From positions 124,001-188,000 of the forward strand of contig NZ_VXCP01000002.1 in NCBI RefSeq assembly GCF_011355085.1: a DNA stretch of 64,000 nt. The letters run 5' to 3'. The translations under genes and the position numbers were made by a program. Below, piece after piece: positions 1 to 64,000 of this stretch; position 1 is the first letter of the stretch; each line of letters opens with the position of its first letter. Below the pieces are notes generated by a model. It was not told where the DNA came from. It saw only the letters and a program-made list of their open reading frames with translations, and searched no databases. Source of the DNA: Pseudomonas akapageensis (GTDB lineage Bacteria > Pseudomonadota > Gammaproteobacteria > Pseudomonadales > Pseudomonadaceae).

Positions 1-432
1 TTCACCCAGATAACTGTCGTTGTCACGCCAGTTGCTGCTGGCCTGGACGCGGCCGGTGGTATCGAGCACATAGATTGCCCGGCTGCGGCTGCGGCGATTC
101 AGGCCTTCCAGGTAGGTATTGACGGCCTGGCGATGCTCGCCGTCCGGTTCGGTGAGCAGTTTGGAAACATTGTCTTCCAGCTCGAGCAGGCTCGGCAGGT
201 AGGTGTATTTGCTGATTTCGCTTTCGACCCCGCGCGCGTGCAGCTCCAGCTGCCGTTCACCGGTTTCGCTCAGGGTGCGGATGCCGATGCGTTCACTGAC
301 CAGGTAGGCGGCATAACCCAGCCCCAGCATCAGCAGGATGATCAGTGGTGGCAGGAAAAAATGGCGAATCAGGCGGGGTTTCACGGCAAGGGCAGGCGTT
401 GATGCGCGATAGAGAGTGGGGTCGCATTTCAT
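1..432 (-). CDS. aauS: Sensor histidine kinase, N-terminal part (AauS-like)
   Basis: Only the first 144 codons are in the window; the rest runs off the left edge. The start is ATG at 430-432. After a basic N-terminus (residues 1-24) comes one hydrophobic membrane segment (about 25-45), then a polar helical stretch and the beginning of a periplasmic sensor domain with an Ile-Tyr-Val-Leu-Asp strand near residue 122, as in DctB-type kinases. In Pseudomonas the AauS/AauR pair controls the adjacent acidic amino acid transporter, and that operon lies directly upstream here. The kinase core is not visible, so the identity rests on context and topology. Confidence 0.7.
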   Translation of the reverse strand, partial: MKCDPTLYRASTPALAVKPRLIRHFFLPPLIILLMLGLGYAAYLVSERIGIRTLSETGERQLELHARGVESEISKYTYLPSLLELEDNVSKLLTEPDGEHRQAVNTYLEGLNRRSRSRAIYVLDTTGRVQASSNWRDNDSYLGE

Positions 433-495
433 CACAGTCGCCTTGGTACGACCAGCCGCCTGTGCCCGACGGAGCCGGGCACGGGACAACCGACC

Positions 496-1230
496 TTAGT
501 GCTGGAGGATCTTGGCCAGGAAGTGCTGGGTGCGCTCATGACGGGCGCCGGTGTTGCCGAAGAACTCTTCCTTCTGGCAGTCCTCGATGATCATGCCCTT
601 GTCCATAAAGATCACCCGGTTGGCCACCTTGCGGGCGAAACCCATTTCGTGGGTCACGCACATCATGGTCATGCCTTCGTGGGCCAGTTGCACCATCACG
701 TCGAGCACTTCGTTGACCATTTCCGGGTCCAGTGCCGAGGTCGGTTCGTCGAACAGCATGACGATCGGGTCCATGGCCAGGGCGCGGGCAATCGCCACAC
801 GCTGTTGCTGACCGCCGGACAACTGCCCCGGGTGCTTGTGCGCGTGGGCGGAAAGGCCGACGCGCTCGAGCAGTTGCAGGCCTTTCTTGGTGGCCTCCTC
901 CTTGCTGCGCCCCAGCACCTTGATCTGTGCGATGGTCAGGTTCTCGGTGATGGTGAGGTGCGGGAACAGTTCGAAATGCTGGAACACCATGCCGACCCGC
1001 GAGCGCAGCTTGGGCAGGTTGGTCTTGGGATCGGCGATCGAGGTGCCATCGACCACGACGTCACCTTTCTGGAAGGGTTCCAGGGCGTTGACGCATTTGA
1101 TCAGGGTGGACTTACCCGAACCCGAAGGGCCGCAGACGACTACCACTTCGCCTTTCTTCACCTCCGTGGTGCAATCGGTCAGCACCTGGAAGTCTCCGTA
1201 CCACTTGTTGACGTTCTTGATAGAGATCAT
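496..1230 (-). CDS. aatP: Acidic amino acid ABC transporter, ATP-binding subunit
   Basis: A 244-aa ABC ATPase that powers uptake of glutamate and aspartate with AatQ and AatM. The Walker A motif GPSGSGKST is at residues 34-42, the signature LSGGQQQR near 137, and Walker [11 protein letters not shown] near 160, followed by a switch histidine in CVTHEMGFA. Length and motifs fit the GltL/GlnQ family. The start overlaps the end of the upstream permease gene by four bases, so the two are translationally coupled. It is the last transporter gene of the operon, and the sensor kinase gene follows 63 bp downstream. Confidence 0.95.
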
Positions 1231-1895
1231 ACGGTTAACCTTTTTTGCAGGCGCTTGACCAGGAAGGAGGCGGAGAAGCTGATGACGAAGTAAACGAAGC
1301 CGGCGAAGACCAGGAACTCGTTGGAGCGCCCGATGATGTCGCCACTGGCGCGTGCGGAGTTGAGGAAGTCCACCAGGCCCACGGCATAGACCAGCGAGGT
1401 GTCCTGGAACAGGATGATGCTCTGCTGCAGCAGCAGCGGGGTCATCTTGCGGAAGGCCTGGGGCAGGATGATCAGGCGCATGGTCTGGCCATAGTTCATG
1501 CCCAGGGCCTGGGCGGCACCCATTTGACCCTTGGAGATCGATTGTACGCCGGCACGGACGATTTCGCAGAAGTACGCCGCTTCAAACATCATGAAGGCGA
1601 TCAGGCACGAAGTGAATGCACCTACCGGCGTATCTTCGCCTGTGATCCAGCGCAATATGAACGGCACCGCCAGGTAGAACCAGGTGATGACCAGCAGCAG
1701 CGGAATGGAACGGAAATAGTTCACATAGGCGCCGGCAAGGTTGCTCAGCAGCTTGTTCGAGGACAGCCGGCACAGGGCCAGGATGGTGCCCAGGACGATA
1801 CCGCCGATTACCCCGAGGACCATCAGCTGCAGGGTCATCAGCATGCCGTTCCACAGGCCCGGCAGGGAGGGAATGATTCCACTGAAGTCCATCAT
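1227..1895 (-). CDS. aatM: Acidic amino acid ABC transporter permease
   Basis: A 222-aa inner-membrane permease of the HisM/GltK type with several hydrophobic segments and the EAA loop ([15 protein letters not shown]), which contacts the ATPase. Both ends overlap neighbours by four bases: ATGA at 1892-1895 with the upstream permease and at 1227-1230 with aatP. Two adjacent Met codons open the frame (1895 and 1892) and either could be used. It forms the heterodimeric channel with AatQ. The family call is secure; glutamate/aspartate specificity is inferred from operon identity. Confidence 0.93.
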
Positions 1896-2638
1896 TTACC
1901 CCCCACGGAGATCAGGCCGGGCACCGAGACTTTCTTCTCGACCATGCGCATCAGCAGCATCAGGCTCATGTTCAGGGTGAAGTAGATCAGGGTTGCCAGG
2001 GTGAAGGCTTCAAACAGGTTGGCGGAGAACTCGGCCGTCTGTTTGGTTTGCGCGAGCAGCTCCATCAGGCCGATCAGGGAGGCCACCGACGAATTCTTGA
2101 ACACGTTGAGAAATTCAGAGGTGAGCGGCGGAATGATGATGCGGTAGGCCTGCGGCAGCAGGACATTCCAATAGACCTGTGGCAAGCGGAAACCCATGGC
2201 GCGGGCCGCGGCTTCCTGGCCACGTGGCAGCGCCTGGATCCCGGTGCGGACCTGTTCGCAGACCCGGGCGGCGGTGAACAGGCCCAGGCACACGACGACA
2301 CTGATCAGCGCCGAAGTGGTCGGGTTGAGGTCCTGCTTGTACCACTCCTGCAGGTTTTCCGGCAGCAGGTCCGGTACCAGGAAGTACCAGATGAACAGCT
2401 GCACCAGCAGCGGCACGTTACGAAAGAGTTCCACATACGCAGTGGCGAAGCCCGATACCCAGCGGTTCGGAACCGTGCGCATCACGCCGAGTATCGAACC
2501 CAGCAGCAAGGCAATTATCCAGGCACAGACAGCAATGGCGATGGTCCAGCCCAGGCCGGTCACGAACCAGTCCAGATAGATCTCGCTGCCGATGCCGGTG
2601 GACTTGAAGAACACGCCCCAGTCCCAGTTGTAATTCAT
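1892..2638 (-). CDS. aatQ: Acidic amino acid ABC transporter permease
   Basis: A 248-aa permease of the GltJ type. It starts with an amphipathic N-terminus (MNYNWDWGVF) conserved in this subfamily, followed by about five membrane segments and the EAA loop around 'VLLPQAYRIIIPPLTSEF'. A 90-bp gap containing a perfect hairpin separates it from the binding-protein gene, which probably keeps expression of the permease below that of the binding protein. It pairs with AatM to form the transmembrane pore. Confidence 0.93.
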   Translation of the reverse strand: MNYNWDWGVFFKSTGIGSEIYLDWFVTGLGWTIAIAVCAWIIALLLGSILGVMRTVPNRWVSGFATAYVELFRNVPLLVQLFIWYFLVPDLLPENLQEWYKQDLNPTTSALISVVVCLGLFTAARVCEQVRTGIQALPRGQEAAARAMGFRLPQVYWNVLLPQAYRIIIPPLTSEFLNVFKNSSVASLIGLMELLAQTKQTAEFSANLFEAFTLATLIYFTLNMSLMLLMRMVEKKVSVPGLISVGGK

Positions 2639-2679
2639 CAGGGTCTCCCCTCGGATCAGTCAATTCACGGGCACCTTCG

Positions 2680-2716
2680 AGCACTTGAGAGCGCCCGGGG
2701 CGCTCTCAAGTGAAAG
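2680..2716 (-). other. Perfect hairpin between binding-protein and permease genes
   Basis: CACTTGAGAGCGCCC at 2683-2697 is the reverse complement of 2699-2713, leaving almost no loop (about 13 paired bases with a 3-nt loop in practice). It lies just past the aatJ stop codon. There is no U-run on the transcribed strand, so an mRNA-stabilising or partially terminating element is more likely than a full terminator. Such elements are common downstream of binding-protein genes that need higher expression than the permeases. Confidence 0.75.
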
Positions 2717-2728
2717 GTTAGTCACTGC

Positions 2729-3643
2729 TCAGGATTTTTTTTCGTCAGCGGCTTTATCGGTGGGATTGGCGATCAGTGCCTTGAGCTCGTCGCTCATCGG
2801 GAAGTTCAGGTTCAGGCCCTTCGGCGGGATTGGCTGCATGAACCATTTATCGTAGATCTTGTTGATCTCGCCCGATTTGTAGAGGGCAACGATGGCGTCG
2901 TCGACGGCTTTCTTGAATGGCGCATCGCCCTTGCGCATCATGCAGCCGTAGATCTCATAGGATTGCGGGGTGCCAGTGACGGCCCAGTCGTCCGCTTTCT
3001 TGGCCTTGGCCGCTTCACCGGCGAGCAGGGCGTCGTCCATCATGAAGGCAACCGCACGGCCGGACTCGAGCATCTGGAAGGACTCGCCGTGGTCCTTGGC
3101 CGAGATGACGTTCATGCCCATCTGCTTGTCGGCGTTCATCGATTTGAGGATACGCTCGGAGGTGGTGCCGGCGGTGGTGACCACGTTCTTGCCTTTGAGG
3201 TCCGGGAAATCCTTGTAGGCGGAGTCCTTCTTGGACAGCAGGCGGGTACCGATCTCGAAGATACCGACGGAGAAGTCGACTTGCTGCTGACGCTCGACGT
3301 TATTGGTGGTCGAGCCGCATTCGACGTCCACGGTGCCGTTCTGCACCAGCGGGATGCGCGTCTGAGAGGTGACGAGGTTGTATTTGACGTTCAGGTTTGG
3401 AACGTCGAGGTCCTTCTTCAGGGCCTCGACTATTGCCATCTGGATGTCATGGGAGTAACCGACGGGTTTGCCCGAAGCATCTGCGATGTAGGAAAACGGA
3501 ATGGAGGCGTCGCGGTGCCCCAGGGTGATGGTGCCGGACTCTTTGATTTTCTTCAGTGTGCCGGTCAATTCGGCGGCGAAAACTGGAGTGCTAATCAGAG
3601 CGGCAGCAATGGCTGCGCCCACTAGATGGGGAACGATACGCAT
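2729..3643 (-). CDS. aatJ: Acidic amino acid ABC transporter, periplasmic binding protein
   Basis: A 304-aa solute-binding protein (GltI family). I chose the start at 3641-3643 because GAGGAAAG precedes it and the product then begins with a clean signal peptide (MRIVPHLVG, hydrophobic core, cleavage near VFAAEL). An in-frame Met further upstream would bury that signal. The SBP_bac_3 fold follows, with the family motif GHRDASIPFSY for ligand carboxylate and amino group contacts, and QTRIPLVQNGTVDVECG. It delivers glutamate/aspartate to AatQMP. The gene is first in the operon and has a sigma-54-type promoter about 100 bp upstream. Confidence 0.94.
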   Translation of the reverse strand: MRIVPHLVGAAIAAALISTPVFAAELTGTLKKIKESGTITLGHRDASIPFSYIADASGKPVGYSHDIQMAIVEALKKDLDVPNLNVKYNLVTSQTRIPLVQNGTVDVECGSTTNNVERQQQVDFSVGIFEIGTRLLSKKDSAYKDFPDLKGKNVVTTAGTTSERILKSMNADKQMGMNVISAKDHGESFQMLESGRAVAFMMDDALLAGEAAKAKKADDWAVTGTPQSYEIYGCMMRKGDAPFKKAVDDAIVALYKSGEINKIYDKWFMQPIPPKGLNLNFPMSDELKALIANPTDKAADEKKS

Positions 3644-3743
3644 CAAACTTTCCTCGATGTTGTTTTTTTTATGGGGCCCTTGGCTGGCCCTGTCGTTCAG
3701 CGAACGCAGCAATGAAGTGTTGGCGCATTCGTCTGGAGTGTAG

Positions 3744-3759
3744 AGCATGACCCGTGCCA
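3744..3759 (-). promoter_or_regulatory. Sigma-54 (RpoN) promoter for aatJQMP
   Basis: On the minus strand the sequence is TGGCAC, five bases, ATGCT, against the consensus TGGCAC-N5-TTGCW. The GG and GC doublets are separated by exactly ten bases. It ends about 100 bp upstream of the aatJ start. The AauR partner of the adjacent kinase is an NtrC-type sigma-54 activator, which fits. Confidence 0.75.
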
Positions 3760-3897
3760 GGCCAGGCTTTCACTGTTAACTGTATGAATTTAAAGGGAAT
3801 TAATATTTATTGAAGGTAAAATGAAGGGGGTTGACGTCCGGGATGCCGAACTCTTCATGCAATTGTTGTTCGGGAAACCGAACGATATCCGCCGCAA

Positions 3898-3937
3898 TGA
3901 AAACGCCTCGCGGTGCAGGCACGGCGAGGCGTTTTTG
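3898..3937 (-). terminator. Rho-independent terminator of glpD
   Basis: The stem AACGCCTCG (3902-3910) pairs with CGAGGCGTT (3925-3933). Read on the minus strand, an uninterrupted T-run follows the stem within 20 bp of the glpD stop codon. A/T tracts flank both sides, so it could also stop transcription in the other direction. Confidence 0.85.
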
Positions 3938-3954
3938 CAAAAGCGTGCCTGCGC

Positions 3955-5493
3955 TCAGGCGGCTTCGATCTTGTGTTTGTTGAGTTTGACCTTATCCAGG
4001 TAGCGCTGTAGCTGTTCCTGCTCTGACGCTGTGGTAAAGAGCCCCAGCTTGCTGCGTCGCCACAGGATGTCCTGGGCTTCGAGGGCCCATTCTTCGCTGC
4101 ACAGATAATCGACTTCGCGAGTGTAGAGACCGGCGCCGATCAGTTCGCCCAGGTCATCAGGCCCTTGAACGCCTTCGAGCAGGCGCCAGCTGCGGCTGCC
4201 GTAGCTGGTCGACCAGCGTCGGGCGACTTGCGCCGGCAACCAGCCAAAGCGCGCCAGGATTGCATCGGCCAGTTCCCGCGAAGTGGTCATGCCTTCGCCG
4301 CCGGGCAGGGGGGCGGTGGCGGTCCAGCTGCCTTTCATGTCCTTGAAGAAGGGCGCCAGTTGCGCCATTGCCGATTCGGCCAGCTTGCGGTAGGTGGTCA
4401 ACTTGCCACCGAACACCGACAACAAGGGGGCTTCACCCGGCAGGGAAGACAGGGCCAGGGTGTAGTCGCGGGTCACTGCCGAAGGGTTGTCCGATTCGTC
4501 ATTGCACAGCGGGCGCACACCGGAGTAGGTGTTGAGGATATCGCTGCGCTCCAGCTGCCGGGTGAAGTGCGCATTGACCACATTGAGCAGGTAGTCGGTT
4601 TCGACGTCGGTGATGGCGACATTCGATGGATCGCCCTGGTATTCACGGTCGGTGGTGCCGATCAGGGTGAAACGGTCCAGGTAGGGAATGGCGAAGACGA
4701 TGCGTTGATCTTCGTTCTGCAGAATATAGGCGTGTTCGCCTTCGTACAGTTTCGGCACGATCAGGTGGCTGCCCTGAATCAGGCGGATGCCATAGGGCGA
4801 TTCCATCTTCAGGTCGTCGCGGATGAATTTGGCCACCCAGGGACCTGCTGCGTTGACCAGTGCCCTGGCGCGTATGGAAAACAGGCTGCCATCGGCGCGT
4901 TCCAGTTGTACAAGCCACACACCCTTGACGCGGCGGGCGCTGAGGCAGCGGGTTCGGGTGTGAATATGCGCGTCTTGTTCGCGGGCTGCCATGGCATTGA
5001 GCACGACCAGGCGGGCGTCGTCGACGGCGCAATCGGAGTATTCGAAAGCACGGGTGATGTCGGCTTTCAGCGGACTATCGGCACCCAGGTGCAGGGTGCG
5101 CGAACCTGCGAGTTTTTCCCGCTTGCCCAGATGATCGTAGAGAAACAGGCCGGCGCGAATCATCCACGCCGGGCGCAGGTGCGGGCGATGGGGCAATACG
5201 AAGCGCATGGGTTTGACGATATGCGGCGCCTTGCTCAGCAGCACTTCGCGCTCAGCGAGGGCTTCACGTACCAGGCGAAATTCGTAGTGTTCGAGGTAGC
5301 GCAGGCCGCCATGGATCAGCTTGCTGCTGGCCGAGGACGTGTGGCTGGCCAGGTCGTCCTTCTCGCACAGAAATACCGAGAGGCCGCGCCCCGCCGCATC
5401 GGCTGCGATCCCCACGCCATTGATGCCGCCACCGATGACAGCCAGGTCATAGGTTTCGGCCAAGGGAGGTGTGGATAAGGTGGACTGGAGCAT
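3955..5493 (-). CDS. glpD: Aerobic glycerol-3-phosphate dehydrogenase
   Basis: A 512-aa membrane-associated flavoenzyme that oxidises glycerol 3-phosphate to dihydroxyacetone phosphate and passes electrons to ubiquinone. The FAD-binding Rossmann motif is at the N-terminus (VIGGGINGVGIA, about residues 19-30). Further family motifs are SSASSKLIHGGLRYLEHYEF and the late GVRPLCND and GGKLTTYR blocks. Length matches E. coli GlpD (501 aa). The gene is monocistronic, with a terminator directly downstream and GlpR-like operators upstream. Confidence 0.97.
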   Translation of the reverse strand: MLQSTLSTPPLAETYDLAVIGGGINGVGIAADAAGRGLSVFLCEKDDLASHTSSASSKLIHGGLRYLEHYEFRLVREALAEREVLLSKAPHIVKPMRFVLPHRPHLRPAWMIRAGLFLYDHLGKREKLAGSRTLHLGADSPLKADITRAFEYSDCAVDDARLVVLNAMAAREQDAHIHTRTRCLSARRVKGVWLVQLERADGSLFSIRARALVNAAGPWVAKFIRDDLKMESPYGIRLIQGSHLIVPKLYEGEHAYILQNEDQRIVFAIPYLDRFTLIGTTDREYQGDPSNVAITDVETDYLLNVVNAHFTRQLERSDILNTYSGVRPLCNDESDNPSAVTRDYTLALSSLPGEAPLLSVFGGKLTTYRKLAESAMAQLAPFFKDMKGSWTATAPLPGGEGMTTSRELADAILARFGWLPAQVARRWSTSYGSRSWRLLEGVQGPDDLGELIGAGLYTREVDYLCSEEWALEAQDILWRRSKLGLFTTASEQEQLQRYLDKVKLNKHKIEAA

Positions 5494-5532
5494 GTAACGG
5501 CCTCCTGCTTTTTTGTAGGAAAAAGCATTTTC

Positions 5533-5656
5533 GAGAATTGAATTCGAACATCAATGTTCATTTTCGAAAATAGTAGCCGAATAAAACGCGCACTTCCACC
5601 TGCGATCGATAGAAAATACTCATCGCGGCGGCTGTAAGTGAAAATTATCGAACATT
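5533..5656 (-). promoter_or_regulatory. Cluster of GlpR-like operators upstream of glpD
   Basis: Compared with the E. coli GlpR consensus WATGTTCGWT-AWCGAACATW, the 20-mer at 5553-5572 matches at 17 positions. A second copy overlaps at 5533-5552 with a good right half (TCGAACAT). A third at 5637-5656 has a perfect right half, ATCGAACATT. They lie 40-165 bp upstream of glpD. I infer GlpR repression relieved by glycerol 3-phosphate; the Pseudomonas consensus may differ in detail. Confidence 0.65.
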
Positions 5657-5659
5657 CTG

Positions 5660-5748
5660 GCGGCCCCATTCGCTGGCAAGCCAGCTCCCACAGGGGTTCT
5701 GTGTTGCACATTCCACTGTGGGAGCTGGCTTGCCAGCGATGAGGCCCG
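5660..5748. repeat. Inverted-repeat REP-like element, family B copy 1
   Basis: Two arms form a long imperfect palindrome: GCTGGCAAGCCAGCTCCCACAG (from 5672) and its reverse complement CTGTGGGAGCTGGCTTGCCAGC (from 5716), with about 22 bases between them. The same unit occurs at 15872-15962. The element lies between glpR and the glpD promoter. Short palindromes of this type are scattered in intergenic DNA of fluorescent Pseudomonas. Confidence 0.85.
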
Positions 5749-5773
5749 GACAGGCAATACAGGAGTGGCTGAA

Positions 5774-6529
5774 TCAGACCACTTCCAAACGAATCTTGTG
5801 CTGATTCAACAACTGGACGAGTGCCGGCACCGGCGCCTGATCAGTGACCAGGCAATCGATCAGGCTGATGGGACCCAGGCGCACCATGGCATTGCGCCCG
5901 AACTTGCTGGAGTCGGCGGCCAGTATGACCTGGCGTGCATTGGCGATGATCGCCTGGGAGACGCGCACTTCCTGGTAATCGAAATCCAGCAGGCTGCCGT
6001 CTTCATCGATGCCGCTGATACCGACCAGGGCGAAGTCGACCTTGAACTGGTTGATGAAGTCCACGCTGGCCTGACCCACCACGCCACCGTCGCGACGCAC
6101 ATTGCCGCCGGCCAGCAGCACCTCGAAATCATCTTTACCGCTGAGGATCGAGGCCACGTGCAGGTTGTTGGTGATGATTTTCAGGTGGTTGTGATTGAGC
6201 AGGGCGCGCGCAATGGATTCGGTGGTGGTGCCGATATTTATGAACAGCGAAGCATGATCGGGGATCTGCGCGGCAATGGCTTCGGCAATGCGCTGCTTCT
6301 CATCGCGCATCTGATCGGCGCGCATGGCATAGGCGGTGTTTTCGATGCTCGAGTCATAGGCGGCGCCACCGTGGTAGCGGCGCAGCAGGTTCACTTCCGC
6401 CAATTGATTGATATCACGGCGGATGGTTTGCGGCGTGACATCGAACAGCTGAGCCATTTCTTCAATGCTGACATAGCCGCGCTCACGGACCAGTTCGAGA
6501 ATTTGCTGCTGACGAGGAGGCAGGTTCAT
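5774..6529 (-). CDS. glpR: DeoR-family repressor of the glycerol regulon
   Basis: A 251-aa transcription factor. An N-terminal winged helix-turn-helix (about residues 17-55, with [12 protein letters not shown] as recognition helix) precedes the DeoR-type sugar-phosphate sensor domain ([14 protein letters not shown]). I chose the start at 6527-6529 for its GAAGGAAAG Shine-Dalgarno. An in-frame Met 13 codons earlier has no ribosome site. It lies between glpK and glpD on the same strand, as in P. aeruginosa, and probably represses glpF, glpK and glpD until glycerol 3-phosphate binds. Confidence 0.94.
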
Positions 6530-6612
6530 GGGCTTTCCTTCGGGCTGCCATGCAAATTCCGCCATCATGCCGGATGAATGCGTCTGCTGCTACCTTCAGG
6601 GGCTGGAACCTA

Positions 6613-6724
6613 CTCGTTCCCACGCTCCGCGTGGGAATGCAGTGCCAGACGCTCCAGCGTCGATGCGTCCGGGCGTGACGCGGAACGTCACAATCGGCAT
6701 TCCCACGCGGAGCGTGGGAACGAG
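6613..6724. repeat. REPIN-like element, family A copy 1
   Basis: Two 28-bp arms, 6613-6640 and 6697-6724, are exact reverse complements. Each contains an internal palindrome (TCCCACGCTCCGCGTGGGA). The central 56 bases contain a further GACGCTCCAGCGTC palindrome. Related copies lie at 32354-32453 and 45546-45650. No RAYT transposase gene is in the window, so mobilisation would have to be in trans. Confidence 0.9.
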
Positions 6725-6732
6725 GGGGGCCG

Positions 6733-9131
<2,399 letters not shown>

Positions 9132-9468
9132 GACGTGATCTCCTTTCTTGTTGTTGTGTGGCGCCTGATGCGCTCTACGGTGACCCGACACGAACCTTCC
9201 TCGGTCGCTCGGGCGTGCTGCACGAAAACGCACCTGGCTGGTGCGTTGAATATTCAGAAACGAAAAAATATAGACAAGAAACGCTAATGTCAAAGGTCGA
9301 AAGTGAACCGTGCGTCACAATTCGACTGTGCGCCACGCGCTCGATGGCGCATAGCCGGATATTTCTGTGTTGCCGGGAGGGGATTTCCGAGTTGAATCGG
9401 CTATCTTGCTGGGCTGTTGTTCGAAGTTTCCGAACCGTGCCCTACCGTTTTCGCTCTGGAGTCCCGGA
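9132..9468. other. Divergent intergenic region glpF / ybaK
   Basis: No gene is supported in these 337 bp. They hold the glpF leader and promoter and the upstream region of the deacylase gene. The 20-mer at 9249-9268 (AATATTCAGA AACGAAAAAA) matches the E. coli GlpR operator consensus at 14 of 20 positions, mainly in the AACGAA half, and may be the glpF operator. Confidence 0.45.
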
Positions 9469-9939
9469 ATGACCCCCGCACTGGATTTGCTCAAAAAAGC
9501 TCGCGCCGAACACCGCATTCACAGCTACGAACATGACCCCAAGGCAGCGTCCTATGGTCTGGAGGCGGCCGAGAAATTGGGACTCGACCCGGCGCAAGTG
9601 TTCAAGACACTGTTGGCCAGCAGTGAAAAGCACGAATTGCTGGTCGCGGTGGTGCCAGTGGCCGGCACGCTCGACTTGAAAGCGTTGGCCCATGCGGCCG
9701 GGGTCAAGAAGTGTGAAATGGCTGATCCGGCTGCGGCCCAGCGGGCAACCGGTTACTTGCTGGGGGGAATCAGCCCACTGGGACAGAAGAAGCGCTTGCG
9801 CACCTTCATCGATCAATCGGCGCAGCCATTAACGACGATTTTCGTCAGCGCCGGGCGGCGCGGGCTTGAAGTCGAGTTGGCGCCAGCGGTACTGGCCGAA
9901 CACACCCAGGCGAGCTTTGCCGACATTGGCCGCAGCTGA
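9469..9939 (+). CDS. ybaK: Aminoacyl-tRNA deacylase, YbaK/EbsC family
   Basis: A 156-aa editing enzyme that hydrolyses mischarged tRNAs (Cys-tRNA(Pro) in the family prototype). The product matches the YbaK fold: LLKKARAEHRIHSYEHDP at the N-terminus, YGLEAAEKLGLDPAQVFKTL with the conserved KTL strand, then GGISPLGQKKRLRTFID and the C-terminal VSAGRRGLEVELAP. Start ATG 9469 gives the family N-terminus; an upstream in-frame extension of 34 codons does not. It is transcribed away from glpF. Confidence 0.9.
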   Translation: MTPALDLLKKARAEHRIHSYEHDPKAASYGLEAAEKLGLDPAQVFKTLLASSEKHELLVAVVPVAGTLDLKALAHAAGVKKCEMADPAAAQRATGYLLGGISPLGQKKRLRTFIDQSAQPLTTIFVSAGRRGLEVELAPAVLAEHTQASFADIGRS

Positions 9940-10043
9940 GTGCCTGGCTCTCTGTATCCCTGAAAATATTCGAATCTGTCACTTAATGACCGGCACTTGC
10001 GCAGTGCATGCTTGGTCTTTACCCATCGAAAAGAGACAAGACG

Positions 10044-10826
10044 ATGCAGCTCGAATTCCATCAGGTCGACGCCTTCAGTGATCGCCCGTTTGCTGGCAAC
10101 CCTGCGATGGTTTATCGCCTGGACAGTTGGCTCGCCGATGAGCTGATGCAGAAGATCGCCGCCGAGCACAACCTGGCGGAAACCGCCTTTGTCGTTCGTG
10201 AAGGGCAGGGCTGGCATATCCGCTGGTTCACGCCGACGGTGGAAATTCCCTTGTGTGGGCACGCGACGCTGGCCAGTGCCAAGGTGTTGTTCGATGTGTA
10301 TGGCGAGCCTGGCGATACCCTCAGTTTCAGCAGTCAATCCGGCGCTCTGGGTGTGACCCGTGACGACGGCAAGTTGTGGCTCGATTTTCCGGCCATTGCC
10401 TTGAAGCCCGTGGCAAACAAACAGGACGTCGAGCGCGCGTTGGGCGTCGAAGCTGTTGACGTGCAAGGTTCGGCAGAACTGTTCGTGGTGCTGGATTCGG
10501 AACAGGCTGTGCGCGACTGCTTGCCGGACATGGCGGCACTGGCCAGATTGCCCTGGCTGGGCGCAATCGTGACCGCGCCGGGCAACGGACATGACTTTGT
10601 CTCGCGCTACTTTGCGCCGGCCATCGGTATCCCGGAAGACCCGGTCACCGGCTCGACCCATTGCAGCCTGATCCCTTATTGGTCACAGCGCCTGGGCAAG
10701 CAGGCGTTGAGCGCGTTCCAGTGCTCGGCGCGGGGCGGGGAGCTGTTCTGCCGTCTCGAAGGGGATCGGGTGAAAATCGGTGGCTATGCCGTGCGGGTGG
10801 CCAGCGGGCAGTTGTTGCTCGATTGA
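10044..10826 (+). CDS. PhzF-family isomerase/epimerase
   Basis: A 260-aa protein of the PhzF/diaminopimelate-epimerase fold. The first lobe contains QVDAFSDRPFAGNPAMV and HNLAETAFV with the catalytic glutamate (E46). The motif CGHATLASAKVLF follows, and the second lobe ends in EDPVTGSTHCSLIPYW. Members act on cyclic or amino acid substrates, but the substrate of this one is unknown; phenazine biosynthesis neighbours are absent, so it is not PhzF itself. It stands alone, convergent with the ABC ATPase gene. Confidence 0.88.
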   Translation: MQLEFHQVDAFSDRPFAGNPAMVYRLDSWLADELMQKIAAEHNLAETAFVVREGQGWHIRWFTPTVEIPLCGHATLASAKVLFDVYGEPGDTLSFSSQSGALGVTRDDGKLWLDFPAIALKPVANKQDVERALGVEAVDVQGSAELFVVLDSEQAVRDCLPDMAALARLPWLGAIVTAPGNGHDFVSRYFAPAIGIPEDPVTGSTHCSLIPYWSQRLGKQALSAFQCSARGGELFCRLEGDRVKIGGYAVRVASGQLLLD

Positions 10827-10838
10827 GCGGCGGGAGCA

Positions 10839-10867
10839 GGGCGCTGCCGCAGGCTGCGGCAACGCCC
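10839..10867. terminator. Shared hairpin between convergent genes
   Basis: GGGCG-C-TGCCGCA (10839-10851) pairs with TGCGGCA-A-CGCCC (10855-10867), with a 3-base loop and one internal mismatch. It lies between the stops of the PhzF-family gene and the ABC ATPase gene. No clear T-run follows. Confidence 0.6.
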
Positions 10868-10881
10868 TTGCAAAGGGTCGA

Positions 10882-11991
10882 TCAGGTCGCGGAGCTGTAG
10901 CGGCGCACGCCCGCTTCGACGGCAGGCAGCTGTGCAGCCACGCTGCCCTGTGCCGGGAACAGGACCAGATGATCCGCTTCCACGCGGATGCCGACTTCGC
11001 AGCCGGGCAAGTGATCGATATGGCTCGGAAAGATCGCTTCGAGCTGGCTGCCGGTCGACAGTTGCAGACGATAGAGTGTCGCCGCGCCGAGGAAGCTCTT
11101 GTCGACAATGTGCGCCTTCAATGCGCTGTCTGGCGCATGCACGATGTCATCCGGCCGCAACAGGACATCCACCGCACTGCCATGGGCCCAGTTGTAGGCA
11201 CGGTTGCCGCGCAGCTCGCCCAGTTCGGTCTGGACCGACTCAGGGCTGCTCAGCTGGCCGCGAATGAAATAGCCCTGACCGATAAAGCTGGCAACGAAGG
11301 GTGTCAGCGGTTCGTGATAGAGGTTGTAGGGCGTATCCCACTGCTCCAGCCGACCTTCCTTGAACACGCCGACATGATCGCTGACCGCGAAGGCTTCTTC
11401 CTGGTCGTGGGTTACCAGAATGGCGCTGGTGCCACGGCTCTTGAGGATATCGCGCACTTCATGGCTGAGCCGACGACGCAACTCCACGTCGAGGTTGGAA
11501 AATGGCTCGTCGAGCAGCAGCAATTGCGGCTCCGGCGCGAGGGCGCGGGCCAGGGCCACCCGTTGTTGCTGACCACCGGACAACTCGTGGGGGAAACGCT
11601 TGCCCAGGCCGCCCAGTTTGACCAGTTCGAGCATTTCCTCGACCACCCGGGCCTGTTGCGGATGCTTGCGGATGCCGAAAGCAATGTTCTCGGCCACCGT
11701 CAGGTGAGGGAACAGGGCGTAGTCCTGGAAGACCATGCCGATCCGGCGTTTTTCCGGTGCCAGGGTAAAGCCGGGTTTGGAGATGACCTCACCGGCCAGC
11801 TGGATTTCACCTTCATGCACCGGCTCGAAGCCTGCAATGGCGCGCAGGGTCGTGGTTTTGCCACATCCCGAAGAGCCCAGCAGGCAGCCGATGTCGCCGG
11901 CATTGAGGTGAAGATTGAGGTTCTGGACGACGCGCTGGCCCTGATAACCACAGGCCAGATCGCGCAGGTTCAGCAGTAAGGGATGACTCAT
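10882..11991 (-). CDS. ABC transporter ATP-binding protein, FbpC/PotA type
   Basis: A 369-aa ATPase with Walker [10 protein letters not shown] at residues 39-47, signature LSGGQQQR, Walker [13 protein letters not shown] and a C-terminal TOBE-like domain (from about 240), the architecture of iron(III), putrescine and sulfate importers. No permease or binding-protein gene lies nearby, so its partners must be encoded elsewhere. Its ATG overlaps the argF stop by four bases, making it the second gene of an argF operon. Substrate is not determinable; Fe(III) or a polyamine is most likely. Confidence 0.9.
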
Positions 11992-12911
11992 GCGTGGTGG
12001 TAGGCCGGTTCAACAAGAAATTCGAGAAGCGCTTTTTGCGCATGCAGGCGATTTTCAGCCTGGTCCCAGGCAACCGAACGCGGGTCGTCGAGCAGGTCCA
12101 GGCTGATTTCCTCGCCCCGGTGAGCGGGCAGGCAGTGCATGAACAGGACGTCGTCGGCGGCCAGGTCGAGCAGGGCGCGGTTGACCTGATAAGGCGCAAA
12201 CAGTGCCAGGCGCCGAGCGGTCTCTTCTTCCTGGCCCATGGAGGTCCAGACGTCGGTGCTGACCAGATGGGCGCCCACGACGGCGTCCTTCGGATCGCGG
12301 ACGATCGTTACCCGGTCGCCGGCCTGGGCGACGAAAGCAGGGTTGGGCTCATAGCCTTCCGGGCAGGCGATGCGCAGCTGGAAGTCGAACTGAATCGCCG
12401 CCTCTATATAGCTGTTGCACATGTTGTTGCCGTCGCCGATCCAGGCAACGGTCTTGCCCTGAATCGAACCGCGGTGCTCGAGGAAGGTTTGCATGTCGGC
12501 AAGCAACTGGCAGGGGTGCAGGTCATCGGACAGGCCGTTGATCACCGGTACCCGCGAGTTGGCGGCGAATTCGGTCAGGGTGCTGTGGGCGAAGGTACGG
12601 ATCATCACCGCATCGAGCATGCGCGACATGACGATGGCGCAATCGCCGATCGGCTCGCCACGACCCAGTTGGGTATCGCGTGGCGAAAGGAAGATTGCCT
12701 GGCCGCCCAGCTGGATCATGCCGGCCTCGAACGACAAGCGGGTACGGGTCGAGGATTTCTCGAAAATCATGCCCAGTACCCGGTTTTTCAAGGGCTCGAA
12801 GAGTACGCCGCGGTTACGCAGGTCCTTCAGCTCGATCCCTCGACGAATCACGCTGACCAGCTCTTCGGGCGTGCAATCCATCAGGGAGAGAAAGTGCCTT
12901 GCGCTCATCAT
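11988..12911 (-). CDS. argF: Ornithine carbamoyltransferase, anabolic
   Basis: A 307-aa enzyme that makes citrulline from ornithine and carbamoyl phosphate in arginine biosynthesis. The carbamoyl-phosphate loop [10 protein letters not shown] (from residue 53), [12 protein letters not shown], and the catalytic [13 protein letters not shown] are intact. Two successive ATG codons begin the frame (12911, 12908). The promoter carries tandem ArgR half-sites. It is cotranscribed with the ABC ATPase gene through a 4-bp overlap. Confidence 0.97.
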
Positions 12912-13282
12912 TAACTACCTTTTTGCAACAGACCGCAGATGCTCAATAACTGGTTTTTCGGGAAAACGAGTGAGACCTGCGGCGAAAGCCGCACTGGGCG
13001 ACGAAATAGGGGGAAGACGCAATACTATAATTAAATGTCGCGTGTTACCAATAGGGGGCTAAAGGTGGTGACGAAACGAAATATGTCACGAAGCCCGCTA
13101 GATGAACATTTGTACACTGAGGCTTGTCGCTTTGGCAATGTGAGCCGCACCACAAACTGCCATCTGTTCGCCTGATGCTGCGCGATTCATGAAGTGAACG
13201 TCGCTGGCAAGTCTGTCGGGCAGACACCATAGTCATGTTTCCTGTCCTGGGCCCAGGCCCCCAAAAAAGAACGAGGCTGGCC
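12912..13282. other. Divergent intergenic region argF / molybdo-oxidoreductase
   Basis: These 371 bp hold the argF promoter and ArgR sites (13015-13051) and the leader of the rightward oxidoreductase gene. I see no further gene, and no clear promoter for the rightward gene. Confidence 0.6.
13015..13051 (-). promoter_or_regulatory. argF promoter overlapped by tandem ArgR half-sites
   Basis: Plus-strand reading gives AGACGC-N8-AA (13015-13030) and TGTCGC-N8-AA (13036-13051), spaced 21 bp, the direct-repeat arrangement of P. aeruginosa ArgR (consensus TGTCGC-N8-AA). On the minus strand TTGGTA (13051-13046), 16 bases, then TATAGT (13029-13024) is a sigma-70 promoter for argF. The sites cover the promoter, so ArgR should repress. 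Confidence 0.75.
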
Positions 13283-15391
13283 ATGACCAAGACTCTGCAT
13301 CACCGTGCGTGCCATCTGTGCGAAGCCATTTGCGGCTTGACCATCGAAACCACAGCAACTGAAGGCGAGCCCTTGCGCATCAGCTCGATCAAGGGCGATG
13401 GCAATGACAGTTTCAGTCGTGGGCATATCTGTCCCAAGGCCGTTGCCCTGCAGGATATCCAGAATGACCCGGACCGCTTGCGCCAGCCGATGCTCAAGGT
13501 CGGCAACGAATGGCAACCCATTGAATGGCAGGCTGCCTTTGACCTGGTCGCACAGCGACTGTGGGCGATTCAACAACGCGACGGGCAGAACGCGGTGGCG
13601 GTCTATCAGGGCAATCCAAGCGTTCACAATTATGGCTTGATGACCCACAGCAACTATTTTCTGGGGCTGCTCAAGACCCGCAACCGCTACTCGGCGACCT
13701 CGGTCGACCAGTTGCCCCAGCACCTGACCAGCCATTTGATGTATGGCCATGGCTTGCTGTTGCCGATCCCGGATATCGATCACACCGACTTCATGCTGAT
13801 CCTGGGCGGCAATCCGCTGGCCTCCAACGGCAGCATCATGACTGTGCCCGATGTGGAGAAACGCTTGAAGGCGATCCAGGCGCGAGGCGGCAAACTGGTG
13901 GTGGTCGATCCGCGTCGCAGCGAGACCGCGGCGATGGCCGACCAGCATCTGTTCATCCGCCCCGGTGGTGATGCAGCCTTGCTGTTGGGCCTGCTCAATA
14001 CCCTGTTTGCCGAGGGCCTGACACGCGCCACGACGCTGCCGGTCGATGGGCTCGACACTGTGCGCCAGGCCGTCGCGCCGTTCACTGCCGAGGACATGAG
14101 TGCGCTGTGCGGCATCGACGCCGGGCGGATCCGCGAGCTGGCCAGGAATTTTGCCGCTGCCGACAAGGCCGTGTGCTACGGGCGCATGGGCGTTTCGACA
14201 CAGGCTTTCGGCACGCTGTGCCATTGGCTGGTGCAGTTGATCAATCTGGTGACGGGTAACCTGGACCGGGTTGGCGGGGCCCTCTGCACCGAACCTGCGG
14301 TGGATCTGGTAGCCACGACCTCGGGCGGACATTTCAATTTGTGGCAGAGCCGGGTGTCGGGGCTGCCTGAATACGCGGGTGAGCTGCCAGTCGCAGCGCT
14401 TGCAGAAGAAATGCTCACCGAAGGGCAGGGGCAGATCAAGGCTTTGATCACCGTGGCGGGTAACCCGGTGTTGTCCACGCCCAACGGGCGGCGCCTGGAG
14501 CAGGCGCTCGATGGGCTGGAGTTCATGGTCAGTGTCGATCTGTATATCAACGAGACGACCCGTTATGCCGATCTGATTCTGCCCTCGACCTCGGCATTGG
14601 AGAATGATCACTACGACACCACGTTCAACATGTTCGCCGTGCGCAATGTCAGCCGATTCAATCGCGCCATTTTGCCCAAGCCTGACGGTGCGTTGCATGA
14701 CTGGGAGATTTTCGTCGGTCTGGCCGAGGCGTTCGCGGCTATCAGTGGCAAGGAGCTCAAGCCGACCTTGCCGCCCGCGCAGCTGATCGATATCGGCCTG
14801 CGCCGCGGTCGATATGGCGATGAATCGCCGTTCGGCCTGTCGATCGAAACCCTGGCCGGTCATCCCCATGGCATCGACCTTGGTCCGCTCAAGCCAAACC
14901 TGGCCTTGCGCCTGAAAACACCCGGGCAAAGGATCCAGGCAGCGCCTCAGGCCATTCTCGACGACTTGCAGCGCTTCGCCGCGCAGCAATTGCCGCGGGA
15001 AGATGAGTTGCTGATGATCGGGCGCCGACATGTGCGCAGCAACAATTCGTGGATGCATAACTATCACCGCCTGGTGAAGGGCAAGCCACGCCATCAGTTG
15101 TTGATGCACCCCGAGGATATGCAGCACCGTGGCCTCAACGACGGCCAGCGGGTTCGCATCAGCTCACGGGTCGGTGTGATCGAGGTGGAAGTGGCCGCCA
15201 GCACCGACATGATGCCGGGCGTGGTCAGCCTGCCCCATGGCTGGGGTCACGCAAGACCGGGGGTACAGATGGACATTGCCCGCAGTCAACCGGGCGCCAG
15301 TGCCAATGACCTGACCGATGAACGCCATTTTGATGCGGTGTCGGGCAATGCAGCCTTGAACGGCGTGCCTGTGCAGGTGGTCGCAGCTTGA
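13283..15391 (+). CDS. Molybdopterin-dependent oxidoreductase, formate dehydrogenase/nitrate reductase superfamily
   Basis: A 702-aa catalytic subunit of the DMSO-reductase superfamily. The N-terminal [4Fe-4S] motif is formed by C10, C13, C17 and C50. Middle domains bind the bis-MGD cofactor (ILGGNPLASNGS, VVDPRRSETAAMADQHLFI), and the C-terminal dinucleotide-binding domain contains LLMHPEDMQHRGLNDGQRVRI. No Tat signal is seen, so it is probably cytoplasmic. No electron-transfer partner gene is adjacent, which is unusual. The physiological substrate cannot be read from the sequence. Confidence 0.88.
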   Translation: MTKTLHHRACHLCEAICGLTIETTATEGEPLRISSIKGDGNDSFSRGHICPKAVALQDIQNDPDRLRQPMLKVGNEWQPIEWQAAFDLVAQRLWAIQQRDGQNAVAVYQGNPSVHNYGLMTHSNYFLGLLKTRNRYSATSVDQLPQHLTSHLMYGHGLLLPIPDIDHTDFMLILGGNPLASNGSIMTVPDVEKRLKAIQARGGKLVVVDPRRSETAAMADQHLFIRPGGDAALLLGLLNTLFAEGLTRATTLPVDGLDTVRQAVAPFTAEDMSALCGIDAGRIRELARNFAAADKAVCYGRMGVSTQAFGTLCHWLVQLINLVTGNLDRVGGALCTEPAVDLVATTSGGHFNLWQSRVSGLPEYAGELPVAALAEEMLTEGQGQIKALITVAGNPVLSTPNGRRLEQALDGLEFMVSVDLYINETTRYADLILPSTSALENDHYDTTFNMFAVRNVSRFNRAILPKPDGALHDWEIFVGLAEAFAAISGKELKPTLPPAQLIDIGLRRGRYGDESPFGLSIETLAGHPHGIDLGPLKPNLALRLKTPGQRIQAAPQAILDDLQRFAAQQLPREDELLMIGRRHVRSNNSWMHNYHRLVKGKPRHQLLMHPEDMQHRGLNDGQRVRISSRVGVIEVEVAASTDMMPGVVSLPHGWGHARPGVQMDIARSQPGASANDLTDERHFDAVSGNAALNGVPVQVVAA

Positions 15392-15501
15392 ATGGTGTGT
15401 GACGTTTGTCTATCGGCAAGCCCGAGCACAGCGCTCGGCTTTCCGTTACAATGCGCCATCGTGCCGACAATTAGCGTCGGAAAGTTCAGCCGAGGTGGTT
15501 C

Positions 15502-15858
15502 ATGGATATCATTGAAACTATTAAAGAGCAGATTGCCAACAACACCATTCTGCTTTACATGAAAGGCTCTCCGAATGCCCCGCAGTGCGGTTTTTCGGCA
15601 AAAGCGGCACAGGCCGTGATGGGCTGCGGCGAGAAGTTCGCTTACGTGGACATCCTGCAGAACCCGGAAATCCGCGCCAACCTGCCTAAATACGCCAACT
15701 GGCCAACCTTCCCACAACTGTGGGTCGGTGGCGAGTTGATTGGCGGCAGCGATATCATGACTGAAATGGCTGCTGACGGTTCGTTGCAAGCCACGATCAA
15801 AGCTGCTGTCGAGAAAGCTGCTGTCGAGAAAGCTGCTGCTGGTAAGACCGAAGCTTGA
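15502..15858 (+). CDS. grxD: Monothiol glutaredoxin Grx4/GrxD
   Basis: A 118-aa monothiol glutaredoxin of the CGFS class that carries and hands over [2Fe-2S] clusters and pairs with BolA-type proteins. The active site is PQCGFSAKA, followed by WPTFPQLWVGGELIGGSDI for glutathione binding. The C-terminus is extended by an Ala/Val/Glu/Lys repeat (AAVEK twice, then AAAGK), encoded by a 15-bp tandem repeat at 15802-15831. It is next to the iron-storage genes bfr and bfd, as in P. aeruginosa. Confidence 0.95.
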   Translation: MDIIETIKEQIANNTILLYMKGSPNAPQCGFSAKAAQAVMGCGEKFAYVDILQNPEIRANLPKYANWPTFPQLWVGGELIGGSDIMTEMAADGSLQATIKAAVEKAAVEKAAAGKTEA

Positions 15859-15871
15859 TGTAGTGCCCTGT

Positions 15872-15962
15872 AGGGCCCTATCGCGGGCAAGCCCGCTCCC
15901 ACAGAGTCAAAGCATACACATTGCTTTTCTGTGGGAGCTGGCTTGCCAGCGATGAGGCCCGC
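15872..15962. repeat. Inverted-repeat REP-like element, family B copy 2
   Basis: The left arm (GGGCAAGCCCGCTCCCACAG, ends 15904) and right arm (CTGTGGGAGCTGGCTTGCCAGC, from 15929) are imperfect reverse complements separated by about 24 bases. The right arm is the same unit as at 5716-5748. The left arm has diverged by compensating changes (GGGCAAGCCC against GGCAAGCC), which preserve the internal palindrome. Confidence 0.85.
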
Positions 15963-15986
15963 CCAGGCAACACAAAATCAGGCAAC

Positions 15987-16026
15987 AAAAAAAGCCCCGC
16001 ACTCTCTACAGAGGCGGGGCTTTTTT
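15987..16026. terminator. Bidirectional terminator grxD / bfr
   Basis: An A-run and AGCCCCGC (about 15993-16000) pair with GCGGGGCT (16014-16021) and a T-run. A/T tracts lie on both sides of the stem, so it can serve both convergent genes. Confidence 0.9.
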
Positions 16027-16049
16027 ATTGAGCCGGCAATCGCTATCGA

Positions 16050-16520
16050 TCACTCACCCATCTGCGATTGCAGATAATTTTCCAGGCTGACCTTATCGAT
16101 CAGGCCCAACTGGGTTTCCAGCCAGTCGATGTGTTCTTCTTCGGCCTCGAGGATGTCTTCGAGCAGTTCGCGACTACCGAAGTCACCCACGGTTTCGCAA
16201 TGGGCGATGGCGGCCTTCAGGTCGACCACGCCTTTCTGTTCGAGCTTCAGGTCGCACTCGAGCATTTCCTTGGTGTGTTCACCGATCATCAGCTTGCCCA
16301 GGTCCTGGACATTGGGGATGCCTTCGAGGAAGAGAATACGCTTGATCAATTTGTCAGCGTGTTTCATCTCGTCGATGGATTCGTCGTACTCGTGCTTGCC
16401 GAGTTTGTCCAGGCCCCAGTCTTCATACATCCGAGCATGAAGGAAGTATTGGTTGATTGCGACCAGCTCGTTTCCGAGGATCTTGTTGAGATGCTGGATG
16501 ACGCTAATGTCGCCTTTCAT
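16050..16520 (-). CDS. bfr: Bacterioferritin, haem-binding
   Basis: A 156-aa ferritin-like subunit of the 24-mer iron store. All ferroxidase ligands can be placed: E18, E51, H54, E94, E127 and H130. M52 is the axial haem ligand found in true bacterioferritins, so this corresponds to the BfrB type whose iron is released by Bfd. The bfd gene is next upstream on the same strand but separated by a terminator, so the two are controlled separately. About 200 bp of AT-rich leader precede the gene. Confidence 0.96.
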
Positions 16521-16677
16521 GATGGGGTCCTGCCCTGTATGTATGTGCCTATAACCAAGAGTTTGAGCCTGCCAACTACTACTGTCAAATCTAAGTTATT
16601 GAATATTAAGTAAAAATTAATCGGAATAAGAATGACTGAGTTCCGCATTTTGACGCTAAGTAGTTGAATTGCAGGCA

Positions 16678-16706
16678 TAAAAAAACCGGACTCTTGGTCC
16701 GGTTCT
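16678..16706 (-). terminator. Terminator of bfd
   Basis: AACCGGA (16684-16690) pairs with TCCGGTT (16698-16704). Read on the minus strand, a run of seven T follows. It separates bfd from the downstream bfr leader. Confidence 0.85.
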
Positions 16707-16720
16707 TTAAAAGGGGAATT

Positions 16721-16939
16721 TCAGGCGGCAGTGAATTCTACAGGATAAGGTAACGAGGCCTGAGTTGCCTGTAGTTCGGTGAGGGTCTCACGGACTACTT
16801 GCTTGGCAAGGGTTGCACATTTGCCACACTGGCTGCCGACATTGGTGGCAGCGCGCACATCACGGTAGCTGCAGCAGCCTTCGTAGATTGCATCGCGGAT
16901 CTGGCCGTCGGTTACGCCGACACAAAGACAAACATACAT
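16721..16939 (-). CDS. bfd: Bacterioferritin-associated ferredoxin
   Basis: A 72-aa [2Fe-2S] protein that docks on bacterioferritin and delivers electrons to the haem so that stored Fe(III) is mobilised. The four cluster cysteines C4, C6, C38 and C41 are all present in the Bfd spacing. The start at 16937-16939 gives the canonical MYVCLC N-terminus; a Met ten codons upstream would extend it without family support. A Fur-like box lies upstream, consistent with induction by iron starvation. Confidence 0.95.
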   Translation of the reverse strand: MYVCLCVGVTDGQIRDAIYEGCCSYRDVRAATNVGSQCGKCATLAKQVVRETLTELQATQASLPYPVEFTAA

Positions 16940-16990
16940 AGGTGAGAACCATCGTTGGTAAGGGCTCAATGCGAAGGATCTTAATGTTAA

Positions 16991-17005
16991 TGAGAATGCT
17001 TGTCA
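16991..17005 (-). promoter_or_regulatory. Fur-like box upstream of bfd
   Basis: TGAGAATGCTTGTCA matches a 7-1-7 Fur palindrome (TGAGAAT-N-ATTCTCA) at 12 of the 14 half-site positions. It lies about 50 bp upstream of the bfd start, in an AT-rich stretch. Confidence 0.6.
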
Positions 17006-17208
17006 AAACAACTTCGATAACGCCCGAGATAGAGCGGCTGCTTCATGATTTATTGTAGCCTCCGCTGAAGGCTCGGTGCGCCGCTGCGACGCCGAAGTCC
17101 ACAGCACCTCCCGATTCTCCGACGCAAAGATGGCTTCAATGCTCGCATCCGGCGAATCGCGGTGTATCATGGCCCCGGTTTTCATTCCACACCCTCAGGA
17201 GATATTGA

Positions 17209-17811
17209 ATGAGCGTACTCGTTGGCAAAAAGGCCCCGGATTTCACCGTCGCTGCCGTCCTCGGCAATGGCGAGATCGTCGACAGCTTCAACCTGTCCTC
17301 GGCAATCAAGGGCAAGTACGGTCTGGTGTTCTTCTACCCACTGGACTTCACTTTCGTCTGCCCATCCGAGCTGATCGCTCTGGACCACCGCATTCCTGAC
17401 TTCCAGGCGCGCAACGTTGAAGTGATCGGCGTGTCGATCGACTCGCACTTCACCCACAACGCCTGGCGTAACACCCCGGTCAACAATGGCGGCATCGGTC
17501 AGGTCAAGTACACCCTGGCTGCCGACATCAATCACGAAATCTGCAAGGCCTACGACGTAGAGTCCGCAGACGGCGTGGCTTTCCGTGGTGCTTTCCTGAT
17601 CGACACCAACGGCGTGGTTCGCTCGCAGATCGTCAACGACCTGCCACTGGGCCGCAACATGGAAGAGCTGCTGCGTCTGGTCGATGCCCTGCAGTTCGTT
17701 GAAGAGCATGGCGAAGTCTGCCCTGCCAACTGGAAAAAAGGCGACGCGGGCATGACTGCTTCGCCAGAAGGCGTTGCGGCTTACCTGACTGCGAATGCTG
17801 ACAAGCTGTAA
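17209..17811 (+). CDS. 2-Cys peroxiredoxin, AhpC/Prx1 type
   Basis: A 200-aa thiol peroxidase that reduces hydrogen peroxide and organic peroxides. The peroxidatic cysteine is in DFTFVCPSE (about C51) and the resolving cysteine in EVCPANW (about C171), typical of Prx1/AhpC enzymes. No AhpF gene is adjacent, so reduction is probably by thioredoxin. It is placed between bfd and rnt as in P. aeruginosa. The start ATG has CAGGAGATATTGA just upstream. Confidence 0.95.
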   Translation: MSVLVGKKAPDFTVAAVLGNGEIVDSFNLSSAIKGKYGLVFFYPLDFTFVCPSELIALDHRIPDFQARNVEVIGVSIDSHFTHNAWRNTPVNNGGIGQVKYTLAADINHEICKAYDVESADGVAFRGAFLIDTNGVVRSQIVNDLPLGRNMEELLRLVDALQFVEEHGEVCPANWKKGDAGMTASPEGVAAYLTANADKL

Positions 17812-17825
17812 TCGCAGCTTCGGAT

Positions 17826-17858
17826 AAAAAAACCGGCCTCAAGGGCCGGTTTTTTTAT
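17826..17858. terminator. Bidirectional terminator peroxiredoxin / rnt
   Basis: AACCGGCC (17831-17838) pairs with GGCCGGTT (17844-17851), flanked by an A-run and a T-run. It lies between the convergent stop codons. Confidence 0.92.
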
Positions 17859-17873
17859 GGAGCAGACACTCAC

Positions 17874-18548
17874 TTAATCGTGGAAGTCTTCCCAACCGCC
17901 CATTTCCTTCCAGCGGTTGACGATGCCACAGAACAGCTCAGCGGTTTTCTCGGTGTCGTAGCGTGCCGAGTGTGCCTCGCGCCCGTCAAAGTCGATGTCG
18001 GCGGTCTGGCAGGCCTTGGCGAGCACAGTCTGCCCGTAGGCCAGCCCGGCCAGCGTCGCGGTGTCGAAGCTGGAGAAGGGGTGGAACGGGTTGCGCTTCA
18101 TGTCAGTGCGCGCTACCGCGGCATTGAGGAAGTTCAGATCGAAGCTGCTGTTGTGCCCGACCAGAATCGCGCGTTTGCAGCCATTGGCCTTCAGCGCCTT
18201 GCGCACGCCACGGAAGATATCGGTCAGGGCCGCTTCTTCACTGACCGCCATGCGCAGCGGATGATCGAGTTTGATCCCGGTGAACTCCAGTGCCGCCGGC
18301 TCGATATTGGCGCCCTCGAAAGGCTCGACCCGGAAGAAATAGGTATGGTCAGGGAACACGAAACCTTTTTCATCCATGCCGATGGTCACGGCGGCGATTT
18401 CCAGCAAGGCGTCGGTGGCACTGTTGAAACCGCCGGTTTCGACGTCTACGACGACAGGCAGGTAGCCACGAAAGCGCGCTGCCATGGGGTGACGCGAACC
18501 GCCGCCACCATGACCGTCCTGGTCGTCGTCAAAATGATCTTCACTCAC
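17874..18548 (-). CDS. rnt: Ribonuclease T
   Basis: A 224-aa DEDDh 3'-5' exonuclease that trims tRNA and 5S/23S rRNA 3' ends. Catalytic motifs are VVDVETGGF (D and E), [14 protein letters not shown] (D) and [14 protein letters not shown] (H and D). Length is close to E. coli RNase T (215 aa), with a short acidic/glycine-rich N-terminal extension. The ATG overlaps the pyrC stop by four bases, so it is translated from the pyrC transcript. Confidence 0.96.
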
Positions 18549-19591
18549 GCATTTTCCTCCAGCAGGCGCCAGCGCAGTTTCTCACCGGCGCGCAGCGGGA
18601 TGACGGTCTGCTCGCCAAATGGCAGGCCGGTAGGTGCGGTCCATTCTTCACGGACCAGGGTAATGCTGTCGCTGTTGCGCGGCAGGCCGTAGAAATCCGG
18701 GCCGTGCAGGCTGGCGAAACCTTCGAGCTTATCCAGGGCGTTACGCTGTTCGAAGGCCTCGGCGTACAGTTCGATGGCGGCATAGGCGGTATAGCAGCCG
18801 GCGCAGCCACAGGCCGCTTCCTTGGCATGCTGGGCGTGCGGTGCCGAATCGGTACCCAGGAAGAACTTCGAGCTGCCGCTGGTGGCGGCATCGAGCAGGG
18901 CGACCTGGTGGGTGTTGCGCTTGAGAATCGGCAGGCAGTAGAAGTGCGGCCGAATCCCGCCAACCAGCATGTGGTTGCGGTTGTACAGCAGGTGATGCGC
19001 GGTGATGGTCGCGGCAACATTGCTCGAGGCTTCATTGACGAACTGCACGGCATCGGCCGTGGTGATGTGCTCGAACACCACTTTCAGGTTCGGGAAGCGT
19101 TCGACGACGCGGCGCATGTGTTCGTCGATGAACTGTTTTTCGCGGTCGAAGACGTCGACTTCACCACGGGTCACTTCACCATGGACCAGCAGCGGCATGC
19201 CGACTTCGGCCATGGCTTCGAGTACCGGGAAGATCTTGTCGATACTGGTCACGCCGGAGTCGGAGTTGGTCGTCGCACCGGCCGGGTAAAGCTTGGCGGC
19301 ATGCACGAACCCGCTGGCCTTGGCCGTGCGGATCTCTTCGGGCTGGGTCCGGTCGGTGAGGTACAGCACCATCAACGGCTCGAAGCGGCTTGCGGCCGGC
19401 CGTGCCGCCAGGATGCGCTGGCGATAGGCGTCGGCTTCTTCTGCGTTACGTACCGGAGGTACAAGGTTGGGCATGATGATTGCGCGGCCAAAAGTGCGCG
19501 CAACGTCTGCGACGGTATGGGTCAACACGGCGCCATCACGAAGATGGATGTGCCAGTCGTCGGGACGCAGGAGGGTCAGGCGGTCGGACAT
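18545..19591 (-). CDS. pyrC: Dihydroorotase
   Basis: A 348-aa zinc amidohydrolase (class II, E. coli PyrC type) that closes carbamoyl aspartate to dihydroorotate in pyrimidine synthesis. Metal ligands are seen in [10 protein letters not shown] (HxH), the carboxylated lysine in [15 protein letters not shown] and [10 protein letters not shown], and the active-site aspartate in [13 protein letters not shown]. The start at 19589-19591 fits the family; a longer in-frame version adds 27 unrelated residues. It is the first gene of the pyrC-rnt pair. Confidence 0.97.
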
Positions 19592-19709
19592 TGGGGATTC
19601 CAGGCGGGTCGAACTCGTAGAGAATGCTACCGGAAAAGACACTGCGGGGCACTCGCTATCAAGTTTTGCCATGGCTGACCGATACGCAGGGGGTATGCCG
19701 TAGGAATTT

Positions 19710-20630
19710 GTGGAGCCGCCCGTGCGCCAGCGTTATCTAGCCTTGCTCAGTGTTTTTGCCAGCCTGCCCGCGATGGCGCTTACATTCCAGACGCCTCTGG
19801 AAAGCGTCGAGTGGAAGGTCGAGGGCGATCAATTCGAATGCAGGTTGATCCAGCCGATCAGCAATTTCGGTTCAGGGATGTTTGTGCGTCGTGCCGGTGA
19901 GCAAGCCACTTTCCAGCTCAAATCCAGCAGTCACAGGCTGGGCACCGGTTCTGCGACCTTGCTCGCGGCAGCCGCCCCGTGGCAGCCGGGGCGCGGTGAC
20001 ATCAATCTGGGTACCGTACGGGTCAACGGTGGGAGTGCGCTGTTAAACAGCACTCAGGGGCAGGCGAGCCGCCTGATCAACGGTCTGCTCGACGGTCGCA
20101 GCACGGTTGTGCGCAGCTCCGCGGGCGGGGCGGGCCAAACCGTGGAAGTCCGGTTGCTGCCGATGAAACTGAGCGAGGCCTGGGGCGACTATGAGGCCTG
20201 TGCGGACAAACTGCTGCCGATGAACTATGACCAGGTGCGTCAGACCCAGGTCGGATTTCCCGGTGGCGGCGTTGATCTCGATGCCAGCGGCCGAGCGCGG
20301 CTCGACGTGATCCTGGACTTCCTCAAGGCTGATCCAAGCGTCAATCACATCGAACTCGACGGCCATTCGGACAACAGCGGCAACCGCCTGAGCAACCGCG
20401 ACATGTCCCGTCGAAGGGCATTGGCGGTCATGGACTACTTGAAGGCCAAGGGTATACCCGAGCAGCAGATCACCATGCGCTTTCATGGCGAACGCTACCC
20501 GGTGGCGCCAAACACCAGTGCAGCCAATCGTTCGCGAAACCGCCGGGTCAATATCCAGCTCGAGCGCGTTGCCCCCGTTGAAACGCCAGCGCCAGAGGCA
20601 GATGTGGCGAAAACTGCCGCGCGATCCTGA
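19710..20630 (+). CDS. motY: MotY-like flagellar T-ring protein, OmpA-family C-terminus
   Basis: A 306-aa protein starting at GTG 19710, four bases after an AGGA site. A signal peptide (cleavage near PAMA-LTF) leads into the MotY N-terminal beta domain (about 24-165), then an OmpA-like peptidoglycan-binding domain with [23 protein letters not shown] and [12 protein letters not shown]. MotY anchors stator units around the flagellar motor in Pseudomonas. It lies between pyrC and argG as in P. aeruginosa. The C-terminal tail is Pro/Ala rich. Confidence 0.88.
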
Positions 20631-20662
20631 GCAGCGAAATCGGTCGCGCCCCCGACAATAAC

Positions 20663-20699
20663 TGTCGCTTCATCGTCATTAGCTGTCGCCCCACTGTAA
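20663..20699 (+). promoter_or_regulatory. Tandem ArgR half-sites upstream of argG
   Basis: TGTCGC begins at 20663 and again at 20684, exactly 21 bp apart. The second is followed by N8 and AA, a full match to the Pseudomonas ArgR half-site TGTCGC-N8-AA. The first has CA instead of AA. The pair ends 60 bp before the argG start. Confidence 0.7.
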
Positions 20700-20758
20700 T
20701 TCCATGGGCTAGAGCGGTAGAATCATCGGCTTTCCGTAGAACCCCGTGGAGTAATGGC

Positions 20759-21976
20759 ATGGCGGACGTAAACAAGGTCGTTCTGGCGTATTCCGGCGGC
20801 CTGGACACTTCGGTGATCCTCAAGTGGCTGCAGGACACTTATAACTGTGAAGTAGTGACCTTCACCGCTGACCTGGGACAGGGCGAAGAAGTAGAGCCAG
20901 CACGTGCCAAGGCGCAAGCCATGGGCGTGAAAGAGATCTACATCGACGACCTGCGCGAAGAGTTCGTACGCGACTTCGTCTACCCGATGTTCCGCGCCAA
21001 CACCGTCTACGAAGGCGAGTACCTGCTGGGTACTTCCATCGCGCGCCCGTTGATCGCCAAGCGTCTGATCGAAATCGCCAACGAAACCGGTGCCGATGCC
21101 ATTTCCCATGGCGCGACCGGCAAGGGCAACGACCAGGTTCGTTTCGAACTGGGCGCCTACGCGCTCAAGCCTGGCGTCAAGGTCATTGCACCATGGCGCG
21201 AATGGGACCTGCTGTCCCGTGAAAAGCTGATGGACTACGCCGAGAAGCACGCGATTCCAATCGAGCGTCACGGCAAGAAGAAGTCCCCGTACTCGATGGA
21301 CGCCAACCTGCTGCACATCTCCTATGAAGGCGGCGTGCTGGAAGACACCTGGACCGAGCACGAAGAAGACATGTGGCGTTGGACCGTCTCCCCGGAGAAC
21401 GCACCTGACACCCCGCAGTACCTGGAACTGACTTACCGCAACGGCGACATCGTTGCCCTGGACGGCGTCGAGATGACCCCGGCTACCGTGCTGGCGACCC
21501 TCAACCGCATCGGTGGTGCACACGGTATCGGCCGTCTGGACATCGTCGAGAACCGTTACGTGGGCATGAAGTCCCGTGGCTGCTACGAGACCCCTGGCGG
21601 CACCATCATGCTGCGCGCCCACCGTGCGATCGAATCGATCACCCTGGACCGCGAAGTCGCTCACCTCAAGGATGAGCTGATGCCCAAGTACGCCAGCCTG
21701 ATCTACACCGGCTACTGGTGGAGCCCTGAGCGTCTGATGCTGCAACAGATGATCGATGCTTCCCAGGTCAACGTGAACGGCGTCGTGCGCCTGAAGCTGT
21801 ACAAGGGCAACGTCATTGTCACCGGTCGCAAGTCGGACGACTCGTTGTTCGATGCCAATATTGCAACCTTCGAAGAAGACGGCGGCGCCTACAACCAGGC
21901 CGACGCAGCGGGCTTCATCAAGCTCAATGCATTGCGTATGCGCATTGCAGCGAACAAGGGTCGCAAGCTGTTCTGA
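20759..21976 (+). CDS. argG: Argininosuccinate synthase
   Basis: A 405-aa enzyme that joins citrulline and aspartate using ATP, the step after ArgF in arginine synthesis. The PP-loop [19 protein letters not shown] is at the N-terminus, followed by [15 protein letters not shown] and [11 protein letters not shown]-type motifs (here [13 protein letters not shown]). Length and sequence are typical. ArgR half-sites lie just upstream and a strong terminator follows. Confidence 0.98.
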
Positions 21977-21992
21977 TTGCACTGGCAAGTTG

Positions 21993-22027
21993 AAAAAGCC
22001 CTGGCTATTGGCCGGGGCTTTTTTTTT
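21993..22027 (+). terminator. Terminator of argG
   Basis: AAAAAGCCCTGGC (from 21993) pairs with GCCGGGGCTTTTT after a short TATTG loop, followed by nine T. Confidence 0.92.
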
Positions 22028-22064
22028 GAGCTCAATAAATATTCGAGACGCCACGCAAGCAAGC

Positions 22065-22817
22065 TCAGGGCGGATGACGGTTGCTGTCCGGGTTTTGTCT
22101 GATCAGCGTTGTCAGAGTCAGTGTATCGAGGTTGTATATGGCAACGGTGCAACTGGGGGCGGCTTTTTTGTTTTCAGAGCGAAGTGTATCGATAAGGAAA
22201 GCGTCGATAGAGGATTCGGTTTTAACGCTGGTCAATAATACAACCAATAAATCCACGGCTTCAGGCGGTTTGTTGTTGCCTTCAGGTGCTGCGGCCTGAA
22301 GGATGCTGGCCAGGTGTGCGTTATCTTTTAATGCTCTGCTGTCGATGATGTGCAGGACACCGAAAGATGACTTTATATGTACGCTCTGGTGGCCAGCGAT
22401 ATTGTCATTTTTAGGAATGAGTGGGCGGCTTCTGGATGTTGTACGCTTTGCGGCTTCTTTCTTTTTTGCAATCGCCAGGGAGGGCGGTAACTTGCCGACT
22501 TCCATAGTTTCGATCTGTGTATCGCTGTTGGCTGAAAGTTCATTTCTTTCTGGAGTTGTCACCATATCCCTTACTTTAAGAAAGTCATCTTCATTGGCGA
22601 AGTCGGACGGGGAATACAGGGATTTTGAATTAAAGTTCAGGGTGAGAAAAAACAGCACCGTCAAGAATGGCGGGAAACCTACCAGGAACCAGGTATATAT
22701 ACTTTGGCTGTCCTCATCGAGAAATGGAAGCGATGCCAGGGCAGAGGCTTCGATGATGCCGGCAAAAATCGCAATGATTGTAAGCGGATTTTTGGTTGAG
22801 GGTGAGGGTTGATTCAT
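22065..22817 (-). CDS. Hypothetical membrane-anchored protein
   Basis: A 250-aa protein I do not recognise. Two hydrophobic segments (about residues 12-32 and 40-62) form an N-terminal membrane anchor, followed by a charged linker (70-140, with KKKEAAKRTTSRSR) and a C-terminal mixed alpha/beta domain (about 145-250) ending TLIRQNPDSNRHPP. Base composition is more AT-rich than flanking genes and codon use is less biased. It stands alone between the argG terminator and a 671-bp gap, suggesting a lineage-specific insertion. No motif allows a functional call. Confidence 0.7.
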   Translation of the reverse strand: MNQPSPSTKNPLTIIAIFAGIIEASALASLPFLDEDSQSIYTWFLVGFPPFLTVLFFLTLNFNSKSLYSPSDFANEDDFLKVRDMVTTPERNELSANSDTQIETMEVGKLPPSLAIAKKKEAAKRTTSRSRPLIPKNDNIAGHQSVHIKSSFGVLHIIDSRALKDNAHLASILQAAAPEGNNKPPEAVDLLVVLLTSVKTESSIDAFLIDTLRSENKKAAPSCTVAIYNLDTLTLTTLIRQNPDSNRHPP

Positions 22818-23488
22818 AAGCGTTGGCCTGAGTGTTCAAGGGAAGGCTCGTGCAGTGTGTGCCGCTGCAAGGAGTCGGTCTGGCTACTGTACGGGTCACC
22901 TCGCGCCGACCGAGGTGATTATTTGTCGTTCGGCATTTTCAGGATGATGGGAAGGGGCAGGTGAAATTCGATGAGTAAAAAGTATCAGCGAGCTTGTTTT
23001 TATCAAGTGGAAATGATTCGGCAGAAGCTCGGATATCGCAAAAGATCCATGTTTCAACAGGGCGCGGTGATCGCCCGTCGCCTGGATTTAGTTGTGTCCA
23101 TACGTGTGCCCTGGGGCGATATTTTTTGCAATCGTCTTCGGTTGAATTCTGGTGGCGCGCTGCTAAGGTGAGTTCGCCTTGACTGAGTCGAAGGATTTAT
23201 TTGGACGGTTCTGTCATGGGTTACAGAATTCTCTGATAGTGCTTTGTTTCTGTGCTGGAAATTTTTGTGATGTAATTTTTTTACGCAGGGGAGCTCTAAC
23301 TACAAGGACGATCTGTCAATAAGTGGGGAACGCTACTGTTGTGAGGGTTTTTTGTAGGATGTATCTCTCTTGGATGTAGGTAGGGTCTCTGCCTGTGAAT
23401 GCTTGGGGGGAGCGCAATGCAAAGAGCCGAATGACTAGGCTATTGTGCGGGCTCTAAAAATTCGAACAGCGAAGAATTGGATTTACCC
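22818..23488. other. Long AT-rich gap without a convincing gene
   Basis: These 671 bp contain no recognisable gene. A perfect hairpin CACCTCG / CGAGGTG lies at 22897-22917. One 66-codon frame (22971-23171) has an AGGTG site before its ATG but no recognisable homology. The rest, including T-rich blocks at 23270-23350, looks like decayed or regulatory DNA in front of the response regulator gene. Confidence 0.5.
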
Positions 23489-24115
23489 ATGAATAAAGTG
23501 TTGATCGTGGATGATCATCCCGTCATTCGCCTTGCAGTACGCATGCTGATGGAACGCCATGGCTATGAAGTCATTGCAGAAACGGACAATGGTGTGGATG
23601 CCTTGCAACTGGCTCGGGAGCATGTCCCGGACATTGTCATCCTCGATATCGGAATTCCCAAACTCGATGGGCTGGAGGTCATAGCGCGGCTGACATCGAC
23701 CAATACGCCGATGAGGGTTCTGGTGCTGACATCGCAGGCACCAGGGCATTTTTCCATGCGTTGCATGCAGGCCGGCGCGGCCGGGTATGTCTGCAAACAA
23801 CAGGACCTTACCGAGTTGCTCAGCGCTATCAAGGCTGTGCTGTCGGGTTACAGTTACTTTCCAAACCAGGCACTGCACTCGGTCCGTTCAAGCCTTGGCA
23901 ATTCGACCGAAGCCGACATGGTCGAGCGATTGTCGGGGCGGGAAATGATGGTGCTGCAGCAGTTGGCCAGGGGAAAGACCAACAAGGAAATAGCCGATGG
24001 AATGTTTCTGAGCAACAAGACGGTCAGTACCTACAAGACTCGCTTGTTGCTCAAGCTCAATGCGCGGTCACTGGTCGATCTTATCGAGCTGGCCCAGCGC
24101 AATGGGCTGGTTTGA
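23489..24115 (+). CDS. NarL/LuxR-type response regulator, orphan
   Basis: A 208-aa two-component regulator of the BvgA/RcsB-like group. The receiver domain has acidic pocket residues D8 and D9, phosphoacceptor D53 in IVILDIGIPKLDG, T/S in VLVLTSQ and a lysine in AGYVCKQQ. The C-terminal LuxR helix-turn-helix (about 145-208) reads SGREMMVLQQLARGKTNKEI. No kinase gene is adjacent. The start at 23489 is preferred over an in-frame Met 4 codons earlier because the family begins MNKVLIVDDH. Confidence 0.9.
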   Translation: MNKVLIVDDHPVIRLAVRMLMERHGYEVIAETDNGVDALQLAREHVPDIVILDIGIPKLDGLEVIARLTSTNTPMRVLVLTSQAPGHFSMRCMQAGAAGYVCKQQDLTELLSAIKAVLSGYSYFPNQALHSVRSSLGNSTEADMVERLSGREMMVLQQLARGKTNKEIADGMFLSNKTVSTYKTRLLLKLNARSLVDLIELAQRNGLV

Positions 24116-24125
24116 GTGTTGATGC

Positions 24126-24159
24126 TGCCTCAAAGCCTCCCTGGAGAGGCTTTGAGGCA
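24126..24159. terminator. 14-bp perfect hairpin after the response regulator gene
   Basis: TGCCTCAAAGCCTC (24126-24139) is the exact reverse complement of 24146-24159, with a six-base loop. It lies 10 bp past the stop codon. There is no T-run, so it may act as an mRNA 3'-end structure or a Rho-assisted terminator. Confidence 0.65.
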
Positions 24160-24167
24160 TGAAGTCG

Positions 24168-24205
24168 GGTTGTCTGTCAGGTGATGCCGAGGCCTGGCAG
24201 ACAAT
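24168..24205. terminator. Imperfect hairpin at the end of the PA3496-family gene
   Basis: TTGTCTGTCAGG pairs with CCTGGCAGACAA with one wobble position. It lies 14 bp past the stop codon of the leftward small gene. A T-run is missing. Confidence 0.5.
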
Positions 24206-24218
24206 CATTGGCTGAGGC

Positions 24219-24404
24219 TTAGAGATCGAAGTCGTAATCGGCCAGTTGCTTTTGCAGGCGGCGCTCTTCCAATAGATTGTCGATGGTGCGGCGCTTACTC
24301 AAGTTGGTCTTGGCTACTTCTGCGGTAGGCTCCGGATTTTCGGAATCGTCTACCGCGTCGAACTCGTTTTCTGCTACTTCCAGTTGCTCTTCGTTGGTGC
24401 TCAT
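24219..24404 (-). CDS. Small acidic protein, PA3496 family
   Basis: A 61-aa protein with an acidic first half (EEQLEVAENEFDAVDDSE) and a basic-then-acidic C-terminal helix (SKRRTIDNLLEERRLQKQL). It matches the conserved Pseudomonas family annotated as PA3496-type putative regulatory protein, which lies next to nth in P. aeruginosa as here. Function is unproven. A GGAG site precedes the ATG. Confidence 0.85.
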   Translation of the reverse strand: MSTNEEQLEVAENEFDAVDDSENPEPTAEVAKTNLSKRRTIDNLLEERRLQKQLADYDFDL

Positions 24405-24510
24405 AAGTCAACTCCAGGCTAAGACTGCCATTGGCGCACCTTATAGCGATAATTTCTGAGCGGGTAAAAAAGATTTTTTCAATCGATTGATCAATTTTTT
24501 TAATGCTGAA

Positions 24511-25149
24511 TCAATCGTCGGAGGTTTTGTGCTTGTATTCGCACAGGTCTTCGATGCGGCAGCTGCCACACCGCGGCTTGCGCGCCTGGCATACATAGCG
24601 TCCGTGCAGGATCAGCCAATGGTGTGCATCGAGCAAATAAGGCTTGGGCACGAACTTCATCAGTGCTTTTTCAACGTCCAGAACGGTCTTGCCCGGGGCA
24701 ATGCCGGTACGGTTGCTGACGCGAAAAATATGGGTGTCGACTGCCATGGTCAGCTGGCGAAAGGCGGTGTTGAGCACCACGTTGGCAGTTTTACGGCCTA
24801 CGCCTGGTAGTGCTTCAAGCGCTTCGCGGGTTTGTGGTACCTGGCTGTCATGGCGTTCGACCAGGATACGGCACGTCTCGATGACGTTTTTGGCCTTGCT
24901 GTTGAACAAGCCGATAGTCTTGATGAAATGCGACAAGCCCTCGACACCGAGGGCATGAATCGCCTCGGGCGTGTTGGCCACTGGAAACAGCTTCGCCGTT
25001 GCCTTGTTGACGCCAACGTCCGTGGCCTGGGCTGAAAGGATCACCGCAATCAGCAATTCGAAGGGGGTCGAATAGGCCAGTTCTGTCTTGGGCTCGGGGT
25101 TGTCCTCGTGAAACCTGCGAAATATTTCCAGGCGTTTTGCGGCATTCAT
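24511..25149 (-). CDS. nth: Endonuclease III
   Basis: A 212-aa DNA glycosylase/AP lyase that removes oxidised pyrimidines. The helix-hairpin-helix LPGVGRKTANVVL carries the catalytic lysine, AVDTHIFRV the catalytic aspartate, and the C-terminal [4Fe-4S] loop has C187, C194, C197 and C203. Its ATG overlaps the rnfE stop by four bases, so it is the last gene of the rnf operon. Confidence 0.97.
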   Translation of the reverse strand: MNAAKRLEIFRRFHEDNPEPKTELAYSTPFELLIAVILSAQATDVGVNKATAKLFPVANTPEAIHALGVEGLSHFIKTIGLFNSKAKNVIETCRILVERHDSQVPQTREALEALPGVGRKTANVVLNTAFRQLTMAVDTHIFRVSNRTGIAPGKTVLDVEKALMKFVPKPYLLDAHHWLILHGRYVCQARKPRCGSCRIEDLCEYKHKTSDD

Positions 25150-25721
25150 GGGGCGAGCGTTTCCTTGCGAGTACGAGGGGAATTTGTGTCGCCGGACAGG
25201 CTCCGGTAAGCAGCGATGAGTAGTCCCAGCAGGATGAAACCTCCGGGTGCCAGGGTTGCCAGGCGCAGACCGGAACTCTCCCGGATGATGCCCACGTCAA
25301 GGCTCAAGGTGCCGCTGGCAAGCAGCTCACGGCACAGGCCTAGCATCAGCAGCAGGGCCCCGTAGGCGGCTATCGGCCGAACTGTCGCGAGCGAAGGGCT
25401 CGATTGGCAAGAAACGTTGCGCTCGAGCAGCAGGCAATTGAGACTTATCAGCGCCAGATAAAGTCCGAGCCCCTGATAGATCTCCAGCGCCCAGGCACGC
25501 AGCCCCAATTCCAGGCAACTGACGATCCCGGCGGCGAGCAGGATGCTGGCGGTGTCGAGCAATGTCGGGTGCAAGAAGCGGCGAAGGCCCAGCATGATCA
25601 GGCTGTAGAGCAGTAACACTGCCAGCATGGCCAGCGCCAGGCTGGCCGCCTGGACCAGCGTCTGGCTGGCGCCGAGCAGGAGCGCGAGGTTGAGTGATGC
25701 GAAGAGAGGCAGCCTAGTCAT
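25146..25721 (-). CDS. rnfE: Rnf complex membrane subunit RnfE, shortened
   Basis: A 191-aa protein with about six membrane helices of the Rnf-Nqr family, shorter than typical RnfE (about 230 aa). The C-terminal LATLAPGGFILLGLLIA matches the family's LPPGAFIVMGLLIA. Of the two conserved membrane cysteines, one is kept (C96 in SLNCLL) and the N-terminal one is replaced by serine (S19 where the family has LLGLCP). It overlaps rnfG by eight bases and nth by four. In standard Rnf complexes RnfE and RnfA together hold an intramembrane [2Fe-2S] centre. Confidence 0.85.
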   Translation of the reverse strand: MTRLPLFASLNLALLLGASQTLVQAASLALAMLAVLLLYSLIMLGLRRFLHPTLLDTASILLAAGIVSCLELGLRAWALEIYQGLGLYLALISLNCLLLERNVSCQSSPSLATVRPIAAYGALLLMLGLCRELLASGTLSLDVGIIRESSGLRLATLAPGGFILLGLLIAAYRSLSGDTNSPRTRKETLAP

Positions 25722-26337
25722 CTGTCTTCACTCCCGCAAACGTGCCGGCATGTTCGTCAAAGTAGCGCAGGGCTTCATGCACGGCGTTTACCACAGCCCG
25801 CGAAGTGACGGTCGCGCCGGCGATCTGATCGAACTGGCCCTGGTCCTTGCGCAGTGCCCAGGCCGCATCGGGTGTCGTCGTGCGGCCTAGGCCTGTGAAC
25901 CCCTGCATCAGTGGGTTGGAGGGTTCGGCAATGCGTGCTCCGAGCCCCGGGGTTTCGTTGTGCTGTAGCACCTTGACCCCAAGCAACCGGCCATTGCTGT
26001 CGATGCCGATGAGCAGGTCCAGCGGGCCATCGTAGCCTTGGGTACGGCTTTGCAGGACAACGGCATGGGGCTTGCCGCCCAGGGTTGCCAGGTAGCCGGT
26101 GACCAGGGTGCTGGTGGCCAGTGCGGGTTCCTTGAGTTGCAGCACGGCCTCCAGTGGCTGGTTATCGTAGCTGTCGGCAGGCAGGACGGTCAGCAGCGCC
26201 CGGGCTTTCAAGGTTTGCTCGGCAGCGATGATGCGTTGCTGGCAATACTGCTGCCAGACAAGCGTCGCGCCCAGGGTCGCGCAGGCGAGCAAGGCCAGCA
26301 CGATCGCTCCTTTGAGCAGCGACGGCGGTCTACTCAT
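25714..26337 (-). CDS. rnfG: Rnf complex FMN-binding subunit RnfG
   Basis: A 207-aa protein with one N-terminal membrane helix (about 8-28) and a periplasmic FMN_bind domain. The covalent FMN attachment motif, S-G-A-T in most homologues, reads A-G-A-T here (IAGATVTSRAVVNAV); the threonine that carries FMN is kept. ETPGLGARIAEPSN is also conserved. The start at 26335-26337 overlaps the rnfD stop. A longer in-frame extension is antisense-like and has no family support. Confidence 0.92.
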   Translation of the reverse strand: MSRPPSLLKGAIVLALLACATLGATLVWQQYCQQRIIAAEQTLKARALLTVLPADSYDNQPLEAVLQLKEPALATSTLVTGYLATLGGKPHAVVLQSRTQGYDGPLDLLIGIDSNGRLLGVKVLQHNETPGLGARIAEPSNPLMQGFTGLGRTTTPDAAWALRKDQGQFDQIAGATVTSRAVVNAVHEALRYFDEHAGTFAGVKTDD

Positions 26338-27341
26338 GGGCGGTCTTCCTGCGCAGCTGCACCCAGTCGTTCGAGGGCGGGCACTGTCAGGTTCATCAGC
26401 AGAACGGCAAGGGCGACACCGTCGGGATAATTGCCCCAGGTGCGGATGAGGTAGACCAGCAATCCGACGCCGGCACCGAACATCAGGCGGGCGCGCGGGC
26501 TTTTCGGGCCTGAAACCGGTTCGGTGGCGATGAAGAAGGCGCCAAGCATGGTCGCCCCGGACAGCAGGTGAAAGAAGGGGGAGCCATTGGAATCCGACCC
26601 CGAGCCATTCCAGCACACCAGGCTGATGACGAACAGGCTACCCAGCATGGCAGCCGGCGTGTGCCAGCTGAACACGCGCTGCTGCAGCAGAAACAGGCCG
26701 CCAAGCAGGAAAGTCAGGTTGACCCATTCAATGCCCCGACCGCCGTAATGGCCGAAGGCGGGATGGGCCTTGAACAGTTCGTCGATGGTCAGGCTCTTGT
26801 TGATGCGCAGTGCATCGAGCACCGTGGCTTGTGCCCAGGCATCGGGTTGTGCGCCAGCATGGAAACCGAACACGCGCTGCAAGCCGGTCATGAGGTCGAG
26901 GGCATGGGGCGCTGGCCATTGGGTCATCTGCACGGGAAACGACAGCAGCACCAGTACATAACCGAGCATGGCCGGGTTGAAGGGATTCTTGCCCACGCCG
27001 CCATACAGGTGTTTACCAAACCCCATGGCCGCCCCTGCGGCGATCAAGATCAGCCACCAGGATGTATAGGGCGGCAGGGCCAACGCCAGCAAGGTGGCGC
27101 TGACCAGTGCACTGCCATCGTTCAGGCCAGCCAGCACGGGGCGTTGGCGCAGCCTCAGGCACACCGCTTCAGTCATCAGGGCGCCGACTGCGGCCAGCAG
27201 CAGATTGGTCAGTGTGCCCCAGCCAAACAGCCAGAGCATCGCCAGTATCCCTGGCGCCGTAGCGAGCAGCACCAGGCCCATGGCTTTGCGCAGGCGCTCG
27301 GTTGCCGGGTCGGCGACGCCGATGGCTTCAAGGGGTGGCAT
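26334..27341 (-). CDS. rnfD: Rnf complex FMN-binding membrane subunit RnfD
   Basis: A 335-aa multi-spanning subunit of the NqrB/RnfD family. Hallmarks are [20 protein letters not shown] and the covalent FMN site [21 protein letters not shown]. The C-terminus [28 protein letters not shown] is typical. The start overlaps the end of rnfB by 14 bases. In complete operons rnfC precedes rnfD; here rnfB is directly upstream. Confidence 0.93.
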
Positions 27342-28344
27342 AGGCGTCCACCTGGCTTTGTGCCGCGCTCAGCTTCTGCCGGGCCTCTTGCAGCATCGCG
27401 GCGGTGCTGGCCGGGTCGCGCTCGAGCTTGGCCAGTTCGGCGCGGCGCAGGGCCAGTTGAATCTTGGCGCGATTGATATCAGCCATTGAGTGGCCACCGG
27501 TGGCGGCTGCAGCGGGTTGCGCAGGTGTTTCAGCCTGAAGAGCGGCCAGTTGCGCTTCAGCCTGTTCGAGTTCGTGCACGATGTCTTGCAGGCGCGCATG
27601 TTGCTCGGCCGTCGGCGGCGAGCCGAATGCCTTGAGTGATTTGTTCAACTGCGCCCGGCTCATGGCAACGGCGATTTTTGCCTGTTTGAGTGCGGCATCG
27701 GTCGCGGCCGCCTTCTGGGCCTTGACGCGTTCGAGGGCAGCTTGAACCGGGTTTTGTGCCGGTTCTGGTGATTCGCTCGGTCGCGGGGTGCGTGCCAGTC
27801 GCTCGGCCAGTTTTTGCTGCTCTTCGCGTTGCAGGCGGGCATTGCGTTGCTCGAAGCGTTGGCGGGCGTGGTTGCGTTTCGCTGTCCTTGCTTGCTGCTC
27901 GCTGATAGTGAAGGCCAGTCCGCCGACGACGGGTATGACATCAGCGCCAGGCAATGGGCGCAGTTCGATGCAGTCCACCGGGCAGGGCGCCACGCACAGG
28001 TCGCAACCGGTGCATTCATCGACAAGGACGGTGTGCATCAGCTTGGCTGCACCGACGATCGCGTCCACCGGGCAGGCCTGGATGCATTTGGTGCAGCCGA
28101 TGCATTCGGCTTCGCGGATGTAGGCGACCTGGGCCGGCGCCGGGCCACGGCTGGTGTCCAGTTCGATAACGGGCACGCGCAGCAGCTCTGCCAGGGCTGC
28201 AATCGTCTCCTGGCCGCCGGGCGGGCATTTGTTGATCGGCTCGCCGTTGGCAATGCCGGTAGCGTAGGGTTTGCATCCGGGGTGCCCGCATTTGCCGCAC
28301 TGGGTCTGTGGCAAAAGAGCGTCGATGCGTTGGATCAGACTCAT
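27328..28344 (-). CDS. rnfB: RnfB-type iron-sulfur protein without membrane anchor, with long C-terminal extension
   Basis: A 338-aa protein against about 190 aa for standard RnfB. It begins directly at the cluster domain (C16, C19, C24, C40), without the usual N-terminal membrane helix. Two ferredoxin-type [4Fe-4S] motifs follow (C81, C84, C87, C91 and C111, C114, C117, C121). Residues from about 155 on form a charged, Ala/Gln/Arg-rich extension with helical repeats ([28 protein letters not shown]), resembling the C-terminal region of RnfC. The start overlaps the rnfA stop (ATGA), so a missed N-terminal anchor is unlikely. A fusion of RnfB to an RnfC tail is my inference. Confidence 0.88.
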
Positions 28345-28922
28345 GATTTGAACAGTCCGTTGAAGCCCATAAAAGCCATCGCCATCAACCCTGCGCTGAT
28401 CAGTTCGATCGGCAGGCCTCGGAACGGCAAGGGTACGTCATCATTGCAGGCGCGCTGGCGCAAGTCGCTGAACAGGCTCAAGACCAGCCAGAATCCCAGC
28501 CCGGCTCCCAGGCTCAGGGCTGCGGTGTAAAGCATTCCCTGGTCGGCTTCGATGCTGAGCAGGCTCACGCCGAGAATGCCGGCATTGGCGATCAGCAAGG
28601 GCTTGAGGCCGCTAAAGGGCAGGGTTGGCAGCCAGCGCGACAGCATACCCACTACAGGTGCGATCAGCAGAATGCAGAGCGGCAGCAAGACAAACAGACG
28701 CAGATAGGAAAGTCCCAGCGGTACCAGCAGGTAGTGATGAATTGCCTGGCCGGGCAGGGCGCTGACCAGCATCAGCACGGTGGTGGCGATCCCCAGGGCG
28801 CGCACTTGTGCACGGTCGGTATCGACCGGTGATTGCAGTAGCGGATCGATGCCCAGCGGCAGATGCAGGACGATATTGTTGATCAGGGCGGCGCTGATGA
28901 GCGTGAGAAAAAGTTCGGTCAT
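28341..28922 (-). CDS. rnfA: Rnf complex membrane subunit RnfA
   Basis: A 193-aa six-helix protein aligned end to end with RsxA/RnfA ([10 protein letters not shown] for [24 protein letters not shown] at the C-terminus). Both cysteines that normally bind the intramembrane [2Fe-2S] cluster are changed: D26 stands in GIDP where the family has GLCP, and A114 in IANAGILG where it has TNCAVLG. First gene of the operon rnfA-rnfB-rnfD-rnfG-rnfE-nth. Confidence 0.88.
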
Positions 28923-28984
28923 GATCGTGCCGGCGTGTACGGGCTGTCAGCCATTATCCGGCAAGGACGCAGGGTTGAGAACGC

Positions 28985-29010
28985 CCCGGCCACGAATCGT
29001 CGCGGCCGGG
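28985..29010 (-). terminator. Hairpin downstream of metG
   Basis: CCCGGCC (28985-28991) pairs with GGCCGGG (29004-29010). It lies 12 bp past the metG stop and also upstream of rnfA. No T-run is present, so efficiency is uncertain. Confidence 0.5.
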
Positions 29011-29021
29011 TGCATATCGTC

Positions 29022-31061
29022 TTACTTGATGCGCTGACCTGGCTTGGCGCCGCTGTCGGGGCTCAGCAGGTAGATCTGTTCCCCGCCAGGACCGGCAGCC
29101 ATGACCATGCCTTCGGACATGCCGAAACGCATTTTGCGTGGCTTGAGGTTGGCGATCATCATGGTCAGGCGACCTTCGAGCTCGGCCGGGTTCGGGTAAG
29201 CCGACTTGATGCCCGAGAACACATTGCGCTGCTCGTCACCGATATCCAGGGTCAGGCGCAGCAGCTTGTCGGCACCCTCCACGGCTTCGGCCTTGACGAT
29301 CAGGGCGACGCGCAGGTCCACGGCAGCGAAGGTGTCGAACTCGATCTCGGCCGCCAGCGGTTCCTTGAGCAGCTCGCCGTTGCCGGTGGGGGCGCTGGTC
29401 TGGCTGGCGGTCAGGTCCTCTTTGGAGGCGTCGGTCATGGCTTGTACCTTGGCCGGGTCGATGCGGGTCATCAGAGCCTTGAACGGGTTCAGCTTGTGGT
29501 TGGCGAGCAGGGTCTTGTGGTCGTCCCAGTTCAGCGAAGCGACGTTCAGGAACGCCTCGGCATCGGCCGCCAGCAACGGCAGGACCGGCTTGAGGAAGAT
29601 CACCAGCTGGCGGAACAGGTTCACACCCAGGGCGCACACGGCCTGGACTTCGTCCTGCTTGCCTTCCTGCTTGGCCAGTGCCCATGGCGCCTTGTCGGCG
29701 ATCCAGGCGTTGGCACGGTCGGCCAGGCCCATGATTTCACGCATGGCGCGAGCGAAGTCTCGGGATTCGTAGGCGTCAGCAATGCTTGGTGCGGCGGCCA
29801 GGAAAGCTTCGGTCAGTTCCGGTGCGGCATTGCCGGCCACCAGCACGCCGTCGTTGCCCTTGTGGATGAAACCGGCGCAACGGCTGGCAATGTTGACCAC
29901 CTTGCCGACCAGGTCCGAGTTGACCTTCTGCACGAAGTCTTCCAGGTTCAGGTCCAGATCGTCGACGCCACGACCCAGCTTGGCGGCGTAGTAGTAGCGC
30001 AGGTATTCCGGCGACAGGTGATCCAGGTAAGTGCGGGCCTTGATGAAGGTGCCGCGCGACTTGGACATTTTCTGGCCATTGACGGTCAGGTAGCCGTGCA
30101 CGTTGATGGCGGTCGGCTTGCGGTAGCCGGCGCCTTCGAGCATGGCTGGCCAGAACAGGGCGTGGAAGTTGACGATGTCCTTGCCGATGAAATGGTACAG
30201 CTCGGCGGTGGAATCCTTGGCCCAATAGGCGTCGAAGTCCAGTTCCGGGCGGCGGGCGCAGAGGTTCTTGAAGCTGGCCATGTAACCGATCGGCGCATCC
30301 AGCCAGACATAGAAGTATTTGCCTGGCTCATCCGGGATCTCGAAGCCGAAATACGGTGCATCGCGGGAAATGTCCCACTCTTGCAGACCGGAATCCAGCC
30401 ATTCGGCGATCTTGTTGGCCACGGCGTCCTGCAGGGTGCCGCTGCGGGTCCAGCCCTGCAGCATGGCCTGGAAGTCAGGCAGCTTGAAGAAGAAGTGCTG
30501 GGAGTCCTTGAGCACCGGGGTGGCGCCGGAAATCGCCGATTTCGGGTTCTTCAGTTCGGTCGGGGCGTAGGTCGCGCCGCATTTTTCGCAGTTGTCGCCG
30601 TACTGGTCCTCGGCCGCGCATTTCGGGCAGGTGCCCTTGATGAAGCGGTCGGCCAGGAACATCTGCTTTTCCGGGTCGAAGTACTGGGTGATCGAGCGCG
30701 TGGCGATATGCCCGGCTTCACGCAGCTTCAGGTAGATGTGGCTCGACAGCTCGCGGTTTTCCTCGGCATGGGTCGAGTGGAAGTTGTCGAAGTCCACCAG
30801 GAAGTCAGCGAAGTCGCCGCTGTGTTCGGCCTGGACCGCTGCGATCAGCTGCTCCGGGGTGATGCCTTCCTTTTCGGCGCGCAACATGATCGCCGAGCCG
30901 TGGGCATCATCCGCGCAGACATAGACGCACTGGTTACCGCGATGCTTCTGGAAGCGCACCCACATGTCGGTCTGGATGTACTCGAGCATGTGGCCAAGGT
31001 GAATGGAACCATTGGCATAGGGCAGGGCGCTGGTGACGAGGATCTTGCGTGGCTCGGACAT
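29022..31061 (-). CDS. metG: Methionyl-tRNA synthetase
   Basis: A 679-aa class I synthetase. The HIGH-type motif NGSIHLGHM lies at the N-terminus, a zinc knuckle ([17 protein letters not shown]) around residues 145-161, and [10 protein letters not shown] near 335. A C-terminal EMAP/Trbp111-like tRNA-binding domain (from about 575) contributes to dimerisation. It is divergent from mrp, as in many gamma-proteobacteria. Confidence 0.98.
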
Positions 31062-31244
31062 GGGGCTCGGCTACTTGATGTGAAACGAAGACCCGACACT
31101 ATAAAGGGACGGGAAATTTATTTCACCCCATGGGCGCCTGTGGAGGTGTTCATGGATGGATTCAATGCAGCGAAACCTGCTTTCGCAGCGTCAGAACGGT
31201 TAGGATAGCCACCTAATTTGCTCAGTCTTTTATCGGGAGTGCCC

Positions 31245-32339
31245 ATGAGCGCCGTCAATCGCGCAACGGTGGAAGCCGTCCTTCGTCAATACACCGACCC
31301 TTATCTGAACCAGGATCCGGTCAGCGCCGGGTGTGTCCGCGCCATCGACATCCAGGGCGATCGTGTCAGTGTGCAACTGGAACTGGGTTACGCCGCCGGT
31401 CTGTTCAAGAACGGCTGGGCGCAGATACTGCAGATGGCCATCGAAGGGCTCGACGGCGTCAGCTCGGCCAAGGTCGAGGTCAACTGCGTGATCGCGGCGC
31501 ACAAGGCCCAGGCGCAGATTCCGGGCATGGCCAATGTGAAGAACATTGTTGCCGTGGCATCAGGCAAGGGCGGTGTCGGCAAGTCGACCACCGCTGCCAA
31601 CCTGGCCCTGGCCCTGGCGCGCGAAGGTGCCCGGGTGGGAATTCTCGACGCGGATATCTACGGTCCGAGCCAGGGGGTGATGTTCGGCATCGCCGAAGGC
31701 ACCCGGCCCAAGGTCAAGGATCAGAAATGGTTCGTGCCGCTCGAGGCGCATGGCGTGGAGGTCATGTCCATGGCTTTCCTGACCGACGACAACACGCCGA
31801 TGGTCTGGCGCGGCCCGATGGTTTCCGGTGCCTTGCTGCAATTGATCACCCAGACGGCCTGGAACGACCTGGACTACCTGGTCATCGACATGCCACCGGG
31901 TACCGGTGACATCCAGCTGACCCTGGCGCAGAAAGTGCCGGTGGCTGGTGCCGTGATCGTGACCACGCCCCAGGACCTGGCCCTGCTCGACGCCAAAAAG
32001 GGTGTGGAAATGTTCCGCAAGGTCAACATTCCGGTACTCGGCGTAGTCGAGAACATGGCTGTGCATATCTGCTCGAACTGCGGTCATGCCGAGCATCTGT
32101 TCGGTGAGGGCGGTGGCGAGAAGCTGGCTGCGCAATATGGCGTCGATCTGCTGGCTTCGTTGCCGTTGTCGATGCTGATTCGCGAGCAGGCCGACAGTGG
32201 CAAGCCGACGGCGATCGCCGAGCCGGAAAGCCAGATTGCCATGGTGTATCAGGAGTTGGCCCGTCAGGTGGGCGCGCGGATTGTGCTGCAGGAAGCAGCG
32301 GCGCCGGCGATGCCGAACATTACTATCAGCGACGATTGA
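31245..32339 (+). CDS. apbC: Iron-sulfur cluster carrier ATPase Mrp/ApbC
   Basis: A 364-aa protein. An N-terminal MIP18/DUF59 domain (about 1-90) is followed by a deviant Walker A, SGKGGVGKSTTAANLALAL, and the cluster-binding CSNCGH motif near 272. It carries and transfers Fe-S clusters in the cytoplasm. The start ATG 31245 is nine codons inside the longest frame; a GGGAG site precedes it. A repeat element and terminator follow. Confidence 0.95.
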   Translation: MSAVNRATVEAVLRQYTDPYLNQDPVSAGCVRAIDIQGDRVSVQLELGYAAGLFKNGWAQILQMAIEGLDGVSSAKVEVNCVIAAHKAQAQIPGMANVKNIVAVASGKGGVGKSTTAANLALALAREGARVGILDADIYGPSQGVMFGIAEGTRPKVKDQKWFVPLEAHGVEVMSMAFLTDDNTPMVWRGPMVSGALLQLITQTAWNDLDYLVIDMPPGTGDIQLTLAQKVPVAGAVIVTTPQDLALLDAKKGVEMFRKVNIPVLGVVENMAVHICSNCGHAEHLFGEGGGEKLAAQYGVDLLASLPLSMLIREQADSGKPTAIAEPESQIAMVYQELARQVGARIVLQEAAAPAMPNITISDD

Positions 32340-32353
32340 TTTCGGCTGAAGGT

Positions 32354-32453
32354 CTCGTTCCCACGCTCTGCGTGGGAATGCCCCCGGCGACGCTCCGCGT
32401 CGCGGACGCTGGAGCGTCTGACACTGCATTCCCACGCTCTGCGTGGGAATGAG
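32354..32453. repeat. REPIN-like element, family A copy 2
   Basis: Arms CTCGTTCCCACGCTCTGCGT... (32354-32381) and GCATTCCCACGCTCTGCGTG... (32426-32453) flank a 44-base centre containing GACGCTGGAGCGTC. The right arm repeats the central CTCTGCG in the same orientation, so the outer symmetry is slightly degraded relative to copy 1. Confidence 0.88.
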
Positions 32454-32485
32454 GCACACGAGACACGAGGCTTTTCTGCGGGCAC

Positions 32486-32520
32486 AAAAAAGCCCCGCTT
32501 TTGAGGGCGGGGCTTTTTTT
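32486..32520. terminator. Bidirectional terminator mrp / csp
   Basis: AGCCCCGC (32491-32498) pairs with GCGGGGCT (32507-32514), with an A-run before and a T-run after. It lies between convergent genes, 16 bp from the csp stop. Confidence 0.92.
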
Positions 32521-32535
32521 ACTGTTCAGTACAAG

Positions 32536-32745
32536 TTAGATAACTTGAACTTCTTCAGCTTGCATGCCTTTCTGGCCGCGGGTAGCGACGAAAGAAACTT
32601 GCTGGCCTTCTTTCAGGCTTTTGAAGCCGTCAGCCTGGATAGCTTTGAAGTGTACGAACAGGTCGTCACCGGATTGTGGGGTGATGAAGCCGAAGCCTTT
32701 TTCATCGTTGAACCACTTAACGGTACCGGTTTGGCGATTGGACAT
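32536..32745 (-). CDS. Cold-shock domain protein, CspA family
   Basis: A 69-aa single-domain RNA/DNA chaperone. Both nucleic-acid motifs are present: RNP1 KGFGFI and RNP2 DLFVHF, with WFN and aromatic partners. The ribosome site AAGGAGATACACC is strong. An untranslated leader of unknown length precedes it in the 320-bp gap to dcd. Which of the several Pseudomonas Csp paralogues it is cannot be decided here. Confidence 0.95.
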
Positions 32746-33065
32746 GGTGTATCTCCTTGGACAAAGTTAACTACGGCTCAGGAAACGCCCTGGCCGAGAC
32801 TGAGTGCAAAGAGCAGGAAAATTCATGAAGATGGTTTGATCGTAATCTAACATCGGGTAGAGATTCTCAGTGACACAAGCAGCACAGTGGCGTCACCATA
32901 ACCCTTTTTCCGAGACCTGCCAATGGTCTTGTTCAGGTTTCGCGCTTTTCATGACTAGCGGTGCGCGTCAGCCGATACAGGGCCATTTCATGACTTTGAA
33001 CCCGGCGCCCGGCCCGGTAAGATGCGGCACAGAATTTTTCCACCTCGCTATTCAGGACACCCGCC
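32746..33065. other. Divergent leader region csp / dcd
   Basis: These 320 bp contain the leaders and promoters of the cold-shock gene (left) and dcd (right). I see no gene and no clear promoter match. A long 5' leader is usual for cold-shock genes. Confidence 0.5.
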
Positions 33066-33632
33066 ATGAGCATCAAATCGGATAAGTGGATTCGCCGCAT
33101 GGCGCAAGAGCACGGCATGATCGAGCCTTTCGTCGAGCGTCAGGTGCGCGGCGAGGGCGCGGACCGGCTGATCTCCTTCGGGGTCTCGAGCTACGGTTAC
33201 GACGTGCGTTGCGCCGATGAATTCAAGGTGTTCACCAACATCAACTCGGCGACCGTCGATCCGAAAAACTTCGACGAGAAGAGCTTCGTCGACATCAAGA
33301 GCGACGTCTGCATCATCCCGCCGAACTCATTCGCCCTGGCCCGCACCGTCGAATACTTCCGCATTCCGCGCAATGTCCTGACCATCTGTCTGGGCAAGAG
33401 CACCTACGCCCGCTGCGGGATTATCGTGAATGTGACACCGCTCGAGCCTGAGTGGGAGGGACATGTCACCCTGGAATTCTCCAACACCACGACGTTGCCG
33501 GCGAAAATCTACGCCAACGAAGGCGTGGCACAGATGCTGTTCCTGGAGTCCGATGAGGAATGTGAAGTTTCCTATAAGGACCGTGGCGGCAAGTATCAGG
33601 GCCAGCGTGGCGTGACACTGCCACGCACCTGA
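33066..33632 (+). CDS. dcd: dCTP deaminase
   Basis: A 188-aa trimeric enzyme converting dCTP to dUTP for thymidylate synthesis. Conserved blocks are [17 protein letters not shown], the substrate loop [24 protein letters not shown] with the catalytic glutamate, and [18 protein letters not shown] at the C-terminus. Length equals family size. Confidence 0.97.
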
Positions 33633-33740
33633 TTGAACCCTGCGAGGGAATTCCTTCGCTCACCAGGCACTCCAACGGTTGAATTGTTCCGGCTGCATGA
33701 AGCAGGTCGGACCGGATCGGACCTCGCTCAGGAGTGCCTC

Positions 33741-33950
33741 ATGAAAATCGACCCGAAAATCACTGCCAAACTGGCGATGCTGCAGCCCAATCACGTGGGG
33801 GTGCTTGCCTGGACGCTGCTGGCTCACCCTCAGGCCGACATGGCGGGCGGCATTCCCGGTCAACCCGACCCCGATACCCCCAACGAGCAGCCCACCGAGC
33901 CTGGTGAGCCCACCCTGCCGGATGAGCCACCTCCTGCACCAGTCGCCTGA
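33741..33950 (+). CDS. Small proline-rich hypothetical protein
   Basis: A 69-aa protein preceded by AGGAGTGCCTC, a good ribosome site, at ATG 33741. The first 37 residues (MKIDPKITAKLAMLQPNHVG...) look like an amphipathic helical segment. The C-terminal third is almost entirely Pro/Glu/Asp/Thr (PDTPNEQPTEPGEP). It follows dcd by 108 bp and converges with the ABC ATPase gene 15 bp away. I do not recognise the family; coding is supported by the start signal and high-GC codon use. Confidence 0.65.
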   Translation: MKIDPKITAKLAMLQPNHVGVLAWTLLAHPQADMAGGIPGQPDPDTPNEQPTEPGEPTLPDEPPPAPVA

Positions 33951-33965
33951 CGCACGGGCGGCAGC

Positions 33966-34730
33966 CTATTTCAGGTTGCCGCTCAAGAACTGCCGCAAAC
34001 GTTCGCTTTTCGGGTTGCCGAGCACATCGGCCGGCGCCCCTTCTTCCTCGACCAGCCCCTGATGCAAGAACAGCACCTGGCTGGACACCTGCCGGGCAAA
34101 GCTCATTTCGTGGGTGACCATGATCATGGTCCGGCCTTCCTCGGCCAGCCCCTGGATGACGCGCAGCACTTCGCCGACCAGTTCCGGGTCAAGCGCCGAA
34201 GTGGGTTCATCGAACAGCATGACTTCCGGCTCCATGGCCAGGGCGCGGGCGATGGCGACACGCTGTTGCTGGCCGCCAGAGAGAAAGGCCGGGTATTGAT
34301 CGGCCACTCGGCTGGCCAGGCCAACCTTGTCCAGGTAGCGCCGGGCCCGCTCTTCGGCTTCCTGCTTGCTCACGCCCAGCACCCGGCGCGGCGCCATGCT
34401 GATGTTTTCCAGTACGCTCAGGTGGCTCCACAGGTTGAAATGCTGGAACACCATGGCCAGGCGGGTACGGATGCGCTGCAATTCATTGGCGTCGGCCACG
34501 TGCATGCCGTGGCGGTCATGAACCATCCGTACCGGCTGGCCGTCCAGGGACATGCTGCCCTCGTTGGGCTGCTCAAGGAAATTGATGCAGCGCAGGAAGG
34601 TGCTTTTGCCCGAGCCACTGGCGCCGATCAGGCTGATCACGTCGCCGGTCTTGGCCTTGAGTGAAACGCCTTTGAGCACTTTGTGCTCGCCGTAGCTTTT
34701 GTGCAGGCCTTCAATGGTCAGTTTGTACAT
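33966..34730 (-). CDS. Basic amino acid ABC transporter ATPase, HisP/AotP family
   Basis: A 254-aa ATPase. Walker A GASGSGKST near residue 37, a HisP-type insertion (VHDRHGMHVADANELQRIR), signature LSGGQQQR and Walker [17 protein letters not shown]. The insertion and the C-terminal RLRQFLSGNLK are hallmarks of arginine/ornithine/histidine transporters. The start at 34728-34730 gives the family N-terminus MYKLTIEGLHKSYG. Last gene of the operon SBP-permease-permease-hydrolase-ATPase. Confidence 0.92.
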   Translation of the reverse strand: MYKLTIEGLHKSYGEHKVLKGVSLKAKTGDVISLIGASGSGKSTFLRCINFLEQPNEGSMSLDGQPVRMVHDRHGMHVADANELQRIRTRLAMVFQHFNLWSHLSVLENISMAPRRVLGVSKQEAEERARRYLDKVGLASRVADQYPAFLSGGQQQRVAIARALAMEPEVMLFDEPTSALDPELVGEVLRVIQGLAEEGRTMIMVTHEMSFARQVSSQVLFLHQGLVEEEGAPADVLGNPKSERLRQFLSGNLK

Positions 34731-34743
34731 GCGCAAGGCATCC

Positions 34744-35859
34744 TCAAGGCGAAAGTAGGTAGCCGGTTCGATAGGCTTCGCGGCCGGCAATATGGGCGAT
34801 CACCATGCCGGCGGTGGCCATGCGTCGTAGCGAACGGGCATACAGCAAGCCTGTTTGTTCGTTGCGCACAGGGGTGACGCTGTCGCTGACCGGGTCGATG
34901 ATCTCGGCGATCAGTTGCCCGGCCTGCAGGAATTCACCGGGCCTGGCGTGGAATACCAGCAAGCCGCCGATCGGCGTGGCCACAGGCTCCACACCGGCCA
35001 GGGGCGTCGCCGGGTACGGCAAGGGTGGCAATGGAGCGGGCTCACCCTCGATGGCGCCAAAGCGGACCAGGTACTTGAGAATCGCCTCGCAGTCGGCAGT
35101 CGCCAGCGGATGGGACACGTCGCCCTGGCCGCGCAATTCCACCGTGACCGAGAAGCTGCCCTGGGGAATCGGATAATGCTCGCCGAAACGCTGCTGCAAT
35201 TGCCACCAGACCAGCGTGAAGCATTCGTCGAACGACTGTCCTCCCGAGTCGGTGGCCAACAGGCTGGCCTGGGCGCCCAGGTAGCGCGACAGGGGTTCGA
35301 CCTGGGGCCAGGCTTCCGGCGTGGTGTAGAGGTGTTCCACGGCTTCGAAGTCGCAGTGCAGGTCGAGCACCATGTCGGCATCGCACGCCAGCCGTTGCAG
35401 GGTCAGACGCTGGGACTGCAGCGGGGTCGCAGCGGTCAGGCGCGTCAGTGCCCGGCGCAGGCTGGAACGGACCAGTTCGAGGTTGTGCTGTGGGTCGTCG
35501 GTGAGCTGGGATTCGATCTCGTCACCGACTTCATCGCTGAGGTCGAGGAAGTTGCGGTTGAAGTTTTCCCCGCTTTGCAGCTCATAGCGCCCCAGCGGGA
35601 CATCCATCAGCACTTGTTCCAGGCCCACCGGGTTGGCGATGGGCACCAGGACGATTTCACTGCGCAGCAGGCCCTGGGCTTCCAGGGCGCCGAGGCGCTG
35701 CTTGAGGTGCCAGGCCACCAGCATGCCGGGCAGTTCGTCGGCATGCAGCGAAGCCTGGATGTAAATTTTGCCGGCGCCCTGCGGGCCGAAGTGAAAACTG
35801 TGGATCTGCCGGGCGATGCCAGGCACCGGGGCAAGAAGCGCATGTATCCGATGGTGCAT
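34744..35859 (-). CDS. M14/AstE-like zinc deacylase in an ABC transporter operon
   Basis: A 371-aa protein of the succinylglutamate desuccinylase/aspartoacylase family. Zinc ligands are visible in ASLHADELPGM (H and E) and LDLHCD (H). The conserved NPVGLEQ and GENFNRNF motifs bind substrate carboxylate. A C-terminal biotinyl-lipoyl-like beta domain (about 285-350) is typical. It is inserted between the permease and ATPase genes of a basic amino acid transporter. I infer that it deacylates an acylated amino acid brought in by that transporter. Confidence 0.85.
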   Translation of the reverse strand: MHHRIHALLAPVPGIARQIHSFHFGPQGAGKIYIQASLHADELPGMLVAWHLKQRLGALEAQGLLRSEIVLVPIANPVGLEQVLMDVPLGRYELQSGENFNRNFLDLSDEVGDEIESQLTDDPQHNLELVRSSLRRALTRLTAATPLQSQRLTLQRLACDADMVLDLHCDFEAVEHLYTTPEAWPQVEPLSRYLGAQASLLATDSGGQSFDECFTLVWWQLQQRFGEHYPIPQGSFSVTVELRGQGDVSHPLATADCEAILKYLVRFGAIEGEPAPLPPLPYPATPLAGVEPVATPIGGLLVFHARPGEFLQAGQLIAEIIDPVSDSVTPVRNEQTGLLYARSLRRMATAGMVIAHIAGREAYRTGYLLSP

Positions 35860-35867
35860 GAAAAGTC

Positions 35868-36578
35868 CTAGTGTGCAGGGCCGAGAAAGGCCAGCCAGCG
35901 CCGTTCAGCCAGGCGGAACAGGCCGACCAGGGTGAAGGTTACCGTCAGGTAAATCAGTGCGGCAATGCCGAATGACTCGAAGGTCATGAAGGTAGCCGAG
36001 TTGGCATCGCGGGCGACCTTGAGGATGTCCGGCACAGTGGCGGTGAAGGCCACGGTGGTCGAGTGCAGCATCAGAATCACCTCGTTACTGTAGAACGGCA
36101 ACGAGCGGCGCAAGGCCGACGGCATGATGATGTAAGCATAGAGCTTCCAGCCGCGCAGGCCATAGGCCTTGGCCGCCTCGACTTCACCATGGTTCATGCT
36201 GCGGATGGCACCGGCGAAGATTTCCGTGGTGTAGGCGCAGGTGTTCAGGGCAAAGGCCAGGATGGTGCAGTTCAAGGCGTCGCGAAAGAACGCGTCGAGC
36301 ACCGGCTGGGCACGCACTGCGGCGATGCTGTAGATGCCGGTGTAGCAGATCAGCAACTGGATATACAGCGGCGTGCCTCGGAACAGGTAGGTGTAGAACT
36401 GCACCGGCCAGCGAATCCAGAAGCGACGCGAGACCCTGGCGATCGACAAGGGTATCGACATCAGGAAGCCGATGAACAGCGACGCCGTCAGCAGCCACAT
36501 CGTCATGGCCAGGCCGGTGATGTGGTTACCGTCGCTGTAGAGAAACGCGCGCCAGTATTCCTGTAGCAATTCAATCAT
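35868..36578 (-). CDS. Basic amino acid ABC transporter permease, HisM type
   Basis: A 236-aa permease. Membrane segments alternate with the EAA loop IIMPSALRRSLPFYSNEVILM. The N-terminal block LLQEYWRAFLYSDGNHITGLAMT is typical of HisM/AotM. Its start overlaps the upstream permease stop by four bases. Confidence 0.92.
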   Translation of the reverse strand: MIELLQEYWRAFLYSDGNHITGLAMTMWLLTASLFIGFLMSIPLSIARVSRRFWIRWPVQFYTYLFRGTPLYIQLLICYTGIYSIAAVRAQPVLDAFFRDALNCTILAFALNTCAYTTEIFAGAIRSMNHGEVEAAKAYGLRGWKLYAYIIMPSALRRSLPFYSNEVILMLHSTTVAFTATVPDILKVARDANSATFMTFESFGIAALIYLTVTFTLVGLFRLAERRWLAFLGPAH

Positions 36579-37303
36579 CGCACGGCCTCCCGGGTGCCCA
36601 CGTTATAGCGTCGTTCCATCCAGCGCAGGACCAGGTTGGACGCACTGGTGATCGCCAGGTAGATCAGCGCCGCCAGGACCAGAAAATAGAACAATTGATA
36701 AGTGCTTTTGCCCGCATCCTGGGAGGCCTTGACCAGATCGGCCAGGCCGATGATCGAGACCAACGCGGTGGCTTTGAGCATCACCATCCAGTTATTGCCA
36801 ATGCCTGGCAGGGCAAAGCGCATCATCTGTGGGAACACGACGAAGCGAAAGCGCTGGCCGCGCGTGAGCCCGTAGGCGGTGGCCGCTTCGACCTGGCCGC
36901 GGGGCACGGCGAGGATCGCGCCGCGGAAGGTTTCGGTGAAGTACGCCCCGTAGATGAAACCCAGGGTAATGACCCCGGCACTGAAGGGGTCGATCTCGAT
37001 GTATTCCCACTCCAGGTATTCGGTCAGGCTGGTCAGCCAGGTTTGCAGGCTGTAGAAAATCAGCAGCATCAGCACCAGATCCGGCACGCCGCGAATCAGC
37101 GTGGTGTAGCACTGTGCAGGAATTCGCAGCATTCGTGAGCCTGAAAGCTTGGCGCTGGCGCCGATCAGGCCCAGCACAACGCTCACCAGCAGCGACAGAA
37201 AGGATAATTTGATGGTCATCCAGGTGCCTTGCAACAGCAGGGGGCCAAAGCCCTTCAAGCTGAAAGCCGAGAGCCCCAGGTGCTGCAACAGGTCATCGAA
37301 CAT
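36575..37303 (-). CDS. Basic amino acid ABC transporter permease, HisQ type
   Basis: A 242-aa permease with the family start FSLKGFGPLLLQGTWMTIKLS and an EAA loop around VVFPQMMRFALPGIGNNWMVM. It pairs with the HisM-type protein. A 67-bp gap with a perfect hairpin separates it from the binding-protein gene upstream. Confidence 0.92.
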   Translation of the reverse strand: MFDDLLQHLGLSAFSLKGFGPLLLQGTWMTIKLSFLSLLVSVVLGLIGASAKLSGSRMLRIPAQCYTTLIRGVPDLVLMLLIFYSLQTWLTSLTEYLEWEYIEIDPFSAGVITLGFIYGAYFTETFRGAILAVPRGQVEAATAYGLTRGQRFRFVVFPQMMRFALPGIGNNWMVMLKATALVSIIGLADLVKASQDAGKSTYQLFYFLVLAALIYLAITSASNLVLRWMERRYNVGTREAVR

Positions 37304-37330
37304 GAATCAGGCCTTAGGCAGTCGTTGAGA

Positions 37331-37360
37331 GGCGCTCATTCCCGCCTGGGAATGAGCGCC
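37331..37360 (-). other. Perfect hairpin between binding-protein and permease genes
   Basis: GGCGCTCATTCCC (37331-37343) is the exact reverse complement of 37348-37360, with a 4-base loop. It lies 10 bp downstream of the binding-protein stop. There is no U-run. Its position matches the hairpin downstream of aatJ at 2683-2713. Confidence 0.8.
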
Positions 37361-37370
37361 GGGTTGCAGC

Positions 37371-38150
37371 TTATTTGCCGCTGTACAGGTTCAGGTCGCC
37401 GAAGTGTTTCTTCTGGATAGTGGCATAGGTGCCATCATCGTGTAACGCTTTGATACCTTTATCCAAAAGTGCTTTCAGCTCAGTGTTACCTTTCTTAATA
37501 CCCACTGCGGTGATTGCTGGCAGCAGAGGATCGTCAACCGGCTTGCTCACTTCATAATCGGCGCCTTGTGGCGACTTCAGGAAGCCCAGTTCGGCTTGCA
37601 GCATATCCTGGACGGAGGCATCCAGACGGCCGGAGGTCAGGTCAGCATAGACCTGGTCCTGGTTGGCATAGGCCTTGGTTTCTACCCCGGCCTTGTCCAA
37701 TACGGCCTTGGCGTAGGCTTCTTGAATAGTGCCCTGCTCGTAACCGACTTTTTTACCTTTGAGGGAAGCCGCATCGCTCAGGCCGGAGCCTTTTTTGAAC
37801 ACGAAAGACGTGGGGCCCGAGAACAGTTCGGTGGAGAAGTCGATGGCCTTTTGACGCGCCTCGGTTACGGTCATCGAAGAGATCACGCCGTCGAACTTGT
37901 TGGCTTTCAGGCCAGGGATCATGCCGTCGAAATCGCTTTCGACCCACTTGCACGTGACCTTCAGTTCAGCGCAAATCGCGTTGCCCAGGTCGATGTCGAA
38001 GCCGACCAGGCTGCCATCGGCGGCCTTGGATTCAAAAGGGGCGTAGGAAGGATCGACGCCAAAGCGCAGCTCTTTGTATTCCTTGGCCAGGGTGGAGCCT
38101 GCCGACAGACATAGAGCCAGTGCAGACAGCGTCAGCCATGCTTTTTTCAT
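37371..38150 (-). CDS. Periplasmic basic amino acid binding protein
   Basis: A 259-aa SBP_bac_3 protein. Signal peptide MKKAWLTLSALALCLSAGST, cleavage near TLA-KEY. The family motif GVDPSYAPFESKAADGSLVG follows, then FDGMIPGLKANKFDGVISSM. Similarity is to lysine/arginine/ornithine and histidine binding proteins; the exact ligand is undetermined. It is first in a five-gene operon with a sigma-54-like promoter 78 bp upstream. Confidence 0.93.
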   Translation of the reverse strand: MKKAWLTLSALALCLSAGSTLAKEYKELRFGVDPSYAPFESKAADGSLVGFDIDLGNAICAELKVTCKWVESDFDGMIPGLKANKFDGVISSMTVTEARQKAIDFSTELFSGPTSFVFKKGSGLSDAASLKGKKVGYEQGTIQEAYAKAVLDKAGVETKAYANQDQVYADLTSGRLDASVQDMLQAELGFLKSPQGADYEVSKPVDDPLLPAITAVGIKKGNTELKALLDKGIKALHDDGTYATIQKKHFGDLNLYSGK

Positions 38151-38227
38151 TGTGCAGTCCTTAGATCCAAATCAGCATTGGAAAAGCGAAAGGTACGTTA
38201 CCGGCAAATGCCAGACTTCACAGATAT

Positions 38228-38243
38228 AGCAAGTTCCGCACCA
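38228..38243 (-). promoter_or_regulatory. Sigma-54-like promoter of the basic amino acid ABC operon
   Basis: Minus-strand TGGTGC, five bases (GGAAC), TTGCT. GG and GC are ten bases apart, and the -12 element is perfect. The -24 element differs from TGGCAC at two positions. It lies about 78 bp upstream of the binding-protein start. No activator gene is adjacent. Confidence 0.65.
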
Positions 38244-38316
38244 TAGTGCTCGAACAAGTGTTTGAGCGGTGTGCTCAAAAGCCTTGTCGCTCAGCGGTGC
38301 GTCCCCCCTCCAGCTT

Positions 38317-38355
38317 GCTCACATGCGCGCACCAAAAGAGTGCGCGCATGTGAGC
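38317..38355 (-). terminator. 15-bp perfect hairpin after quiP
   Basis: GCTCACATGCGCGCA (38317-38331) is the reverse complement of 38341-38355, with a 9-base loop, beginning 5 bp past the quiP stop. No T-run follows on the minus strand. Confidence 0.65.
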
Positions 38356-38360
38356 TCTCA

Positions 38361-40898
38361 TTATTTCCCTGGCACCAAAGTCAGGCGCTTGCTGCCATAG
38401 GTCTTGTCGAAGTTTTGCGGTTGCATCGGGAAGCTCATGTACTGGCCCTTGAGCCAGGCATCGATGCCATCGGCGTAGTGCGGGCTGGCCGGGTTACCGG
38501 ATTGGCCCGTACTGTTTAGACCGATCATGGGTTCGGCCTGGCCGAAATCGACCACCATGCGCATGGCCGGAATCAACCAGGTATCGAAGTCCTGCCCCCA
38601 GTGATAGGCCGAGGTGTTCAGGGTCGTGTGGTCGCCGCCTGCAGGGACCGGGCCGCGATTCAGGTAACTGCTCAAGGCATTGATCCCGGTGCGATCGCCT
38701 ACGCTCATGAAGGGCGCCAGTTTGCTGCTGTCGGAAGTCCAGGTGTAGTGGTGCAGCTTGCCCCATTGCCAGGCCCTGCGATCGTTGCCCAGCTGGCTTT
38801 CGCCGCTGCTGATGGCTGCAGCCAGGCTGCGCGCGAGGATGGCCGGTTTGTCTTCTTTCTGCGCGGTCTTGATGTCATCCCAGTACGGGCTGTCTTCGCG
38901 GCCGAGCAGGTGGTCGGCCTGGGCCGAGTAGGACAGGTCGGCATTGGCGACGAAGGCCTTCCAGGTCGGGCTGGTTTCCGGGCCCAGTTCATCGAGGAAG
39001 GTCTGCTTGGCGCTTTCCTGCAGGAACAGTTCGTACAGTGCGGCGTCGGCTGATTGTGGCGCGAGCTTGCCATCGAAGGCCATCAGCCGGCTGTAGGCTT
39101 CGCGTGCCTTGCTGCGATCGGCTTCGGGCAAGGCGTCGATAGCCTGCTTGAGCGGCTGGGCCATGCCCGGGGCTTCGAACATCTTCTTCAATTTGACGGC
39201 GAAGAGGGTGGTCTGGTCGTACTGCATGGCGATCATGCTGCGCGTGTCGTGCTTGCCGACACCGGCCAGTTCGGCAATGCGTTCGCCACGCTCGGGGTAG
39301 TACCAGGAGTTGGACAGTTGCATGCCATAGCCGCGGGGCACGGTGCGCTGGTTGGCGGTACCGAGCCAGCCCTGGGCCGGGTCCTGGTCGTAAGGGTGCA
39401 GCATGGGGTCGGCGTAACCGTCCCAGTCATAGCGCCCCTCCCAACCCGGAGACGGCAGCAGGCCGACGCCTTCGCGCCGGTTAGGGAAGCGGCCGGTCAC
39501 TTGCCAGCCGATATTCTGGGCGTCGGCGAACATCAGGTTCAGCGCCGAGGCACGGATTTCGCGGCTGGCTTCGAAGGCCTTTTCCACGTTCTGGGCGCGG
39601 GACAGGTCGAACAGCGCGTCCATGCTCTTGTCGCCCTTGAGGTCCGGCGTCTGCAGGGCCAGGCCATAGCCACTGTTGAACGCCATGGGTTGCAAGTCAT
39701 TCTTGCGCTCGCCCAGGGCACTGTTGAGCAGCGGGCCGTGACGGGTTTCATAGACCGTCTCGCGGATCGGGCGCTGGCCCTTGATGAAATAGGTTTCGTT
39801 GCGGGCGATGGCCGGTTGCCACTTGCCGTCGACCTCATAGAGCAGGCGGTTGCCTTCGCGCTTGACCTTTTCCAGGAACAGGTCCTGGTTATCGCCCATG
39901 ACCATGGTCATGCCCCAGGCCAGCTTGCCATTGAAGCCTGCGACGATGCCCGGCACACCGGCGAGGGAAACGCCGGCGGCCTGGTACTTCGGCGAGCGGA
40001 TCTGCACATAGTTCCAGGCCGAGGGAATCGCGATCGGCAGATGGGTATCGTTGGCCAGCAGGCTTTTGCCCAGGCGGCTGCGCTGGGGCGCGATGGCCCA
40101 GTTGTTCGAGGCGGCCACGCCGAGCATGTTGAGGTCGGTGAGTTGGCTGGCGACTCTGTTCAGGTCGCCAAGGCCTGCGATCTGGCCGCCCAGGCTCAAG
40201 CCCTTGAGCTTGTCGGCTTCATCGAAGGGCAACGGCTCGTCCGGATAGCTCGGCAGCAGCCAGGCCAGCTTGTCGCTGCCGACTTTCTGCGCCAGGACCA
40301 GGGAAGCGATTTCTTCCTGCAGATTGACCGACAGGCCGAAATTCAACAGGCAGAAGATCAGCGCAGAGTCTTCCGGCTTCCAGTACTCCGCGCGATAGCC
40401 GGACTTGGCCAGGTCCATCGGCAGCTTGTCGCGGTAGCGGAACAGGTAGGCGTTGACCCCGCGGGCGTAGACTTCGAAGAAGCGCTTGAGCCGGGGCGAG
40501 GAGGCTGCATAGAGCTCGTTGGCATCCTTCTTCAGATTGACCGTGCGCATGAAACGGTCGATCTCGAGCACGCCGGGACCGGCCATTTCAGCCAGACGAC
40601 CCTGGGCGATCAGGCGCATGCCGACCATCTGGCTGATGCGGTCACTGGCATGCACGTAACCCATGGCGAACAGGGCGTCGTGGAAGTTGCTGGCTTCGAT
40701 CAGCGGCATGCCCATGGCATTGCGCCGCACCGAAACGTTCTGCGCCAGCCCCTTGAGCGGTTCCACCCCGGTGGTGGGTGGCAGGCTGTCGTTGCTGCCA
40801 GAGAGCCAGGACTGGCATCCGGCCAGGCTCAACAGCCCGACCACAGCTGCGGCGGCGCCGAACCGGGGAAGAAAATGTGTGAAGGCTGGCGAGGCCAT
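38361..40898 (-). CDS. quiP: Acyl-homoserine lactone acylase, penicillin acylase family
   Basis: An 845-aa Ntn hydrolase precursor very similar to P. aeruginosa QuiP. A lipoprotein-like signal (LLSLAGC, C28) starts the protein. The alpha subunit runs to about 263 and the autocatalytic cleavage site precedes the nucleophile S264 in [10 protein letters not shown]. The beta subunit contains [23 protein letters not shown] and [11 protein letters not shown]. QuiP hydrolyses long-chain AHL signals. The start at 40896-40898 gives the family N-terminus MASPAF; 22 upstream in-frame codons do not. Confidence 0.93.
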
Positions 40899-41027
40899 GG
40901 CAAGGCTCCTGCGGGGCTGACAACGGAAAGGCGCTACGTTAGTGAGCGCGATGCCGCCACGCAAGGAGGGGCAGGGCCTTTATTTGCAAAAAAGAAAACG
41001 GCCTGATTGTCAGGCCATTTCTGGTGC

Positions 41028-41231
41028 TCAAGCGCCGTGGCACTTCTTGAATTTCTTGTTGCTGCCGCACGGGCAAGGATCGTTGCGACCGACGTCCTTC
41101 AGGGCGTTGCGTACCGGCTCCTGGGGTTCGTGGTTGCAGTGCGGACCGTGAACATGGCCGTGGTCATGGTCGTGATGATGATCATGATCGTGGTTGCAGT
41201 CTGGGCCATGAACGTGGGGTTGCTGGGTCAT
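41028..41231 (-). CDS. His-rich SEC-C motif protein
   Basis: A 67-aa protein. The N-terminal half is a His/Asp/Cys cluster ([20 protein letters not shown]). The C-terminal half is a complete SEC-C zinc motif, [19 protein letters not shown], as at the C-terminus of SecA. The composition suggests zinc or nickel binding. Function is unknown. It overlaps no neighbour and is followed 7 bp upstream by the lipoprotein gene on the same strand. Confidence 0.85.
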
Positions 41232-41237
41232 CTGGGG

Positions 41238-41723
41238 TTACTCCGGAATAAATTTGCCGGGAATTATCTCACCACTGCGCGCCAAGTGCAGGTCGTGACC
41301 GAAGAATAATCCGGTTGCCAGTTCGCCTTCGAGCCGATAACGGATCGGCTGGTCGGTTTTCTTCAGCTCCTTCACGATCTCTTTCAGGTGCTGCCACAGG
41401 TTGGTGCGCACCGGAACCTGGTAATACTCGTGGCCATTGGCCGGAACCGTGAACCAGTCGCTCGACTCGCCGTCGGCCAGCAGGATGTCGTTGAGGTAAA
41501 GGGTGTATTGCAGGCCGCGAATGGGCAAGCTCGAGTCGTTGGGGTTGTCGATGCGAAAATGCAGCATGAATTTCTGCTCCATCAGCTTGGCCTTGACGAT
41601 TTCGACCTTGACCAGATGGATCTCCGGGTCCTGGAAGTTGCCGAAAAGCCAGGTCGAACAACCCCCGAGGCTCAGTAGAATGAGTAGGGCAATTAAGGTT
41701 GTCGTTCGTGCCCGTGCATGCAT
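41238..41723 (-). CDS. LEA type 2 family lipoprotein
   Basis: A 161-aa lipoprotein: hydrophobic signal ALLILLSLGGC with the lipobox cysteine C22, then a WHy/LEA14-type beta-sandwich (VKVEIVKAKLMEQKFMLHFRIDNPNDSSLPIRGL). Such domains occur in stress-related proteins; the role here is unknown. It is adjacent to SEC-C genes as in other Pseudomonas. Confidence 0.85.
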   Translation of the reverse strand: MHARARTTTLIALLILLSLGGCSTWLFGNFQDPEIHLVKVEIVKAKLMEQKFMLHFRIDNPNDSSLPIRGLQYTLYLNDILLADGESSDWFTVPANGHEYYQVPVRTNLWQHLKEIVKELKKTDQPIRYRLEGELATGLFFGHDLHLARSGEIIPGKFIPE

Positions 41724-41764
41724 TTTGCGTCTCCGGCCATCCTCTGGATCAAGTGCACTCCCGC

Positions 41765-42241
41765 TCAGGTATTAATGTAGCTGGCGCAGCATTTCTTGAA
41801 CTTCTGGCCGCTGGCGCAAGGGCAGGGATCGTTGCGCCCGGCCTTGAGTGGAACTGTCGGATCGATGAAGTACCAGCGCCCTTCATTCTGTACGAACGCG
41901 GAGCGTTCACGGTGGCTGTGCTCGCCGGCGTCGTCGTGCCAGCGGGCGGTGAAGGTCACGAAGGCATGCTCGGGTTGCCCGCCCAGGACTTCGGCGCTTT
42001 CCACTTCAAGCCCCAGCCAGGTGCTTTGTGCGCTCCAGTCACTGATCGACTGGCGATCGAGCCCGGTCTGTTGCGCGGGCAGGGTGGTGCTCACCAGATA
42101 ATCGATCAGCCCCAGCACATAAGCGCTGTAGCGAGAGCGCATCAGCGATTGCGCATCGGGGGCCGGATGACCGGCGTGATAATGCCCGCAGCAGGCGTCC
42201 AGTAAATTGCCGCTGCCGCAGGGACAGATCGAGACACTCAT
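41765..42241 (-). CDS. YchJ-family SEC-C protein
   Basis: A 158-aa protein with an N-terminal [13 protein letters not shown] motif, an NTF2-like central domain ([20 protein letters not shown]) and a C-terminal SEC-C motif ([18 protein letters not shown]). It matches YchJ. The two Cys-rich ends probably bind zinc. The start at 42239-42241 fits the family; eight upstream codons belong to the overlapping end of the next gene. Confidence 0.9.
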
Positions 42242-42245
42242 TCGA

Positions 42246-42740
42246 TCACCACCAATATTTGCCAAAATTTTGCGGGTTCGCCCAGAACTTGGCGTTCAGC
42301 CAGTCCGGCACCTGTTTGTATTCGCGCAGATCATAAGTAAACAGGCTCAATACCTGCTCGTCGCGCTTGAAACGTTCACTGGCCTGAAGGGCCAGGGAAA
42401 AGAAGTCGGTGTCGCTCCAGCCGCAGGCAGCCAGGTCGGCAAGTACGGCAATGCGGCTGGCGTTGAGATTGCGAATGCCGCCCAGCAGTTCCAGGCCGCT
42501 GCGTTTGTTCAGTTGTTCGAGGCAGCCGACCGCCAACGCGAGATCGAAGCGTTGCCCGGCCAACTCCTTGGGCAAAGGCCCAGGCTCCGCCACGAATACA
42601 TCGGCATCCGGGTGGGCAGACTTGAAAGCGTCCAGCGCCGGAAAGCCGGTACCGACCAGCAAAAGACGCTTGGGCGCGTAAAGTTCAAGCAGTGCCGCCA
42701 GTGCTTGTTGGGGCGTGCGCGAAGAAAAAACATCAGTCAT
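42246..42740 (-). CDS. DUF6231-like conserved hypothetical protein
   Basis: A 164-aa protein with a Rossmann-like N-terminal half ([38 protein letters not shown]), suggesting a methyltransferase-like fold without clear catalytic motifs. The C-terminus is Trp/Tyr rich (NFGKYWW). Its stop lies 4 bp before the ychJ-type start, so they are probably cotranscribed. Pseudomonas-conserved, function unknown. Confidence 0.75.
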
Positions 42741-42907
42741 CTAGTGTCCTCTTTCCTTAGTTGCCAAGACTAGCCGGGTCTTCGTTTGCGGCCTAGGCTT
42801 TCAAGTTCGTTATTTACATCATGGCTTATTGCTGGCGGAGATGGAGTGACCGGTCTTTACTTCTTGAGTGTGGTTTTTTTGCTGTTCCCTCCTGAGGAGA
42901 TTTGTTA

Positions 42908-43528
42908 ATGAGCATTTTGCGCACAGCGTTACCCCTGGTTCTGCTAACCAGTGTGTTGACTGGTTGTGCAGGTCTGCAAAAAACCGACTGGCCGATGTGC
43001 GCTGCTGTGGGCGGCGTGACGGGTGCCGGGTTGGGTGCCACAGAGAACGCAACCTGGGCTGGTTGGGGTGCTCTCATTGGCGCAGGCTTTGCGTCCGCCT
43101 ATTGCTGGGTGCATGGTGGCGTACCTGAGAAACACGAACCACCACCACCTGCTCCAGTAGAGGAAGCGGTCGTGGTCAAGGAAGAAGTGATCGTTATTCG
43201 TGATGTCCTCTTCGAGTTCAACTCGGCCAAGCTGACCAGCTCCGACAAGATGCGTCTGGACAAGGTTGCCACTCGCCTGAAACAGGAAGCACCGAGTGCC
43301 CGCCTGAGCGTAACCGGACATACCGACAGCGTGGGTAGCGATGCCTATAACCAGAAACTCTCGCAGCGGCGTGCGCAGTCGGTGACTGATTATCTGGTGG
43401 AAAGCGGCGTACCGCGCAGCAGCTTCGTTTCGGTCGTGGGCATGGGTGAAAGCCAGCCGATAGCCGATAACAGTACTGCGGATGGACGCGCCATGAACCG
43501 CCGCGTGGAGATCAAGATCAACCGCTGA
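42908..43528 (+). CDS. OmpA-family lipoprotein with glycine zipper
   Basis: A 206-aa lipoprotein: signal LLTSVLTGC with lipid cysteine C21, a hydrophobic Gly-rich segment (GGVTGAGLGATENATWAGWG), a Pro-rich linker, then an OmpA peptidoglycan-binding domain (VTGHTDSVGSDAYNQKLSQR, NRRVEIKI). Start ATG 42908 follows GAGGAG by nine bases; TTG 42902 is an alternative. The next gene is a paralogue in tandem. Confidence 0.88.
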   Translation: MSILRTALPLVLLTSVLTGCAGLQKTDWPMCAAVGGVTGAGLGATENATWAGWGALIGAGFASAYCWVHGGVPEKHEPPPPAPVEEAVVVKEEVIVIRDVLFEFNSAKLTSSDKMRLDKVATRLKQEAPSARLSVTGHTDSVGSDAYNQKLSQRRAQSVTDYLVESGVPRSSFVSVVGMGESQPIADNSTADGRAMNRRVEIKINR

Positions 43529-43573
43529 AACCCGTGCCATCACCGGCTTGTGAAGTGTTACAGGCCGGTCTTT

Positions 43574-43611
43574 ACTCCTGTGTGACCGGCATTGGCCGGT
43601 GACACAGGAGT
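43574..43611 (+). promoter_or_regulatory. Hairpin sequestering the ribosome site of the second OmpA gene
   Basis: ACTCCTGTGT (43574-43583) pairs perfectly with ACACAGGAGT (43602-43611), and ACCGGC (43585-43590) with GCCGGT (43595-43600), one mismatch between them, loop ATTG. The Shine-Dalgarno AGGAG (43606-43610) of the gene at 43619 is inside the stem. It could act as a thermosensor, riboregulator target or coupling device. Confidence 0.75.
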
Positions 43612-43618
43612 ATTATTT

Positions 43619-44332
43619 ATGAGTGTGTTCGCCAAGGCAGCGGTTCCCCTCCTTCTCCTCAGCAGCGTACTTTCAGGCTGCGCCACCACCAGCGATGGCA
43701 GTGCCCCCCTCAATCAACGTACCTGGCCTGTCTGCAGCCTGCTTGGCGGGTTGGCCGGTGGCGGGCTCGGTTCTATCGAAAGTTCGGCATGGGCAGCTGG
43801 CGGGGCGGCATTTGGAGCCATTGCCGGCGGCCTGATCTGCTATGCCCAGGATGGCGACGAAGACGGTGATGGCGTGTACGACCGCCGTGACCGTTGCCCC
43901 GACACACCCGCTAACACCCCTGTCAGTCACAATGGTTGCCCGCTGCCGCAATATCCGGTCAGCGAGCCGGCGCCTGCACCCGTTTCCGATGTCATTACCT
44001 TGAATGATGAAGATAACGTCAGTTTTGCCGTCAATTCCGACGAGTTGACGCCTTCGGCTACCCGCAAGTTGACGGCCTTGATGGACAGGCTCAACAACCC
44101 TGGCGTAACCCGCATCAAGGTCGTCGGTTATACCGACAGCCAGGGCGCAGACGCCTATAACCAGCGTCTGTCGGAACGTCGCGCAAGGAGTGTCGCGGAT
44201 TTCCTGATCACACAGGGCATTTCGGCGGACAAGGTCACCAGTGAGGGACTGGGCGAGAGCGAGCCGATCGCCGATAACGCCACCGCAGAAGGCCGCGCGC
44301 AGAACCGCCGGGTGGAACTCCATTTGAATTGA
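43619..44332 (+). CDS. OmpA-family lipoprotein with calcium-type acidic loop
   Basis: A 237-aa paralogue of the preceding gene: lipobox LLSSVLSGC (C20), a matching WPVCSLLGGLAGGGLGSIES segment, then an extra thrombospondin type-3-like loop DGDEDGDGVYDRRDRCPDTP, a probable calcium site, and the OmpA domain (VVGYTDSQGADAYNQRLSER, NRRVELHL). The ribosome site is inside a stable hairpin. It may be translated after read-through from the first gene. Confidence 0.9.
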   Translation: MSVFAKAAVPLLLLSSVLSGCATTSDGSAPLNQRTWPVCSLLGGLAGGGLGSIESSAWAAGGAAFGAIAGGLICYAQDGDEDGDGVYDRRDRCPDTPANTPVSHNGCPLPQYPVSEPAPAPVSDVITLNDEDNVSFAVNSDELTPSATRKLTALMDRLNNPGVTRIKVVGYTDSQGADAYNQRLSERRARSVADFLITQGISADKVTSEGLGESEPIADNATAEGRAQNRRVELHLN

Positions 44333-44493
44333 AACTGACCTCCGGCACTGGCACAGGAGACCGCCAAGCCGTTACTGTGCCTGCAGGAGATTTCGTGTCG
44401 TGGTTCAACAAATAAAGCTTGAACCCTGCGCGAAACTCGCAGGGGTGATTCCGATCGCTCCTCTATACCAAGAATAATCTGCAAGGGGCGTAT

Positions 44494-44769
44494 ATGAAGT
44501 GGTTTTGGGGTGTGGGCAAGGCACTGACGGTAGTGTTCTGGTGGGTGGTGCTGTTGAATCTGTTCATGCCCATGGTCAATCCGTTCCATCAATTGATCAA
44601 TGCCGCAGGCGCCGCGCTGTTGCTGATCCATGTACTTGAAGTCTTGCTGTTCAATCACGGCTTGCGCGGCCGCAGCCATCGCTGGTTCGATCGTTTGCAG
44701 ATTCTGTTGGTGGGCATCTTCCACGTGCAGTCGATTCGGGCACCGGTGGGGGGCACCCGCCATGCGTAA
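44494..44769 (+). CDS. DUF1145 small membrane protein
   Basis: A 91-aa protein with two or three hydrophobic segments (TVVFWWVVLLNLFMPM, AAGAALLLIHVLEVLLF) and the motif FDRLQILLVGIFHVQSIR typical of DUF1145 (YhhL-like). It overlaps the collagen-like gene by eight bases and is probably translationally coupled with it. AAGGGGCG precedes the ATG. Function unknown. Confidence 0.85.
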   Translation: MKWFWGVGKALTVVFWWVVLLNLFMPMVNPFHQLINAAGAALLLIHVLEVLLFNHGLRGRSHRWFDRLQILLVGIFHVQSIRAPVGGTRHA

Positions 44770-45520
44770 GTTGCTTGTTTTGGCTGCATTGTTCAGCCCC
44801 ATTGCCATGGCGCAAACCATCAGCGTCGATGCCAATTCGCTGATGCGATTGCCCGGAAATGCCAGCGTCGTGCAGCTTGATCGTCTGGAAGTGGCCGATT
44901 ACGGCACGTTGCTGATCCCATCCAGCTTGACTGAACTGAATGTGGGAGAACTGCGTCTGGGGCATGAGGCGCGGATCGCCATCGTGCCTGGCGAGCAGGA
45001 ATTGCGGTTGTACGCCAAGCATGTGCAATTGGGCGCTGGCAGCCAGATCACGGCACGCGGTGCGCCGGGCACTTACCAGAAACCGGCCCTGCCGGGGCGT
45101 AACCTTAGCTTGCAGTTGCAATCGCTGAGTGCGCAGGAACTGTCAGTGGACGCCCGGGGTGGTGCCGGCGCACCGGGTTATTTTGGGCTGGACGGTGCCA
45201 ATGGCAAGGCGGCCGGTTGCACCTGGGGGCAGGCGGGGCAGGGCGCCGATGGTGACAATGGCGGCGATGGCCATGACGGTGCGGCAGGCGCACAGGTAAC
45301 GTTGCAGTTGCCGCGAGATTTCCCTGCGCAGCAGATCAAGGTCCGTGTCGAAGGCGGGGCCGGTGGTCAGGCGGGGACGCCGGGCAAGGCGGGCGCAGGT
45401 GGGGCAGGCAAAGGTTGTCTGGTCTACCGCGCCGAGGGTGGTCGCAGTGGCCAGCCGGGACTGCCGGGGCAGCCTGGGGTGGCGGGTGCGGCAGGGACTG
45501 TTTCGGTACAGCGATTGTAA
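44762..45520 (+). CDS. Secreted collagen-like repeat protein
   Basis: A 252-aa protein with a signal peptide (MRKLLVLAALFSPIAMA-QT). The first half (20-120) is beta-rich, with short VDANSLMRLPGNASVVQLDRL-like repeats. The second half is Gly-rich with Gly-X-Y runs (GGAGAPGYFGLDGANGKAAG, GQPGLPGQPGVAGAAG) interrupted by a beta segment. It resembles autotransported or surface collagen-like proteins, but anchoring is unclear. The start is inside the DUF1145 coding end. Confidence 0.82.
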   Translation: MRKLLVLAALFSPIAMAQTISVDANSLMRLPGNASVVQLDRLEVADYGTLLIPSSLTELNVGELRLGHEARIAIVPGEQELRLYAKHVQLGAGSQITARGAPGTYQKPALPGRNLSLQLQSLSAQELSVDARGGAGAPGYFGLDGANGKAAGCTWGQAGQGADGDNGGDGHDGAAGAQVTLQLPRDFPAQQIKVRVEGGAGGQAGTPGKAGAGGAGKGCLVYRAEGGRSGQPGLPGQPGVAGAAGTVSVQRL

Positions 45521-45545
45521 TTCGCAGCTGACTCTGTGGGAGCTC

Positions 45546-45650
45546 CTCGTTCCCACGCTCCGCGTGGGAATGCATCCCCTGACGCTCTGCATCGCGCCCT
45601 CGACGCTGGAGCGTCTCATCCGGCATTCCCACGCAGAGCGTGGGAACGAG
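45546..45650. repeat. REPIN-like element, family A copy 3
   Basis: Arms at 45546-45573 and 45623-45650 are reverse complements apart from one internal substitution (CTCCGCG against CGCAGAG). The 49-base centre contains GACGCTGGAGCGTC. It lies between the collagen-like gene and the convergent CopD-like gene. Confidence 0.9.
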
Positions 45651-45673
45651 GGTGCAGGCGACGCAGTTCTCAG

Positions 45674-46138
45674 TCAGAACATCGGCCGCGCCGCAGCGAT
45701 TGCCACCAACACCAGCCCAATGATCAGGTTGATCCCCACCAGGCGACGGATTTTCCCCAGGGTAGCAGCCCCGCTCGGCCAGTCCGCTGCTTCCACTGCG
45801 CGACGCAACTGCGGCAATTGCAGCGACTGGATGCGGATGAACAGCGCCGTCATGACGACATAAAGCCCCATCATGACCTGGACATAACGTGGCGCGGCGT
45901 CGAATCCGGCATAGCGCATGTGGAGCATGCCGACGCCGCTGATCGGAAGAATCAGCACGGCAATCCAGACCCAGACAAAAAAACGTCGGAAAACTTCCAC
46001 CCACAACGTCAATCGGGCCGGGCCTTCAAGGGCTGTCATGGCCGCTGGCCGCAGGATCATCCAGGCGAAGAACATGCCGCCGACCCAAATCAGGGCTGCC
46101 AGAACATGCAAGGTGTAGGGGATAGCAAAGGGGGTCAT
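45674..46138 (-). CDS. CopD-family membrane protein
   Basis: A 154-aa protein with four membrane helices. It starts TLHVLAALIWVGGMFFAWMILRPAA, the CopD/YcnJ pattern with a histidine in helix 1, and has LPISGVGMLHMRYAGFD in the centre. Some relatives take part in copper uptake, but this short version has no CopC partner. It is divergent from dinG. Confidence 0.85.
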   Translation of the reverse strand: MTPFAIPYTLHVLAALIWVGGMFFAWMILRPAAMTALEGPARLTLWVEVFRRFFVWVWIAVLILPISGVGMLHMRYAGFDAAPRYVQVMMGLYVVMTALFIRIQSLQLPQLRRAVEAADWPSGAATLGKIRRLVGINLIIGLVLVAIAAARPMF

Positions 46139-46234
46139 GCAGGATCTCCGTTCAGCGCTCGATTCAATAGCGGGGTATGATAGCGGCCCATCCGAAACAC
46201 TGAAAATTTATCCAGGCTTGCGCGCCCCAGAATC

Positions 46235-48379
46235 ATGATCAGTAACGAACTCAAATCCCAGATCCAGGGCGCCTATTCGCGTTTTCTCGAAGCCAAGAGC
46301 CTCAAGCCTCGCTACGGCCAGCGTTTGATGATTGCTGAAGTCGCCAAGGTGCTGGGCGATATCGAGTGCGACGATGAAGGCCGGCGCAGTGGTGATCCTG
46401 CCGTGGTTGCCGTCGAGGCCGGTACCGGTACCGGCAAGACCGTGGCCTACAGCCTGGCGGCGATTCCCGCCGCCAAGGCCGCGGGCAAGCGCCTGGTCAT
46501 CGCCACGGCCACCGTCGCCCTGCAGGAGCAGATCGTCCACAAGGACCTGCCTGACCTGATACGCAACAGCGGGCTGAACTTCAGCTTTGCCCTGGCCAAG
46601 GGCCGGGGTCGCTACCTGTGCCTGTCGAAGCTCGACATTCTCCTGCAGGAAGGTCACGCACAGAGCGCCACGGCGCAGCTGTTCGAAGAGGAAGGCTTCA
46701 AGATCGAGGTGGATGAAGCCAGCCAGAAGCTGTTTACCAGCATGATCGAGAAGCTCGCCGGCAATAAGTGGGACGGCGACCGCGACAGTTGGCCCCAGGC
46801 CCTGGAAGACCAGGATTGGGCGCGCCTGACCACCGATCACAGCCAATGCACCAATCGCCATTGCCCGAACTTCCAGCAATGTGCCTTCTACAAGGCCCGT
46901 GAAGGCATGGGCAAGGTCGATGTCATCGTCACCAACCATGACATGGTCCTGGCCGACCTGGCCCTGGGCGGCGGCGCCGTGCTGCCGGACCCGCGCGACA
47001 CCATGTACGTGTTCGACGAAGGCCATCACCTGCCGGACAAGGCCATCGGCCACTTCGCCCACTACACGCGCCTGCGCTCCACCGCCGACTGGCTGGAGCA
47101 AACGGCCAAGAACCTGACCAAACTGCTGGCCCAGCATCCGTTGCCGGGTGACCTTGGCAAGTTGATCGAGCAGGTTCCCGAGCTTGCCCGGGAGATCAAG
47201 ACTCACCAGCAGTTCATGTTCAGCGCCTGCGAGCAATTGGCCGACTTCAAGGCCGGTGAAGACATGGAAGGCCGCGAACGCCCGCGTCATCGTTTCGTCG
47301 CAGGTGTCGTGCCCGAACACATGCGCGAGATGGGTATCGAACTGAAGAAGGGTTTTTCTCGCCTGACCGATCTTTTCACCCGTCTTACCGAATTGCTCAA
47401 GGAAGGCATGGATGGCGAGGTCAACATCGGCATCGCCAGCCATCAGGCGGAGGAGTGGTACCCACTGTTCGGCAGCTTGCTGATGCGCGCCCAGGGCAAC
47501 TGGGAGCTGTGGACGGCCTTCACTGCCGAAGACCCGGAAGACAGCCCGCCCATGGCGCGCTGGTTGACCCTGGCCGAAAGCGGGGCGTTGTTCGATATCG
47601 AAGTCAACGCCAGCCCCATCCTTGCGGCCGAAATGCTGCGGCGCAATCTGTGGAACGTTGCCTACGGCGCCCTGGTGACCTCCGCGACCCTGACCGCGCT
47701 GGGCAAGTTCGACCGCTACCGCATGCGTGCCGGGCTGCCCAAGGGCGCCGTGACCACTATCGTGCCGAGCCCTTTCCATCACGCCGACGCCGGCTTGTTG
47801 CGCGTGCCGGACCTGCGCGCCGACCCCCGCGATGCCGCCGCCCATACCGCAGCCATCATCCGCGACCTGCCGGACCTGGTCGAAGGCTCCCGTGGCACCC
47901 TGGTGCTGTTTTCATCGCGCAAGCAGATGCAGGACGTATTCGACGGGCTTGACCGCGATTGGCGCAAGCAGGTCTTCATCCAGGGCAATCTGTCCAAGCA
48001 GGAAACCCTGAACAAGCACAAGGCGCGCGTCGACGGCGGCGATTCCAGCGTGCTGTTCGGCCTGGCCAGCTTCGCCGAAGGGGTCGACCTGCCTGGCGCC
48101 TATTGCGAGCATGTAGTCATTGCCAAGATCCCCTTTGCAGTGCCGGATGATCCGGTCGAGGCGGCCCTGGCCGAATGGATCGAGGCACGCGGCGGCAACC
48201 CCTTCATGGAAATTGCCGTGCCCGACGCTTCGTTGCGTCTGATCCAGGCCTGCGGTCGCCTGCTGCGCACCGAGGAAGATCGCGGCACCATCACCTTGCT
48301 TGACAGGCGAGTCGTCACGCAACGCTATGGCAAGGCTATTCTCAATGCCTTGCCGCCGTTTCGCCGGGAAATTTCCTGA
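46235..48379 (+). CDS. dinG: ATP-dependent DNA helicase DinG
   Basis: A 714-aa XPD-like 5'-3' helicase. Walker A VEAGTGTGKTVAYSLA near residue 70, [4Fe-4S] cysteines in RGRYLCLSKLD and CTNRHCPNFQQC, a DEAH-type box VFDEGHHLP, and the C-terminal motif RLIQACGRLLRTEEDRGTI. It resolves R-loops and displaced structures after damage. An ATG 13 bp after a purine-rich site starts the gene. Confidence 0.97.
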   Translation: MISNELKSQIQGAYSRFLEAKSLKPRYGQRLMIAEVAKVLGDIECDDEGRRSGDPAVVAVEAGTGTGKTVAYSLAAIPAAKAAGKRLVIATATVALQEQIVHKDLPDLIRNSGLNFSFALAKGRGRYLCLSKLDILLQEGHAQSATAQLFEEEGFKIEVDEASQKLFTSMIEKLAGNKWDGDRDSWPQALEDQDWARLTTDHSQCTNRHCPNFQQCAFYKAREGMGKVDVIVTNHDMVLADLALGGGAVLPDPRDTMYVFDEGHHLPDKAIGHFAHYTRLRSTADWLEQTAKNLTKLLAQHPLPGDLGKLIEQVPELAREIKTHQQFMFSACEQLADFKAGEDMEGRERPRHRFVAGVVPEHMREMGIELKKGFSRLTDLFTRLTELLKEGMDGEVNIGIASHQAEEWYPLFGSLLMRAQGNWELWTAFTAEDPEDSPPMARWLTLAESGALFDIEVNASPILAAEMLRRNLWNVAYGALVTSATLTALGKFDRYRMRAGLPKGAVTTIVPSPFHHADAGLLRVPDLRADPRDAAAHTAAIIRDLPDLVEGSRGTLVLFSSRKQMQDVFDGLDRDWRKQVFIQGNLSKQETLNKHKARVDGGDSSVLFGLASFAEGVDLPGAYCEHVVIAKIPFAVPDDPVEAALAEWIEARGGNPFMEIAVPDASLRLIQACGRLLRTEEDRGTITLLDRRVVTQRYGKAILNALPPFRREIS

Positions 48380-48460
48380 CGCGCCACGGCATCAATCCCT
48401 CGGGGCGTTGTCTATTCACTGCCATTTAACGCCCGAGCCATCAAGGAGAGCTGGATTCAT

Positions 48461-50836
48461 ATGATTTGCCGTTCGCTGCCCGCTGTATTCGCACTGCTTT
48501 TCGCCGCCCCGTCATGGGCGGCGCAGCAGACGCTGTTCAACTTCGTTCGCCCGGCTGATGTGGTAAAGGTGGCGACCGAGGATGCCAGCCTGCCACAGCA
48601 AAACGCGGAGCAGACGGCCGAAGGCGAAGTGTTGCGCCGGGTCGTGTTCAATCCGGTCGAGCGTCCGAGCCTGCGCCTGACGCCGCAAAATGGCGCGTGG
48701 GACTGGACTGCGGCCAGCGCCATGACATTGCGTATCCAAAGCGCGATGAACTGGGCGGTGACTGTGGATGTGACCATCCAGAGCAGCGACGGCAAGACCC
48801 TGACCAGCCGCGTCGACCTCCCGGCCGGCCCGGCGCAGACATTGCTGGTGCCATTGCGCGCCAATTCACCCTTGAGCCAGGGCATGCGTGCCGGCCCGCC
48901 CATGCCCTGGCAGCAGGAGGGGCAGCGCCTGTTGCTGGCCAGCAGTGCCGGCGAACTGGACTTGAGCAAGGTGGTTTCGGTGACCCTGTCGATGAACAAG
49001 CCGGCCGTGGCCCAGAGCATCCTGCTGGAACGCTTTGGCGTGCAGGAGGGCGATGAGCTGCAAAAAGCGGCCTACAACGCGATTGCCGATGGCTATGGCC
49101 AGTACTCGAGGGGCAAATGGCCGGAAAAGGTCGGCAGCGACGAACAGCTAAAGGCCGCGGCGAGCAAGGAGCAGCAACAACTCAAGACCTGGCTCGCCGA
49201 GCGCGCTAAACAACCGTTGGACAAGTTTGGCGGCTGGATCCTGGGCCCGGGGTTTGAGGCCAAGGGCTTCTTCCGTACCGAAAAGCGCGATGGTCGCTGG
49301 TACCTGGTCACGCCCGAAGGCCATCCTTTCTATTCGCTGGGAGTCAATGCCGTTGCAGCCGATGGCGGCAAGACCTATGTCGGCGGGCGCGAGTGGATGT
49401 TCTCGGCCCTGCCCCAGGGTGAAGATCCCTTGGCCCATTACTACGGCGAGGGTGACAACCGCGATGGCAACGGCTCCTCGAAAGACCGGGGCTATGCCAA
49501 CGGTCGCTGGTACGACTTCTACGCGGCCAACCTGGCCCGCGCGTACGGCCAGCCCTGCGTGAAGCCCGAAATGCCCAAGGCAGTCGGCGCAGAGGCCGCC
49601 AAGGTCGATGCCGTACCGGCCGAAACTACCGGCGAGAAACCCGCAGTCGCGCCGTGCCCAGCACCGGCTTTCGATGCCAAGCGCTGGCAGTCCCATACCC
49701 TCGACCGTTTGTTGGCCTGGGGCTTCAATACAGTGGGTGACTGGAGCGATCCGAGCCTTGTGCCAGATACCCGGGTGCCTTACACCTTGCCGCTGTCGAT
49801 CGTCGGCGATTACGCCAGTATCAGCACCGGGGCCGACTGGTGGGGCGGCATGCCGGATCCTTTCGACCCGCGCTTTGCCATGGCCACCGAGCGGGCCGTG
49901 GCCATCGCTGCCCGCGATCATCGTGATGACCCCTGGCTGGTGGGCTATTTCGCGGATAACGAACTGGCCTGGGCCGGCCCCGGCGACGATCCGAAGTCGC
50001 GCTATGCCCTGGCATATGGCACCTTGCGCCTGACCACCGATGTACCGGCCAAGCGAGCATTCCTCAAGCAGTTGCGCGACAAATATCGTAACCAGGAGGG
50101 GCTGTCCAAGGCCTGGGGGATCGACCTGCCGGCGTGGGAGCTGATGGAAGACCCGGGGTTCGAGCCGCCATTGCCGAGTGCCGAACACCCCGAGATCGAA
50201 GCCGACTTCAAATATTTCCAGCAGGTATTCGCGGAAACCTACTTCAAGACCATTTCCGATTCACTGAATTGGCACGCGCCCAATCATTTGTTGTTGGGTG
50301 GCCGTTTTGGCGTGAGCACGCCTGAAGCCGTCGACGCCTGCGCGAAGTTCTGCGATGTCCTGAGCTTCAATTTCTACACGCCCAAGCCGCAGGATGGCTA
50401 CGATTTCGCCCGCTTGAAAACACTGGATAAACCTGTGCTGGTCAGCGAGTTCAATTTCGGCTCGCGTGACCGTGGGCCGTTCTGGCCGGGCATGATGGAA
50501 GTCGCCAGGGAAGAGGACCGTGGCTCCGCTTATGCGGCGTTCCTCAAGGCGGCGGTGAGCGAACCGTCGATCGTCGGCGCGCACTGGTTCCAATACCTCG
50601 ACGAACCGGTGACCGGGCGTTTGCTCGATGGTGAGAACGGGCACTTTGGTCTGGTCGGGATTACCGATGTGCCGTTCCAGGGCTTTGTCGGCGCCGTGCG
50701 CAAGAGCAATCTGCAGACCGTGCAGCAGGTGGGCAAGATCGCTGCGACCGCAACGCCGGGTGGCGATATCAGCCCGGACAAGGGTACCGATGAGGAGCCT
50801 GAAGATAACGCCGACCAGGCTGGTTCAGAACAGTGA
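48461..50836 (+). CDS. Secreted glycoside hydrolase, beta-agarase (GH50)-like
   Basis: A 791-aa exported protein (signal peptide MICRSLPAVFALLFAAPSWA). An N-terminal beta-sandwich domain (to about 220) precedes a TIM-barrel catalytic domain. The catalytic acid is probably in WLVGYFADNELAWAG and the nucleophile in KPVLVSEFNFGSRDRG, the clan GH-A spacing. Similarity is to proteins annotated beta-agarase/GH50. The true substrate in a soil or plant Pseudomonas may be another exopolysaccharide, perhaps its own matrix. The C-terminus is acidic. Confidence 0.82.
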   Translation: MICRSLPAVFALLFAAPSWAAQQTLFNFVRPADVVKVATEDASLPQQNAEQTAEGEVLRRVVFNPVERPSLRLTPQNGAWDWTAASAMTLRIQSAMNWAVTVDVTIQSSDGKTLTSRVDLPAGPAQTLLVPLRANSPLSQGMRAGPPMPWQQEGQRLLLASSAGELDLSKVVSVTLSMNKPAVAQSILLERFGVQEGDELQKAAYNAIADGYGQYSRGKWPEKVGSDEQLKAAASKEQQQLKTWLAERAKQPLDKFGGWILGPGFEAKGFFRTEKRDGRWYLVTPEGHPFYSLGVNAVAADGGKTYVGGREWMFSALPQGEDPLAHYYGEGDNRDGNGSSKDRGYANGRWYDFYAANLARAYGQPCVKPEMPKAVGAEAAKVDAVPAETTGEKPAVAPCPAPAFDAKRWQSHTLDRLLAWGFNTVGDWSDPSLVPDTRVPYTLPLSIVGDYASISTGADWWGGMPDPFDPRFAMATERAVAIAARDHRDDPWLVGYFADNELAWAGPGDDPKSRYALAYGTLRLTTDVPAKRAFLKQLRDKYRNQEGLSKAWGIDLPAWELMEDPGFEPPLPSAEHPEIEADFKYFQQVFAETYFKTISDSLNWHAPNHLLLGGRFGVSTPEAVDACAKFCDVLSFNFYTPKPQDGYDFARLKTLDKPVLVSEFNFGSRDRGPFWPGMMEVAREEDRGSAYAAFLKAAVSEPSIVGAHWFQYLDEPVTGRLLDGENGHFGLVGITDVPFQGFVGAVRKSNLQTVQQVGKIAATATPGGDISPDKGTDEEPEDNADQAGSEQ

Positions 50837-50900
50837 AGGGCCAGCAGTCGATTGACCGCTTGGCACGCGTCTGTTCACAAAACCTGCAAGGGCTGGAACA

Positions 50901-52088
50901 ATGCCCGCCACTTTGAAAAATGGTAGTGCAGGGAGTCACCAGGTGCAGATTCAGGGCCATTACGAGCTTAAGTTCGAAGCCGTGCGCGAAGCCTTTGCCA
51001 CGCTGTTCGATGATCCGCAAGAGCGTGGCGCCGCGTTGTGTGTCCAGATCGGCGGAGAAACCGTGCTTGATCTCTGGGCCGGTACCGCCGACAAGGACGG
51101 GAGCGAGGCATGGCACAGTGACACCATTGCCAACCTGTTCTCCTGCACCAAGACCTTTACTGCAGTCACCGCGCTGCAACTGGTCGCCGAAGGCAAGTTG
51201 CAACTGGATGTACCGGTCGCCCGCTATTGGCCAGAGTTTGCCGCGGCCGGCAAGCAAGCCATCACCTTGCGCCAGTTGCTCTGCCATCAGGCAGGCTTGC
51301 CGGCGCTGCGTGAGCTGTTGCCGGCCGAAGCCTTGTATCAATGGCAAACCATGGTCGATGCGTTGGCTGCCGAAGCTCCCTGGTGGACGCCGGGGCAAGG
51401 GCATGGCTACGCCGCCATTACCTACGGTTGGTTGCTCGGCGAATTGATCCGCCGCGCCGACGGGCGCGGTCCGGGAGAGTCGATCGTGGCCCGGGTGGCG
51501 CGGCCGCTCGGCCTTGATTTCCATGTGGGGCTGGCCGATGCAGAATTTCATCGGGTTGCCCATATCGCTCGAAGCAAGGGCAACATGGGTGATGAAGCGG
51601 CCCAGCGCCTGCTGCAGGTCACCCTGCGTGAACCTGAGGCCATGTCCACGCGCGCCTTCACCAACCCGCCATCGATCCTGACCAGTACCAACAAGCCAGA
51701 ATGGCGACGCATGCAACAACCAGCCGCCAATGGGCATGGCAATGCGCGCAGCCTGGCCGGTTTCTACAGCGGCTTGCTCGATGGCAGCCTGCTGGAGGCC
51801 GAACTGCTCGATGAGCTGACCCGCGAACATAGCGTCGGCGCCGACAAGACCCTGCTGACCCAGACCCGTTTCGGCCTGGGCTGTATGCTCGATCAACCCC
51901 AGGTGCCCAATGCGACTTTCGGCCTCGGTGCCAAGGCATTTGGCCACCCGGGTGCCGGTGGTTCGGTCGGTTTTGCCGATCCCGAACATGACCTGGCCTT
52001 CGGTTTCGTGACCAACACGCTGGGTCCGTACGTCCTCATGGACCCTCGGGCGCAGAAGCTGGTGCGGGTGTTGGGAGGCTGCCTGTAA
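50901..52088 (+). CDS. Serine hydrolase, class C beta-lactamase/esterase EstB family
   Basis: A 395-aa protein with the nucleophile motif S-x-x-K in NLFSCTKTFTAV and the tyrosine motif in YAAITYGWLLGEL; the third element is HPGAGGSVGFADP near the C-terminus. Esterases of this family use the beta-lactamase fold without real beta-lactamase activity. An ATG at 50901 with AAGGG and a GTG at 50943 with GGGAG are both possible starts; the second gives the more conserved QIQGHYELKF N-terminus. No signal peptide is visible. Confidence 0.88.
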   Translation: MPATLKNGSAGSHQVQIQGHYELKFEAVREAFATLFDDPQERGAALCVQIGGETVLDLWAGTADKDGSEAWHSDTIANLFSCTKTFTAVTALQLVAEGKLQLDVPVARYWPEFAAAGKQAITLRQLLCHQAGLPALRELLPAEALYQWQTMVDALAAEAPWWTPGQGHGYAAITYGWLLGELIRRADGRGPGESIVARVARPLGLDFHVGLADAEFHRVAHIARSKGNMGDEAAQRLLQVTLREPEAMSTRAFTNPPSILTSTNKPEWRRMQQPAANGHGNARSLAGFYSGLLDGSLLEAELLDELTREHSVGADKTLLTQTRFGLGCMLDQPQVPNATFGLGAKAFGHPGAGGSVGFADPEHDLAFGFVTNTLGPYVLMDPRAQKLVRVLGGCL

Positions 52089-52171
52089 TCGAATTAGTGG
52101 CCTGTGTGGGCCACTAGCCGACGACCTGCTGGAACCGACTGGTTTTTGTGTTTTCAAATCATTTACTTATG

Positions 52172-52192
52172 CGAGCCGCTCGGCTCGTTTTT
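52172..52192 (+). terminator. Terminator-like hairpin in front of the OmpA/H1-tail gene
   Basis: CGAGCCG (52172-52178) pairs with CGGCTCG (52181-52187), followed by five T. It follows the serine hydrolase gene and lies only 29 bp before the next start codon. A second hairpin (TAGTGGCC/GGCCACTA, 52096-52117) lies upstream. Confidence 0.7.
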
Positions 52193-52220
52193 CCGTTCAT
52201 TTTCAAGGTGTGAAAGTCTG

Positions 52221-53243
52221 ATGTCCTCACATAAATCGCTCGCTCTTGCGTTCTGCCTGGTCGCTGCAGGTTGCGCCCAGACGCCACAGCACGGTGGTGC
52301 TGGCAGTGGTCCGTCCTGGTGGCCTTTCGGTGCCGATAAAGTGGCCGACAAGGAGGTCAAGGGTGCAGCGAAGGATGGGGGCGCCAAGGCTGATGCCAAA
52401 CCCGCGGCTCCCGCTCCAGCTCCCGCTCCGGTTGCCAAGGCCCAGACGGCCAAGGCTGACGACGGCAGCCGCTGGTGGTGGCCGTTCGGCGCCAAGAAAG
52501 AAACGACCAAGGCAGTGCCGATGCCCGACCCGAAAGTCACTCAGGCCTGGCTCGACAGCTATGAGCCGCGTATGCGTGAAGCGATCAAGGACAGCAAGTT
52601 CGAACTGGAGCGTCACGATAACGCGCTGATCATCATCGTTCCTGTCGATAGCTCGTTCAACCCGGATCGGCCAGCCATGCTGTTGCCAAACTCCCTCGGC
52701 CCGATCACTCGGGTAGCCAAGGTCATCGAGAGCGACCCCAAGACTGCCGTGCTGGTATTGGGCCATGGCGACTCCAGTGGCGCAGCTGCGGCTGCCCAGA
52801 AGACGAGCCAGGAGCGGGCGCAATCGGTTGCCGCGATTTTCCGCCTCAGCGGTTTGCAGCGTGATCGCATGTCGCTGCGTGGCCTGGGCTCGGACATGCC
52901 ACGTGCAGCCAACGACAGCCAACAGGGCCGCGCGTTGAATCGTCGGGTAGAAATGGTGGTGACACCGCAGGACACCATGCGGGCGCTGCTGAGCAAGTAC
53001 AATATGCCTGCCCCGGCGCCAGTTGCACCGGTTGCGGCCAAGCCCGAGGCGAAGGCTCCGGAGAAAACTCCGGCCAAGGCCGCCACCAAATCCACTGCCA
53101 AGGCCGCCCCGGCCAAGAAAGCCAGTACGGCGAAGAAGGCTGCTCCGACCAAGTCCACGGCTGCGAAGAAATCCACCGCACCTGCCAAGAAGGCTTCGGA
53201 AACGAAAAAAGCTGAGCCGGCTGCTGCGGCGAAGACCAACTGA
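52221..53243 (+). CDS. OmpA-family protein with lysine/alanine-rich tail
   Basis: A 340-aa protein. A lipoprotein signal (ALAFCLVAAGC, C18) is followed by two copies of a Trp-rich motif, SWWPFGADK and WWWPFGAKK, separated by an Ala/Pro/Lys linker. An OmpA-like domain (about 130-255; LGHGDSSGAAAAAQKTSQERAQ and LNRRVEMVV) is degenerate in the first motif. The last 75 residues are Lys/Ala/Pro/Thr repeats (KSTAKAAPAKKAST...), like histone H1 or AlgP. It is upstream of pdxH as in P. aeruginosa. Confidence 0.85.
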   Translation: MSSHKSLALAFCLVAAGCAQTPQHGGAGSGPSWWPFGADKVADKEVKGAAKDGGAKADAKPAAPAPAPAPVAKAQTAKADDGSRWWWPFGAKKETTKAVPMPDPKVTQAWLDSYEPRMREAIKDSKFELERHDNALIIIVPVDSSFNPDRPAMLLPNSLGPITRVAKVIESDPKTAVLVLGHGDSSGAAAAAQKTSQERAQSVAAIFRLSGLQRDRMSLRGLGSDMPRAANDSQQGRALNRRVEMVVTPQDTMRALLSKYNMPAPAPVAPVAAKPEAKAPEKTPAKAATKSTAKAAPAKKASTAKKAAPTKSTAAKKSTAPAKKASETKKAEPAAAAKTN

Positions 53244-53261
53244 TAGCAAAGGAACGCTGTA

Positions 53262-53909
53262 ATGACCCAGACCCTGGCCGCCATGCGCCGTGAATATGCC
53301 CGCGATGGCCTGACTGAAGAACAGGCCCCAGCCGAACCGTTCGAGCTGTTTCGCAAATGGTTCGAACAGGCGGTCAAGACCGAGCAGTTGCCGGTCGAGG
53401 CCAATTCCATGGTGCTGGCCACGGTGGACCAGGACGGTCGACCGCATTGCAGGGTCCTGTTGCTCAAAGGGCTGGACGACCAGGGTTTTACCTTTTTCAC
53501 CAACTACGATAGTGCCAAGGGGCAGCAGTTGGCGGTCAACCCGTTTGCGGCGATGACCTTTTTCTGGCCGGCCCTGGAGCGTCAGGTGCGCATCGAAGGC
53601 CGGGTGGAAAGGGTCACGCCGCAAGAGTCCGATGCCTATTATCAGGTGCGACCGCTGGGCAGTCGCCTGGGTGCCTGGGCTTCTCCGCAGAGCCAGGTGA
53701 TTGCCGATCGGGCCGAGCTCGAAGGGTTGCTCAAAAGCACCGAGCAGCGTTTCAGCGATGCGCAGCCTCATTGCCCCGAGCATTGGGGGGGCTATCGCCT
53801 GTTGCCCGAGCGCATCGAGTTCTGGCAGGGGCGCCCCAGCCGCTTGCATGATCGCCTCAACTATCGCCTACAGGACAATGTCTGGCAGCGCGAGCGCCTG
53901 GCGCCTTAA
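53262..53909 (+). CDS. pdxH: Pyridoxamine 5'-phosphate oxidase
   Basis: A 215-aa FMN enzyme forming pyridoxal 5'-phosphate. FMN-binding blocks are [20 protein letters not shown] and [13 protein letters not shown], substrate residues are in [19 protein letters not shown], and the C-terminal [14 protein letters not shown] is complete. It lies 18 bp downstream of the OmpA/H1-tail gene and may share its transcript. Confidence 0.97.
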
Positions 53910-54191
53910 TCGGCGGCCAATGAAAGGGCCAGATCCCGCTCCATCCAGCGTTTGATCCGGACAGGGAGCCCACCGCGGAACTACAGACCTGCCACGGTGG
54001 TCGCTGTTATCATGGGCGTAGTCCATATAAATCGTCGCGCATGTCGCTGGCCGATGCGGTACAGCGGCAACGTTTGCAAGATTGAAGCAGCCTGTACTAG
54101 AGCTGAATGGAAGCGAAATTTATACAGCTCGTGTCGTGACAGCTGTCAAGACGCGGAGTTTAATGAATATCTGTCTTATGGAGATGATCCA

Positions 54192-54656
54192 ATGCGTAAA
54201 TCCGTATTGCTGCTTGCGTCCTTGAGCGCAATGTCGCTGTTGTTGGGTGGCTGTGCCTCGAACCTGAGCGGTGAATCCTATTCCCGTAGCGAGGCGCGCC
54301 AAGTGCAGACCGTGCGCATGGGCACGATCGAAGCGTTGCGCCCGGTGAAAATCGAAGGCACCAAGACCCCGATCGGTGGTGGTGCGGGTGCGATCGTTGG
54401 TGGCGTGGCTGGCAGCTCTGTGGGTGGCGGCAAAGGCAGCGTCGTCGCTGCCGTCATCGGTGCCGTGGCCGGCGGCCTGGCCGGTTCTGCCGCTGAAGAA
54501 GGTTTCACCCGTACCCAGGGTGTGGAAATTACCGTGCGTGAAGATGATGGCAGCATGCGTGCCTATGTACAGCAGGTTGCGGAAAACGAAGTCTTCCGCG
54601 TTGGCGAGCGTGTACGAATCATGTCGGTCAACGGCACCAGCCGCGTAGCGCACTGA
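54192..54656 (+). CDS. SlyB/Pcp-type glycine-zipper lipoprotein
   Basis: A 154-aa outer-membrane lipoprotein (signal SAMSLLLGGC, C21). The SlyB motif YSRSEARQVQTVRMGTIEAL precedes the glycine zipper GGGAGAIVGGVAGSSVGGG, then a small C-terminal beta domain (VEITVREDDGS...). It supports envelope integrity in relatives. I set the start at 54192; an upstream in-frame extension of 80 codons is not coding-like. The 282 bp before it contain no other gene. Confidence 0.9.
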   Translation: MRKSVLLLASLSAMSLLLGGCASNLSGESYSRSEARQVQTVRMGTIEALRPVKIEGTKTPIGGGAGAIVGGVAGSSVGGGKGSVVAAVIGAVAGGLAGSAAEEGFTRTQGVEITVREDDGSMRAYVQQVAENEVFRVGERVRIMSVNGTSRVAH

Positions 54657-54670
54657 TTCAACCCCGCTTC

Positions 54671-54720
54671 AAAACGAAAAAACCCCGACACAGCCTTGGC
54701 TGGTCGGGGTTTTTTCGTTT
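54671..54720. terminator. Bidirectional terminator slyB-like / nhaA
   Basis: AAAACGAAAAAACCCCGAC pairs with GTCGGGGTTTTTTCGTTT, extending the stem through the A/T tracts. It lies between convergent genes. Confidence 0.93.
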
Positions 54721-54730
54721 CAGGAGCCGG

Positions 54731-55912
54731 TCAGGCGGAAGCGTTTTTCCGGCTGGCCATGGCCGTGATTGCGTAGCCCAGCACGGCGGCGATGAACGAG
54801 CCGGTCAGAATACCCATGCGGTCCATGCCGGCGTACGGGCTGACGCCGGGTTCAAATGCCAGCGAACCGACGAACAGGCTCATGGTGAAGCCGATGCCGC
54901 AGAGTATCGCAACCCCCAGAACCTGCCCCCAGTTGGCGCCTGTCGGCAAGGCGGCGATGCCGATCTTGACGGCAAGCCAGGTCAGGCCGAAAACACCCAG
55001 GGCCTTGCCCACCACCAGGCCGATGGCAATCCCCATCGGAACGTGGTGGGTGAAGCTCTCCAGGGTGACCCCGGCCAGCGAAACCCCGGCGTTGGCGAAG
55101 GCGAACAGCGGCAGGATGCCAAAGGCCACCCAGGGGTGCAGGGCATGCTCCAGATTCAAGAGGGGGGAAGGTTCGGCATTGCGGGTGCGCAACGGGATGC
55201 ACAGGGCCAGTGTCACGCCAGCCAGCGTCGCATGCACGCCACTCTTGAGCACGCAGACCCACAGGATCAGGCCGATGATCATGTAGGGGCCGAGCTTGAC
55301 CACGCCCAACCGGTTCATCGCCACCAGCGCGACCAGGCAGGCCGCGGCCAACATCAACGACAGGCTCGACAGCTCGCCCGAGTAGAACACGGCAATGACA
55401 ATGATCGCCCCCAGGTCATCGATAATGGCCAGGGTCATGAGAAACAGTTTGAGCGAGGTCGGTACACGCTTGCCCAACAGGGCCAGTACACCCAGGGCGA
55501 AAGCGATATCGGTCGCCATCGGAATGGCCCAGCCGGCTACCGCTGGCGGGTTGTCCTTGTTCAGCGCCCAGTAGATCAGGGCCGGCACGACCATGCCACC
55601 AATGGCCGCCGCGCCCGGGAGGATCACCTGCGCTGGTTTGGACAGATGGCCATCGACCAGCTCGCGCTTGACCTCGAGGCCAATCAGCAGGAAGAACAGG
55701 GCCATCAGGCCGTCGTTGATCCAGAGCAACAGTGGCTTGGCAATTTTCAGCGCGCCAACCTGGGTCACGACCGGGGTATCGAGCAGGCCGTTGTAAAGGA
55801 ACGACAGCGGTGAGTTGTTGATAATCAGGGCAAGGGCCGCAGCTGCAATCAATAACAGACCGCTGGCAGCTTCCAACTGAAAGAAACGTGTGAAAGTGCT
55901 ACGCAGAGGCAA
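54731..55912 (-). CDS. nhaA: Na+/H+ antiporter NhaA
   Basis: A 393-aa inner-membrane antiporter with about 12 helices. The paired active-site aspartates lie in [19 protein letters not shown] and the unwound helix motif in [15 protein letters not shown]. Length matches E. coli NhaA (388 aa). It is divergent from the PLP enzyme gene, with an AT-rich 215-bp promoter region between. Confidence 0.96.
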
Positions 55913-56127
55913 GTTCGCTCTCCATCCATTGAGTTGAGGAGGACACCCTAACCCGTACCGTTAGTTGTTAAAACAAAAGTTATATTCTATTTTGTTATAA
56001 GCGGGTAAATGAGCTTCCGACGCGAAGAGCCTAGCAGTTGGGCGGGATATTGGTGGCTGACTGTGCCTGTGTCGGTTGTAGGAATTTTCCTAAACTGGTT
56101 GTTTGGCACTCAACGGATATTTTCATC

Positions 56128-57222
56128 ATGGGCGAAAACCGCAAGTGGGCGCTTGAAGCGATCCGCATCATCGAAGCAGATTTCCAGCGCAGTGCCGACA
56201 CGCACCTCATTCCCTTGCCGTTATCGGGCTTCCCCGGTATCGAGTTGTATTTCAAGGATGAGTCCAGTCATCCCACCGGCAGTCTCAAGCATCGCCTGGC
56301 GCGCTCGCTGTTCCTGTATGCCCTGTGCAATGGCTGGCTGCGCCCCGGTGCGCCGATTATTGAAGCGTCCAGCGGCTCGACGGCGATCTCCGAGGCGTAC
56401 TTCGCCCGCTTGTTGGGCCTGCCATTCATTGCCGTGATGCCAGCGACCACCTCCAAAGAGAAGATTGCCCAGATCGCCTTTTACGGTGGCCAGAGCCATC
56501 TGGTCGAAGATCCAACGCAGATCTATGCCGAATCCGAACGCCTGGCCCGGGAAAGCGGCGGCCACTTCATGGATCAGTTCACCTACGCCGAACGCGCCAC
56601 CGACTGGCGGGCGAACAACAACATCGCCGAATCGATCTTCTCCCAACTGCGCCTGGAGCGGCATGCCGAGCCCAGTTGGCTGGTCTCTAGCCCCGGAACC
56701 GGTGGCACCACGGCCACCCTGGGGCGTTACGTGCGCTACCGACAGCACTTTACCCGCGTGCTGTGTGCCGACGCCGAGCGTTCGGTTTTCTTTGACTACT
56801 ACCAGAGCGGCGATGCCAATCTGAGCCTGGACTGCGGCTCGCGCATAGAGGGCATAGGCCGGCCACGGGTAGAGGCTTCGTTCTTGCCGCGCGTGATCGA
56901 TGCGATGGTCAAAGTGCCCGATGCCTTGTCGCTGGCGGCCATGCATTACCTGGCAGGGCGCCTGGGGCGGCGGGTCGGCGGGTCGAGCGGGACGAACCTG
57001 ATCGGCGCGCTGATGGCGGCGCAGCAGATGAAAGAGGCAGGGGAGAGTGGATCGATCGTGGCGATCCTCTGCGATGGAGGGGATCGCTATGCCACGACCT
57101 ATTACGAGCCAGGCTGGCTGCAGGCCCAGGGATATCAGCTGGATCCGTTGATAGCCCGGGTCAAGGCCTGCGCGGAACAAGGCGATCCTTTGCCTGAAAC
57201 GGTGTTGCGCGCGGGTATCTGA
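56128..57222 (+). CDS. PLP-dependent cysteine synthase-like enzyme
   Basis: A 364-aa fold-type II PLP enzyme. The PLP lysine is in [14 protein letters not shown]; the substrate loop [22 protein letters not shown] and the phosphate-binding [18 protein letters not shown] follow. The C-terminal half ([12 protein letters not shown]) is typical. It resembles cysteine synthase/cystathionine beta-synthase homologues annotated as PLP-dependent cysteine synthase family; the reaction is not established. The ATG at 56128 has only a weak ribosome site (CGGA). Confidence 0.87.
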
Positions 57223-57227
57223 GCTGG

Positions 57228-57256
57228 GATCGGCACAGCCCCTGGCTGTGCCGATC
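57228..57256. terminator. Shared hairpin between convergent genes
   Basis: GATCGGCACAGCC (57228-57240) is the exact reverse complement of 57244-57256, with a CCT loop. It begins 5 bp past one stop and ends 5 bp before the other. No T-run, so strength is uncertain. Confidence 0.75.
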
Positions 57257-57261
57257 GGCGA

Positions 57262-58872
57262 TCAGTCCTTGAGGCCGAGCATGCTGCAGGCCACGGCTTC
57301 GGCGATGCGAATGCCATCGACCCCGGCCGAGAGAATCCCGCCGGCATAGCCTGCACCTTCGCCGGCCGGAAACAGTCCCTTGACGTTCAGGCTCTGCAGC
57401 GTTTCGTCGCGGGTAATGCGCAGCGGCGATGAAGTCCGGGTTTCGATGCCGGTCAGCACGGCGTCGTGCTGACCGAAACCGCGGATCTGCTTGTCGAAGG
57501 CCGGCAGGGCCTCGCGGATGGCCTGGATGGCGTAGTCCGGCAAGGCCAGCGCCAGATCACCCAGGGCGACACCGGGTTTGTAGGACGGCTCGACACTGCC
57601 CAGTTCAGTGGAAGGCTTGCCGGCCACGAAGTCGCCGACCAACTGCGCCGGCGCTTCGTAGTTGCTGCCGCCCAGCACATAGGCGTGGGATTCGAGGCGT
57701 TCCTGCAGTTCGATCCCGGCCAGCGGACCGCCCGGGTAATCTTCGGGTGTGATTCCGACGACAATCCCCGAGTTGGCGTTGCGCTCGTTACGCGAATACT
57801 GGCTCATGCCGTTGGTCACGACCCGGCCAGGCTCGGAGGTGGCCGCGACCACGGTACCGCCCGGGCACATGCAGAAGCTGTAGACCGAACGACCGTTGCT
57901 GGCATGGTGCACCAGTTTGTAATCGGCGGCGCCGAGTTTCGGGTGGCCGGCGTATTTGCCCAGGCGTGCCTTGTCGATCAACCCCTGCGGGTGCTCGATA
58001 CGAAAGCCGATGGAGAAGGGCTTGGCTTCCATGAACACGCCGCGACCGTGCAGCATGCGGAAGGTATCGCGAGCGCTGTGGCCCAGTGCCAGGACCACAT
58101 GGCGCGAGGCGATCTGTTCGCCGTTTTCCAGGACCACACCCTGCAGCTGGCCGTCTTCGATCAGTACATCGGTGACCTTTTGCTGGAAGCGGATCTCACC
58201 GCCCAGGGCCTGGATCTCGTGGCGCATGGTCTCGACCATGCCGGTCAGGCGGAATGTACCGATGTGCGGCTTGCTGACGTAGAGAATTTCTTCCGGGGCG
58301 CCGGCCTTGACGAACTCGTGCAGCACCTTGCGGCCGTGGTGCTTCGGATCCTTGATCTGGCTGTACAGCTTGCCGTCGGAGAAGGTGCCGGCGCCGCCTT
58401 CGCCGAACTGCACGTTCGACTCCGGGTTGAGCACGTTCTTGCGCCACAGACCCCAGGTGTCCTTGGTGCGCTGGCGAACTTCGGTGCCGCGTTCGAGGAT
58501 GATCGGTTTGAAGCCCATCTGCGCCAGCAGCAAGCCGGCAAAAATCCCGCAGGGGCCGAATCCGACCACTACCGGGCGCTCGGTCAGGCCTTCCGGAGCA
58601 TGGCCGACAACCTTGTAGCTGACGTCCGGCGCCTGGTTGACGTTGCGATCTTCGCTGAACTTGCGCAGCAGCGCGGCTTCATCGCGCACGCTCAAATCGA
58701 TGGTGTAGATGAAGTGCAGTTCGCTCGACTTCTTGCGCGCATCGTAGCTGCGCTTGAACAGGGTGAATTCCAGCAGTTCATCATCGGCAATCCCCAGGCG
58801 TTGCACGATGGCAGGCCGCAGGGCTTCGTCAGGATGATCCAGTGGCAACTTCAGTTCAGTGATTCGTAACAT
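57262..58872 (-). CDS. NAD(P)/FAD-dependent oxidoreductase (COG2509-like)
   Basis: A 536-aa flavoprotein. After an N-terminal helical domain with basic and acidic residues (YDARKKSSELHFIY), the FAD Rossmann motif VVVGFGPCGIFAGLLLAQMG starts near residue 108. GEGGAGTFSDGKLYSQIKD and the C-terminal GLFPAGEGAGYAGGILSAGVDG are conserved in this family of uncharacterised dehydrogenases. A substrate is not known. The start at 58870-58872 gives MLRITELKL as in homologues. Confidence 0.88.
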   Translation of the reverse strand: MLRITELKLPLDHPDEALRPAIVQRLGIADDELLEFTLFKRSYDARKKSSELHFIYTIDLSVRDEAALLRKFSEDRNVNQAPDVSYKVVGHAPEGLTERPVVVGFGPCGIFAGLLLAQMGFKPIILERGTEVRQRTKDTWGLWRKNVLNPESNVQFGEGGAGTFSDGKLYSQIKDPKHHGRKVLHEFVKAGAPEEILYVSKPHIGTFRLTGMVETMRHEIQALGGEIRFQQKVTDVLIEDGQLQGVVLENGEQIASRHVVLALGHSARDTFRMLHGRGVFMEAKPFSIGFRIEHPQGLIDKARLGKYAGHPKLGAADYKLVHHASNGRSVYSFCMCPGGTVVAATSEPGRVVTNGMSQYSRNERNANSGIVVGITPEDYPGGPLAGIELQERLESHAYVLGGSNYEAPAQLVGDFVAGKPSTELGSVEPSYKPGVALGDLALALPDYAIQAIREALPAFDKQIRGFGQHDAVLTGIETRTSSPLRITRDETLQSLNVKGLFPAGEGAGYAGGILSAGVDGIRIAEAVACSMLGLKD

Positions 58873-58997
58873 GACAGGGTCCAATATCCGGGCCACAGGG
58901 GCGCCCCGGCAGCTTTACACGAACCGGCAATTATAAGCTGTAAACCCTGTCTGCCGTCAGGATAAAAACGCGCGGCGCTGATGGTCGGTCGGCGTCC

Positions 58998-59669
58998 TCA
59001 CTCGTTGCGCGAGCCGCCGTAGTAGGCACAACCGCGCTGGGTCTGGCCGTTGACCCGCAGTTCGGCACTCAGGTGCTGCACGCTGCCAGTGACGCTGTCG
59101 ACACAGCGTTGGGGGGCGACCCACAGTTCGATGCGCTGGTCGTTGGCTTCGCTGGTCAGGTTGAAGCGCCCGTCGGGCAACTGTTCTTCCAGATAAGGCA
59201 AGGCCAAAGGCTGCTGGCCTTCACGTTCCAGGACCATGCCCATGCCGCTGACTTTCAGGTTCCAGTTCGGCGCGTGGCCGCTGGCGCGCAGGGTCAGGCG
59301 CTTGAAGTTGGGGTCTTCGCAGGCATTGGTCGAGCGCTCGATGCGATAGACCTGTTGCAGGTTGAGCTGGCCATCGTTGCCGCCGGACTTGCTCGCGGAA
59401 AAACTGCCGAGCAGGTCGACGAAGATCGTGCCGGGCTTGCTGGCCTGGGCCGAGGCTTCCTGCAACACGCCGGTGTTGCCACTGTCATTGACCACGAAGC
59501 GCCGTTGTTCCTGGCACGGCTGGAACAACAGGTGACCGCCTTCGCCCTTGAGTACACCCTGCATGCGGGTCATGCCGGCGGTGGAATTCGTCGGTTTATC
59601 GGCGAACATCTGGCAGCCGGTGAACAAGGGCAGCAAGGCAACGAGCAGTAGGGAACGGGCAGCGCGCAT
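58998..59669 (-). CDS. COG3650-type lipoprotein
   Basis: A 223-aa lipoprotein: signal MRAARSLLLVALLPLFTGC with lipid cysteine C19. The body contains a beta-rich domain with GHLLFQPCQEQRRFVV and a C-terminal block RCVDSVTGSVQHLSAELRVN ... GCAYYG, typical of COG3650 proteins. Two cysteine pairs could form disulfides. I start at ATG 59669, eight bases after AGGAG; a TTG directly before it is unlikely. Function unknown. Confidence 0.85.
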   Translation of the reverse strand: MRAARSLLLVALLPLFTGCQMFADKPTNSTAGMTRMQGVLKGEGGHLLFQPCQEQRRFVVNDSGNTGVLQEASAQASKPGTIFVDLLGSFSASKSGGNDGQLNLQQVYRIERSTNACEDPNFKRLTLRASGHAPNWNLKVSGMGMVLEREGQQPLALPYLEEQLPDGRFNLTSEANDQRIELWVAPQRCVDSVTGSVQHLSAELRVNGQTQRGCAYYGGSRNE

Positions 59670-59733
59670 CAAATGGTCTCCTGAGAAGTGTCGCCACGTT
59701 ACTCAGGCTGCCCGCCGATCACAAGGGTGTCGT

Positions 59734-60333
59734 TCAGCCAACCCGGTAGGTTTGACCGGTTTGAAGGCCCTCCACGCTCTTGGCATAGGCAAGCGCCACA
59801 TCGGCTGCCGGGACCGGCTTGAACCCGCGGAAATACGGCGCGTAGCTGCCCATTGCCTCAACCAGCACGTTCGGGCTCACTGAGTTGACGCGCAGGCCGC
59901 GTGGCAATTCGATCGCAGCGGCGCGAACGAAACTGTCCAGGGCGCCGTTGACGAGCGCAGCCGAACTGCCGCTGCGAATGGGATCATGGCTGAGAACACC
60001 GGTGGTCAAGGTAAAGGACGCGCCGTCATTGGCGAATTCGCGGCCGATCAGCAGCAGGTTGACCTGGCCCATGAGCTTGTCCTGCAGGCCCAGTGCAAAG
60101 TCTTTCTCGGTCATGTTCTCCAGTGGGGCGAAGGTCACGTTACCTGCTGCGCAGACCAGTGCATCGAACTTGCCGGTTTGTTCGAACAGCCGGCGAATCG
60201 AGGCGCTATCGCTGATATCGACGTGGAAGTCGCCGCTGGTGCGTCCGATGCGCACGATCTCGTGACGTGGCGCCAGTTCTTCGGCTACCGCCGAACCGAT
60301 GGTGCCGTTGGCGCCGATCAACAGGATTTTCAT
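59734..60333 (-). CDS. Short-chain dehydrogenase
   Basis: A 199-aa classical SDR of the shortened type. The dinucleotide motif MKILLIGANGTIGSAVAEEL is at the N-terminus. The active-site region shows SSAALVNGALDSFVRAAAIELP, with no YxxxK at the usual position, so the catalytic tyrosine appears missing or replaced. The gene is divergent from a LysR regulator 105 bp away, which probably controls it. Substrate unknown. Confidence 0.85.
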   Translation of the reverse strand: MKILLIGANGTIGSAVAEELAPRHEIVRIGRTSGDFHVDISDSASIRRLFEQTGKFDALVCAAGNVTFAPLENMTEKDFALGLQDKLMGQVNLLLIGREFANDGASFTLTTGVLSHDPIRSGSSAALVNGALDSFVRAAAIELPRGLRVNSVSPNVLVEAMGSYAPYFRGFKPVPAADVALAYAKSVEGLQTGQTYRVG

Positions 60334-60438
60334 TGAGCCATTCCTCAAGTAAGCGGGGTGAGCCATCAGTTTAGGATGGTTTTTTATTGGGATAAGCGTA
60401 CTAATGGGCAACCTTTGGTTTTCGTTTGGAAACAATCC

Positions 60439-61347
60439 ATGAGCGAACTGGACGACCTGGCGGCCTTTGCGGTGTTGATGGAGGCAGGCAGCTTCACCCT
60501 CGCTGCGCAGCAATTGGGCTGGAGCAAGGGCCAGCTGTCCAAGCGCATCAGTCATCTGGAAGCCAGTCATTCGGTGCAATTGCTGCATCGCACGACCCGC
60601 CGCCTCAGCTTGACGGCAGCCGGCGCGGCACTTTTACCCCAGGCCCAGGCGCTGGTCTTGCAGGTAGAGCGTGCACGCCAGGCGCTGGCCCGGCTCAAGG
60701 ACGAGTTGGCCGGCCCCGTGCGCATGACCGTGCCCGTCTCGCTGGGTGAGGCTTTCTTTGAAGGGTTGCTGCTGGAGTTTTCCGTCGAGCATCCGGAAAT
60801 CCAGATCGAACTGGAGCTCAACAACGCGTACCGGGACTTGCTGCGCGATGGCTTCGATCTGGCAATTCGCTCGAACGTGGCCAATGACGAGCGGCTGGTG
60901 GCCAGGCCCCTGTTAGCCATGCAGGAGGTCACCTGCGCCAGCCCCGCCTACCTCGCGCAGTACGGAGAACCGCTTACCCCGATGGACCTTGCAGAACACC
61001 GTTGCCTGCTCAACAGCCACTACAGCGGACGGGAAGAGTGGCTGTACCACCAGAGCCATGAGTTGCTGCGCGTTCGAGTCTCGGGGACGTTCGCCAGCAA
61101 TCATTACAGTCTGCTGAAGAAAGCTGCTCTCGTAGGCGCCGGGATCGTTCGCCTGCCGTCCTACATGTTGCCCGCCGAGGTTGGCGATGGGCGCTTGAAG
61201 TGGCTGCTGCGGGACTATCAGACCCGCAGCACGCCGATGTTCCTGGTTCACCCCTATCAGGGCGGCATGCCCAAACGAGTTCAGGTGTTGGCCGACTATC
61301 TGGTGAGCGGGTTTCATCGCAGCACCCAGGTGCTGGAAAATCTTTAG
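60439..61347 (+). CDS. LysR-family transcriptional regulator
   Basis: A 302-aa regulator with an N-terminal winged HTH (ELDDLAAFAVLMEAGSFTLAAQ ... KRISHLEASHSVQLLHRTTR) and a periplasmic-binding-like effector domain (about 90-295). It is divergent from the SDR gene and probably its regulator. Its stop codon overlaps the stop of the convergent bufD gene. An in-frame 27-codon extension upstream is not supported. Confidence 0.93.
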   Translation: MSELDDLAAFAVLMEAGSFTLAAQQLGWSKGQLSKRISHLEASHSVQLLHRTTRRLSLTAAGAALLPQAQALVLQVERARQALARLKDELAGPVRMTVPVSLGEAFFEGLLLEFSVEHPEIQIELELNNAYRDLLRDGFDLAIRSNVANDERLVARPLLAMQEVTCASPAYLAQYGEPLTPMDLAEHRCLLNSHYSGREEWLYHQSHELLRVRVSGTFASNHYSLLKKAALVGAGIVRLPSYMLPAEVGDGRLKWLLRDYQTRSTPMFLVHPYQGGMPKRVQVLADYLVSGFHRSTQVLENL

Positions 61348-61841
61348 CGTCGGGCTATCAAGTGATCGATTGAAATCACACCCGGTCCACGGGCCATCAG
61401 GTACAACAGAACGGCAGCCCAGGTGCCATGAGTGGGGTAGGCATCGGGATAGACGAATGTCTGGATGACCAGGGTCATGCCGAGCAACGCCAGTGCAGAG
61501 AAACGCGTCGCCAGGCCAATCAGAATCAGGACCGGGAAAACGTGCTCGGCAAAGGCCGACAGGTGCGCTGCCAGTTCTGGCGACAGCAAGGGGACGTGAT
61601 ACTCGTTCTTGAAAAGGTAAGTGGTCGAATCGGCCAGGCGCGGCGCGCCAAATTCAAACGTGCCACCGATCAGGTCGACGGCAAAACCCTCCACCTTGGT
61701 CTGTCCGGATTTCCAGAACACCGCCGCAATGGAAAAGCGAGCGATGAACGCAATCAGGCTATGGGGTATCGCCTCGAACAGCGCGAGGGTGCGTTTGACG
61801 ATACAGGTGGGGTGGATGCGGGTCTCAATCTGGGTAGTCAT
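61344..61841 (-). CDS. bufD: DoxX-family membrane protein, BufD-like
   Basis: A 165-aa inner-membrane protein of the DoxX family with four helices: ALFEAIPHSLIAFIARFSIAAVFWKSG, HLSAFAEHVFPVLILIGLATRFSALALL, and a C-terminal AAVLLYLMARGPGVISIDHL. It is the last gene of the bufferin operon, overlapping the previous gene by four bases (ATGA). DoxX proteins occur in MNIO-based RiPP operons; its exact role is unproven. Its stop overlaps the lysR stop. Confidence 0.82.
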   Translation of the reverse strand: MTTQIETRIHPTCIVKRTLALFEAIPHSLIAFIARFSIAAVFWKSGQTKVEGFAVDLIGGTFEFGAPRLADSTTYLFKNEYHVPLLSPELAAHLSAFAEHVFPVLILIGLATRFSALALLGMTLVIQTFVYPDAYPTHGTWAAVLLYLMARGPGVISIDHLIARR

Positions 61842-62608
61842 GGTCTGGCCTTTTCTTCTGTGAGCAGTTGGGTAATGACGTTTTTGCTGATCAGCAGGGC
61901 CAGGCACTGGCCCAAATCGAAGCTGGAGCTGGCGTGCCCCTCCAGGTGGGCAGCTCGGCCCAGGGGCAAGCCGGCCTGCAGGGCCTGAATGAAAGCGCAC
62001 GTGCCGGTATCCAGTGCCAACAGCTCGACTTCCAGGCCGCAGCGCAGCACCAAGGCGCGCTCGGGCAGACAGGGGTCGACCTTCGTGATGTCACCTCCCG
62101 GCTGGTGCGCCTCCCAGAGAGAACACACGGCGTAGTCAGACGGCAGAATGGAAAGGCTGGGGTGCAAGCCAAGGCGCAGCTCGGCCAGCTCCTCGGGCTG
62201 TGCCATCAATTCGGCAAGTAGTTCGAGACTGACCGCCTGGCTGTCGCAGGCGTGATAGGCGCGTACGCATAGCCGCTCCAGGCGTGCGACGTCGGCAAGG
62301 TAAGGCAGGCCGGCTGCCGGTGTGAAGGTTTCGATAAAGGCGGCGAAGTCTTCGCCATAGTCCACCAGCGAGCGCGACCGGGGCGGATGAGCCTGCACGA
62401 ATGTCAGGGCCATGGCGTTGAAGAACGCTTCGCCAACCAATTGCGCCACCACCGGGTAGCTGTCGGCCAGGGCGTCCAGCATTGAGCTGAACACGTTGTT
62501 GCGGTAGATCGTAAAGCGGCTTGCAGGCGATGGACTGCTGAAGATCTCGGGGAGCCTGGTGTACGAACGGTCGAACAGGGCTGAGGTAAATTCGCCTTGC
62601 AGGCTCAT
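61838..62608 (-). CDS. bufC: MNIO partner protein, DUF2063/BufC-like
   Basis: A 256-aa protein whose N-terminal domain (FTIYRNNVFSSMLDALADSYPVVAQLVGEAFF) is the DUF2063 putative DNA-binding domain family, shared with the recognition partners (MbnC/BufC type) of MNIO oxidases. The C-terminal half (about 150-256) is a variable alpha/beta domain. The start at 62606-62608 overlaps the bufB stop by four bases. It probably binds the precursor leader and presents it to BufB. Confidence 0.85.
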   Translation of the reverse strand: MSLQGEFTSALFDRSYTRLPEIFSSPSPASRFTIYRNNVFSSMLDALADSYPVVAQLVGEAFFNAMALTFVQAHPPRSRSLVDYGEDFAAFIETFTPAAGLPYLADVARLERLCVRAYHACDSQAVSLELLAELMAQPEELAELRLGLHPSLSILPSDYAVCSLWEAHQPGGDITKVDPCLPERALVLRCGLEVELLALDTGTCAFIQALQAGLPLGRAAHLEGHASSSFDLGQCLALLISKNVITQLLTEEKARP

Positions 62609-63492
62609 GACTGCACCTCGCAAGCCTCGATCAGATCTTGTGCCAGGCGCGCTTGGGCCAGAAGAAAGTGCATGGGCGGTAGATCATTGTCCCACTCGAT
62701 CAGCGTCGGCACTGGCCCGACGCGCTGGAGTAGCAGGCGGTACAGGGCCCAGACCGCGTCGTCGATGGGGGTCGAGTGGCTGTCGATGAGCAGGCGCTGG
62801 CCGGTGTCGTCGGCATCTTCGCTGAAACCTGCCAGGTGCACTTGCCCCACTGCCTGCAGGGGCAGGGCGTCGAGATACGCCAGCGGATCACTGCCGTGAT
62901 TGATGCATGTGACATAGACGTTGTTGACGTCGAGCAGCAGGCCGCAACCGGTCCGGTGTACGACCTGGCAGATAAAGTCGGTTTCATCCAGGGTCGAGGC
63001 CCTGAACTGCAGATAGGTGGCTGGATTTTCCAGCAGCAGGGGCCGCCCCAGTGTGTCCTGCACTTGTTCTATATGGGCGCAGACACGATTCAGCGTGGGC
63101 ACATCGTAGGCGAGCGGCAGCAAATCATTGAGAAACAGCGGGCCATGGCTGGACCAGGCCAGGTGCTCGGAAAATACCTGCGGCGGGTGTCGCTCCAGCA
63201 GGCGTTTCAGGCGTAGCAGGTGGTCGTGGTCCAGTGCGGATTCTGCGCCGATGGACAACCCGACCCCATGTATAGAAAGTGGATATTTTTCGCGAAGCAA
63301 ACCCAGGTAGTGATGAAAGGGTCCACCCTCGACCATGTAGTTTTCGGCATGGATCTCAAGAAAACCAATGTCCGGGCATGTGTCGAGCAGGCTGCGAAAA
63401 TGTTCGGGCTTGAGCCCCAGCCCGACACGGGCTGGTAGCTGGCAAGCGGCCTGAGCGGGTCGATGCAGGGTGGGAGCGGCTGGATGGGGCAT
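62605..63492 (-). CDS. bufB: MNIO-family oxidative enzyme, DUF692/BufB-like
   Basis: A 295-aa TIM-barrel protein of the DUF692/MNIO family (multinuclear non-haem iron-dependent oxidases). Metal-ligand motifs are IGFLEIHAENYM, LSIHGVGLSIGAE, VFSEHLAWSSHG, LLLENPATYL, LLDVNNVYVTCINHG, QVHLAGF and DSHSTPIDD. These enzymes convert cysteines in peptides into thiooxazole, oxazolone-thioamide or similar groups. The precursor gene is 30 bp upstream. Confidence 0.92.
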   Translation of the reverse strand: MPHPAAPTLHRPAQAACQLPARVGLGLKPEHFRSLLDTCPDIGFLEIHAENYMVEGGPFHHYLGLLREKYPLSIHGVGLSIGAESALDHDHLLRLKRLLERHPPQVFSEHLAWSSHGPLFLNDLLPLAYDVPTLNRVCAHIEQVQDTLGRPLLLENPATYLQFRASTLDETDFICQVVHRTGCGLLLDVNNVYVTCINHGSDPLAYLDALPLQAVGQVHLAGFSEDADDTGQRLLIDSHSTPIDDAVWALYRLLLQRVGPVPTLIEWDNDLPPMHFLLAQARLAQDLIEACEVQS

Positions 63493-63521
63493 GATCGCGT
63501 CTCAGGCCAGACTGGGGAGGA

Positions 63522-63833
63522 TCAGGACTTGGCCTTGAAGGCAGCCATTTGCCCGAAGCCGGTAGGCGAGGTGGTGCTCGCGGTTTTTTCGCAGGTGCCC
63601 TTGGGGACCAGCTTCCAGGCATCGGCCTGGTGATCCATTTTCGACGTGCCGGCACAACTGGTGCCTGCGCCTGCAGCGCAGTCGTTTTTACCCTTCATGG
63701 CAACGCCAAAGCATTTTTCCATGTCGTCGGCGGCCTGGGCCGCGGGGATCACGCTCAAGCTCAGGGCCGAGCCCAGGGCCAGTGCCAGGGCAGCGGTGGA
63801 GAGGGACAGGCCGAGGGTGTTTTTGCTGTTCAT
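63522..63833 (-). CDS. bufA: Bufferin-type precursor peptide, DUF2282
   Basis: A 103-aa protein. A Sec signal peptide (to about AQA-A35) is followed by a mature part with four cysteines, C41, C52, C60 and C81. The family motif [17 protein letters not shown] ... SCAGTS and [11 protein letters not shown] is clear. The two central cysteines are the ones modified in the known bufferin. The C-terminus carries about 20 extra residues ([20 protein letters not shown]) beyond the usual end. By analogy it would bind copper in the periplasm. Confidence 0.9.
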
Positions 63834-63865
63834 GGTAGTGCTCCGGTGGTCAGTTCAGGATGGGC

Positions 63866-63886
63866 GCGACACGGGGAATGTGTCGC
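63866..63886. promoter_or_regulatory. Inverted repeat in the bufA leader
   Basis: GCGACAC (63866-63872) and GTGTCGC (63880-63886) form a perfect 7-bp palindrome with a 7-base spacer. It lies 33-53 bases upstream of the bufA start and may be an operator or leader hairpin. Confidence 0.5.
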
Positions 63887-63896
63887 TTGCCTGCAT

Positions 63897-63927
63897 GACT
63901 AGAGAGCGATCTGGTTTATCTGTTACA
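63897..63927 (-). promoter_or_regulatory. Possible ECF-type promoter of bufABCD
   Basis: On the minus strand TGTAAC (63927-63922) is followed after 16 bases by TCTCTAGTC. The TGTAAC -35 element resembles those used by ECF sigma factors that control bufferin operons elsewhere. The -10 part is less clear. No sigma gene is in the window. Confidence 0.35.
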
Positions 63928-64000
63928 GGAGGGGGGGAATTTATTTATGCTCGGCATACCTCGATTGGCGTAGCCGCTGCCGCGAGGCTGCGCTGGAGAC

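Follow-up and report, generated by a model that had tools for sequence, protein, structure and literature searches.

A conserved hairpin over the ribosome site of the second of two tandem OmpA-family lipoprotein genes in Pseudomonas, proposed as a read-through silencer

The ribosome site (SD) of the second of two tandem OmpA-family lipoprotein genes lies in a hairpin that is real and exceptional, not a product of chance. This hairpin probably acts as a silencer of the second gene on transcripts that read through from the first. The window, which is the whole stretch of DNA analysed (64,000 nucleotides), contains the two genes as p1 (42908 to 43528, plus strand, 206 aa; Pfam OmpA, E 3.2e-26) and p2 (43619 to 44332, plus strand, 237 aa; Pfam OmpA, E 2.1e-22). 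Two hairpins lie between them, the second of which is the SD hairpin of p2. The proposal builds on the structure of this hairpin, its conservation, four two-sided changes in its stem, a promoter-like motif of fixed spacing, and the near absence of a long outer stem in p1.

Structure and genomic setting of the SD hairpin

The outer stem consists of 11 perfect pairs between an anti-SD arm (43573 to 43583, plus strand; UACUCCUGUGU), which overlaps both the -10 box and the stretch from there to the predicted transcription start, and an SD arm (43602 to 43612, plus strand; ACACAGGAGUA), which holds the SD AGGAG at 43606-43610. A G.G mismatch (43584/43601) separates it from the inner hairpin (43585 to 43600, plus strand), in which six pairs (43585-43590 with 43595-43600) enclose a loop of four bases (43591-43594) and at which the 5' end of p2's own mRNA is predicted. 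The start codon of p2 is the ATG at 43619-43621. An earlier sequence-only reading had placed AGGAG in a stem extended by six further pairs, which agrees with this structure; the stem, given there as 10 bp, has 11, and the hairpin starts at 43573, one base before the 43574 given.

The fold has a free energy of -32.6 kcal/mol (z -8.65), and none of 200 dinucleotide shuffles was as stable. In a scan of 63,960 segments of 40 bases (both strands, step 2) equal stability was found at one other place only, a palindrome at 38317. Opening of the p2 SD was predicted to cost 13.6 kcal/mol in a 115-base context, at the top of 57 ORF starts of the window, for which the next-highest cost was 7.4 and the median 2.8 kcal/mol; these starts were picked mechanically by an SD-like motif, are uncurated and may include non-genes.

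Two other repeats were recorded in the window. The palindrome at 38317-38356 is its most stable of 40 bases, with -33.4 kcal/mol on both strands, and lies just past the end of a long minus-strand ORF (38361-40964). On the 3' side of p2, positions 44346-44385 carry a GGCACAG..CTGTGCC inverted repeat with CACAGGAG, which resembles the SD arm of p2; judging by its sequence, it is perhaps a terminator of p2 or a decayed copy of the SD element.

The position of the SD within a stem near the AUG would suit an RNA thermometer, as the sequence-only reading had suggested. This is very improbable and was rejected on predicted energies calculated from 10 to 60°C. The predicted opening cost is 18.7, 14.2, 13.3 and 11.9 kcal/mol at 10, 37, 42 and 50°C, respectively, with no opening of the SD stem predicted in the physiological range, and the stem is a perfect helix, whereas the helix of ROSE and fourU thermometers is imperfect. 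A search of 42700-44600 against Rfam gave no family at the gathering score, thermometers included; four matches fell below the threshold, none of them a thermometer.

The gene order is constant among relatives. In all 75 loci with both genes on one strand p1 is immediately 5' of p2, and the distance from the p1 stop to the p2 start is 84-143 bases. The co-directional upstream gene is p1 in 75 of the 76 p2 loci with enough flank; in the remaining one, L093, the upstream gene fell outside the p1 class, yet is OmpA-type. The upstream neighbour of p1 is divergent in 86 of 87 loci. PP_1121 and PP_1122 of P. putida may be a p1/p2 pair. The p1 of the window, with 206 aa, is shorter than the approximately 229-236 residues matched in relatives and seems to have lost a linker of about 25 residues. 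Since p1 and p2 adjoin and are co-directional, ribosomes ending p1 might melt the stem and so allow translation of p2. Such translational coupling was rejected on the distance between the two genes and is extremely unlikely: the p1 stop (43526-43528) lies 44 bases before the stem, and another hairpin lies between.

The promoter-like motifs and the hairpin at the end of p1

Each gene is preceded by a promoter-like motif. That of p1 (42832 to 42861, plus strand) comprises CTGGCG (42832-42837), 15 bases and GTCTTTACT (42853-42861); that of p2 (43547 to 43576, plus strand) comprises CTTGTG (43547-43552), 15 bases and GTCTTTACT (43568-43576). From their sequence, the p2 motif would be the promoter of p2, and the best reading of both motifs is that they form one promoter class. 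In the first 19 p2 leaders compared, CTTG was followed by the GTCTTTACT box at a fixed distance throughout, one leader having a one-base deletion. Of 56 unique p2 promoters, 54 have CTTG and a GTCTTTACT-type box separated by exactly 15 bases; all 45 unique p1 promoters have [CG]TGGC[GA] at this same distance, their spacer being less conserved. The parser demanded a loose -10 box, and part of the conservation of that box is thus by construction. All 87 p1 loci and 126 of 132 p2 loci were parsed, the six dropped (L011, L113, L120, L121, L122 and L146) having one-base indels, an altered -10 box or masked bases. Past the GTCTTTACT box the p1 sequence is variable, while that of p2 shows conservation and complementarity to the SD arm.

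Within the own genome, p1 and p2 are the only sites of the composite motif CTKGNN-N15-GTCTTTACT, and two unrelated-looking places are gained when one mismatch is allowed. The GTCTTTACT box by itself was rejected as a general promoter box, with 12 copies in the own genome compared to 36 for the reversed control; a CTKG box at 15 bases accompanies only the copies of p1 and p2. Rewritten as TTGTGA-N17-TTTACT, the p2 motif has a sigma-70-like geometry, yet carries T at the second -10 base. Sigma-70 promoters have TTGACA at -35, 16-18 bases and TATAAT at -10, and A is favoured at the second -10 position. A promoter scan reported nothing at the p2 motif, which was below the scan threshold. In the available part of one report, cmaX is predicted to have the promoter TTGACT-N17-TTTACT, a start mapped by 5' RACE lying downstream, and the SigX consensus is described as not precisely defined (PMC7641640). 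For an assignment to SigX or AlgU, no match for the motif was found in the open-licence literature.

Two loci of relatives carry the p1-type motif in other settings. In L201 (G010:C1:1576072, locus positions 1501-1660) CTGGCA-N15-GTCTTTACT precedes a DUF1508 gene (Pfam E 1.9e-41) and, 3' of the motif, a small inverted repeat (CTTGAGG..CCTCTCAAG) covers the ribosome site of that gene. In L083 (G243:C682, locus positions 1440-1990) a promoter of the p1 type is joined to an SD hairpin of the p2 type; its 3 kb hold no p1 or p2 match, the next gene is DUF1145, and from the sequence this locus looks like a deletion between two similar elements.

The first of the two intergenic hairpins (43542 to 43569, plus strand) has 12 pairs and a free energy of -18.7 kcal/mol (z -3.0), and its U-rich tail doubles as the p2 -10 box. 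It is the probable 3' end of p1, where it would act as a weak terminator. A terminator scan did not report 43542-43569; the G+C-rich stem is present and the tail is only UCUUU. A hairpin at the p1 end recurs in relatives with a different sequence, and 54 of 55 unique regions from the p1 stop to the -10 box fold at -10 kcal/mol or below; these regions are G+C-rich, and the shuffle control (z -3.0) applies to the window region alone. In seven unique regions (L086, L088, L089, L098, L099, L107 and L111) a strong hairpin followed by TTTT lies directly 5' of the CTTG box, so p2 would need a promoter downstream of the hairpin there, and the only promoter-like candidate between the TTTT hairpin and p2 is the CTTG motif. 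The hairpin of four others (L094, L095, L105 and L106) is placed further 5', its 3' arm containing the CTTG box, and the spacing from CTTG to the -10 box is unchanged. The comparison of these two kinds of region indicates that the p1-end hairpin can shift relative to the motif, while the spacing of the motif is fixed.

These arrangements bear on three other explanations of the SD hairpin. The first is a riboregulator, in which all p2 mRNA would start upstream and include the hairpin, to be opened by an sRNA, an RNA-binding protein or some other factor, much as the sequence-only reading had proposed for an sRNA. Many sRNA-controlled envelope mRNAs are known, and the extreme and conserved sequestration of the SD would fit. 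This explanation would require a promoter upstream of the p1-end hairpin, which in the seven regions is a classical hairpin with TTTT, and the 5' arm overlaps a motif that is also present at p1 without the long stem; a riboregulator is given a small but appreciable probability.

A second explanation is a processing switch, in which RNase III or RNase E would cut the read-through double hairpin and remove the 5' arm, activating p2. RNases are known to open ribosome sites in other systems, and the two adjoining hairpins are stable in read-through RNA, together reaching -64.8 kcal/mol for 43540-43680; both the fixed-spacing motif over the arm and the stem-less motif of p1 would be left unexplained, and such a switch is considered unlikely. 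Slightly less probable still is a palindrome acting at the DNA level, as an operator over the -10 box and start region with an incidental RNA fold. The repeat does overlap the likely promoter, and the only equally stable sequence of the window is also a palindrome; against an operator, one arm is the SD itself at the proper distance from the ATG, p1 elements have the promoter motif without the outer repeat, and G-U pairs are tolerated (GT cells, L009), which a DNA operator would have no reason to accept.

Conservation of the outer stem

A hairpin with a C(U)CC-type strand opposite the SD was present in all 18 p2 orthologues first compared (at least 55% identity); one SD-stem pair is broken in L019. 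A covariance model built from 19 sequences (the window and the 18 orthologues) matched 216 of 398 Pseudomonas genomes at E <= 0.001, and the named carriers belong to the P. fluorescens and P. putida groups. One strong site and four weaker matches at E 0.2-4 were obtained with the model in the own genome. A REP-like or otherwise dispersed repeat was considered and rejected, as the hairpin pattern has a single site in the own genome, which, being a palindrome, matches on both strands.

Pairing was counted in loci returned or fetched rather than in all 216 genomes, and this set was deliberately enriched in diverged copies; some loci share a genome, a duplication that counts of unique sequences remove. 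Among 80 named loci, 75 were parsed, and in 61 of these all nine outer pairs are formed. Four of the nine outer pairs have undergone a two-sided change that preserves pairing, each once on a tree of 129 p2 proteins: in L019, L009 (to G-U), L092 and the L086 clade. Summed over the nine pairs, the same tree has 32 changes in the 5' arm versus 9 in the 3' arm, mostly uncompensated. Tests treating the pairs as independent gave no significance, with too few events on the tree. The real arms are paired in 91.2% of cells, versus a mean of 89.0 and a maximum of 90.4 in 1000 swaps of arms between sequences, a control that leaves the relatedness between sequences in. We count the two-sided changes and the swap comparison as support for selection on the outer stem at the RNA level.

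The p1 elements serve as a control, having the same promoter class, a divergent neighbour and no long outer stem. Seven or more contiguous outer pairs are found in 48 of 67 unique p2 bodies versus 1 of 51 unique p1 bodies. The long outer stem thus goes with the downstream gene position, which is counted as support for the silencer. Exactly four contiguous pairs (CUCC/GGAG) are formed in 28 of the 51 unique p1 sequences; they may be a trace of common origin. Most p1 leaders, judged by eye and uncounted, have a hairpin RTCGG..CCGAY at the position of the inner hairpin; the p1 leader of the window is without it.

The strength of the lock varies among p2 elements. Opening costs at least 6 kcal/mol in 68 of 83 unique elements, and the lock is weak (below 6 kcal/mol) in the other 15. 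Seven loci (L113, L120, L121, L222, L232, L244 and L268) combine a weak lock with an altered -10 box, the named ones being mostly P. putida-like. As a separate observation, L104 (G075:C7, locus positions 1501-1577) has kept a 16-pair SD hairpin, with U-A to C-G changes, though no p2 was detected downstream.

Transcript origin and comparison with known systems

As a read-through silencer of p2, the SD hairpin would work as follows. Genes p1 and p2 would each be driven by their own promoter of one class. Transcripts from p1 that run past the p1-end hairpin would carry both arms of the stem, locking the p2 SD, and p2 would remain untranslated from them. The p2 -10 box would share 43573-43576 with the anti-SD arm and the start site would lie at the end of that arm, so that p2's own mRNA would begin at or just before the inner hairpin, without the anti-SD strand and with a moderately accessible SD. 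The predicted transcription start is at 43583-43585 (plus strand), 7-9 bases after the -10 hexamer, which ends at 43576; we infer it from the position of the motif, along with read-through past the p1-end hairpin and a translation of p2 that depends on the transcript. Since the likely -10 box and start region coincide in part with the anti-SD arm, this arm is probably absent from p2's own transcripts.

Predicted energies are in line with this scheme. Opening of the SD would cost 14.2 kcal/mol in read-through RNA versus 4.1-4.2 for starts at 43583-43586; a start at 43580 gives 4.2 and one at 43577 gives 7.2 kcal/mol. Over 83 unique p2 elements the median cost is 11.0 (long RNA) versus 3.4 kcal/mol (short RNA), and 62 of the 83 differ by at least 5 kcal/mol; for 57 p1 elements the medians are 4.6 and 2.2, and 10 of the 57 differ by at least 5. 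From these costs, run-on messages of p1 are predicted to be silent for p2, and p2's own messages to be translatable. The claim of the sequence-only reading that translation is shut off finds good support in the predicted energies and the conservation, for transcripts holding both arms. On the same model p2 is likely to be produced only upon activation of the gene itself.

Several findings count against a silencer. They include the p2 elements with a weak lock, a TTTACT box without A at its second position, the mostly uncompensated changes in the 5' arm, and the four-pair CUCC/GGAG match of p1, for which the model has no need. The short p2 mRNA is also predicted to be not fully open, as ACACA can pair with the early coding region.

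Tentatively, the locus may be a compact chromosomal checkpoint of transcript origin, coupled to a narrow, undescribed promoter class (CTGGCR or CTTGNN, N15, GTCTTTACT). Within about 70 bases a gene-end hairpin, the next promoter and an anti-SD strand would overlap, and p2 would be translated only from mRNA begun at its own promoter. The promoter class would serve the OmpA lipoprotein pair alone in the own genome, with one relative adding DUF1508 (L201). If true, this narrow use would suggest a sigma factor or activator dedicated to the class; as it stands, a narrowly used promoter motif comes to light without an assigned sigma factor or activator.

If the silencer is true, translation of a chromosomal gene depends on the start point of its mRNA, RNA-seq coverage of p2 by read-through is not expression, and an overlap of promoter and anti-SD strand is a simple insulation device. 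The logic of transcript origin has been documented in detail for phage T4; here it would be conserved in cell-envelope lipoprotein genes over a large part of the genus Pseudomonas.

Among known OmpA-related systems, the ompA thermometer of Yersinia pseudotuberculosis resembles p2, as far as the available part of its description goes, in that a structured 5' UTR covers the ribosome site of an OmpA-family gene (PMC8245352). It opens at host temperature, whereas the p2 stem is predicted to remain closed above 50°C, and p2 encodes an OmpA-domain lipoprotein. PA1041 (Pba) of Pseudomonas aeruginosa is an OmpA-family peptidoglycan-binding lipoprotein; it shares with p1 and p2, classified by Pfam match, the OmpA domain and the Pseudomonas origin, and the accessible text mentions no leader structure (PMC7947798). 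Papers found on PA1041 deal with the protein or its abundance. No description of the p2 SD hairpin was found in the open-licence literature.

The closest comparison is with the genes e, soc, 49 and I-TevI of T4. According to the parts of the sources available, their SD is held in a stable structure on early read-through transcripts, and transcripts from late promoters are without the 5' strand and have a free SD (PMC3014915, PMC2988022). The p2 gene differs from what those parts describe in its location on a bacterial chromosome, with no temporal phage sigma switch known and a function that is predicted only, and in a p1-end hairpin that also overlaps the promoter. Common to both systems are a stable SD hairpin, which in p2 is predicted to hold the SD when the transcript starts upstream, and a position downstream of another transcribed gene, co-directional in the case of p2. 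A promoter placed so that the proximal transcript loses the 5' arm would be a further common feature, predicted for p2 from the position of the constant-spacing motif that overlaps this arm.
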